Shown here: one piece after another, positions 1 to 37,297 of the stretch | Layout of the letters: the number at the start of each line of letters is the position of its first letter | How positions within the stretch are numbered: the first letter of the stretch is position 1 | NCBI GenBank assembly: GCA_023954815.1 | Contig: JAGSHB010000044.1 | Location: 1-37,297 of the forward strand | Direction of reading: 5' to 3' | From: Myxococcales bacterium | Lineage (GTDB): Bacteria > Myxococcota_A > UBA9042 | DNA: 37,297 bases | Program-made: the position numbers and the translations under genes | Notes under the pieces: model-generated | What the model was told of the DNA's origin: nothing | Database searches by the model: none | The model's input: the letters and a program-made list of their open reading frames with translations, nothing else

Positions 1-67
1 CCCGACGGCCCCGACGCCCGCCATCGAAGAGCCCAGCCCAGCGCGGGGACGCGATTGGAGCACGGGC

Positions 68-727
68 ATGTTCCGAATCAACGAGGAATCCGCGCTGCCG
101 GAAGAGGATGACGAAATCAACGTCGCCGACGTGCCGGCCACAAAGCGGCGCTCCGGGTTGTTCACCATTCCTGAGGCCCGCGGTGGTGCTGAGCGGCAGC
201 GCCCGACGACCGAACCAACGCTGGCCCGCGATGATCGCCAAGCTGGGTGGAGAAATACGCCTGCGGGTACGCCGCGAGCCAATGACGGTCAGCGGCGTGC
301 AGCTGAATTCACCGGCGCACGCCGTCCTTCCGGGCAGTTTGCTGCCATGCGGCGTTCGGCTGGGCAATACGACATCCCCAGTCGACGGGTGCCTGCTGAC
401 TTCAACGCGCCGCCGGTGGCGCCGCCTTCCGAGCCTGTCGATCGCGTGCGCCAACGTACGACCGGTGGCTACGCGGCAAGGTCAGAGAGCGCCCCCAGCG
501 ACCAGCCTCCGACCCGTCGCCCGATCACACGTCCACAAGGGTCACTTGCCAAGAGCGAGACCCGTGAAGACGCACCGTGGGCCCCGAGTCAGCCGACCGA
601 GCATCCCCCTGGCGTGCACGTCGATCCGCCACTTCTTGAGACCGGCCCGCACAACGAGCCGCGCCTGAGCGAAGAGTTTCGACGGGCGCAGGCGGCGCAA
701 CTCCCCAATGGCGATGCTGATTGGTAG
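68..727 (+). CDS. Pro/Arg-rich disordered protein, possibly a C-terminal fragment
   Basis: I do not recognise this protein. It is low-complexity (Pro, Arg, Ser, Glu, Ala) with no hydrophobic segment, so it is probably disordered and cytoplasmic. A short motif recurs with variation: RRSGLF (about residue 27), RRPSGQF (about 86), RRSAGQY (about 95), and a weaker RTTGGY. The RRxS pattern resembles a basophilic kinase target, which is only a guess. The ATG at 68 has a plausible GGAG at 57-60. However, the same frame stays open to the window edge and remains Pro-rich (PTAPTPAIEEPSP), so this could be the tail of a longer protein that begins outside the window. It converges on the murein endopeptidase gene. 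Confidence 0.55.
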   Translation: MFRINEESALPEEDDEINVADVPATKRRSGLFTIPEARGGAERQRPTTEPTLARDDRQAGWRNTPAGTPRANDGQRRAAEFTGARRPSGQFAAMRRSAGQYDIPSRRVPADFNAPPVAPPSEPVDRVRQRTTGGYAARSESAPSDQPPTRRPITRPQGSLAKSETREDAPWAPSQPTEHPPGVHVDPPLLETGPHNEPRLSEEFRRAQAAQLPNGDADW

Positions 728-751
728 CAGATCTACCGTGAACGATCGGCT

Positions 752-781
752 CGTGGCTGATCGGCCCACGATTGCGCAATC
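752..781. terminator. Hairpins between convergent genes
   Basis: The 63-base gap between two convergent genes contains the inverted repeat CGTGG/CCACG (752-756 and 766-770). It is followed by the perfect 12-base palindrome GATTGCGCAATC (770-781). There is no clear T-run on either strand, so a bidirectional terminator role is only suggested by position. Confidence 0.3.
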
Positions 782-790
782 AGTTTCGAG

Positions 791-2644
791 CTAGTGGTGG
801 AGCGGCTGACTATCGCGGTCACCCGGTGTAGCTACGGCCATCTGCTCGGTGCGCTGCATGTCGATCACACCTCGGAGTCGGGCACGCTGCACGAGACGGC
901 GCCGCATCAACCAGGGTCGCCAAAATTGAGCGGGCCGAGCGTAGCTGCCGCGTCCCACCTCGGGGCGATAGCGCAAGACCCTGGCGATAAAGTCGGCGGC
1001 GTTGTCGCGATATGGAGCCGGCCACCCCAACGCGATGGCGAACGAGGTCAGATCACTCCGCCCGATGCCCTCCACCGGAAGGCCGCGGCGGCGAAAACCG
1101 GCCAGCACGACGTCGTCTCGACTAAAGGGCTGCGGCAAATGAGCCAAGAAGTACTGCCACATAACGATTTCTTCGGTTGGACTCGGCGTCAGATTCACGA
1201 CGTTTTGGCTGTGTTCCAAGATGAGATCGGAGTGGCTGCGGTTCGTGATCCGCTCCAGGCTGGTGCGCGCGGCCATACGCACCCCGGGATCGTCATCTGC
1301 CACCAGCGGCAACAACAGTTGCGCGGCCATCAGGGACCCAGAAGTGGCCAACAACTCAGCCGCGCGCCGCCGTACCACAAGTCGAGTGCCAGATGGACCT
1401 CTGAGGGTGCGCGGATCGAGGAGGCGCCGGGCGAGCTGCTCGGTCGCGCCGAGCTGTTCGAGTGTGTCCAACCAATGGCTAACCACGGCGGGGCTGTCCT
1501 CATCGAGTAGGGCCTGATCGAGCAGCTGAGGCAGGGTAGTAGGGCTGACCCAACGCAGGGCCTCTGCCGCACGGATGCGTACGTCAGCAGCCGGATCGTC
1601 GAGCAAGGTGCCCAAGCGCCGTGCGGATCGCTGATCTTCGTATAGACCGAGGAGGTAGGCGGCCCCTGCCCGCTTGACCGCGTTGGACGAACGCAGTGCG
1701 CGACGCAAACGACCTAGGCGGCGCCGCACGCTCTTCGATTGGCCGATGGCCCGGTGTGGCGCCCGCCCAGGCGCCAGACAACCCTCGCTGAGGTCGTCGG
1801 AAGCGCAGCCGATACGAATGTGCAGATGATCGTCGTGTGCCAGTGCCCGGCGTGGCTGGTGGAGCAGCCGCGCCACGCGGGCTTGCACCTCTTTGGGCTC
1901 CTTGCTCGCACGGGCGAAATCGAGCAGCGCCTTTCGCAGCCACCGGGCGATGAACAAGCGCTGCGGGCGAGCTGAGGGGCACTCCGACAGCGCGCGAACC
2001 AAGACCCAATTGGCTGGCACATCAAAGATCATCGGCTCGGGGCTGTCGCGGGCCGTCAGGTCGCGGGTGAAGTGATAGAGGTGCTCAGGCGTGGCGATCG
2101 AGCCGTCGGGCCGCCGGGCATAAAACGCGAGGTCCGCATCTCGGCCGTTGTTGTGCGAGACACTCCACGGCAAATCGCCACCGGAGCGGCGCGAAAAATT
2201 GCCCAGATGCAGCTTATGGCCCGGAAAAGCAGCAAATACACGAGCTGCGGCGCAGGTCACCAGCTCTTTGAGTTCGTCCGTCGTAAAGCGGGTATTCCTT
2301 GGAGCAACCTTGGCCAGGACGCGATGGTGAGGGCCTTCCAAGGACAGCTCTGCAGCGTTGGCGAGGTAGCCGGTCGTCACGGTGCCGACCGAGATCGAAC
2401 CACGGGCCCGACTCGCGACCTGGGGATGATAACGCGGAGCGAGCGGCATGACCCACGGATGCAACCGTTCAGCTGGCGCCGCACGACCGCTGGGGCGCGA
2501 CAGCGACGTGCCGCGCGGGCCGACGGAACTCGGCTGTGAGAGCGCCAGCGATGGAGCAAGAACAAGGAGAAGGAGGCTGCACAACCGACCGAAGCGCGCC
2601 AAACGGCGCCGGAGATTGTGCTCTACTGCATGCTCGTCGCGCAT
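791..2644 (-). CDS. MepA-type (M74) murein endopeptidase with HEAT-repeat C-terminal half
   Basis: This is an exported, predicted zinc-dependent peptidoglycan endopeptidase that would cleave D-Ala-mDAP cross-links. I chose the ATG at 2644 because GGAG lies 8 bases upstream; the frame extends to an ATG at 2698 that would put 18 residues before this start. A signal anchor covers about residues 17-36 (CSLLLLVLAPSLALS). The M74 domain spans about 80-285. SHNNGRDAD gives H164 and D171, matching the H-x6-D zinc ligands of MepA, and HDDHLHIR gives H270, H273 and H275. From about 310 the protein continues with HEAT-like helical repeats (GAAYLLGLYED, DVRIRAAEAL, GVRMAARTSL). E. coli MepA is about 275 aa and lacks this half, so this is an enzyme-scaffold fusion. 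It lies downstream of pgsA on the same strand, 145 bases away. Cell-wall remodelling fits the dcw cluster nearby. Confidence 0.85.
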   Translation of the reverse strand: MRDEHAVEHNLRRRLARFGRLCSLLLLVLAPSLALSQPSSVGPRGTSLSRPSGRAAPAERLHPWVMPLAPRYHPQVASRARGSISVGTVTTGYLANAAELSLEGPHHRVLAKVAPRNTRFTTDELKELVTCAAARVFAAFPGHKLHLGNFSRRSGGDLPWSVSHNNGRDADLAFYARRPDGSIATPEHLYHFTRDLTARDSPEPMIFDVPANWVLVRALSECPSARPQRLFIARWLRKALLDFARASKEPKEVQARVARLLHQPRRALAHDDHLHIRIGCASDDLSEGCLAPGRAPHRAIGQSKSVRRRLGRLRRALRSSNAVKRAGAAYLLGLYEDQRSARRLGTLLDDPAADVRIRAAEALRWVSPTTLPQLLDQALLDEDSPAVVSHWLDTLEQLGATEQLARRLLDPRTLRGPSGTRLVVRRRAAELLATSGSLMAAQLLLPLVADDDPGVRMAARTSLERITNRSHSDLILEHSQNVVNLTPSPTEEIVMWQYFLAHLPQPFSRDDVVLAGFRRRGLPVEGIGRSDLTSFAIALGWPAPYRDNAADFIARVLRYRPEVGRGSYARPAQFWRPWLMRRRLVQRARLRGVIDMQRTEQMAVATPGDRDSQPLHH

Positions 2645-2788
2645 CGACAGGTCTCCAAGGCAACCCTCTCGAGCAACATAGCACCTCCGGGCAGCCACGC
2701 TAATTCGTCGACGTGCGCCGATGCAGAAATGACGCGTGCGTCTGCGGGTGGGAGGAGATGCGCCACCTGGGATTTGCAGACCGGTACG

Positions 2789-3472
2789 CTAGGCGACGTC
2801 CTCTTTCCGGCGTGCCCTTTGGACGCCGAACGCGCCAGCGACGAACTTCATCATGTAGCCACCGGCGCTGAGCAGGGAAAACACCATGCTCACAACGAGT
2901 AGCGCCAGACCGACGCGATGGTAGTCGATGACGGCCCGGAAGATTCCGAAGTTGGTGTCGACAGGAAAATGGACCAAGAGGCCACCGAGGCCCGTCATCT
3001 GAAGGGCGGTCTTCCATTTGCCGAAGCGATCTGAGGGCAGATGCATGCCCTCCTCCATCGCGATGGCGCGCAGGCCTGTGATGCCGATTTCCCGGGACAA
3101 AAGCAGCGCCACGAGCCAAGCGGGGGCGCGATCAAGACGGACGAGTTGCAGCAGGGTGACCATGACGAGCAGCTTGTCGGCCAGTGGGTCCATGAACCGG
3201 CCAAACATCGACTCGAGACCGAGTTTCCGTGCCAGCCAGCCGTCCAAGAAGTCCGTGACTGAGGCACCGAAGAACAGGAGGGCTGTCCAAAATGCGGCCC
3301 ACCTTGCGTCCCATGCGCCATGAGCCAAGGGATCACTGAGGTCCATCAGCACAAATACAACCGGGATGATCGCGACGCGTGCCATGGTCAGCATGTTCGG
3401 CAAATTCAGCAGTTCCTCGCGCAGCGGAGAGGGGCGCGGGCGCTTCGAAGCAGGCTTGGTGTCTGTGGTCAT
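2789..3472 (-). CDS. pgsA: CDP-diacylglycerol--glycerol-3-phosphate 3-phosphatidyltransferase
   Basis: It makes phosphatidylglycerol phosphate from CDP-diacylglycerol and glycerol-3-phosphate, the committed step to phosphatidylglycerol and cardiolipin, in the inner membrane. The CDP-alcohol phosphotransferase signature D-x2-DG-x2-AR-x8-G-x3-D-x3-D is complete: D74, D77, G78, A81, R82, G91, D95, D99. Several hydrophobic segments follow (about 29-45, 58-72, 104-125, 150-170, 185-207). The 227-aa length is slightly above the usual 180-200 because of a basic N-terminal extension (residues 1-20). It is divergent from dsbD across a 223-base gap. PgsA is the closest relative; phosphatidylserine synthase is less likely given the context and the NxLTxxR-type N-terminus (NMLTMAR). 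Confidence 0.92.
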   Translation of the reverse strand: MTTDTKPASKRPRPSPLREELLNLPNMLTMARVAIIPVVFVLMDLSDPLAHGAWDARWAAFWTALLFFGASVTDFLDGWLARKLGLESMFGRFMDPLADKLLVMVTLLQLVRLDRAPAWLVALLLSREIGITGLRAIAMEEGMHLPSDRFGKWKTALQMTGLGGLLVHFPVDTNFGIFRAVIDYHRVGLALLVVSMVFSLLSAGGYMMKFVAGAFGVQRARRKEDVA

Positions 3473-3625
3473 GAGGCCTCGATTGGGGCGGACAGCGGCA
3501 GTGTAACCGACGATAGTCCGTAACGCCGGGCACTGTAACAGCGTCCAATGGTAGGAGCGACCCGGAATGCGGACCGCTGTTGAGGCGTTTGTGATGAGTC
3601 CGGACGCAACCAGATGAAGCTATCC

Positions 3626-3655
3626 TTGGCGTACAAAGCAGCCGACTGGTATAGG
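3626..3655 (+). promoter_or_regulatory. Putative sigma70 promoter of the dsbD-like gene
   Basis: TTGGCG (3626-3631) and TATAGG (3650-3655) are separated by 18 bases and lie about 40 bases upstream of the ATG at 3696. Each box has two mismatches to consensus, so this is a plausible assignment rather than a firm one. Confidence 0.4.
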
Positions 3656-3695
3656 CGAACTGCGAGCGATTGGCCCACGGGCCTGGAGGGAGTGA

Positions 3696-5024
3696 ATGGA
3701 CGCAATCCTGCTGAACTACATCGGCGCGGCGTTTTTGGGTGGCATCATCTTAAATGTCATGCCGTGCGTACTGCCGGTGTTGACCATGAAGGTCTTTCAC
3801 ATCATCGAACACTCCGGCGCCTCTCCCAAGGCCAATCGGATCCACGGGCTGGCCTATGCCGGCGGTGTGATGGCGACGTTCCTGATCTTTGCGCTCGCAG
3901 TGATCGCGATTCGAGCCGGTGGCGACTCCTTTGGCTGGGGTATGCAGTTTCAGAGCCCGGCGTTTGTCGCGGTGATGACTGCCCTCATCTTCGCGTTCGG
4001 ACTCAACGCGCTGGGCGTCTTTGAGTTCACGATCAGCGTCGGCGGCGGTAAGGGTGGTGACGGCTACGCGGGCTCATTCATCAATGGCGTCGTCGCGTCG
4101 ATCATGTCGACCCCGTGTTCTGCCCCATTTCTCGGCTCCGCAGCAGCTTTTGCCCTCGGCACTGGAGCCGTCTGGTGGCAGACCTTGCTGATGTTCCTCG
4201 TCATTGGGTTGGGCCTAGCCTTTCCATTCTTGTTGATCTCATTCGTGCCGGCCGTGGGCCGCATGTTGCCGCGACCGGGTGCGTGGATGGAGACCTTCAA
4301 GATGCTGATGGGCTTTACGCTCTTGGCAGCGACGATCTGGCTGTTCAGCGTCTTGCAGAGTCAGATTTCCAAAGACGGGGTGACTTGGTTCCTGGCGTTT
4401 CTGCTGGTGCTAGGTATGGCCCTGTGGTCGGTCGAGCACTTCGGCGGTCTCATGCACGGCCTGCAGCGCCGTCTGCTGGTTCGGGGGCTCGCTGCAGGTC
4501 TGGTTGTGGGCGCTGGCGTCTGGATGATCGACCTGACGCCGCCGGCGCGGGCAGCTGTCACGGTCGCGGACGGAGGCAACGCCCCCGTGGTCGTCGGTGA
4601 GCACATCAACTGGGCGCCCTTCAATGCCGCTCGGGTCACAACGGAAGGCGCCAAGCAGCGACCCGTGTTCATGGACTTCACCGCGGACTGGTGTGCCAAC
4701 TGCAAGGCCAATGAGAAGCTGTTCATCGAGACCAGTCGCATCCGGGAAGTGCTGACGAAGACCGATATCTTGCCGATGAAGGCCGACATGACCAACGACG
4801 ATGAAGAGATCGAGCGTTGGCTGACCAAGATCGGACGGTCCGGCATTCCGGCCTACGTCATCTTCATGCCGGACGGCACCCACGACCTACTTCCCGAGGC
4901 GATCACGACGGAGCTGCTCGCCAAGCGTCTGCTCGCCGCCGACAAGAAATACCCCGTCGGTAAGCGGCTCAAGGTCGCTCCCAAACCGAAGAAGAAAGCG
5001 CCCAAGGCGACAGCCCAGGGTTAG
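3696..5024 (+). CDS. DsbD-like thiol:disulfide transporter: membrane domain plus thioredoxin domain
   Basis: It moves electrons from cytoplasmic thioredoxin across the inner membrane to periplasmic thiol proteins. The membrane domain (about 1-280) carries the two redox cysteines in family context, C24 in NVMPCVLPVL and C141 in STPCSAPFLG. The C-terminal thioredoxin-fold domain (about 300-425) has WCANCK with C333 and C336. The N-terminal immunoglobulin-like DsbD-alpha domain of E. coli DsbD (565 aa) is missing, so this is a shortened version close to a CcdA-thioredoxin fusion. GGAGG lies just upstream of the ATG. The C-terminus is Lys-rich (PKKKAPKA). Substrates are unknown; the Cys-rich lipoprotein at 23029-25293 is one candidate, by inference only. 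Confidence 0.87.
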   Translation: MDAILLNYIGAAFLGGIILNVMPCVLPVLTMKVFHIIEHSGASPKANRIHGLAYAGGVMATFLIFALAVIAIRAGGDSFGWGMQFQSPAFVAVMTALIFAFGLNALGVFEFTISVGGGKGGDGYAGSFINGVVASIMSTPCSAPFLGSAAAFALGTGAVWWQTLLMFLVIGLGLAFPFLLISFVPAVGRMLPRPGAWMETFKMLMGFTLLAATIWLFSVLQSQISKDGVTWFLAFLLVLGMALWSVEHFGGLMHGLQRRLLVRGLAAGLVVGAGVWMIDLTPPARAAVTVADGGNAPVVVGEHINWAPFNAARVTTEGAKQRPVFMDFTADWCANCKANEKLFIETSRIREVLTKTDILPMKADMTNDDEEIERWLTKIGRSGIPAYVIFMPDGTHDLLPEAITTELLAKRLLAADKKYPVGKRLKVAPKPKKKAPKATAQG

Positions 5025-5058
5025 CCACTCGGCAGCAAATCACCCCGTTTATTCGCAC

Positions 5059-5095
5059 AAAGGCCGCGTCTTCAGCTTGAGAAGACGCGGCCTTT
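5059..5095. terminator. Bidirectional terminator hairpin between dsbD-like gene and ftsZ
   Basis: AAAGGCCGCGTCTTC (5059-5073) and its exact reverse complement (5081-5095) form a perfect 15-bp stem around the 7-base loop AGCTTGA. It sits between the convergent ends of the dsbD-like gene (stop at 5024) and ftsZ (stop at 5130). The stem ends in AAA/TTT, giving a short U run on both strands, with no longer U tract beyond it. Confidence 0.72.
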
Positions 5096-5129
5096 GACGT
5101 GTGGGCTGCCAGAGACGGACCAGGGGCCA

Positions 5130-6464
5130 CTACTTGCGCATGAACGCGGGCTTGTCGAACTCGGACGAGGTGGCGTCAGGCGAGAAGGGGTTGCGCATGA
5201 CCGGCTCGCGCTTGAACTCAGGGCTCACGCGCTGAAACGTCGGCGAGTCCAAGTGGGCGGCGTGGGACGGACGCCGCTCGACGTTGGGCGGGGGAGGAAT
5301 CTGGGCAGCCGGGGTGTGATAAGCGGCGGGACGCAGCGACGGCGGCTCAGCTGCTGCGGCCGACTCAGCGGCGGCCTCAGCCTCGCGGACACCGGCGTAG
5401 ACCGGGACCTGCACGCTCTCAATGGGCGCTGCTTGCTGCTGCTCACCAGTCGACAGGCGCTGCTGCCAAGCCTGGCGCTCGTCCTCGCGCACGCGAGCCG
5501 CACGATCAAAGCCGGTGGCCACGACGGTAATGCGAATCTCGTCGCCCATGGATGGGTCGACCACGGCACCGAAGATGGTGTCCGTATCTTCATGGACTGC
5601 GTCCTGAATGAGACTCAGCGCTGCGTTTACGTCGCGGAGAGAGGTCTTGGGACCGCCAGTGATGTTCACCAACAGGCCGGTGGCCCCCTCGATGTGGACG
5701 TCTTCGAGCAATGGACTGCTGATGGCCTGGCTCGCGGCTTCACGGGCGCGATCTGGCCCCGAGGCGAGCCCCGTACCCATCAAGGCCATACCGCGGCCCT
5801 GCATGATGGTCACCACGTCAGCAAAATCGACGTTGATAAGGCCAGGCGTGAGGATGATGTCGCTGATGCCCCGGACCGCGTCGAGCAGCACCGAGTCGGC
5901 CAACTTAAACCCGTCTGTCAGGCTCGTATCGTCACCCGCGAGCTCTAGTAGGCGATCGTTTGGAATGACGATGAGGGTGTCGACGGCCTCGGCGAGTTCG
6001 CGCAGCCCAGCCTCGGCGCGGCGCGAACGACTGCGGCCTTCAAACGTGAACGGCCGCGTGACCACGGCAACCGTCAGCGCCCCGCATTCCCGGGCGATTC
6101 GCGCGATCACGGGCGCAGCGCCAGTACCGGTTCCGCCGCCCATTCCGGCGGTGACGAAGACCATGTCGGCGTCCTCGACAGCTTCGCGAATAGCGGCTTC
6201 GTCTTCGATGGCGGCGCGGTGACCGACCTCAGGACGTGCGCCAGCGCCAAGACCGCGCGTGACAGCCGTGCCCATCTGAATACACGTGGCAGCCAGGCTG
6301 CGTGTCAGCGCCTGCTGATCGGTATTCGCAACCACGTACTCGACGTGGTCAAGCGATGCCTCGACCATATTGTTGACGGCATTGCCGCCGCCACCGCCCA
6401 CGCCGATGACCTTGATGCGTGCTCCGATTGGGGCGTCGCTCTCTACTTCTACAAACTCGAACAT
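5130..6464 (-). CDS. ftsZ: Cell division GTPase FtsZ
   Basis: This is the tubulin homologue that polymerises into the Z-ring at midcell. The tubulin signature GGGTGTG is at 109-115 and the glycine-rich nucleotide loop [13 protein letters not shown] at 21-33. The T7 loop that completes the neighbouring subunit's GTPase site, NVDFADV, is at 211-217. After the C-terminal subdomain (to about 330) comes an Ala/Pro-rich linker of about 100 residues, then the conserved peptide FDKPAFMRK at the very end, which would bind FtsA. The length of 444 aa is within the normal range. AGGAG lies 7 bases before the ATG. It is the last gene of the dcw operon, and unlike its neighbours it is separated from the upstream gene ftsA by 100 bases that hold hairpins. 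Confidence 0.98.
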
Positions 6465-6480
6465 GACCCTGCTCCTTGCC

Positions 6481-6517
6481 GTGACTCGCCGCTCATCTCG
6501 CCCATGAGTGGGGTCAC
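6481..6517 (-). other. Nested inverted repeat in the ftsZ leader
   Basis: An outer pair GTGAC/GTCAC (6481-6485 and 6513-6517) encloses an inner pair CTCAT/ATGAG (6492-6496 and 6504-6508, 7-base loop). It lies 16 bases or more upstream of the ftsZ start codon, within the transcribed leader. It could fold in RNA or serve as a protein-binding site. The stems are short, so the evidence is modest. Confidence 0.35.
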
Positions 6518-6556
6518 TTAAAATCCGCTGCTACGAGGCGCGCCCCAGGTAGCAGC
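6518..6556 (-). terminator. Terminator-like hairpin between ftsA and ftsZ (possible attenuator)
   Basis: Read on the minus strand, GCTGCTAC (6556-6549) pairs with GTAGCAGC (6534-6527) as a perfect 8-bp stem with a 14-base GC-rich loop. Three bases later comes TTTT. It begins just 8 bases beyond the ftsA stop codon. The arrangement resembles an intrinsic terminator inside the operon, which could lower or tune ftsZ transcription relative to upstream genes, or protect the 3' end of an ftsA-ending transcript. Confidence 0.45.
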
Positions 6557-6564
6557 CAGACGCC

Positions 6565-7806
6565 CTAGGCGAACGCCTCTCGAATCCAGTCGCGAAAGCG
6601 GCCGACCCAACCACTTCCGCCCTCGCCCGCCGCGGCGATCGCTTGCCGTCGTGCGCTCTCTGCGTCTTCGATGGCACCTTGATGAACCAAGCCCACTGCA
6701 GTGGAGTACGTGGAGGCTTTCACCAAGTCGTACAGACCACCGACAGGCCGTGGCTTGCCGATCCGCACGGGGAGGTTCAGGACGTCTTCACCGAGCTCCG
6801 CGATGCCTGGCAGCAGCGCTGTGCCGCCCGTCACCACCACGCCAGAGCCGAGTACGTCCGCGAAATTACTCGCCTGGACCTCACCCTCGACCAGTCGGAA
6901 GATCTCCTCCATCCGCGGCTCAATGATGTCGCAGAGCAGCGTGCGGCGCCGTTCGACCGGCTCACGCCCGCCGACACAAGCGACCTCGATGTTCTCGTCT
7001 TCCTCGACCATCTGGCTCAGCGCGCAACCGTGCTTGAGCTTGATGCGCTCGGCCTCTTTGCGCGGGGTGCGCAAGCCAACCGCGATGTCGTTGGTGATGT
7101 GATCGCCTCCGACGGGCAACACAGCAGAGTGCACGATGGCGCCGTTGTGAAAGACCGCGATGTCGGTCGTACCGCCGCCGATATCGACCATGACCACGCC
7201 GAGTTCTTTTTCGTCCTCTTCGAGCACCGCGAGGGCCGATGAGAGCAGCTCGCTATGAACCTTGAGCACGTGGAGGCCGGCCCGTTCGGCGCACTGCGAC
7301 ACATTCTGCACGCCGGAGTTCAGCGCGGTGATGATGTGCACATTGACCTGGAGCCGAGTGCCGTTGATGCCGACGGGATGCTTGATGCCATCGTTGTCGT
7401 CGACCAGGAACTCTTGGGGCACGGTGTGCACGATCTGCCGGTCTGCCGGGATCTGAACAGCGCGCGCGTTTTCGATCACGCGCTCCACGTCCTCGTGGCT
7501 GACCTCGCCATTGGCCACCGCGACAACGCCGCGGTTGTTGAACGACTTGAGGTGACCGCCCGACACGCCGATATAGACCGCCGCGACCGTGCAGCCGGCC
7601 ATCAATTCGGCCTCATGCACCGCTCGGCGAATCGCCTCGGTCGTCTCGTCGGCGTGCACTACGACGCCCTTTTTGATGCCGTGAGAAGCCGTCATGCCAA
7701 CGCCAATGACGTCGACGCTGCCGTCCTCACGCACTTCCCCAACGACGGCTGCCACCTTGGTGGTTCCGACATCGAGTCCGACGATGATCTCGTCTCTTCG
7801 TGCCAT
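6565..7806 (-). CDS. ftsA: Cell division protein FtsA
   Basis: This actin-fold ATPase tethers FtsZ to the inner membrane and recruits later division proteins. The phosphate-1 motif GLDVGTTK is at 10-17 and phosphate-2 DIGGGTTD at 208-215. The C-terminal GWVGRFRDWIREAFA (about 398-413) is an amphipathic membrane-targeting helix. I set the start at the ATG at 7806, which has GGAGGG 8 bases upstream. The frame runs on to 7983, but that would overlap ftsQ deeply. The 413-aa product matches the usual length. It follows ftsQ after a 20-base gap. Confidence 0.97.
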   Translation of the reverse strand: MARRDEIIVGLDVGTTKVAAVVGEVREDGSVDVIGVGMTASHGIKKGVVVHADETTEAIRRAVHEAELMAGCTVAAVYIGVSGGHLKSFNNRGVVAVANGEVSHEDVERVIENARAVQIPADRQIVHTVPQEFLVDDNDGIKHPVGINGTRLQVNVHIITALNSGVQNVSQCAERAGLHVLKVHSELLSSALAVLEEDEKELGVVMVDIGGGTTDIAVFHNGAIVHSAVLPVGGDHITNDIAVGLRTPRKEAERIKLKHGCALSQMVEEDENIEVACVGGREPVERRRTLLCDIIEPRMEEIFRLVEGEVQASNFADVLGSGVVVTGGTALLPGIAELGEDVLNLPVRIGKPRPVGGLYDLVKASTYSTAVGLVHQGAIEDAESARRQAIAAAGEGGSGWVGRFRDWIREAFA

Positions 7807-7826
7807 GCCTCGGTCCCTCCCCTGCC

Positions 7827-8960
7827 TCATGGTTTCTGGCCCGCATGACCCACCGGCCTGCGTCCCGCCCGATTCTTTTCGCCCTTCGCTGATTTGCGCT
7901 TGGCCGACTTGTTGTTTTGTGGCGCCGGCGGGCGCGGGCTCGATGGCCCCGCAGCCCGGCGCAAAGGCGGTAGCGCCGCCCACTTGCTCGCAGCCACGGC
8001 GTCGACGATCGCGCGCTCAGGCCTGGAAGCGTCGTCCATCAACACGTACCGCAGACGCTCTCCGCGTTTTTCCAGCGCGCCCAGCAGACGATCGAGCTGC
8101 GCGATGACCCGAGACAGGTCCTCGCCATCGCGATGCCCAATACGAACTTCTGAAGCGTCCCGGGCAGACATGACGGTCACACCGAGCACGGGATCCCAGC
8201 TCACTTCGCCGATCGGGAAGCGCTGGGCTACCGAGGTTTCACGCCACCGGAGCACCACAGAGAGCAATCGCGTCAGGGTGCGGCGCGCCAAGGCACGGTG
8301 GGCCGCCTTTGCACGACCAGCAGCGTCTTTGGCCTTGCCATCCCACCGCAGCATTTTCAGCGAAATACCCGTGATCACAGGTAGCTCGTGGCTGGCGCCG
8401 AGATCGAGGGACTTGATGAAATTGCCGCCAGCGTCCACTAGAACGACAGCGCCGTCGACGACCATCGCAGCGGGAACGTGCTCGGATACGCGCACGTGCA
8501 CCGTGCCTGGCATCTCGATGCGCACAATTGCGTGACTAATCCAGGGCAATTCTTCGATAGCCACCTTCACCTGTTGCGTCGACACACCGAGCAACGGCGC
8601 GCCAACGGCGAGCCCAGACGCAGCAATTAGCTCGGATTCTTCGGTTCGCAGCGCGCCATCGACTTCAAACGCGCGCACTTTGAACTGCTTGGTGCGGGAA
8701 GAGTAGCTGTCCATGGACATGGCCACACCAATCACCAAGGCAATGCACACACCGGCCGTGACGGCAGCACCAATGCGAGCCAAGACCACGCGCGGCTGGA
8801 TAACCAGCCCATCGTCGTGACCTTGGCTCGGCACCTCGGTTGGATGATGACGCCGAGTGGTCAGCCAGTGCCGAACCCGCACAAACCAAGCCATCAGCCC
8901 GAACCGCTGGGGTTTGGGCCGATGATTTCGGCTGTTGCGACGGTTGACAGGCCTGTTCAC
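7827..8960 (-). CDS. ftsQ: Cell division protein FtsQ (POTRA domain)
   Basis: A bitopic divisome protein that links FtsL/FtsB to early division proteins. It has a basic cytoplasmic tail (about 1-57), one membrane segment (about 58-81), a FtsQ-type POTRA domain (about 92-163: FKVRAFEVDG to VHVRVSEHVPAAM), then a beta domain to about residue 330. A Lys/Arg/Pro-rich C-terminal tail (about 340-377) is unusual. The best start is GTG at 8960, with GGAGGG 6 bases upstream, overlapping the murG stop as GTGA; an ATG at 8987 is in frame but lies deeper inside murG. The FtsQ call rests on topology, the POTRA motif and position before ftsA. Confidence 0.92.
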   Translation of the reverse strand: MNRPVNRRNSRNHRPKPQRFGLMAWFVRVRHWLTTRRHHPTEVPSQGHDDGLVIQPRVVLARIGAAVTAGVCIALVIGVAMSMDSYSSRTKQFKVRAFEVDGALRTEESELIAASGLAVGAPLLGVSTQQVKVAIEELPWISHAIVRIEMPGTVHVRVSEHVPAAMVVDGAVVLVDAGGNFIKSLDLGASHELPVITGISLKMLRWDGKAKDAAGRAKAAHRALARRTLTRLLSVVLRWRETSVAQRFPIGEVSWDPVLGVTVMSARDASEVRIGHRDGEDLSRVIAQLDRLLGALEKRGERLRYVLMDDASRPERAIVDAVAASKWAALPPLRRAAGPSSPRPPAPQNNKSAKRKSAKGEKNRAGRRPVGHAGQKP

Positions 8961-10069
8961 CAGCGTCCCTCCATAAGCGCGTCGCAATCTCTGACGACAG
9001 CTTCCGCAGCATCTGGCCTTGCGACCTCGCGTGCCCCATCTGAGGCCCGCTGCAGTGCGGTATTATCAGTCAACACCGAGGCGATCCGTTGCGCTAGTTT
9101 TTCGCTATTCCAGTCTTTTTGGCGACTCCAGAATCCACCGCCCGCAGCACAAAACGCCGCTGCATTGGCGGCTTGGTGATCGCCTGCCGCATAGGGGAAA
9201 GGAACCAGTAAAGCGGGTAGTGCGCTGGCGGCGAGCTCCGAAACGGTGCCAGAGCCCGATCGGGTGATGCCCAGGTCTGCCCAAGCGAGGGCCGCAGCCA
9301 TGTCATCGATGTAGGAAACGACCTCGCAGGGTAGCTCCGATTCGGCGTAAGCCGCCTGCACGGGCGCGGCCTCGAGCTTGCCGACTTGGTGACGCACAAT
9401 CAGGCGGATGTCGTCGGCCGCTAGAAGCTTTGCCACCGCGCCCAGCAACGCAGGCACATTGTCATTGAGAAAGAGCGCACCCTGACTGCCGCCAACGACG
9501 AGCACCCGACGCTCCGTTGGGCCTTCGGACAGCTCTTCGCGGGTGACATTGGCAATCTCAGCACGGACAGGATTACCGGTGACGCAGATCTTCTTCGTCG
9601 GAAAGGCTGATTTTGCAGCCTCAAAGCCGAGGTAGACGCGGTCGACCAGACGCCCGAGCACCTTGTTGGTCATGCCAGGAACAGCGTTGCTCTCGTGAAT
9701 AGCGGTCCGTACCCGCATCAATTTGGCGGCGAGAACCGCTGCCCCGGAAGCGTATCCGCCGACGCCGATAACCAGCGACGCGCCCTGACCGCGAATCAAA
9801 CGACGAGCCTGCAAGATGCCGCGCCATAGGCCCAGAAGCCCGCGCAATTTACCCAACAAGCCGGCACCGACCAGCCGGGTACCTTCGACGAGCTCGATGC
9901 GATAGCCGCGCGCAGGCACGAGACGCGCCTCCAGCCCCTTGGCCGTGCCGATGAACAGCACATCAGCGCCGGGATGGGCCGCGACAAAGGCGTCGGCGAT
10001 GGCCAATGCGGGGTTGACGTGACCGCCGGTTCCGCCGCCAGCGATGACGATGTGAGGAGAGGCGCTCAT
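8957..10069 (-). CDS. murG: UDP-GlcNAc--lipid I GlcNAc transferase MurG
   Basis: It adds GlcNAc to lipid I to give lipid II on the cytoplasmic face of the membrane. The glycine-rich GGTGGHVNPA begins at residue 12. HESNAVPGMTNK, GNPVRAEI and GGSQGA follow in the family order, and the UDP-GlcNAc-binding region reads ITRSGSGTVSELAA and then PYAAGDHQAANA. Length of 370 aa is typical. Its ATG overlaps the ftsW stop by 4 bases (ATGA). No murC follows, which is unusual: ftsQ begins at the murG stop codon. Confidence 0.98.
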   Translation of the reverse strand: MSASPHIVIAGGGTGGHVNPALAIADAFVAAHPGADVLFIGTAKGLEARLVPARGYRIELVEGTRLVGAGLLGKLRGLLGLWRGILQARRLIRGQGASLVIGVGGYASGAAVLAAKLMRVRTAIHESNAVPGMTNKVLGRLVDRVYLGFEAAKSAFPTKKICVTGNPVRAEIANVTREELSEGPTERRVLVVGGSQGALFLNDNVPALLGAVAKLLAADDIRLIVRHQVGKLEAAPVQAAYAESELPCEVVSYIDDMAAALAWADLGITRSGSGTVSELAASALPALLVPFPYAAGDHQAANAAAFCAAGGGFWSRQKDWNSEKLAQRIASVLTDNTALQRASDGAREVARPDAAEAVVRDCDALMEGRW

Positions 10070-11379
10070 GGGCGAGGCACCTCACGAGATGCGCGCCAAA
10101 CCCTTGTATTTCCGGGACGCTTCTTTCCAAACTTCGGGAGATCAGGCAGCACGAGGTCGGGATTTCCACCGCGACCGACGTTGAGCAAAATGCCCGCGGC
10201 CATGCTCATCACGATGAGAGACGTGCCGCCGTAGCTCACGAAGGGCAGCGTCAGCCCCTTGGTGGGGAGCAGCCCCAAGACGACGCCGAAATTGACCGCC
10301 GCCTGCACACCGAACAGCACGGTGAGACCGATGGCGAGCAGGCGACCGAACTCGTCGCGGGCCGATAGGGCGATGCGCAACCCGCGGTAGATAAGGAAGA
10401 TGAAGCAGACTGCGATGAACATGATGCCGACCAGCCCCAGCTCCTCGCCGACGATGGCCAGCACAAAATCGGTGTGAGCCTCAGGCACAAAACCCAACTT
10501 TTGGTGGGACGCACCGAGCCCTCTGCCGAAAAATCCGCCCATGGCCACAGCCAGCTTCGAGTTCCAGAGCTGGTAGCCGACGTCGGCGCGATGCTCAAAG
10601 TTGTCGATAAAAGCGGTAATTCGCCGACTACGCATCGGATTATGGGCAAGAAAGACACCGAGTAAGCTCACGCCACTGAGTCCAATGAACACCAGCGGGG
10701 CCACGCGAGCGCCAGCGACGAACGTCATTGTGAAGAGAAGAACCGCGAGCACCAGCGCGGTACCCAAGTCCGGCTGCTTCATGCAGAGCAGCCCCAACAC
10801 CGACCACACCATGAAGTGAGGCAGGAGGCCGACATGGAAGGTCTGGATGGAGTTACGCTCCGCCTTTTTGGACAAGGAGCGAGCTAGGTAGGCGACGAAG
10901 ATGACCTTGGCCAGCTCTGCGGGTTGGAAGGAAAACCCACCGATGGCCAACCAGCGCGTCGCGCGATTACGGGTGATACCGAAGATAGGAACGAGCACCA
11001 ACGCAAAGAGCGCCACAGCCATGGCGGGATAGGCCAGCTTCTTCCACATCTGATACGGCATGTTCGCAAAGAGCAGCAGCGTGAAGGTCGCCACGCCGAT
11101 GAAGCGGAGATGACGGGTGAGGAACATGTGCTCGTCGCCAAAACGATGCACTGCAAGGTAGTAGGACGCCGAAAACGCCATGACGATACCCATCACCGCC
11201 AAGGCCGCGACGACCGAGAGCAGCGCCCAATCCATACCGACCGGGTGACGAACCAAGTCTTCATCGCTCACGGGCATGTTGGGGCCACGGTGAGAGACGA
11301 GCGTGGGCCCCGATAGCGAGCCGAGGGAGGGCTCGCCAGCGTAGGCAGATCCGGATGCGGTTGGGGGGACCGAAGACAC
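10066..11379 (-). CDS. ftsW: SEDS peptidoglycan glycosyltransferase FtsW
   Basis: FtsW polymerises lipid II into septal glycan strands in partnership with FtsI. The sequence has about ten membrane segments. Conserved SEDS blocks are present: RWLAIGGFSFQPAELAK, KQPDLGTA, GYQLWNSKLAVAMGG, AHTDFVLAIVGEELGL and LPFVSYGGTSL. I prefer the GTG at 11379, two bases after the mraY stop with GAGG 5 bases upstream. An ATG at 11439 is in frame but overlaps mraY by 58 bases, and an ATG at 11277 has no ribosome site. murD, normally between mraY and ftsW, is absent. RodA is the alternative, but the dcw context makes FtsW far more likely. Confidence 0.97.
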   Translation of the reverse strand: MSSVPPTASGSAYAGEPSLGSLSGPTLVSHRGPNMPVSDEDLVRHPVGMDWALLSVVAALAVMGIVMAFSASYYLAVHRFGDEHMFLTRHLRFIGVATFTLLLFANMPYQMWKKLAYPAMAVALFALVLVPIFGITRNRATRWLAIGGFSFQPAELAKVIFVAYLARSLSKKAERNSIQTFHVGLLPHFMVWSVLGLLCMKQPDLGTALVLAVLLFTMTFVAGARVAPLVFIGLSGVSLLGVFLAHNPMRSRRITAFIDNFEHRADVGYQLWNSKLAVAMGGFFGRGLGASHQKLGFVPEAHTDFVLAIVGEELGLVGIMFIAVCFIFLIYRGLRIALSARDEFGRLLAIGLTVLFGVQAAVNFGVVLGLLPTKGLTLPFVSYGGTSLIVMSMAAGILLNVGRGGNPDLVLPDLPKFGKKRPGNTRVWRASREVPRP

Positions 11380-11381
11380 GA

Positions 11382-12515
11382 CTACCTCAACTTGAGACTG
11401 GCTAGGGCGACGAGCGCCAAGATGATGGAAATAATCCAAAAACGAACGGTAACGCGCGGCTCAGGCCACCCCTTCTTCTCGAAGTGATGGTGAATCGGCG
11501 CCATGCGGAAGACGCGCTTGCCGGTGAGCTTGAACGAGGTGGTCTGCGTGATGACGCTGAGGGCCTCGACGACGAAAATTCCCCCGATAATCAGGGTCAG
11601 AAGCTCGTTTTTGGACAGGATAGCGAACATGCCGAGGGTGCCACCAAGGGCTAACGCACCGACATCACCCATGAAAACCTGAGCGGGAAAGGTGTTGTAC
11701 CAGAGAAACCCAACGCCAGCTCCGATGACCGCAGCGGCGACGACGGCGAGTTCTTGGGCGCCGGGTACGCTGGGAATCAGCAGGTAGTCACTCATCACGA
11801 ATTGGTGGATGGCGCCGTCGACTTCGAGACCGATGCTGCCGCCGCTCAGATAGCAGAGCACCGCGAAGACCGTGCTTGCGACCATGACGGGGACGATGGC
11901 GAGACCGTCGAGACCGTCGGTCAGGTTGACTGCGTTGGACAGGCCGACGATGCCGACTGCCGCGCCGATGCCGTAGAGCCACGCCGGGAGAACGAGACTA
12001 AAGGCCTGCGCGCTGACGAAGGGCACGTACATGTGGGTGTCGGCGAGCTGTTCGCCGAGGGTGCCGCTGTACATGAGGTAGCAGACCAGTCCCGCGACCG
12101 AGAACTGAACGGCGAGCTTCTGCTTCCCCGTTACACCCTTGGTGTTCTTGTAGCGGATCTTCAGGAAGTCATCGACGAAACCGAGCAGGCCGTAGGTCAA
12201 TGTCGGGATCATCGTCAGCCAGACGAAGGGGCTGCGAATGTCCCCCCAGAGACCAACGGAGACGGCCAGGGCGACCAAGATCAGCACGCCGCCCATCGTC
12301 GGCGTTCCGGCCTTCGAAAAGTGGCTCTCGGGTCCATCTGAGCGGACCACCTGCCCGAGCTGTTTCGCCTGCAAACGCCTGATAAACCAGGGGTAAAGTG
12401 CCATAGCGATGAGCAATGACGTACCCATGGCACCGATGGTGCGGAAGGTGACGTATCGAAAAACGTTGAGGGGACCGAATTGGTCACGCATCAACTCAGA
12501 GAGCCACAGAAACAC
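11382..12515 (-). CDS. mraY: Phospho-N-acetylmuramoyl-pentapeptide-transferase MraY
   Basis: It transfers phospho-MurNAc-pentapeptide from UDP to undecaprenyl phosphate, forming lipid I. It is an integral membrane protein with about ten helices. From the GTG start at 12515, the aspartates D115 and D116 in GFVDDFLK fall at the same numbers as in E. coli. NAVNLTDGLDGLA and APIHHHFEKKGW are also present. This GTG has GGAGG 6 bases upstream, and its N-terminus (VFLWLSELM...NVFRYVTFR) aligns with other MraY proteins. The in-frame ATG at 12545 lies inside murF and adds 10 residues. The gene overlaps the end of the murE-murF fusion by 20 bases. Confidence 0.98.
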   Translation of the reverse strand: MFLWLSELMRDQFGPLNVFRYVTFRTIGAMGTSLLIAMALYPWFIRRLQAKQLGQVVRSDGPESHFSKAGTPTMGGVLILVALAVSVGLWGDIRSPFVWLTMIPTLTYGLLGFVDDFLKIRYKNTKGVTGKQKLAVQFSVAGLVCYLMYSGTLGEQLADTHMYVPFVSAQAFSLVLPAWLYGIGAAVGIVGLSNAVNLTDGLDGLAIVPVMVASTVFAVLCYLSGGSIGLEVDGAIHQFVMSDYLLIPSVPGAQELAVVAAAVIGAGVGFLWYNTFPAQVFMGDVGALALGGTLGMFAILSKNELLTLIIGGIFVVEALSVITQTTSFKLTGKRVFRMAPIHHHFEKKGWPEPRVTVRFWIISIILALVALASLKLR

Positions 12516-15500
12516 GATCTTCCTCCAAAGCGATGGTCGCGCCATCGTTGGATGGGCCGGGGCCAGCCGTGGGGCTAGCCGTGGATGAATGGGGTGCAGC
12601 AGCAGCGCTCAGAGCGGCGATGACCGTTTCCATGCGCGCGCCGCGTGAGCCTTTGACCAAGATGGTGCGGGCGCCGCTGGCAAGAACCTTGGCAGCGGCG
12701 TCGGTGTCACCGGTGAAGGCAAAGGCCGCTTCGAGCCCAGCTTGGCGAGCGCCGCGAACCGTGTCCGCTGCGAATTGGCCACGCGCGAGCAAGAGCTGCA
12801 CACCGAGATCGGCAGCATCTGCGCCGGCTTGGGCGTGAAGCGCCGCGGCCTGCGGTCCGAGCTCCAGCATGTCGCCGAGAACAGCTGCATGGGGGCCGGC
12901 GAGCCCGGTGAGCGACTGCAAGGCCACGCGAACAGATGCGGGGTTGGCGTTGTAACAATCTTCAAGGACCAGACGATCACCTAGTGGCATCGGGCGCATC
13001 CGCTGACCGACCGGCTCGAAGCGTGCCAGTGCCCGCGCGGCGGCGACGACGTTGACCCCGGTGGCCGAGGCAATCGCGAGAGCCGTCAGCGCGTTGTGGA
13101 CCATGTGAACGCCAATCGCGGGCAGCGTGACCGGCACCTGTAGCCCGCAGACGCTGGCGACAAATCGTTGGCTGAGTGCGTCAACCTGCACGTCGCCCAC
13201 CACATGCACATCGGCGGGCGCAGCGATACCGACCGTCAAGATGGTGCCTGGAAGCTCGGCGAGATGCGGCGCGATGAGTGCGTCGCCAGCGGGCACGATG
13301 GCTGTGCCACCTGGCCGCAGACGGCGCAGGAGATCGGTCTTTTCTGCGGCAACCCCTTCGATGCTGCCCAGGCCCTCAAGGTGAGCGGCGGCAACGTTGG
13401 TGATAACGGCGACGTCGGGCTCGGCGATCCGGCCAAGCTCGGTGATTTCACCAGGAATGCTCATGCCGCATTCGACGACCGCATAGTCGTGATCGGCCCG
13501 TAGTCGCGCCAAGGTCTGAGGCACACCGATGCGGTTGTTGTGGTTCTTGAACGTGCGCAACACGTGGCCGGCGGCTCCCAGCGCCAAGGCGGTGAGCTCC
13601 TTGGTGGTCGTCTTGCCATTGCTGCCGGTGATGCAAACCACGGGGCCTCGGAATTGGCGACGATGAGCCAACGCGAGATCTCCCAGCGCGACGAGGGTGT
13701 CCGCGGTCTCGCACACCCAGGTGTCACCGTGGGCCAAGCGCTCGTCGGCGCGCCCTTGTTCGCAGATGAGGCCGGCAGCACCGAGCTCAACGGCTTTCTG
13801 TAGATAGCTGTGACCGTCGAACCGCTCGCCGACGAGCGCCACAAAGAGGGCTCCCGGCGAAATATGCCGGCTATCTGTCGTGAGCGTCGTCGTTGTCGCT
13901 GCCCCGCCCGAGCTCTGACCGCCCGTGGCTGCGGCAGCACGGGCCCCATCAAATGAAAAGTCGCTGAGGCCATCGACCGAGTACGCTGTGGCCACTTCCG
14001 CCGGGCGACGTTGCGCGCACCAGCGGCGGGCGATGGCAGCGTCGTCGAAGGGGCGGACCTCGGTACCGATGGTCTGTGTGGTCTCGTGACCTTTGCCAGC
14101 GATGATCAGCACATCGCCGGGAGACAGGACGCCAATCGCCCGGCGAATAGCATCGGCACGGTCGGCGTCGACACAGTATAGGTGCTCCCCCGGGGCGCGC
14201 GCGAGCGTCGAAGGAACCAGCCGGGTCAACTGCCGCGCGCCCGTACTCGCCAAGCCCTGGGCGACGGGAATCAGGATGGCGTCCGGGGACTCAGTGCGTG
14301 GATTGTCAGAGGTCGCGAAGGCAATATCGGCGGCGCCAGCAGCGGCCCCCATAGGCGCACGCTTGCCTTTGTCGCGGTCGCCACCGCAACCAAAGACGAC
14401 CACCAATTTCCCCTCGGCAGCGGTAAGCTCACGCCCCATGGCGAGCACCTGACTCAGCGCATCGGGGGTATGGGCATAGTCCACTAAAATCAGCGCGCCG
14501 AGCCTGTTTGCCACCGGCTCCAACCGACCTCTTGGCGCGGTGAGAGACTGGCAGGCCTTCGTGATTTCATCGACTTTCAGCCCGAGATCCCGGGCAAATA
14601 GCGCTGCGACAACGAGGTTGTGAGCGTTGTGTCGGCCCAGCAGCGACGCATGCAGCGCCATGACGTCCGCACCGATGTGAAGCCGCAGCCGCAGACCGTG
14701 CTGGTCCATCTGAAGGCCAGCAACCTGCGCCTGCGCGGTGGGATCAGCTCCGAAGCTGTAGGCGCGGATGTTGTCTGTGCCAGCCACGGCGCGTGCGTGG
14801 GCATCGTCGGCGTTGACCCAAGCTGGACTGCTCGTGGGCAACAACTCAGAGAACAGGCGTGTCTTTGCCGCGGCGTAGGATTGTAGATCCCCATGATAGT
14901 CGAGGTGATCACGGCTGAGATTGGTCCACGCCGCGCCTGAGATATGGGTGCCGAGCAACCTGCCCTGGTCCAACGCATGGGAGCTGGCTTCAAGGACGAC
15001 CACTTCAAAGCCGCGCGCCGCAAGTGCGGCCAGCCGCAGTTGCAGATCGACGGCGTCAGGCGTGGTCAGACCGCCAGACTCGATGCCATCTGCCGTCCAC
15101 AGACCGAGCGTCCCCAGGGCCGCAGCCTTGCGACCGGCGGCACAGAGCAGCTGAGCGGTCAGCGTGGCCGTCGTCGTCTTGCCGTTGGTCCCTGTAATCG
15201 CGAGGACGCGCATCTTGCGGCTCGGATGTCCGGCGAGAGCGCTGGCGAGCGGGCCGGCGACCCGTCGCGGGTCGGGGACGCGTACGAGAACTGTCTGCTG
15301 GGCGAGTTCGGGGTCAATAACCGCATCCTCGGCGACCACCGCAGCGACTGCGCCAGATGCGATGGCAGACGGTAGAAAGTCGAGTCCGCGAACGGAGAGA
15401 CCATCGCGCGCCACAAAGAGCGTTCCAGGAACCACCCGACGCGAATCGTTATGCACGGCGGTAATCTCGACGTTTGGCGATGCCAATTGCGCCTGCGCGG

Positions 15501-15540
15501 GATCGAGTCCGGCGCTGCGTAGGAGGTCGACAAGCTTCAT
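12496..15540 (-). CDS. murE-murF: MurE-MurF fusion: two successive muropeptide ligases in one polypeptide
   Basis: One 1014-aa frame encodes two Mur ligases. The MurE half (about 1-510) adds meso-diaminopimelate to UDP-MurNAc-L-Ala-D-Glu; its P-loop GTNGKTTT is at 117-124 and the mDAP-recognition motif DNPR at 412-415. The MurF half (about 545-1000) adds D-Ala-D-Ala; its P-loop GSNGKTTT is at 639-646, with NHNNRIGVPQTL and EDCYNANPAS further on. A linker (about 511-550) rich in Ala, Gly and Thr joins them. The C-terminal tail after about 985 is low-complexity. Its ATG overlaps the ftsI stop as ATGA. murE and murF are neighbours in most dcw operons, so fusion by loss of a stop is easy to picture. 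No frame break or internal stop is seen. Confidence 0.96.
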   Translation of the reverse strand: MKLVDLLRSAGLDPAQAQLASPNVEITAVHNDSRRVVPGTLFVARDGLSVRGLDFLPSAIASGAVAAVVAEDAVIDPELAQQTVLVRVPDPRRVAGPLASALAGHPSRKMRVLAITGTNGKTTTATLTAQLLCAAGRKAAALGTLGLWTADGIESGGLTTPDAVDLQLRLAALAARGFEVVVLEASSHALDQGRLLGTHISGAAWTNLSRDHLDYHGDLQSYAAAKTRLFSELLPTSSPAWVNADDAHARAVAGTDNIRAYSFGADPTAQAQVAGLQMDQHGLRLRLHIGADVMALHASLLGRHNAHNLVVAALFARDLGLKVDEITKACQSLTAPRGRLEPVANRLGALILVDYAHTPDALSQVLAMGRELTAAEGKLVVVFGCGGDRDKGKRAPMGAAAGAADIAFATSDNPRTESPDAILIPVAQGLASTGARQLTRLVPSTLARAPGEHLYCVDADRADAIRRAIGVLSPGDVLIIAGKGHETTQTIGTEVRPFDDAAIARRWCAQRRPAEVATAYSVDGLSDFSFDGARAAAATGGQSSGGAATTTTLTTDSRHISPGALFVALVGERFDGHSYLQKAVELGAAGLICEQGRADERLAHGDTWVCETADTLVALGDLALAHRRQFRGPVVCITGSNGKTTTKELTALALGAAGHVLRTFKNHNNRIGVPQTLARLRADHDYAVVECGMSIPGEITELGRIAEPDVAVITNVAAAHLEGLGSIEGVAAEKTDLLRRLRPGGTAIVPAGDALIAPHLAELPGTILTVGIAAPADVHVVGDVQVDALSQRFVASVCGLQVPVTLPAIGVHMVHNALTALAIASATGVNVVAAARALARFEPVGQRMRPMPLGDRLVLEDCYNANPASVRVALQSLTGLAGPHAAVLGDMLELGPQAAALHAQAGADAADLGVQLLLARGQFAADTVRGARQAGLEAAFAFTGDTDAAAKVLASGARTILVKGSRGARMETVIAALSAAAAPHSSTASPTAGPGPSNDGATIALEEDRVSVAL

Positions 15541-17729
15541 GGCCGGTCCTCCTGGGCGTAGGATTCGGCGGACGCGACCGCACTGATTCGAGCCAGCCGC
15601 AATCTGACAGCGTGCCCCTGTTTCACCATCACACCCGCTGCCGGGCGCTGGGTCAGCACGACCCCAGAGCCCTTGGCGCGCACGGCAAGCCCCTCACGAG
15701 ACAGACGATCCATCGCTTGCGGCAACGGCAGGCCGCGTAGATCCGGCACACGAAGTCGACCCGGGCGAAGTGCCGCCAGCGGCGCGGTTGGCTGATCGAC
15801 CTCGTCCGCCTCTGCCGGCTTATTTCGCGCCAGCTTGGCCAGCGCGCGGGCGCGACGCTTCTCAGCACGCTCGCGGGCTTTAGCGGGATCGTCAAAGGCC
15901 AAATACGGCGCCCCCGGACTGGCCGGAACACCGAGGTAGGGCAGCGCAAACCGAGCGATCTCACGGACCACAGGTGCCGCGATGGCTCCGCCGGTGCGGA
16001 TGATAATGCTCGGGTATTTCTTGTGACGTTTCATCGGAGTATCGATCGCGACAAAGATGGCCAAACGGGGCTTTTCAGCCGGAACCAAGCCAATAAAGCT
16101 CGCGACCCAGTGGGTCTTCGAATAGCCGCCCTTGGGGTCATACTGCTGCGCCGTGCCGGTCTTGCCGGCCATCTTGTAGTTGTCGAGGCGACCTCGCCGG
16201 GCAGTGCCGCCCTTTTCACAGACGGTGGCCATGGCATCGACGACTTGGCGCGACACCTTCCGACTCAACACACGCCGACCACGCTCGACCTCAAAGGGCT
16301 GGGTCAGCGTGCCATCTGCGGTTCGAACCGAATGCAACAACCGCGGACGCCGAAACACGCCGCCGTTGCCGATCACGCTGAACGCATTGACCACCTGCAG
16401 CGCCGTCACCGCGACGCCCTGGCCGAACGCGATGTTGGCAAACTTCACTGGGCGCCAATACTTGGAGTTCGACAGCTGCCCGGCGATTTCACCGACCAAC
16501 CCCACATCTGTGCGCCGACCGATCCCAAACGCCCGCAGGTACTTCTCCAGCTTGTCCTTCTTCAGGCGCCAAGCGATTTTCGCGAGACAGACATTCGACG
16601 ACACCTTGATGCACTCGGTCGCTGTGAGATCGCCGTGACTGTGGCTGTCGCGAATCAGCTTACCCGGCACACGGAACCCGCCTGCGGCATTGAAATGCGT
16701 GTGGGGCTTCACCTTGTCTTCCTGTAACGCGGCGGCGTAGGTCAGCACTTTCAGCGTGCTGCCTGGCTCAAATTGCTCGGAGATTGCGCGGTTACGCATG
16801 GCTTGGCGCGGAATGCGCTTGGTTTCATTGGGATCGACCTGCGGCGTCTGGGCCATGGCCAAGATCTCCCCTGTATGGACGTCCATGACCACTGCGATGC
16901 CGAACTTCGCCCGCCCTTCCCGGACGCCAGCGACGAGTTGATGCTCGGCTACGGCCTGGATCTTCTCGTCGATCGTCAGGGTCAGCGAGCGACCACCAAA
17001 GTGGGTCGAATCGGGCGCCCCGTGAAAATACATCCGCTCGGCATCGCGGTTCTTGTGGGCGCGAATCTCGACGGTCTGGCCGCGTAGCTGGCTGTCGAAG
17101 GAGCGCTCCACATTGCCGGACCAGTTGCGACGACCGATGAGGGAACCCGCAAGTTTGTGATTGGGATAGTAGCGGGCAAAACCCTGCTCGATACCGACGC
17201 CCGGCAACTTTCCGTCCTTGCGCAGGGCCCGAATTGCGCGGCTCTGGTCGATGCTGAGGTCTTTCACCAAGTACGAAAACGCGCGCTTCCGACTGAGCCT
17301 CTTCAGCACGTCCGAGCGACTCGCTCCGGTGATTTTTGCAATGCGTTTGGCCACCTGCCGCCGCGTCCTACGCACGTCCGGATGGCTGTCTTTGAGCTTG
17401 CGAGCGTTCGGGCGGTTGGGGCGGACCCAGCGGGGATCGCAGGTCAGATGCTCGGTTCGCACATCAGCGGCCAGGGTCACGCCATGACGGTCACGCACAT
17501 CACCGCGCCGAGTACGCACCTTGCGATGATAGGTCGAGTTCTGCTCGGCGTAGCGGCGCACTTCATCGACGTGGGCCACGTGAAAGGCCGCGCCACCGAC
17601 ACAAGCGAGCAACCACAACCCACAAATGAGCACCACAACTTGCGCCCGGCGACGGGTACGCTGGTAGCGTGCCCGCGGCGAGGGGCCGTCTCTATCGACG
17701 AGCGAGATTTTACGAAGACGCGAGCTCAT
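15537..17729 (-). CDS. ftsI: Septal transpeptidase FtsI (PBP3 class) with C-terminal PASTA domain
   Basis: A class B penicillin-binding protein that cross-links septal peptidoglycan with FtsW. It has a basic N-terminus, a membrane anchor at about 30-50, and a dimerisation/pedestal region at about 70-230. The transpeptidase domain carries the three motifs S324-T-L-K327, S377-S-N379 and K523-T-G-T526. After a charged linker rich in Lys, Arg and Ala (about 615-660), one PASTA domain covers about 670-728 (RVPDLRGLPLPQAMDRL onward). E. coli FtsI lacks PASTA. I place the start at the ATG at 17729, which overlaps the TPR lipoprotein stop (ATGA); a longer frame to 17810 would sit inside that gene. 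Length of 730 aa fits PASTA-type FtsI. Confidence 0.95.
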   Translation of the reverse strand: MSSRLRKISLVDRDGPSPRARYQRTRRRAQVVVLICGLWLLACVGGAAFHVAHVDEVRRYAEQNSTYHRKVRTRRGDVRDRHGVTLAADVRTEHLTCDPRWVRPNRPNARKLKDSHPDVRRTRRQVAKRIAKITGASRSDVLKRLSRKRAFSYLVKDLSIDQSRAIRALRKDGKLPGVGIEQGFARYYPNHKLAGSLIGRRNWSGNVERSFDSQLRGQTVEIRAHKNRDAERMYFHGAPDSTHFGGRSLTLTIDEKIQAVAEHQLVAGVREGRAKFGIAVVMDVHTGEILAMAQTPQVDPNETKRIPRQAMRNRAISEQFEPGSTLKVLTYAAALQEDKVKPHTHFNAAGGFRVPGKLIRDSHSHGDLTATECIKVSSNVCLAKIAWRLKKDKLEKYLRAFGIGRRTDVGLVGEIAGQLSNSKYWRPVKFANIAFGQGVAVTALQVVNAFSVIGNGGVFRRPRLLHSVRTADGTLTQPFEVERGRRVLSRKVSRQVVDAMATVCEKGGTARRGRLDNYKMAGKTGTAQQYDPKGGYSKTHWVASFIGLVPAEKPRLAIFVAIDTPMKRHKKYPSIIIRTGGAIAAPVVREIARFALPYLGVPASPGAPYLAFDDPAKARERAEKRRARALAKLARNKPAEADEVDQPTAPLAALRPGRLRVPDLRGLPLPQAMDRLSREGLAVRAKGSGVVLTQRPAAGVMVKQGHAVRLRLARISAVASAESYAQEDRP

Positions 17730-18538
17730 TGGCAGCCCCCGTTGTGCGCGAGATCCACCCGAGCTGCACACCGTTTGCTGAGCAAGCTGCCGCCAGCCAG
17801 CGTCTGGCATTGCTTATAGGACGCCTCCGCCTTGGCCCCCTGATGAGAGCGGCAGTACAGGTTGCCAAGGGAGAAGTGGAAGGTCGCTACCTTCGGGCAC
17901 CGCTTCACGGCGACCTCAAGGTGACGCTGGGCCTCTCGCCTGTCGCCGCGCTTTTCTGCTAGCAAACCAAGGTTTCGGTGCCCCTGACAGAAGCGCGGGT
18001 TGATGAACACGGCCATCCGCAGGTGCTTTCCAGCCTCTGCCAATCGACCCATTTTCAGGTAGGCCCAGCCGATGTTGTTGTAGGGCAAATACGGAGTTGT
18101 ATAGGTCGGCTGCTTGAGCAGCGGCTTGAGGACATCGATGGCGTCCTGCCAGCGTTCAAGCTCCAAGTAGGTGACGCCGAGATGATTGCGAGCTGCGAAG
18201 AACTGGGGCCTGCGTTTGAGCGCACGCTTGAAGTCCAGGACCGCCTCTTCGTAGCGCTTGCGCCCAAAGTGGATGAACCCAAAGAGATAGCGGCTGTCAG
18301 CGTGACCGACGTCGTACTGAAACGCCTTCACGAGCTGCTGGATGGCGAGGTCAACGCTATGGGCGTGGAAGTAACCGGCGGCCAGCTTGTAGTGAAAGTC
18401 AGCTTTGTCCTTACGTTTCTTGGCCTCAATCTGGGAAGAGCCGCACCCTGCGAACAAGACCACGACCAGCAGGCAAAGCGCCCGAGCGAGGTAGTGTGCG
18501 TGGGAAGCGTGCCAAGACCGATTCTCCGTGTAGGTCAT
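17726..18538 (-). CDS. TPR-repeat lipoprotein embedded in the dcw operon
   Basis: An exported lipoprotein: the hydrophobic stretch ends in the lipobox LFAGC with Cys32 (counted from the ATG at 18538). The mature part is a run of about six tetratricopeptide repeats (for example LAAGYFHAHSVDLAIQQLVK and HLGVTYLELERWQDAIDVLK). The C-terminal third carries several cysteines, which could form disulfides in the periplasm. Length and architecture recall PilF/PilW/Tgl pilotins for the PilQ secretin, but TPR lipoproteins are diverse and no pilus gene is nearby. Location between ftsL and ftsI suggests a division or septal-wall scaffold. GGAGG lies 7 bases before the ATG; a GTG at 18541 is also possible. 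The ftsL stop overlaps as TGATG. Confidence 0.85.
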   Translation of the reverse strand: MTYTENRSWHASHAHYLARALCLLVVVLFAGCGSSQIEAKKRKDKADFHYKLAAGYFHAHSVDLAIQQLVKAFQYDVGHADSRYLFGFIHFGRKRYEEAVLDFKRALKRRPQFFAARNHLGVTYLELERWQDAIDVLKPLLKQPTYTTPYLPYNNIGWAYLKMGRLAEAGKHLRMAVFINPRFCQGHRNLGLLAEKRGDRREAQRHLEVAVKRCPKVATFHFSLGNLYCRSHQGAKAEASYKQCQTLAGGSLLSKRCAARVDLAHNGGCQ

Positions 18539-18894
18539 CACTTGACCTCCACGTGAGAGCCAGGCTTTGGGCTCTGCATTTGCAGCTGATGTTTCGCTTC
18601 TCGGGCCAGTTCCACGGGCTGCTTTTTACCGGTGAGCTGCGCACCCAGACGCCGATTGATCTCGACCTGCTCACGCAATTGGTCGTGTACTTGAGCCAAC
18701 TGATGAGCGGCGCGTACGCCAGCAGACCGCTCCTCGACCCGGCGAATACCGAGCCAAGCGACCAGCGTGGCGACGAGAAAAATTCCAACCACGCGCCACC
18801 AGAAAAAGCGCTCGGATGCTTCAGCACGCGCGATAGCAGAGCGGGTGAGCGCCTCAGCTCTTAGCTTGGCACGGTTGGAGGTGGGACGGTTCAC
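18538..18894 (-). CDS. ftsL: FtsL-like division protein
   Basis: A small bitopic protein of the FtsQLB divisome complex. It has a basic cytoplasmic N-terminus (1-28), a membrane segment at about 30-50 (FFWWRVVGIFLVATLVAWLGI), and a periplasmic coiled coil (about 51-95: VHDQLREQVEINRRLGAQL). The family is poorly conserved, so the call rests on size (118 aa), topology and position between rsmH and the septal synthase genes. It starts with GTG and overlaps the rsmH stop as GTGA; AGG lies a few bases upstream. Confidence 0.85.
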   Translation of the reverse strand: MNRPTSNRAKLRAEALTRSAIARAEASERFFWWRVVGIFLVATLVAWLGIRRVEERSAGVRAAHQLAQVHDQLREQVEINRRLGAQLTGKKQPVELAREAKHQLQMQSPKPGSHVEVK

Positions 18895-19883
18895 GATGAC
18901 CTGCCCCCACGCCGCTCGCGACGTTTGCCCTTGCTGGTCTTTTCCACCGCATCCGTCGGGCTGCGACGACGGAGGACGCGCAACTTCGCGCTTCGAGCGC
19001 GCGGGTTGCTCCGCGTCTCGCCATCAGACGGCAGCTGTGGCTTCTTCGTCTGGCGGGTAAAGTCGCTGTCTTTTCTCGGCGCAAACTCTCGAAACACTTG
19101 TTTGACGGCGCGATCTTCGCCGCTGTGAAACGAAATCACGGCGAAGATTCCGCCGGGCGCGAGGAGCGGCGGCGCAGTCTGAAGCAGGGTTTCCAGCTCA
19201 CCCAACTCATCATTGACCCACATGCGCAGGGCTTGGAATACGAGGGTTGCTGGGTGTGTCTTGCCACCGCGCGGCATGGCTGAGGCGACGCGCGCTGCTA
19301 GCTCTCCCGTAGTCTGGACACCGTCCTGCCAGGCATCGAGGACGACATCTGCGACCCGCCGAGACGCTCGAATATCGCCGTAGTGATAGAGAATGTCCGC
19401 GAGATCTTGCTTCGATACACCCGCGAGTCGCTCCCGCAGCGGCAGCCCACGAGTCGGATCCATACGCATGTCTAGGGGACCATCGTGGCGGAAGGAAAAG
19501 CCGCGATCAGCGGTGTCGAGTTGATGGGATGACACCCCGAGATCGGCGACGACCCCCGACAGTTGCGTCAGCCCCTGCTCCTCGCAGACCTTTGCAAGCT
19601 CACTAAATGACGCGTGGACCGGTCGAAACCGGTCGCCGAACTCAGCCAACCGCTCGCCGGCGGCAGCGAGCGCGGCGGGATCTCTGTCCAATCCGAGGAC
19701 CCTCGCCTCCGGTAGCTGCGCCAAGATGGCGGCGGTATGGCCACCACCACCTAGCGTGCAGTCGACGATCCACCCTTCTGGCACGCCGACGAGCGCGTCG
19801 ACAACCGGCTGCTGCATCACGGTGATGTGGGCAAATCCGGAAGGGGCGGTTGCAGATGAATCTGAGGGCGAGCTGATGTTCAT
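18891..19883 (-). CDS. rsmH: 16S rRNA (cytosine1402-N4)-methyltransferase RsmH (MraW)
   Basis: An S-adenosylmethionine-dependent enzyme that methylates C1402 of 16S rRNA in the ribosomal P site. The SAM-binding motif DCTLGGGGHT is at 41-50. GLDRDP, ADLGVSSHQLD, RGFSFRHDGPLDMRM and ISFHSGEDRAVK are the usual family blocks. The Arg/Lys/Ser-rich C-terminus is also typical. Length is 330 aa from the ATG at 19883; a GTG at 19886 is equally in frame. The mraZ stop TGA is nested in the start region (GTGATGA), which points to coupled translation. Confidence 0.97.
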   Translation of the reverse strand: MNISSPSDSSATAPSGFAHITVMQQPVVDALVGVPEGWIVDCTLGGGGHTAAILAQLPEARVLGLDRDPAALAAAGERLAEFGDRFRPVHASFSELAKVCEEQGLTQLSGVVADLGVSSHQLDTADRGFSFRHDGPLDMRMDPTRGLPLRERLAGVSKQDLADILYHYGDIRASRRVADVVLDAWQDGVQTTGELAARVASAMPRGGKTHPATLVFQALRMWVNDELGELETLLQTAPPLLAPGGIFAVISFHSGEDRAVKQVFREFAPRKDSDFTRQTKKPQLPSDGETRSNPRARSAKLRVLRRRSPTDAVEKTSKGKRRERRGGRSS

Positions 19884-20335
19884 CACAACCCCAACTCGGC
19901 GAGCGCTGCCCGCAAATCAGGCAACTGCGCTGCTGCTGCTGCAGACTCGGCACGCCAATGGGCGACTTCATACAGATCGAATGTATCGCCCTGGCCGACG
20001 GCTGCTAGCTCAGAGCTAGCCGAGATGCTGGCGTGGTCCCGCAACTCCTGGGGTAGCAAGATACGACCGTGGCCGTCGGGCGTGACTTCGGCGGCACAAC
20101 CGAATTGCAGTTTCTTGACCACCGAAACAACCGGGTGACTCTGCGGCAGCGCGGAGACGGCAGCCACGCGCTGCTCCCACTTCGCCATGGGATATGCGGT
20201 GATACATGCATCAGTTAACGAACGAACAAGAACCAAACGGAAGTCCCCGCCACCGTCCAACTGGCGCCGAAACGCTGCTGGAACGCTCACGCGGGACTTG
20301 GCGTCCGTGCGCTGAACGTGTGTGCCGAGAAACAT
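19883..20335 (-). CDS. mraZ: Transcriptional regulator MraZ
   Basis: MraZ is a DNA-binding AbrB-like protein that represses its own dcw operon in E. coli. Both halves are present, each with the family D-x3-R motif: D11-R15 (DAKSR) followed by VSVPAAFR, and D87-R91 (DGHGR) followed by ILLPQELR. I chose the ATG at 20335 because the product then begins MFLGTHVQRTDAKSR, matching other MraZ proteins (150 aa). The frame remains open 48 codons further, but that stretch contains the operator repeats and part of the promoter. Four 10-bp repeats just upstream are its likely binding sites. Confidence 0.95.
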   Translation of the reverse strand: MFLGTHVQRTDAKSRVSVPAAFRRQLDGGGDFRLVLVRSLTDACITAYPMAKWEQRVAAVSALPQSHPVVSVVKKLQFGCAAEVTPDGHGRILLPQELRDHASISASSELAAVGQGDTFDLYEVAHWRAESAAAAAQLPDLRAALAELGL

Positions 20336-20353
20336 GACAGTCACTGGAAGCCC

Positions 20354-20393
20354 CGCTTTCCTATTCTTTCCTACTTCATACCACTTCATCCCA
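20354..20393 (-). promoter_or_regulatory. Four tandem 10-bp MraZ-box-like repeats (operator)
   Basis: On the minus strand, four units follow one another without gaps: TGGGATGAAG, TGGTATGAAG, TAGGAAAGAA and TAGGAAAGCG. The TRGKA core recurs every 10 bases, one helical turn. This matches the known E. coli MraZ operator design of TGGGN repeats spaced by 5 bases. The array lies between the promoter and the mraZ start codon, in the position expected for autorepression. Confidence 0.72.
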
Positions 20394-20400
20394 CTAATCG

Positions 20401-20430
20401 AGAGTATGGAGCCCATTTGAGGGGTGTCAA
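20401..20430 (-). promoter_or_regulatory. Probable sigma70 promoter of the dcw operon
   Basis: A perfect -35 box TTGACA (20430-20425) is followed after 18 bases by TACTCT (20406-20401) as the -10. Transcription would begin near 20394, at the edge of the MraZ-box array. Given the 1-4 base overlaps downstream, this promoter may serve most of the twelve genes from mraZ to ftsZ. Confidence 0.68.
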
Positions 20431-20756
20431 TGGCGATTCCTTCGGAAAGTCCAGGGTTTCCGCGCGTGGGAGGCTTCAAAATTCGAGACCGTTCACAATT
20501 TCCCTAAGCGCCACGCACAGATCCCAGACGTCACGATGTCGATCGTAAAATCCCGTGGCCCGAGCCAGCTCACAGCGGGTTCGCCCGGAACACTCACGCA
20601 ATCAAAAACAATAAACACTAGTATTTTTAAGAAGATACAAAGAGACTTGCCAAATCTACTGAGTGTGGATCGGGAGCGATCGCTGGCGATCTGAGAGTTC
20701 AAAAACCGGGTTGTTTGAGTCCACAGAAGCGGCCTTATGGAGCGATCCGAGCGCTA
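20431..20756. other. Intergenic region with an AT-rich tract
   Basis: This is the divergent gap between the dcw promoter and the promoter of the hydrolase-like lipoprotein gene. I see no convincing gene in it. In 20600-20640 only 8 of 41 bases are G or C, in strong contrast to the GC-rich surroundings, with A and T runs that could bend DNA or act as an upstream promoter element. A further cluster of GATC and GCGATCGC sits at 20677-20697. Confidence 0.5.
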
Positions 20757-20784
20757 TTGCTGATGAACAACCGGCGGGTACAAT
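20757..20784 (+). promoter_or_regulatory. Putative promoter of the hydrolase-like lipoprotein gene
   Basis: TTGCTG (20757-20762) and TACAAT (20779-20784) are 16 bases apart. A start near 20791 would leave a leader of about 17 bases containing GGAGG (20799-20803). This supports the ATG at 20808 rather than the upstream ATG at 20715. Confidence 0.5.
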
Positions 20785-20807
20785 CGCACCGTGTCCTGGA
20801 GGTCCCG

Positions 20808-22121
20808 ATGATGGCTACCCTGCTGCAAACCATAGTGAAGCCGAGCGTCTCAACGACCGAACGGGCGGCGAACGAGCGAGCGCTGAGGCAAGGTGATGGT
20901 GACGGGACAGCACCTCCCGTTGACGTCGGGCGGGTCGTCGGGCTGATCGTCTGTCTGACGTTGAGTATCGCCGGCTGCGGGACAGATCCTTCGCCCGCTC
21001 AGACGCCGAGCGATGGGTCGGGGACGTTCAGCTGCCCCAAAGTGATCATCGGCAACCCTGAACAGCCAGTTTCTACGGGTGATCTGAATATAGCAGTGTC
21101 CGTCCTCGGCAAAAAGTACGACGTGAAAGGCTCAGTGGTCCAACCCACCAGCTGTACGGCGCAGTCTCCATGCCCGCTGGTCGTGATCGTCCCAGATCGC
21201 GATGCAAATCCGTGGCCGGAGTTTAACCAGCCAGCCAAACTGCTCGCAGGCAACGCTGGCGTCGTGGTGGCCATCTTCAACTTGCCCGGCCGCGGCAACG
21301 GAGGGTTGGCCTCCGAGGGCACGGATGACTACGGGGGCACCCATCACACCACAGCGGTCAAGGAGATCATGCGAGTCGTGCGTTCTCGCAAGTTCGTTGA
21401 CGACAGCAAGACTGGTTTCGTTTCAATCGGGTACGGCCTCGTTCCAACGGCATCGGCATTCAAAATCTTCGGCCCCAACACGCTGAAGGACACCTTGTTC
21501 CTCATCGATGTGGAGGGTCCCACCGACCGTTGCGCGGCCAGCCAAGCACCGCAAAAGGTCACGAAGGGGATCGGGCCTGACCATGGGCCAGGCGTGACCG
21601 ACTCTGCCTGCCACTTTGACAAGGATGGTACGAGCGCAGAGGTGTATCCAGGCGCATCTGGAGACGTGCCTGCCAGTATCGCATGTGCCACTGGGGCGTG
21701 GCCGATCACCAAGACAGGCGAAGACTGCACCAGCGACTGGTGGGCCGGTCGGGAGCCGGCTACGACGCTGAAGTCCTTTCCTGCGCGCTACCAAAGACTG
21801 CAGTTTGTGCACGACGCGCGCCTGCCGACACATTGGTCCAGCCGTGTTGCTATCGGCGCCGTGTCTCAGTCCAAAAGCAGCTCCTATTTCGGCCTGAACG
21901 ACATGCAACCGTGTCAAACTCCGCTGAGCGACGAAACCTGTAATGGCCTGACCGGCGGGCAACAGTGTTGGTTGTCTGGGGCTTGGGGGACGGGACGTGC
22001 GCCTGGCAGCTTTGGTGGGCCACAGTGGTGCGAAGTGACGACCACGGAACTATTTGCGTTGATCTTACCGAAGTACGTTGGCCGCATGCTGGACACGAAG
22101 ACGTACCCAAACTGCAAGTAG
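20808..22121 (+). CDS. Lipoprotein with alpha/beta-hydrolase-like fold, catalytic serine apparently missing
   Basis: A hydrophobic stretch ending in LSIAGC marks a lipoprotein with Cys57, after an unusually long 40-residue hydrophilic leader. The mature part looks like a poly(ethylene terephthalate)-hydrolase/dienelactone-hydrolase-type fold: CPLVVIVPD (about 122-130) as the first strand, GVVVAIFNLPGRG next, and a helix before GFVSIGYGLVPTA (203-215) where the nucleophile elbow G-x-S-x-G should lie. Here the expected serine position is Gly or Tyr (G208-Y209-G210), so it may not be a hydrolase at all. There are about ten cysteines, several near the C-terminus. GGAGG lies 5 bases before ATGATG. 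The NUDIX gene follows after 20 bases, probably in one operon. The fold assignment is by eye and tentative. Confidence 0.7.
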   Translation: MMATLLQTIVKPSVSTTERAANERALRQGDGDGTAPPVDVGRVVGLIVCLTLSIAGCGTDPSPAQTPSDGSGTFSCPKVIIGNPEQPVSTGDLNIAVSVLGKKYDVKGSVVQPTSCTAQSPCPLVVIVPDRDANPWPEFNQPAKLLAGNAGVVVAIFNLPGRGNGGLASEGTDDYGGTHHTTAVKEIMRVVRSRKFVDDSKTGFVSIGYGLVPTASAFKIFGPNTLKDTLFLIDVEGPTDRCAASQAPQKVTKGIGPDHGPGVTDSACHFDKDGTSAEVYPGASGDVPASIACATGAWPITKTGEDCTSDWWAGREPATTLKSFPARYQRLQFVHDARLPTHWSSRVAIGAVSQSKSSSYFGLNDMQPCQTPLSDETCNGLTGGQQCWLSGAWGTGRAPGSFGGPQWCEVTTTELFALILPKYVGRMLDTKTYPNCK

Positions 22122-22141
22122 GCAATGTCCCGGAGTAGTTG

Positions 22142-23014
22142 ATGAGCGAAATCCCAGCAGCGACCGTGGTCTTGTTGCGCGCTGCCCATGCCAGCCCCGA
22201 AGTATTCCTCATTCGGCGACATGGAAAGAGCGGGTTCATGGCCGGAGCGACCGTATTTCCAGGCGGAAAGGTCGATCTTCTCGATGCCGATGCGGACAGC
22301 TGCGGCCGCACGCCAGCGCAATGTGCGGCGTTGCTAGGGGTCACAGATGTGGCTGCTGCTCATGCCAGTTTTGTCGCCGCAGTGCGCGAACTCCATGAAG
22401 AGGCGCACGTCGTCTTGGCGAGGGATAGAGACGGAAACCTGCCGTCAACGACCCAGGTGGAAGCGCTGAACGTGGAACTCGATGGGCTGAGACAGGGACA
22501 TCGAATCGAAGCGGCAGCAGTCCACGGGCTGTGGCGCCGTCATGGCCTCAGACCCGCGCTCGATCTCGTCGCACCCTTTGCGTGGTGGGTCACGCCAACA
22601 GCTGAACCCAGACGATTTGATACACGCTTCTTTGTGGGGATACAGCCGCCCGGGCAGCGTGCGGCGATGGATGGATTCGAAACCACAGCGGAACATTGGT
22701 GTACGGCTCGGCAAGCCGTGACGGCCCACGAGGATGGCGGTGAGGTGTACCTACCACCACCTACCTTGCACACACTGCAGCGGATGGCCCAATTTTCAGG
22801 TGATGCACAGGCCGTGTTTGACGCGTTCGCACAAGCGGGCAGTGGCCCCAGGATTCAGCCGTTTTTTGTCGTTGAGGACGACGGCGGGCCCGTGATTGCC
22901 ATGCCGGACGACGCCCTACACCCGGCACCTCACGGTGAGCCGCAGACCCGCAACCGCTTCGTCCTGAGAGACGGCCGGTTTCAGCGAGAAACCAGTGATT
23001 CAGAAGTGATGTAG
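22142..23014 (+). CDS. NUDIX hydrolase, NUDT19-like, with a split Nudix box
   Basis: NUDIX enzymes hydrolyse nucleoside diphosphates linked to another moiety; the NUDT19 branch acts on CoA-type substrates in eukaryotes. The start of the Nudix box, FPGGKVD (39-45), and its end, RELHEEAHV (82-90), are separated by about 26 extra residues relative to the canonical G-x5-E-x7-RE spacing. Such an insertion is characteristic of the NUDT19 group. The metal-binding E83, E86 and E87 are kept, but the usual Gly in ExGU is His89. Length of 290 aa agrees with that branch rather than with short MutT proteins. GGAG lies 6 bases before the ATG at 22142; a TTG just before it is less likely. Confidence 0.82.
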   Translation: MSEIPAATVVLLRAAHASPEVFLIRRHGKSGFMAGATVFPGGKVDLLDADADSCGRTPAQCAALLGVTDVAAAHASFVAAVRELHEEAHVVLARDRDGNLPSTTQVEALNVELDGLRQGHRIEAAAVHGLWRRHGLRPALDLVAPFAWWVTPTAEPRRFDTRFFVGIQPPGQRAAMDGFETTAEHWCTARQAVTAHEDGGEVYLPPPTLHTLQRMAQFSGDAQAVFDAFAQAGSGPRIQPFFVVEDDGGPVIAMPDDALHPAPHGEPQTRNRFVLRDGRFQRETSDSEVM

Positions 23015-23028
23015 CTGACTCAGGTAGG

Positions 23029-25293
23029 CTAGTGAACGTCCAGGAAGGACGTGCGCTTCACCAAGCGTACAAGATCGAGCAGACCATCGGGCTTGAAGAG
23101 CTCGACGAAGCTACGGGCGGCGCGCAACTCGAAAGCACCGATGAGCGCGCGCTTGGGAGCCTTGCCCAGGTCGGTCTTGGCGCCCCAAGTCGTCAGATCA
23201 GGCAAGGTGATGCCCTTGTCTGCCACTGTCTTCGGCAAGAGCACTTGCCAACGCTGAGCCTTCGCGCCGGTCATGACGACGCGGTAAAAGTGCGCCGCGT
23301 CCACCTTGCTGATGGTCACCACGCGGCTCTTTGGATCGTAGGACGAAGTCTTTGCGTACGGCAGGAACGCTTCAGGCGAGATGGTCTCCGCAAGCGGACC
23401 GACCTTGCTGAAGACGATGGATCCACCTTCCTTCTTGCCCTTGCCACCGACGTTGATCGCGGCGGTCACGACAATGTAGTTGCTCGGACCCACGCGCAGG
23501 CCACTGTGTAGCGGTGCGTACGTGAGCTCGACGTCCTGGTTACCAGGGGTCTCCTGATCGCCATCGACGACACCGTCAGGCTTGTCGGTCTTCTCGGAGG
23601 TATCGCTGCCGGCGGATAGACCGAGCGGGATCAGCTGGCCATTGGGCAGCATCGCGCCAGCGAGAATCAGCATCAGATCAGCCCACTGCCCTTCTTTGAC
23701 CACTGGAAGAACCGGCGGTTTGACCGTGGCGTAAAGTCCCAGGGGAATGTCGGGAGCGAGCTGCTTTTCGGTGACCTTCGATGCGACAGCGTTGGTGTCC
23801 GCGAACGGTACGTCCATCACTACCTGGGAGTAGAAGCCCGAGAGGTAGGGTAGAAGCACGCCGACGACCTTGCCAACGTCGAGGCCGTCGTCGACAGCAG
23901 CCACGATGGCGCTGACCTGACTGAGCAACTCATTGAGGCCCAATTTTCCGGACAGCGACCACATGACACGCTTTCCGGGAGGAGCCGCGATCATGTAGGA
24001 GCTGACCACGGGCGCTCCGAGGAAGAAGCTGACGCCACCCGGGATGTCCTGCGGTTCGCCTGGGTTTGGGTTGACGAGGTTCGGCGCCGTCTCATCGAAC
24101 GGACGTTCCACGCTGGGTCCAATCACAGCGTCGAGATTGAACAGCAGCAGATCGCTGCCAACGCCGACCGACGTAATGCCGAGCGCCGCCTCACCCTGAC
24201 CGCTGTAGGTAATGCCGCCTGTGATGACGTCGCCGTGAATCAGCTCGGACTTGTCTTTGATACTCTTGCCTTTGTCGTCGAAGGCGAGCTTGGCGTAGTG
24301 CTGAATCCGGGTGGAAATCACAAGGTCGCCTGCTTTGTCAGCCTTGTAGCGCAGCACCGAGACCGTATCGTAGCCGTCCGCGATCACGTGGATATCCGCC
24401 GGCCACTTGATGTCCTTGAAGCTCGCAGTGCCGGTGTCCAGGTCCGCAGTCTGTGCCTTGTCTGGCGTGGCCTGGTCAGCCAAGCCAACGATGACCACCT
24501 TGCCTTTGATCGGCGCGGCCGTTTCCTCGTCTACAACCACAACCCGTAGATTATCTCCCGACTTCACCGGGCCCAGGTTCCATAGGGTCGCAGGGGCGGA
24601 GGCCTTACCGCCGGCAACGACCGCGGTGATCGTGGCCTTTCCGGCCTTGTCGGCGGCAGTCAGTTTGCCGTCGGCGAGTTTGAATCCGTCCCCCTTGAGC
24701 GTCCATGTGAACTTGGCGTTGGGATCGACTAGGCCACCAGCACTCCGTGCCTGCGCGCCCAGTGCCGTCGCCGCGTCAGCCGTGTCGCCCGGGCGTGCAA
24801 GCCAGTACGGACGCATGAGATGGGCCGTCAAGTCGGAGGCTTTGGGTGGTGCGCTACAACCGCCGCCGATGCAGACCTGATCCTTACCGCAATCACCGTC
24901 TACAGCGCAGACGGTCTGGACACATGCGCCGGTTGAGGTATCGCAGCCGCAGGTGAAACGCTTGTCCGGGCAGAGGGCGCCACCGAGCTTGTCGGCGCAG
25001 TCTGAATCGGCCTTACAGACCTCTTTCTTCTCGCAGCAACCGCTGACGCACGCGTACTCGTTGACCGGCTTCGGGCAGAGACCCAGATCTTCCACATTGT
25101 TCGAATCCAGGCAGGACGGGAGCTCTCCGCACGTACCACCAGCACCATCGCCGCCAGCGCTGTCGTCTGTCGAAGCAGCGTCCGTCGCGCTGGCGTCATT
25201 TCCGGACTTACTGTCTGCGGGCTCTTTGTCGTCGCTGCCGCATGCACAGAGGGCGAGGCACAGGGCAAGTGACATCCAGTGAGACAATTTCAT
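23029..25293 (-). CDS. Large Cys-rich surface or periplasmic lipoprotein
   Basis: I cannot name a family. The signal peptide ends in LALCAC with Cys18 as the lipid site. An Asp/Ser/Ala-rich spacer (19-53) is followed by a segment with 16 cysteines in 92 residues (C55-C146), including CxxDxDC patterns. No cysteine occurs in the remaining 600 residues. After it come beta-rich domains: about 170-230 resembles an Ig-like fold (FTWTLKGDG...GKATITAVVAGGKA), and about 240-320 a carboxypeptidase-regulatory-like domain (LRVVVVDEETAAPIKGKVVIVG). This layout of spacer, Cys-rich stalk and Ig-like domains is common in Bradymonadota/Myxococcota lipoproteins. GGAGG lies 7 bases before the ATG. It converges on the NUDIX gene. 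Confidence 0.85.
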   Translation of the reverse strand: MKLSHWMSLALCLALCACGSDDKEPADSKSGNDASATDAASTDDSAGGDGAGGTCGELPSCLDSNNVEDLGLCPKPVNEYACVSGCCEKKEVCKADSDCADKLGGALCPDKRFTCGCDTSTGACVQTVCAVDGDCGKDQVCIGGGCSAPPKASDLTAHLMRPYWLARPGDTADAATALGAQARSAGGLVDPNAKFTWTLKGDGFKLADGKLTAADKAGKATITAVVAGGKASAPATLWNLGPVKSGDNLRVVVVDEETAAPIKGKVVIVGLADQATPDKAQTADLDTGTASFKDIKWPADIHVIADGYDTVSVLRYKADKAGDLVISTRIQHYAKLAFDDKGKSIKDKSELIHGDVITGGITYSGQGEAALGITSVGVGSDLLLFNLDAVIGPSVERPFDETAPNLVNPNPGEPQDIPGGVSFFLGAPVVSSYMIAAPPGKRVMWSLSGKLGLNELLSQVSAIVAAVDDGLDVGKVVGVLLPYLSGFYSQVVMDVPFADTNAVASKVTEKQLAPDIPLGLYATVKPPVLPVVKEGQWADLMLILAGAMLPNGQLIPLGLSAGSDTSEKTDKPDGVVDGDQETPGNQDVELTYAPLHSGLRVGPSNYIVVTAAINVGGKGKKEGGSIVFSKVGPLAETISPEAFLPYAKTSSYDPKSRVVTISKVDAAHFYRVVMTGAKAQRWQVLLPKTVADKGITLPDLTTWGAKTDLGKAPKRALIGAFELRAARSFVELFKPDGLLDLVRLVKRTSFLDVH

Positions 25294-25372
25294 CGGGAAT
25301 CCTCCGGAATCAGGTGACCGCTCGTGATCTGGTGGGATCGAAACCTTCGCGGCAGGCGGTCGTTGGGCGGAG

Positions 25373-25402
25373 GGTATACCTTCGGCGCAGGCCTCGACGC
25401 AA
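25373..25402 (-). promoter_or_regulatory. Putative promoter of the Cys-rich lipoprotein gene
   Basis: On the minus strand TTGCGT (25402-25397) and TATACC (25378-25373) are 18 bases apart, about 80 bases before the start codon at 25293. The match is moderate. Confidence 0.35.
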
Positions 25403-25473
25403 CGGGCGCGTACAAAGCCTCCTCAGCAGCATCCGCTTGCGATCGCGCTCAGACGAAGAAAAGCGCCGTGTCT

Positions 25474-25989
25474 TTAGGAAAACTTCGACCGACCGCGCTT
25501 TCGCAACAGCTCCAACTCGCCGCTTGTCATGCGGTGGCCATCTCCCTGCTTGGGCGCGCGCACGGGCCGCAAAAGCCCCGGTTGCGAGGCCTCGCAGCGC
25601 TGTTCCATCCACGCGATCCGCGCTTCACTCAACGCAAGCTGTGGGGTGAAGCGATCGACACGGACGTCAGCTATCTCTTGAGCGCCGTTGGCGCAACTTG
25701 GCCGCATAAACATCTCACGGTAAGGGGTCCGAACCCAGACCTCGGCGATCCTGTGGAGCACGCGCCACCCGGGCCCTTCGAGCGTGCGCCTCATCGCCTC
25801 AGTCTCAACAACGAGCGAAGACAGTTGATCAACATCCGGGTCCGGCTCCTCATCCTGCAACGCACCAAACACCCGAAGCAGCAGCGCTCGGGCCGCCTTG
25901 CGCGCAGCGCGATCGCCCGCACGCTTGCGAACCAACTTGGCGATGTGTTCAGCATCATGCTGCACGATCGAGGCGAGTGTGGCGCTCAT
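25474..25989 (-). CDS. Hypothetical protein, 171 aa
   Basis: I do not recognise this family. It is a soluble, Arg-rich, mainly helical protein without a signal peptide or membrane segment (for example HIAKLVRKRAGDRAARKAARALLLRVFGAL at about 15-44). Its ATG overlaps the stop of the DUF192 lipoprotein gene by 4 bases (ATGA), which argues that this frame is real and translationally coupled. A long open frame on the opposite strand covers the same region but lacks such context. Confidence 0.65.
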   Translation of the reverse strand: MSATLASIVQHDAEHIAKLVRKRAGDRAARKAARALLLRVFGALQDEEPDPDVDQLSSLVVETEAMRRTLEGPGWRVLHRIAEVWVRTPYREMFMRPSCANGAQEIADVRVDRFTPQLALSEARIAWMEQRCEASQPGLLRPVRAPKQGDGHRMTSGELELLRKRGRSKFS

Positions 25990-26576
25990 CGGATGACCGC
26001 CGAGCGCGAAAAAACCAGTTGCGTGCCCTGGACGATGCCGTTGCGTTGGGCCTCATGTGCATCGAGTTCCAGCACGTAACGAGAGGGCGCTTTGACCCCT
26101 CTCAACTTCTCCGTCAGAGGCGGCACATTGGCCACGACCCCGACCACCTTCCAGTCCTCATCGATGAAGATCATGTCCAGCGGTATCAGGGTGTTTCTCA
26201 TGTAGAACGTCCATGGATACATGCTCGGCATGAAAAACAGCATCCCCTTATGCGTCCCCAATGCGTTTCGATACATCAGCCCTTGGGTCCGCTCCAGCTC
26301 ATCGATGGCGAGCTCTACCGACCAGGACGGGCCGTGGGTTCTTTGGGCGATCGTCACGTCGCCAAGTCGCGGCAACGGGATCGGCGCCCGCTGCGGTTGA
26401 AGGACCGCCTTAGCAAGCGGAGCCGCAGGTGGCCGGTGCGTTGAGCGATTGCAACCGCCAACGAGCAACGCCGGCAGCATTCCCACGAGCAGCGCGTGTG
26501 CCCACGAAGCGATCGCCGGCGAAGACTTCCGCGTGGGGTGGCTAGGCGACCTTTTTTGCACGCAAGTAAGGCTCAT
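25986..26576 (-). CDS. DUF192 (COG1430) lipoprotein
   Basis: The N-terminal 42 residues form a signal with lipobox LVGGC (Cys42), preceded by a rather long basic region. The DUF192 domain occupies about 75-195. Its hallmark blocks are present: GLMYRNALGTHKGMLF, then FYMRNTLIPLDMIFID, and VLELDA toward the end. DUF192 proteins are small beta-rich exported or membrane-attached proteins whose biochemical role is not established. No clear Shine-Dalgarno precedes the ATG. It overlaps the 171-aa gene downstream by 4 bases, so the two likely work or are regulated together. Confidence 0.88.
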   Translation of the reverse strand: MSLTCVQKRSPSHPTRKSSPAIASWAHALLVGMLPALLVGGCNRSTHRPPAAPLAKAVLQPQRAPIPLPRLGDVTIAQRTHGPSWSVELAIDELERTQGLMYRNALGTHKGMLFFMPSMYPWTFYMRNTLIPLDMIFIDEDWKVVGVVANVPPLTEKLRGVKAPSRYVLELDAHEAQRNGIVQGTQLVFSRSAVIR

Positions 26577-26681
26577 GGTCGCAGTGTGAGCGCCGGCCCC
26601 TGAGACGGCAACCCGATTCCCGTCCAGACGGCCTACTGAATCAACAAATTCCCGATGAACACGAGAAAAGATCAGGGGTAT

Positions 26682-28661
26682 CTACGGAGACTTTGGCAAG
26701 ATCTTGGTCAAATAAGCGGCGTCGAGTTCCCCCCAGTGTTCACCACCCGAGTCACTCAGGTTGGCCCGTTCGACAAAGGGGCGTGCAGTTCCAGCGTCCA
26801 TGCGCCAGCCAGGGTTGTCCGTCGGATGGTGGTAACCCTCGGCGCTTGCTAAGCCGAGTGTGTGGCCAACCTCATGAGAGACCGTACCGGCGATAAGCTG
26901 CGCTAGCGCTTCGACTGCTGACGCCGCTGCTGACGCATTCGAGTTCGCGACCGCGGTGCCGCCCAACTCCGGAGCGAAGGGCGCGAAGATCAGATCGAAG
27001 GCCGGTGAAGCAACCACCCCGCTCGGGTTGAGTTGCGCTGACATCGACAAAAATCCAGCGATGAAAACGCCGCCATACGGCGGTTGTCCGGCGACTCGGC
27101 CGGGGCGATGAAGACGACCGTCAAGCTGTTCGGCGAGGCGCTTGTTGCCAATGTCCTTTCCGACACTGGGATCATTGCCTAAGAGTCCAAATCCATTCGG
27201 ATCGCGATCCAACAGCACGACACGAACCCGCTCACCGCTCGTTTGAGGCGCACTGTCGGTCGTCTGCGTCACGTCCACAGACCAGGCGGCAAAGTGCGAT
27301 TGTACGATCGCAAGCACGCGCTCTGTGACTTGCTGGTCCAGTGCAGCCAGACCGAACCGCGCCAGGCCCGCACGTGTGCTACTCGATGTCACGATGACCA
27401 CCGACTGCACCGTCCGCTTCAATTGGAACGACACGTCCTGACTCGGTCCTCTATATAGGTGCCCCGCCTTCCCTTTCAACGTCCACCGCGCGTGCCCGAC
27501 GAACCTGTGGTCCCCCATTGCCGCCCACCCATGTTGAAACCAAGCGGACGAGTCCAAGACCGCAGCCGGTTTGACTGGGCCGGCTACATGCAGGTGGACC
27601 GGGTTCGGTGTTTCCAACTTCCAGGTCGCGGCGACTGCACCCGCCGCGTCTCGCCATTGACCGTCAAGCTCAAGAACGAGTCCTGGAATCTCCAAGGACG
27701 GGCCTTCCCGCCAGAGTTGCGGCCAATTTGACGCTATGCGTGCCCACGCAATCGGCTCGCCTCGCGTGACAAGACTGTCGTCCGGCTCCAAGGGGGGCAG
27801 CGACGGGGTCACTTTGATCCAAGGCGACCAGTCAGTGGTGTCATCGCCGCCAACAACAGAACGGTGAAGACGAATGCGGATCGTCCGCGCGCCCGGAAAC
27901 GCACCGAGCCAACTGGGTCGCACCAAGACAGAAAGCCCTGTGTCACCGTTGGGATCGACGGGAATGACCCCTACCAGGTGAGCCGCGTCGGCGTGTCCGG
28001 CGCGCTGCAATTGCACCTCCAACGTGGCGGTGCCCTCCCCCGGCAGCGGCACTTGTGCACCATGAATTTCAAGTAGATGGCCAAAGATCGGTTGGGTTTG
28101 AGGCGAAAGCATGGGAACGCCACCCACCATGGGCCCTGGGCGCCACCGCCCGGCGGTGATCGCCACGCACTGGCGCGTCGCCCCCCCGACACTCGCATTC
28201 GTCACACAGGCCCGCGTAAACGCATCACCCTCCTGCAGCGTTCCGACTGGCGACAGCACGTGACCGTGGGTCCAAGGAGAATCGATGACGGCGGTAACTC
28301 CGGGCCGAACGCCACCATCGGGGCGGCTGTCCAACGCGACGCGAAGTTCGCCCGCCGGCCCCGTCAACTGTAGAGACAGACCGCGCAGGCCGTCACCTAT
28401 GGCAATCACCGGGGTGCCGACTCGAATGTCAGCTGGGACAACGACGCGCTCAAGCCAAGGGGCGGCGACCTCCGAATCCCCACAACCAGCCACAATCATC
28501 GCGAGAGCGAGGAGAAATAGGCCGACCGGTAGTGCGAGTGCGCGCCGGCGAAGGCGCAATTTCGTCGGGGACAACCCCGGCGACGCCGTGCCAGACCCAT
28601 GTGTCGGCGATCTTACTTCCATGAAGTCTCGATCGGTGGACACCGCGGGCTGGCCCTTCAC
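26682..28661 (-). CDS. Zincin-type metalloprotease lipoprotein with altered zinc site
   Basis: A lipoprotein by its LAMIVAGC lipobox about 60 residues into the frame. The first 500 residues are beta-rich and of unknown fold. Near the C-terminus lies HEVGHTLGLAS (H596, E597, H600), the metzincin-like zinc and catalytic motif HExxHxxGxx, followed by MDAG with M621 as a possible Met-turn. The third ligand expected at position 606 is Ser; His611 and His612 a few residues later could replace it. Two starts are possible: GTG at 28661, overlapping the upstream stop as GTGA, or ATG at 28622, which shortens the leader by 13 residues. It forms an operon with the UPF0158 gene. Confidence 0.8.
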   Translation of the reverse strand: MKGQPAVSTDRDFMEVRSPTHGSGTASPGLSPTKLRLRRRALALPVGLFLLALAMIVAGCGDSEVAAPWLERVVVPADIRVGTPVIAIGDGLRGLSLQLTGPAGELRVALDSRPDGGVRPGVTAVIDSPWTHGHVLSPVGTLQEGDAFTRACVTNASVGGATRQCVAITAGRWRPGPMVGGVPMLSPQTQPIFGHLLEIHGAQVPLPGEGTATLEVQLQRAGHADAAHLVGVIPVDPNGDTGLSVLVRPSWLGAFPGARTIRIRLHRSVVGGDDTTDWSPWIKVTPSLPPLEPDDSLVTRGEPIAWARIASNWPQLWREGPSLEIPGLVLELDGQWRDAAGAVAATWKLETPNPVHLHVAGPVKPAAVLDSSAWFQHGWAAMGDHRFVGHARWTLKGKAGHLYRGPSQDVSFQLKRTVQSVVIVTSSSTRAGLARFGLAALDQQVTERVLAIVQSHFAAWSVDVTQTTDSAPQTSGERVRVVLLDRDPNGFGLLGNDPSVGKDIGNKRLAEQLDGRLHRPGRVAGQPPYGGVFIAGFLSMSAQLNPSGVVASPAFDLIFAPFAPELGGTAVANSNASAAASAVEALAQLIAGTVSHEVGHTLGLASAEGYHHPTDNPGWRMDAGTARPFVERANLSDSGGEHWGELDAAYLTKILPKSP

Positions 28662-29212
28662 TTGGCGCGCTTTCCCAAGGACAAGCCCGAAGCGGCGACT
28701 AGGCCCTCAGCGCGATCGGCCGCGTCCCACTCCGCGCGAATCATCTTCTCAGCCTTGCGAAACTCCGGGTGATTCATCACGAGCCCTTGCGCAAGGCAGA
28801 ACATGACGAGCCGAACCGCCGCTTCCTCATCGGCGACCTTTCGCCACCGACGATCGAGTCCTGGGCGCTTCTTCAAAATCTGGCGAAACCCGCGAAATGG
28901 CTTGTCTTGCGCCAACGCAGCGAGCAGTTCGGAACGACCCTTGCCGGGCGCGAGGTCGCCAGCGAAATCTCCCATCAAGGCAAAGGCGTCGTCACTCTCC
29001 ATGAATGGCACCTCGCACCAGCCTTCTTCGTCAAAGAGCCGCTCCTCAAAGGCCTCCACAAGGGCGCGCTGACGCCGACTCGACCGCACGCGAAAAACGT
29101 CACCAGTCTGGCTGTTCCAGTGACTACACGTCATCGGGGTAGCATCGCGAAACAGCGCCACAATCGCGGACCACTGACCCTTGGCTTCATCCTGCTCAAC
29201 TCGCTCAACCAT
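28658..29212 (-). CDS. UPF0158 family protein
   Basis: A soluble protein of unknown biochemical function. Features that fit UPF0158 (PF03682) include the early block reading HWNSQTGDVFRVR, a charged stretch with VPFMESDDAFALMGDFAGDL, and the LLAALAQDKPFRGFRQILKK block followed by RRW. I chose the ATG at 29212 because AGGAG lies 5 bases upstream. The open frame reaches 29299, but those 29 residues look non-coding and lack a ribosome site. The metalloprotease gene follows with a GTGA overlap. Length is 184 aa, as usual for the family. Confidence 0.72.
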   Translation of the reverse strand: MVERVEQDEAKGQWSAIVALFRDATPMTCSHWNSQTGDVFRVRSSRRQRALVEAFEERLFDEEGWCEVPFMESDDAFALMGDFAGDLAPGKGRSELLAALAQDKPFRGFRQILKKRPGLDRRWRKVADEEAAVRLVMFCLAQGLVMNHPEFRKAEKMIRAEWDAADRAEGLVAASGLSLGKRAK

Positions 29213-29480
29213 GCACACTCCTCTAGGCGTGTTGCTACACCCGTCTGACCAGCCAACCCTGTAAGCGGTCACCAGCGTACCGGGGACGCGCATCTTCATC
29301 CACGCCCATAGGAAATCGACCTATCCCAGCGCTCTCTTGACGCGACCCTCGACGCGCATTGTCCCGGCCACGATGGCAAGATCGACCTCGGGGAGTCCCG
29401 CACCAAGGCGAATTCTGACATGCTAGAGGTGAGCGCGACCCACCTTTCGCACGGCGTACGCCTTTCAGGAGAGACCGTAG
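29213..29480. other. Divergent intergenic region
   Basis: This stretch separates the UPF0158 gene (-) from the CC/CxxxC protein gene (+). It should hold two promoters, but I could not identify boxes with convincing spacing. A small inverted repeat ATAGG/CCTAT (7-base loop) lies at about 29310-29326. I see no gene in it. Confidence 0.4.
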
Positions 29481-30587
29481 ATGGAACCCTATCGTCTCAA
29501 GCGCGTCTACGCAGACTTGCGACGGGCGGCCGGTCGAGGCGACATGGCGACGGCACTGCAGGCGCTACAAGAAGCGATCGGCACGCAACTACCAAGCTCC
29601 ACCACATTGACGCCACTGTCACAATGCACGACGACGCTAAGCTACCGAGGTTTTAAGCCTGCCGAGTTGGCCATGCTCGCGGCCAACATCAAGCGTATTG
29701 TAAAATTCGAAGACGTACCGCCATCTCATGCGCGCGCTTTCATGGCGAGACACGCCGACCGCTATCAGATGACGCTTGGTCGCCCCTATTATAAGGACTA
29801 CCTCTTGATGAGCAGCCGCCCAGATCGTCTGCCAGGCGAATCCCAGCTCACCACGTTGTATGCGAGCCGCACCGGGGCGGGCCGTGCGCTGATGGAACTC
29901 GAACGCTCTGAACCCGAAGCGATCGAGGATGCAGGCGATCTCCTAGATTTTCCTTCCTGCTGCTCCCACACATTTAGCCACATCTTTCAGCGTAGTCGGC
30001 AAGATCAGGACACGGTCAACGACGATGCGGTCCGTGCCCTGCTCGAACAGACGATGATTTCCCCAGGAGACGCGGCACTCGATCCGTTGTCTGACCTAGA
30101 TCTATTGGCGTTTTACCCCTGCCAGCCCAACTGCAATGCGGCCCTGTCCATCGCGCGAACGACTCACACGGCGCTGCAGCGAAGCGCACCAAAGATCGCC
30201 GCACAAGCGTCTCGCGATCTGGGATCGCCCGTCCTTTTTTGGCGGATGCCATTTTTCATTCGCTTCGATGGCGACGTCATTCCAGCGGCGCAAACCCCAG
30301 GAAACGGCCCGGGGGTCGGCTATAAAAGCTCGTACTTACACGTGTTTCCTGATCCATCTGTCAGTCGAATCCAGCGCATGTTCGGCGGTTGCGTGTTGCC
30401 GCTGCTCGCACTGGGAAACCTCGTTCAGGTCGATGATGGCGACGTTGTCATCTACGCGGACAACGAGGAGGTCGCTCGTCTGCCTGGTGAAGGCAACTAC
30501 CCGCCATTACTGGGTCTGTGGGCAGGTTCTCAGGTATTTTCAGATAAGATTGATCCTCACGCTGCTGGCACGCTACCAACTGATTGA
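29481..30587 (+). CDS. Conserved-looking hypothetical protein with CC and CxxxC motifs
   Basis: Function unknown. It is a soluble 368-aa protein without a signal peptide. Two cysteine motifs stand out: FPSCCSHTF (C160, C161) and FYPCQPNCNAAL (C214, C218), about 50 residues apart. Paired motifs of the form (Y/F)PxCC plus HFPCxxxCxxS occur in uncharacterised bacterial and archaeal proteins (DUF483-like), suggesting a metal or iron-sulfur site; this link is from memory and is tentative. The last third (about 290-345) looks beta-rich. AGGAG lies 9 bases before the ATG. A hairpin follows immediately after the stop codon. It stands alone between a divergent and a downstream promoter. Confidence 0.75.
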   Translation: MEPYRLKRVYADLRRAAGRGDMATALQALQEAIGTQLPSSTTLTPLSQCTTTLSYRGFKPAELAMLAANIKRIVKFEDVPPSHARAFMARHADRYQMTLGRPYYKDYLLMSSRPDRLPGESQLTTLYASRTGAGRALMELERSEPEAIEDAGDLLDFPSCCSHTFSHIFQRSRQDQDTVNDDAVRALLEQTMISPGDAALDPLSDLDLLAFYPCQPNCNAALSIARTTHTALQRSAPKIAAQASRDLGSPVLFWRMPFFIRFDGDVIPAAQTPGNGPGVGYKSSYLHVFPDPSVSRIQRMFGGCVLPLLALGNLVQVDDGDVVIYADNEEVARLPGEGNYPPLLGLWAGSQVFSDKIDPHAAGTLPTD

Positions 30588-30588
30588 G

Positions 30589-30615
30589 CGCGATTCCTCG
30601 GTTATCGGAATCGCG
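30589..30615 (+). terminator. Hairpin after the CC/CxxxC protein gene
   Basis: CGCGATTCC (30589-30597) and GGAATCGCG (30607-30615) form a perfect 9-bp stem with a 9-base loop, starting 2 bases past the stop codon. There is no T-run after it, so termination would be weak or factor-assisted. Confidence 0.45.
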
Positions 30616-30663
30616 GACTAAACAGGGTCATGAACCGGAGAATTAAAGTGTACTGGCGTTTGG

Positions 30664-30692
30664 TTGACACCCCTCAGAGCCGTTCCTAGAAT
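30664..30692 (+). promoter_or_regulatory. Strong sigma70 promoter of the polysaccharide export operon
   Basis: TTGACA (30664-30669) and TAGAAT (30687-30692) are separated by the ideal 17 bases. It is the best promoter match seen in the window and lies about 160 bases upstream of the first gene of the export operon. The first 13 bases, TTGACACCCCTCA, are identical to those of the dcw promoter. Confidence 0.77.
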
Positions 30693-30709
30693 CCGGCATT
30701 AACGCTTGC

Positions 30710-30725
30710 GATGAACTAGTTCATC
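30710..30725. promoter_or_regulatory. 16-bp perfect palindrome downstream of the export promoter (candidate operator)
   Basis: GATGAACTAGTTCATC is a perfect inverted repeat without a spacer. With the start expected near 30699, it lies at about +12 to +27, a classical place for a dimeric repressor. It could alternatively form a 5' RNA hairpin. No regulator gene is adjacent. Confidence 0.5.
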
Positions 30726-30852
30726 TGGCATACCGACCCCGCTCGCGCACTGACTGGCCCGTTGGGTCCTAAGGCCGCAAGTGAAACCAAGTTCCGCTCT
30801 TCCGGCTGCTGCCCCCCGCGCCAGACGGTATGACGAACGGAGACGAACGAAG

Positions 30853-31416
30853 ATGCGACGCCAAATTTTCGCCATCGCCATCGGAGTCTGCAGCCTTGCG
30901 CTCGCAGCTGCCGTGGGCGCGCAGTCCAAAACTGCGACAGCGAACGCAGCAGAGATTGCTCAAATGGAAGAGCAAGGAAAGGCCGCCGTCAGCACGATGG
31001 AAAGCCGTCTCAAGGACGCGAACAAAGACTACGCCGAAGCAATGAAGGCGCAGGACGCGACCAAGATGAACTGCATCAGCGAGCCCCTGAAGATGCTCGA
31101 ATCGGTGGTGAAGCTGGGGCAGCAGTCGATGCTTGAGCTGCAGTCTGCCTCTGCTCGTATCAAGGGCAAAGAAGTAAAGACGGAGTACGTGAAGATCTCC
31201 ACCTTCCTTAGCAAGGCGGAGACGTACTACGGCGAACTCAAGGGTTGCGGCGGCTCTGCTGGCGGAACGATTGATGGTCGCCCGCTCATCGAGAAGAAGA
31301 TTTCCAATGATGTACCGAAGACAAATGCCACGGAGGGGACGAAGACGATGTCGACGCAGTCCGGGTATGTGTCATCTGTAAGTCCCTTTTTCGTTGACTC
31401 CAAGAGCGGGTCCTGA
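30853..31416 (+). CDS. Small secreted helical protein at the head of the export operon
   Basis: Not recognised. From the ATG at 30853 the product is 187 aa with a signal peptide (MRRQIFAIAIGVCSLALAAAVGA, cleavage likely after residue 23). The mature protein is Lys/Glu/Ala-rich and helical with coiled-coil character (about 35-130), plus two cysteines (in MNCISEP and KGCGGSAGG) that could pair. The tail is flexible (Ser, Thr, Gly). The frame is open back to an ATG at 30781, but that stretch is Arg/Pro-rich and unlike a leader; GGAG lies 10 bases before the chosen start. It is followed at 34 bases by the beta-barrel gene and shares the operon promoter, so it is probably a periplasmic partner of the export machine. 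Confidence 0.75.
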   Translation: MRRQIFAIAIGVCSLALAAAVGAQSKTATANAAEIAQMEEQGKAAVSTMESRLKDANKDYAEAMKAQDATKMNCISEPLKMLESVVKLGQQSMLELQSASARIKGKEVKTEYVKISTFLSKAETYYGELKGCGGSAGGTIDGRPLIEKKISNDVPKTNATEGTKTMSTQSGYVSSVSPFFVDSKSGS

Positions 31417-31450
31417 TCCAGCAGACCACGTTTGCGTAAGGTAAGGTAAC

Positions 31451-32800
31451 GTGCACGAGTTCATCGAAACAAAAGCGCTGGGTCGTTCGGCCCTCATCTC
31501 CGCGCTCGCAGTATTGTTCTTCATCCCGCTGACAGCGAGTGCTCAATCGAGCGGCTCGTCTGTTTCCGTGCCACGCCCTGCGGCTGGTGTGGGCGTGGAC
31601 ATGGGTTCGATCTCCAAGAATCGAGGCCTACGAAGCGGCGACTTTGAGTTGCTGCCGAGTGTGGGCGTTGACGGTCACTACGACACCAACGTCTTTAACG
31701 GCAACGAGGACGAAAACAACGTTCCCCAGGCAGCGGCATCGGTGCGTATCGCCCCGCGTTTGTCGCTGAACAATGGAACCAAGTCCGAGGTGCAGTTCCG
31801 GTTCGGCGCCGCTGGCGACATTCGCTTGTACATGAGCGACAAAGAGAACATCAGCAACCTCAATAACTTCGGCGGAAAGGCTGATTTGAACGTCGACTTT
31901 GCTGCGCGGCGCGCGATCTCGTTCGCAGTGTTCAACAACTTCTCCCGTTCCCTGCGCCCCAATAACTGGGAGACCACCGAGACACTCAACCGGATCAACA
32001 ATCAGGTTGGTGCGCGCGTGTCCTTCCATCCAGGAGAGACCCCCGAGCGTCGTCCGCTAGAGATCTCGCTTCAGGGCGCCTATGTCATCGACAACTTCGA
32101 AGACTTTGACTTCGGAAACTCGACGACCGTTCGCTCGCGCTTGACCGGTAGCTGGCGGTTCCTGCCACGCACTGCGGCGATCCTCGACGCTGGCTGGGAC
32201 TTCCGGAAGTACCACGTCGACAATCCTGCCTTGGCGGTTTTCACCTCTGACTCGTCACCTTGGCGCGTACAGGGTGGTCTCGCCGGAGCGCTGACTTCGC
32301 GGATCACATTCCGGCTGACCGCTGGCTGGGGCATGTCGATGCATGAGAAGGGCGAGTCCTTCAACAGCATGCTCGGCAACATCTCCCTGGGCTACGCACC
32401 GTCGGCGACCACGTTCCTGTCAGTCGGCTACGCGCGTGACTTCCGTCAGTCCTACTACGGCAACTTCATCGACACGAACCGCGGCACCGTTTCTCTGCAG
32501 CAGCGGTTCGGTCGCCTGATGGAAGTGACGGCGTGGTTCAACTTCACCTACGGCATGTATGGCGCTTTCAGCGAAATTCCGGCCAATACGAGTGTGACCC
32601 AGTTAAATCGCAAGGACTACATGCTGGACGGTGGTCTGCGTGCGCTGATCGAAGTATCGCGGCTGATTGGCGTGCAGGTCGGGTACACGTTGCGCGGCGT
32701 GATCACCAACTTCAAGATCACGTCGGCTGACGACCGCGTACTCGATGTCGGCGCCTTCATGGCGCACGAAATCTACGCAGGCCTGTCGATCCGCTACTGA
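31451..32800 (+). CDS. Outer-membrane beta-barrel protein of the polysaccharide export operon
   Basis: It has a signal peptide (cleavage likely after ASA at residue 31) and then a 418-residue chain of alternating polar/hydrophobic strands rich in Tyr, Phe and Gly, ending in SIRY, an aromatic terminus typical of Bam-inserted barrels. Repeating strand pairs such as TAAILDAGWDFRKYHV and TTFLSVGYARDF suggest about 16-18 strands. It precedes the OPX gene by 23 bases. In Myxococcus, barrel porins encoded beside short OPX proteins are proposed to complete the outer-membrane pore for the polymer; this protein is a good candidate for that role. It starts with GTG at 31451 after AAGG. The family resembles BBP2-type barrels, by eye only. 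Confidence 0.82.
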   Translation: MHEFIETKALGRSALISALAVLFFIPLTASAQSSGSSVSVPRPAAGVGVDMGSISKNRGLRSGDFELLPSVGVDGHYDTNVFNGNEDENNVPQAAASVRIAPRLSLNNGTKSEVQFRFGAAGDIRLYMSDKENISNLNNFGGKADLNVDFAARRAISFAVFNNFSRSLRPNNWETTETLNRINNQVGARVSFHPGETPERRPLEISLQGAYVIDNFEDFDFGNSTTVRSRLTGSWRFLPRTAAILDAGWDFRKYHVDNPALAVFTSDSSPWRVQGGLAGALTSRITFRLTAGWGMSMHEKGESFNSMLGNISLGYAPSATTFLSVGYARDFRQSYYGNFIDTNRGTVSLQQRFGRLMEVTAWFNFTYGMYGAFSEIPANTSVTQLNRKDYMLDGGLRALIEVSRLIGVQVGYTLRGVITNFKITSADDRVLDVGAFMAHEIYAGLSIRY

Positions 32801-32823
32801 GCGGCCCGACAAGACGCACCCGC

Positions 32824-33420
32824 ATGACGATACCCATGACGCGGCTGGCATGTTTGTGCTTGGCGACGATGCTGCTCGGCTGCTCGACCGCAGCGAACGG
32901 TAACTATCAAAATATCGCGCGAGACGTGCGTGGTGCGATGCAGGCCAGCACGCTGGGGCCAGGAGACGTCATCAACGTCCGGGTGTACCTGCACGAAGAT
33001 CTGAAGGGAGAATACGAAGTCTCCCCCGTTGGCCAGATCAACTTCCCTCTCATCGGTCTCATTACAATCGAGGGCCTGACTGCGGCGCAGGTGAGCAGTT
33101 TGGTCCGAGGCAAGCTCGCGAAGGGTTTTTTGCGGGACCCCCACGTGATCGTGACGGTCAGTCACTTCAACTCGAAGAAGGTTTTCGTACTCGGTCAGGT
33201 CAAGAAGTCCGGCCGCTTTCGGTACGTGGACAACATGACGGTCGTTGAGGCCATCACCCTCGCCGGCGGCTTCGGATCCATGGCTGAGAAGAACTACGTC
33301 ATCATCACGCGCGGCACGCGCCGCATTCCCGTGCCGGTCGAGAAGATCATGCAGGGACTCGCGCCCAATTTTGGTATCCGTCCGGGAGATTTGGTGTACG
33401 TTCCGCAGCGCGTCCTGTAG
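32824..33420 (+). CDS. Polysaccharide export lipoprotein (short OPX/Wza class)
   Basis: Lipoprotein with lipobox MLLGC (Cys20). The Poly_export domain covers about 41-125 (LGPGDVINVRVYLHEDLKGEYEV, INFPLIGLITIEGLTAAQV). An SLBB domain follows at about 130-175 (KVFVLGQVKKSGRFRYVDNMTVVEAI). The end GIRPGDLVYVPQRVL closes the protein. At 198 aa it lacks the C-terminal amphipathic helix by which E. coli Wza (379 aa) spans the outer membrane, so it likely needs the neighbouring beta-barrel. An in-frame ATG at 32836 is an alternative start. Confidence 0.93.
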   Translation: MTIPMTRLACLCLATMLLGCSTAANGNYQNIARDVRGAMQASTLGPGDVINVRVYLHEDLKGEYEVSPVGQINFPLIGLITIEGLTAAQVSSLVRGKLAKGFLRDPHVIVTVSHFNSKKVFVLGQVKKSGRFRYVDNMTVVEAITLAGGFGSMAEKNYVIITRGTRRIPVPVEKIMQGLAPNFGIRPGDLVYVPQRVL

Positions 33421-33474
33421 GCGCAGCCGAAAAAATTCGATCCTCAGCCCTAAGCAACGACACTAAGCTCCGAC

Positions 33475-35718
33475 ATGCAAGCGACCAAGCCCGACCCAGT
33501 ATCATTGGACGAACAGCTCACCGCGAGCGAGATGCTATCGCGTGGTCGTGAGGTGCTGACCAAGCGATTTTGGTGGTTTGCAGTGGCTTTCGTGGCGGTG
33601 ACAGCTGCGACCTATGTGGTCACCAAGCATCAGCAGCGCATCTACAAGGCAACTGGGTCGATGGTGATTGAGCGGCGACCTCCCAAAGTCCTCAATGGGG
33701 TCAGCGAAGTCGTCAGCCTGGGCGCCCAAGGTTACTGGGGTAGCAAGCAGTACTACGAAGCCCAGCGTCAGATTCTGAAATCCCGAGAACTGGCGGCCCT
33801 GGTCATCAATCGCCACGGGCTCGCGGCCGATCCGCACCTCTTTGGCCTCGATCGACCGGGACTGGAGCTAACCGAGGCGCAAAAGCGCGACATCATGGCC
33901 AACAGCGACGCGATTGCGGCCGTGGCGAGCCGCGTGAGCGTCGATCTCGGCGAATCCTCGATGATTGCCCGTGTATCCATTGAGGACTCAGATCCAGCTT
34001 ACGCTCAACAGCTGGTCAACTGGATCCTCCGTGCGTACCGCGACCGCAACCTGAATACGAAGCGGCGCGCGACGCGAGAGGCGTACAAGGACCTCAAGAC
34101 GATCGTGAAGGACATGGGCAGCAAGAAGCAGGCATCTGAAAACGCACTGCTGGCATTTGAGACCCGCTACGATCTGTCCACCAACCACCGCCAGGCCATC
34201 AAGGACGACATTCTGACGTTGGCACGCAATCTACGTTCAGCGGAACGGCAGCGGCTCATCGCAAGTCAGCACGTCCGCACCATGCGGCGCTACCAAAAGG
34301 GTACCGACCTGTTTTCGGTCGGCGCCAAAGCGCTCGTCGAGGACTCGCTCACCCAGCTGCTCAAGCAACGCTACCTGACGCTGTCGATTCAAAAACGCGA
34401 ACTGGAGGCGGTCTACCTAGACAAGCACCCCAAGGTTCGGACAATCGAGAGTCAGCTCGTTCACTTGCGAAAGATCGCGAAGAAACACCTGCGCGCTGCC
34501 TTGGTGGGAGCCAAGCGCTCACTGGGTGACGCGATGGAGACGGAGAAGGTGGTCCGCCAAAAGCTGTCGAAGGTCTACAAAGAGGACGCAGCGCTCAGAA
34601 AGGCGGAGCTGAAGTACGAGCAACTCAAGGCCAAGCGCAATGAGGACCGGGGATTTTACGAACTCGTCGCCAAACGTCTCGCTGAGACAGACCTCACGGG
34701 CCAAGTCGAGGTCAATAACGTCAGTATTTTGGATGAAGCGGTGCTGCCGCGCGTGCCAATTCGCCCCAAGAAGCGGCTGAACTACGCGCTCGGCATCCTG
34801 CTAGGTCTCCTCGTTGGTCTAGGGGCGGCCCTGTCTGCCGAGCTGCTCGACAATACGGTGAAGGACCGACTGCAAATCGAGCAGCGTCTCGGGCTCGCCT
34901 ACCTTGGAGCGATTCCCACCTACCAGCTCGGCGACGTGGACGACGAGACTGAAATTCCAGTGGAAAGCGTCGATCTTTATGCACACTATCGCCCGAATTC
35001 CCGGGTCGCTGAGGCGTCGCGCTCCATTCGGACGAACCTGCTGTTCATGCGCAGCGAAAAGCCCCTGCGTTCGATGGTCATCACCAGCGCGCATCCCCGC
35101 GAGGGCAAGACGTCGACGTCGACCACGATCGCTATCGCGCTGGCCAACTCCAGCGGCTCCTGCGTGTTGGTCGATACGGATCTTCGCAAGCCACGGCTGC
35201 ACAAAGTCTTTGGGCTGAGCGCTGAACATGGCGTCACGAACTTCATCCTGAACCCCAACGCCGATGTCTCGACGCTGACGCAGCAAACAGAGGTTCCCGG
35301 CCTACATCTGTTGGCGAGTGGACCGCTACCACCAGACTCTTCGCGTATTTTGCACAACGAGCGCTTCATGTCGCTCGTGGAAGAGCTGAAGAAGAAGTTC
35401 GAAGTGGTGATCTTCGACTCGCCGCCGGTTGAAATTGTCAGTGACGCGCTGGTGCTCTCGAGGCTGACCGACGGTGTCGTCGTTGTGGCACACGCAAAGA
35501 CGACGCGGATGACTGCCCTAACCTCGACCGTGCGCGCGCTGCGCAACGTCAACGCAACGGTGTTGGGAATGGTGCTGTCTCGCACCCAAGAGACCGGAAC
35601 GGGCTACGGCTACTACTACGGACATGGCTATCGCGGCGGGCGGCGTTCCTACCAATATCGGTACGGCACCGACGGGCCGGACACGGATGACGATTCGCCC
35701 GTGTTGAGTGAAAGCTAG
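33475..35718 (+). CDS. Wzc-like polysaccharide co-polymerase with tyrosine-kinase domain (PCP-2a, BY-kinase)
   Basis: It controls chain length and export in the inner membrane. Transmembrane segments flank a large periplasmic coiled-coil domain: TM1 at about 32-50 and TM2 at about 433-455, with a Wzz-type N-terminus and a GNVR-like segment (about 395-430). The cytoplasmic kinase has Walker A HPREGKTS with K545, Walker A' VLVDTDLRKPR (D567, D569) and Walker B VIFDS with D648. The C-terminal tail holds a tyrosine cluster of eight Tyr in residues 711-730 (Y711, 713-715, 719, 726, 728, 730), the usual autophosphorylation site. Length of 747 aa is typical of fused PCP-2a. It follows the OPX gene by 54 bases. 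Confidence 0.95.
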   Translation: MQATKPDPVSLDEQLTASEMLSRGREVLTKRFWWFAVAFVAVTAATYVVTKHQQRIYKATGSMVIERRPPKVLNGVSEVVSLGAQGYWGSKQYYEAQRQILKSRELAALVINRHGLAADPHLFGLDRPGLELTEAQKRDIMANSDAIAAVASRVSVDLGESSMIARVSIEDSDPAYAQQLVNWILRAYRDRNLNTKRRATREAYKDLKTIVKDMGSKKQASENALLAFETRYDLSTNHRQAIKDDILTLARNLRSAERQRLIASQHVRTMRRYQKGTDLFSVGAKALVEDSLTQLLKQRYLTLSIQKRELEAVYLDKHPKVRTIESQLVHLRKIAKKHLRAALVGAKRSLGDAMETEKVVRQKLSKVYKEDAALRKAELKYEQLKAKRNEDRGFYELVAKRLAETDLTGQVEVNNVSILDEAVLPRVPIRPKKRLNYALGILLGLLVGLGAALSAELLDNTVKDRLQIEQRLGLAYLGAIPTYQLGDVDDETEIPVESVDLYAHYRPNSRVAEASRSIRTNLLFMRSEKPLRSMVITSAHPREGKTSTSTTIAIALANSSGSCVLVDTDLRKPRLHKVFGLSAEHGVTNFILNPNADVSTLTQQTEVPGLHLLASGPLPPDSSRILHNERFMSLVEELKKKFEVVIFDSPPVEIVSDALVLSRLTDGVVVVAHAKTTRMTALTSTVRALRNVNATVLGMVLSRTQETGTGYGYYYGHGYRGGRRSYQYRYGTDGPDTDDDSPVLSES

Positions 35719-35833
35719 CCGCGCGGCCATGCGGGACGTGTGCTGGACTCTGTGCCTCTCCCGATCTTGATCAAAAGGTCATAGCCTGGGACCCTGTACA
35801 GGCCCTAACAAGACTTGAAGGTGGGAACGACGC

Positions 35834-37297
35834 ATGGACAAGGTCATTGGTATCGATCTAGGCACTACAAATTCGTGCGTGGTGGTCTACGAAGGTGACG
35901 CTCCGATCGTGATCCCCAACGGTGAAGGTTCCCGTACAACTTCATCCGTTGTGGCATTTACGCAGGACGGACAGCGGCTCGTCGGCGGCATCGCTAAACG
36001 CCAAGCGATCACCAACCCGAAGCGCACAGTTCACGCGACGAAGCGGATGATGGGGCGCAAGTTCCTTTCCGAAGAGATGCAGCGGATCAAAGAGACCGCG
36101 CCTTTCGACGTTTCAGAAGACAACAACGGCGACGCGACTGTGCGCGTGGGTACGAAGTCATACACTCCCCAGGAGATCGGCGCCTTCATCCTGCAAGATC
36201 TCAAGCGCTCAGCGGAAGAATACCTGGAAGATCGTGTCGTCGATGCGGTGGTGACTGTTCCTGCCTACTTCGATGATGCCCAGCGTCAGGCGACACGCGA
36301 CGCGGGCCGTATCGCTGGACTCAATGTTCTTCGTATCATCAACGAGCCCACCGCTGCCGCTCTTGCCTATGGAATTACAGCCGAATCTCGCGGCACCATC
36401 GCTGTGTATGACCTCGGTGGTGGTACCTTCGATATTTCGATCCTTGAGATTTCTGACGGCGTGTTCCAGGTCCGCGCGACCCACGGCGATACCTTCCTCG
36501 GCGGTGAGGATATCGACGCCCGTATCGTGGTCGATTTGGTTGATAACTTCGCCCAAGAGACCGGCCTGGATCTGCGTGACGACGCTGTCGCGATGCAGCG
36601 TCTGAAGGATGCAGCCGAGCGCGCCAAGATCGAGCTGTCGACCCTAGAAGAAGCGGAGATCTCTCTGCCATTTCTGACGTCGGACGACAGCGGCCCGAAG
36701 CACCTTCAGCGCACATTGACGCGGCCCGAGCTCGAGCTGATCTGCAAAGACCTCGTCGACCAGACCCTGCGCCACTGTGAGCAGGCCCTCGACGACGCCG
36801 GCCTCAAGACCTCCGATATCGCGGATGTGATCTTGGTCGGCGGTATGACGAAGATTCCCATGGTCCAACGGGCTGTGTCCGAACTCTTTGGCCGTCAGCC
36901 GAACCGCACGGTCAACCCAGACGAAGCCGTCGCTGTAGGTGCCGCCTACCAGGGCGCCATTTTGTCGGGTGACGTAGGCGACGTGGTGCTGCTCGATGTG
37001 ACGCCGCTGTCGCTGGGTATTGAGACCGCCGGCGGCGTCTTTACTCGGCTGATTCCGCGGAACACGACCGTTCCGGCCAGCGTGACCGAGGTGTTCACGA
37101 CAGCGGAGGATTACCAGCCGTTGGTCAACATCCATGTGCTGCAGGGCGAGCGTCCAATCGCAGCCGACAACACCAGCTTGGCTCGGTTTGAGCTCGTCGG
37201 TATTCCGCCCGCACTGCGCGGTGTTCCGAAGATCGAGGTGACGTTCAGCATCGACGCCAACGGCATCTTGTCTGTGCAGGCCAAAGATCTGGGTACC
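35834..37297 (+). CDS. dnaK: Chaperone DnaK, 3' end beyond the window
   Basis: An Hsp70 chaperone. The 488 codons in the window cover the ATPase domain and part of the substrate-binding domain: [11 protein letters not shown] at 6-16, [10 protein letters not shown] (about 194), [11 protein letters not shown] (about 332), the interdomain linker [15 protein letters not shown], then the beta-sandwich domain with QGERP. Compared with E. coli DnaK some stretches differ ([31 protein letters not shown]). HscA is less likely because of that block and the linker. No grpE or dnaJ is seen on this side, so it may be a stand-alone or second dnaK. AAGGTGGG lies upstream; a CTTGA element at 35766-35770 hints at a heat-shock promoter but the -10 is unclear. 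Confidence 0.95.

Follow-up and report, generated by a model that had tools for sequence, protein, structure and literature searches.

Results

A four-gene export operon

The window analysed here, by which we mean the whole stretch of 37,297 nucleotides from a Myxococcales bacterium, carries an operon that, in our reading (probability about 65%), provides the translocon and the co-polymerase of a single Wzx/Wzy pathway assembled elsewhere, with the secreted helper encoded by its first gene acting as a third periplasmic component together with the outer-membrane barrel. The type of export machine is already known; the helper is an undescribed addition to it.

Table 1. Features of the export operon and its neighbours (positions within the window)
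Feature	Position	Strand	Details
Helper	30853..31416	+	ORF, 187 aa; three-helix bundle predicted at residues 32-132, after a signal peptide and before a disordered tail at the C-terminus
Helper Cys74 codon to Cys132 codon	31072..31248	+	Conserved cysteine pair; alignments A2 and A4
Helper C-terminal motif S-V-S-P-F-F, residues 175-180	31375..31392	+	Alignment A2; phylum-wide ending
Outer-membrane beta-barrel, Wzp/EpsX-like	31451..32800	+	GTG start, 449 aa; PF10082, AlphaFold, Foldseek
OPX lipoprotein, D1D2 type, Poly_export and SLBB	32824..33420	+	198 aa; PF02563, SLBB, 9n9a_A match
OPX lipobox L-L-G-C, residues 17-20	32872..32883	+	Translation
Wzc-like PCP with fused BY-kinase domain	33475..35718	+	747 aa; GNVR, Wzz, TIGR01007, motifs
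Upstream gene, Cys-rich motifs	29481..30587	+	368 aa; weak DUF483 (Pfam E=0.016); homologs in relatives
DnaK-family gene	35834..37297	+	Cut off by the window's end; conserved downstream of the operon

An earlier note, made from the sequence alone, had described a set of secreted helper, beta-barrel, short OPX and Wzc-like kinase, and reading frames, domains, folds and synteny all confirm it. The ORF check found the four genes on the forward strand where that note had placed them, separated by gaps of 34 bp (helper/barrel), 23 bp (barrel/OPX) and 54 bp (OPX/Wzc-like gene), each with coding-like GC by codon position. A further 17 genomes from the order keep the arrangement helper-barrel-OPX-Wzc, which rules out chance. 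No profile match to a glycosyltransferase, flippase or polymerase was found in the window, in agreement with the note's description of the operon, or in the export loci of the relatives; MurG, MraY and FtsW encoded in the window are members of the dcw cluster.

The surroundings of the operon are conserved as well. Homologs of the 368-aa upstream gene precede the export set in seven relatives and in loci L177-L191, that is, in much of the order, where this gene fills the position that GltG occupies in other lineages. The DnaK gene lies downstream of the export set throughout the order as well as in part of the class (including L233-L251). One database entry, CAMDBH010000008.1 (L179), is titled Klebsiella pneumoniae and carries the myxobacterial operon; its title is apparently wrong.

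A probable composite translocon with a fused kinase co-polymerase

The OPX, a lipoprotein by its lipobox, matches PF02563 (E=1.6e-20) and SLBB in Pfam, and with its 198 residues it falls among short OPX proteins, defined here as those of at most 280 aa with Poly_export and SLBB domains. Its best solved relative is 9n9a_A, a polysaccharide export protein of 186 aa (E=7.9e-35). Since the alignment extends to residue 196 of 198, the two remaining residues leave no room for a Wza-type helix, whose absence the earlier note had proposed. That note had also assigned the pore to the barrel encoded just before the OPX. The assignment is well supported: besides a Pfam match to PF10082 (BBP2_2, E=1.2e-5), the barrel has an AlphaFold model with 18 long strands (mean pLDDT 82.5), and its top Foldseek match among solved structures is the alginate exporter AlgE, as with EpsX of the EpsX/EpsY pair.

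In the Wzc-like protein, Pfam detects GNVR, Wzz and a ParA-like kinase domain; among NCBIfam models, TIGR01007 scores above its cut-off and TIGR01005 (E=4e-49) below. Walker A (GKTS), A' (DTDLRKP) and B (VIFDSPP) motifs and a tyrosine-rich tail can be read from its sequence, so that it combines the Wzz/GNVR region, the three Walker motifs and the tail by which we recognise a BY-kinase.

OPX and barrel together have the make-up of a composite OPX/barrel translocon of the EpsX/EpsY and Wzp type, with an added partner. EpsX/EpsY of Myxococcus xanthus is such a translocon, EpsX being likened to the AlgE fold (Schwabe et al. 2022, PMC9601211), and Wzp pairs with a class 3 OPX (Saidi et al. 2022, PMC9603273). 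As far as the accessible text of these two papers goes, the window shares with both systems a short D1D2 OPX devoid of an outer-membrane helix, an adjoining AlgE-like barrel of 18 strands and a PCP that completes the path through the envelope. It differs from them in that its export genes lie apart from the biosynthesis genes and in the secreted helical protein encoded before the barrel, of which we found no mention in the same text. PCP and BY-kinase form one polypeptide in the window, whereas they are split in the Exo pathway of M. xanthus as described there. Group 1 capsule export by Wza/Wzc of E. coli likewise joins an OPX to a BY-kinase co-polymerase, and our OPX matches Wza chains; in contrast to Wza, however, it has no C-terminal helix, and a separate barrel would be the pore.

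The helper family

The helper has no relative in Pfam, NCBIfam or the PDB, and a fold search returned only chance helical bundles (best E=0.16). AlphaFold predicts its bundle with pLDDT above 90 and a disordered tail. Of 379 Myxococcota genomes, 173 gave a profile match to the family, nearly always as a single copy; in draft genomes some loci are incomplete. Within the order, 19 of 22 genomes have a homolog. Among the three without one, G002 has an OPX that lies where a contig ends, and the other two genomes are 58-67% complete.

Outside the order we read 60 helper loci, a non-random sample picked mostly from the stronger helper matches. The barrel gene lies directly 3' of the helper in 59 of them, and an OPX gene is found within 2.5 kb in 44 of the 56 loci with enough room. 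When distant loci were instead chosen by their barrel, the helper was present in 11 of 13, one exception being a barrel that starts at a contig edge. Related operons devoid of the helper gene, which the earlier note would have counted against its view, were looked for; what we see is a helper adjoining its barrel phylum-wide.

Two cysteines are conserved, and in nearly all loci of the phylum they are spaced by 58 residues. Because predicted helices 2 and 3 place them at the same end, a disulfide Cys74-Cys132 is likely. In the tail, S175, S177 and F179 are invariant in alignment A2, and an S/T-P-F/Y motif is common across the phylum. The C-termini of the helpers in L274, L279 and L286 carry C-A-S-C in its place.

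The own genome contains two helper paralogs outside the operon (L031:10116-10646 and L032:10515-11210), one of them directly after an NDP-sugar epimerase gene. Elsewhere, GltG-helper-barrel arrangements with no adjacent OPX occur in L265, L269, L287 and L289, where neighbouring genes resemble FtsK, LolA and RimO. Paralogs away from the operon and helper-barrel pairs lacking OPX indicate that the helper has its closer tie with the barrel and a looser one with the OPX. Identity with GltF was considered and is disfavoured by size or position, in a comparison by description only: GltF has 89 aa and is encoded upstream of GltG (PMC3169522). GltH, with 209 aa (PMC3169522), is a possible counterpart.

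From this conservation of sequence and position, the helper appears to be a part of the exporter that has been missed so far. It would most likely be a structural adaptor between barrel and OPX; the earlier note had suggested a periplasmic adaptor. The main rival explanation, which we hold to be rather doubtful, makes it a periplasmic chaperone or assembly factor dedicated to the barrel, which it would bring to BAM, with no place of its own in the finished translocon. Such a function would suit a small, secreted, helical protein whose tail ends near aromatic residues and whose gene immediately precedes that of the barrel, sometimes with no OPX nearby. In the helper of the window, however, the chain continues beyond the aromatic motif (SPFFVDSKSGS), and its gene's place between GltG and barrel, which is conserved, suggests that the helper acts in the working machine. 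Moreover, it is uncommon for a chaperone to serve one single barrel.

Probable source of the exported polymer

The genome from which the window comes is a draft of 6.44 Mb in 314 contigs, 97% complete. It contains one PF02563 OPX and one Wzz, both in the export operon, one PF02397 PGT (contig C296) and two Polysacc_synt proteins. On contig C204, GT4, Wzx and Wzy genes and a further GT4 gene are arranged on one strand, and export genes are absent from the cluster. All parts of a Wzx/Wzy pathway are therefore present in this genome: the PGT on C296, Wzx, Wzy and two GT4 proteins on C204, and the PCP in the operon.

The same split is repeated in the order. A single OPX was found in 19 of the 21 genomes searched (two in one genome, none in another that is 67% complete) and a single Wzz in 20 of 21, every listed Wzz being inside the export operon. 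A Wzx homolog stands beside Wzy and a glycosyltransferase, in most genera beside the PGT too, and these clusters gave no match to helper, barrel, OPX or Wzc. The best-assembled relative (G003) carries its export and Wzx/Wzy loci on separate contigs of about 240 kb; G011, also well assembled, combines the export set with a PGT and lacks a Wzx of the C204 type. The PGT itself varies. In the own genus (L034:2106-3566, G000:C296), G008 and G011 it is a WbaP-like protein of about 500 aa encoded away from the Wzx/Wzy cluster; in other genera of the order, a PGT of about 270 aa is encoded within that cluster and has apparently been displaced in the former group.

The sole OPX, Wzz and PGT, together with the split recurring throughout the order, lead by elimination to the assignment of the export set, most likely, to the unlinked Wzx-Wzy-GT cluster. 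The earlier note had supposed that the set serves a polymer made elsewhere, proposed a search for Wzx/Wzy/glycosyltransferase loci lacking export genes, and named a complete biosynthesis cluster with its own export set as the contrary finding. Loci of the former kind exist on C204 and across the order, with a PGT, Wzx, Wzy and GT set free of OPX and co-polymerase in the same genome; no cluster of the latter kind was found, the only OPX and Wzz of the genome being those of the operon.

It could be argued that a Wzx/Wzy cluster with no export genes makes LPS O-antigen, further Wzy_C-like proteins of the genome being possible O-antigen ligases, and that the export set serves another polymer, for example one from an ABC-transporter or synthase pathway. 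We regard this as unlikely, since the export operon holds the only Wzz of the genome, which has a single PF02397 PGT, since a Wzc with a BY-kinase is typical of Wzx/Wzy export, and since NDP-sugar, glycosyltransferase or PGT genes adjoin the export set in some other families. Membership in the XrtA/PEP-CTERM exopolysaccharide system was rejected on NCBIfam scores and is very improbable. Among NCBIfam models the OPX matches TIGR03027 (XrtA/PEP-CTERM export protein) best (E=1e-27), but with 96.9 bits it stays far from the cut-off of 180. Co-polymerase and kinase form one protein instead of two and score below the cut-offs of TIGR03007 and TIGR03018, and the operon includes no exosortase.

Association with Agl/Glt-type motor genes

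Outside the order of the window, the common arrangement is TolQ-TolR-TolR-GltG-helper-barrel-OPX(-Wzc). A GltG-like gene is directly upstream of the helper in 42 of the 54 loci with enough contig, TolQ lies within 5.5 kb in 23 of 47, and GltE-like TPR proteins are encoded further upstream of this block in the same lineages. The GltG-like protein scores above the cut-off of NF033768, a model of the AgmX/PglI C-terminal domain; the GltG equivalog NF033760 (E=1e-37) matches its second half only, below cut-off, leaving the FHA part unmatched. The TPR protein likewise remains below the cut-off of the GltE model (E=4e-31).

These relatives thus resemble the Agl/Glt/Nfs core (PMC3169522, PMC3858216) in having TolQ-TolR-TolR, a GltG-like protein with a TonB-like C-terminus and a GltE-like TPR protein encoded before helper-barrel-OPX. 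In the window no motor block is adjacent: TolQ-TolR-TolR and GltG are absent beside the set both there and in 16 relatives from the order, whose flanks were read over up to 10 kb. GltG-like genes are present in every genome of the order searched, away from the export set. Proteins with the GltG-like TonB tail give 7-18 matches per genome in the order and are often encoded as tandem pairs (e.g. G000:C81:52807-56415).

Discussion

From families, folds and gene order, the following path can be proposed. PGT, Wzx, Wzy and glycosyltransferases encoded elsewhere on the chromosome would make the polymer at the inner membrane. The Wzc-like BY-kinase co-polymerase would set chain length and pass the polymer across the periplasm into a ring that short D1D2 OPX lipoproteins form in the periplasm, from which it would leave the cell through the 18-stranded barrel; these steps are suggested by what is known of the respective families. 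With less certainty, the helper, a predicted three-helix bundle that is probably clamped by its disulfide and ends in a flexible tail with the conserved aromatic motif, would bind the barrel, probably on its periplasmic side, and would join it to the OPX or, where present, to GltG.

Outside gliding species, the function of the motor core genes is unknown (Luciano et al. 2011, PMC3169522). Agl-Glt and Nfs have been seen as machines that move polymers after export and not as parts of the exporter (Wartel et al. 2013, PMC3858216). A search of the main text of open papers found no link of Agl/Glt motors to OPX genes. The gene order described above suggests a closer relation between Agl/Glt and the exporter than the view in PMC3858216. 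Because helper-barrel-OPX follows GltG, often together with TolQ-TolR-TolR, in most other Myxococcota examined, a proton-driven motor of the Agl/Glt type was probably coupled to the ancestral helper-barrel-OPX machine, and the order of the window would have retained the exporter with no motor adjacent to it. More tentatively, an Agl/Glt-type motor, consisting of TolQ-TolR-TolR and the TonB-like arm of GltG, might physically engage the helper-barrel-OPX translocon across Myxococcota to power, gate or pull the passage of polysaccharide across the outer membrane, with the helper as the coupling piece. If this is true, the motors of gliding and of spore-coat formation are relatives of the motor of a polysaccharide exporter.

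When composite OPX/barrel exporters were first reported in 2022, their outer portion comprised two parts. Across Myxococcota, a third gene keeps its place directly before that of the barrel and points to a missing component of the exporter. From the gene order shared with an Agl/Glt-type motor comes a concrete hypothesis on what the Agl/Glt core does and on how polymer export and surface transport connect, and it can be tested in cultured myxobacteria.
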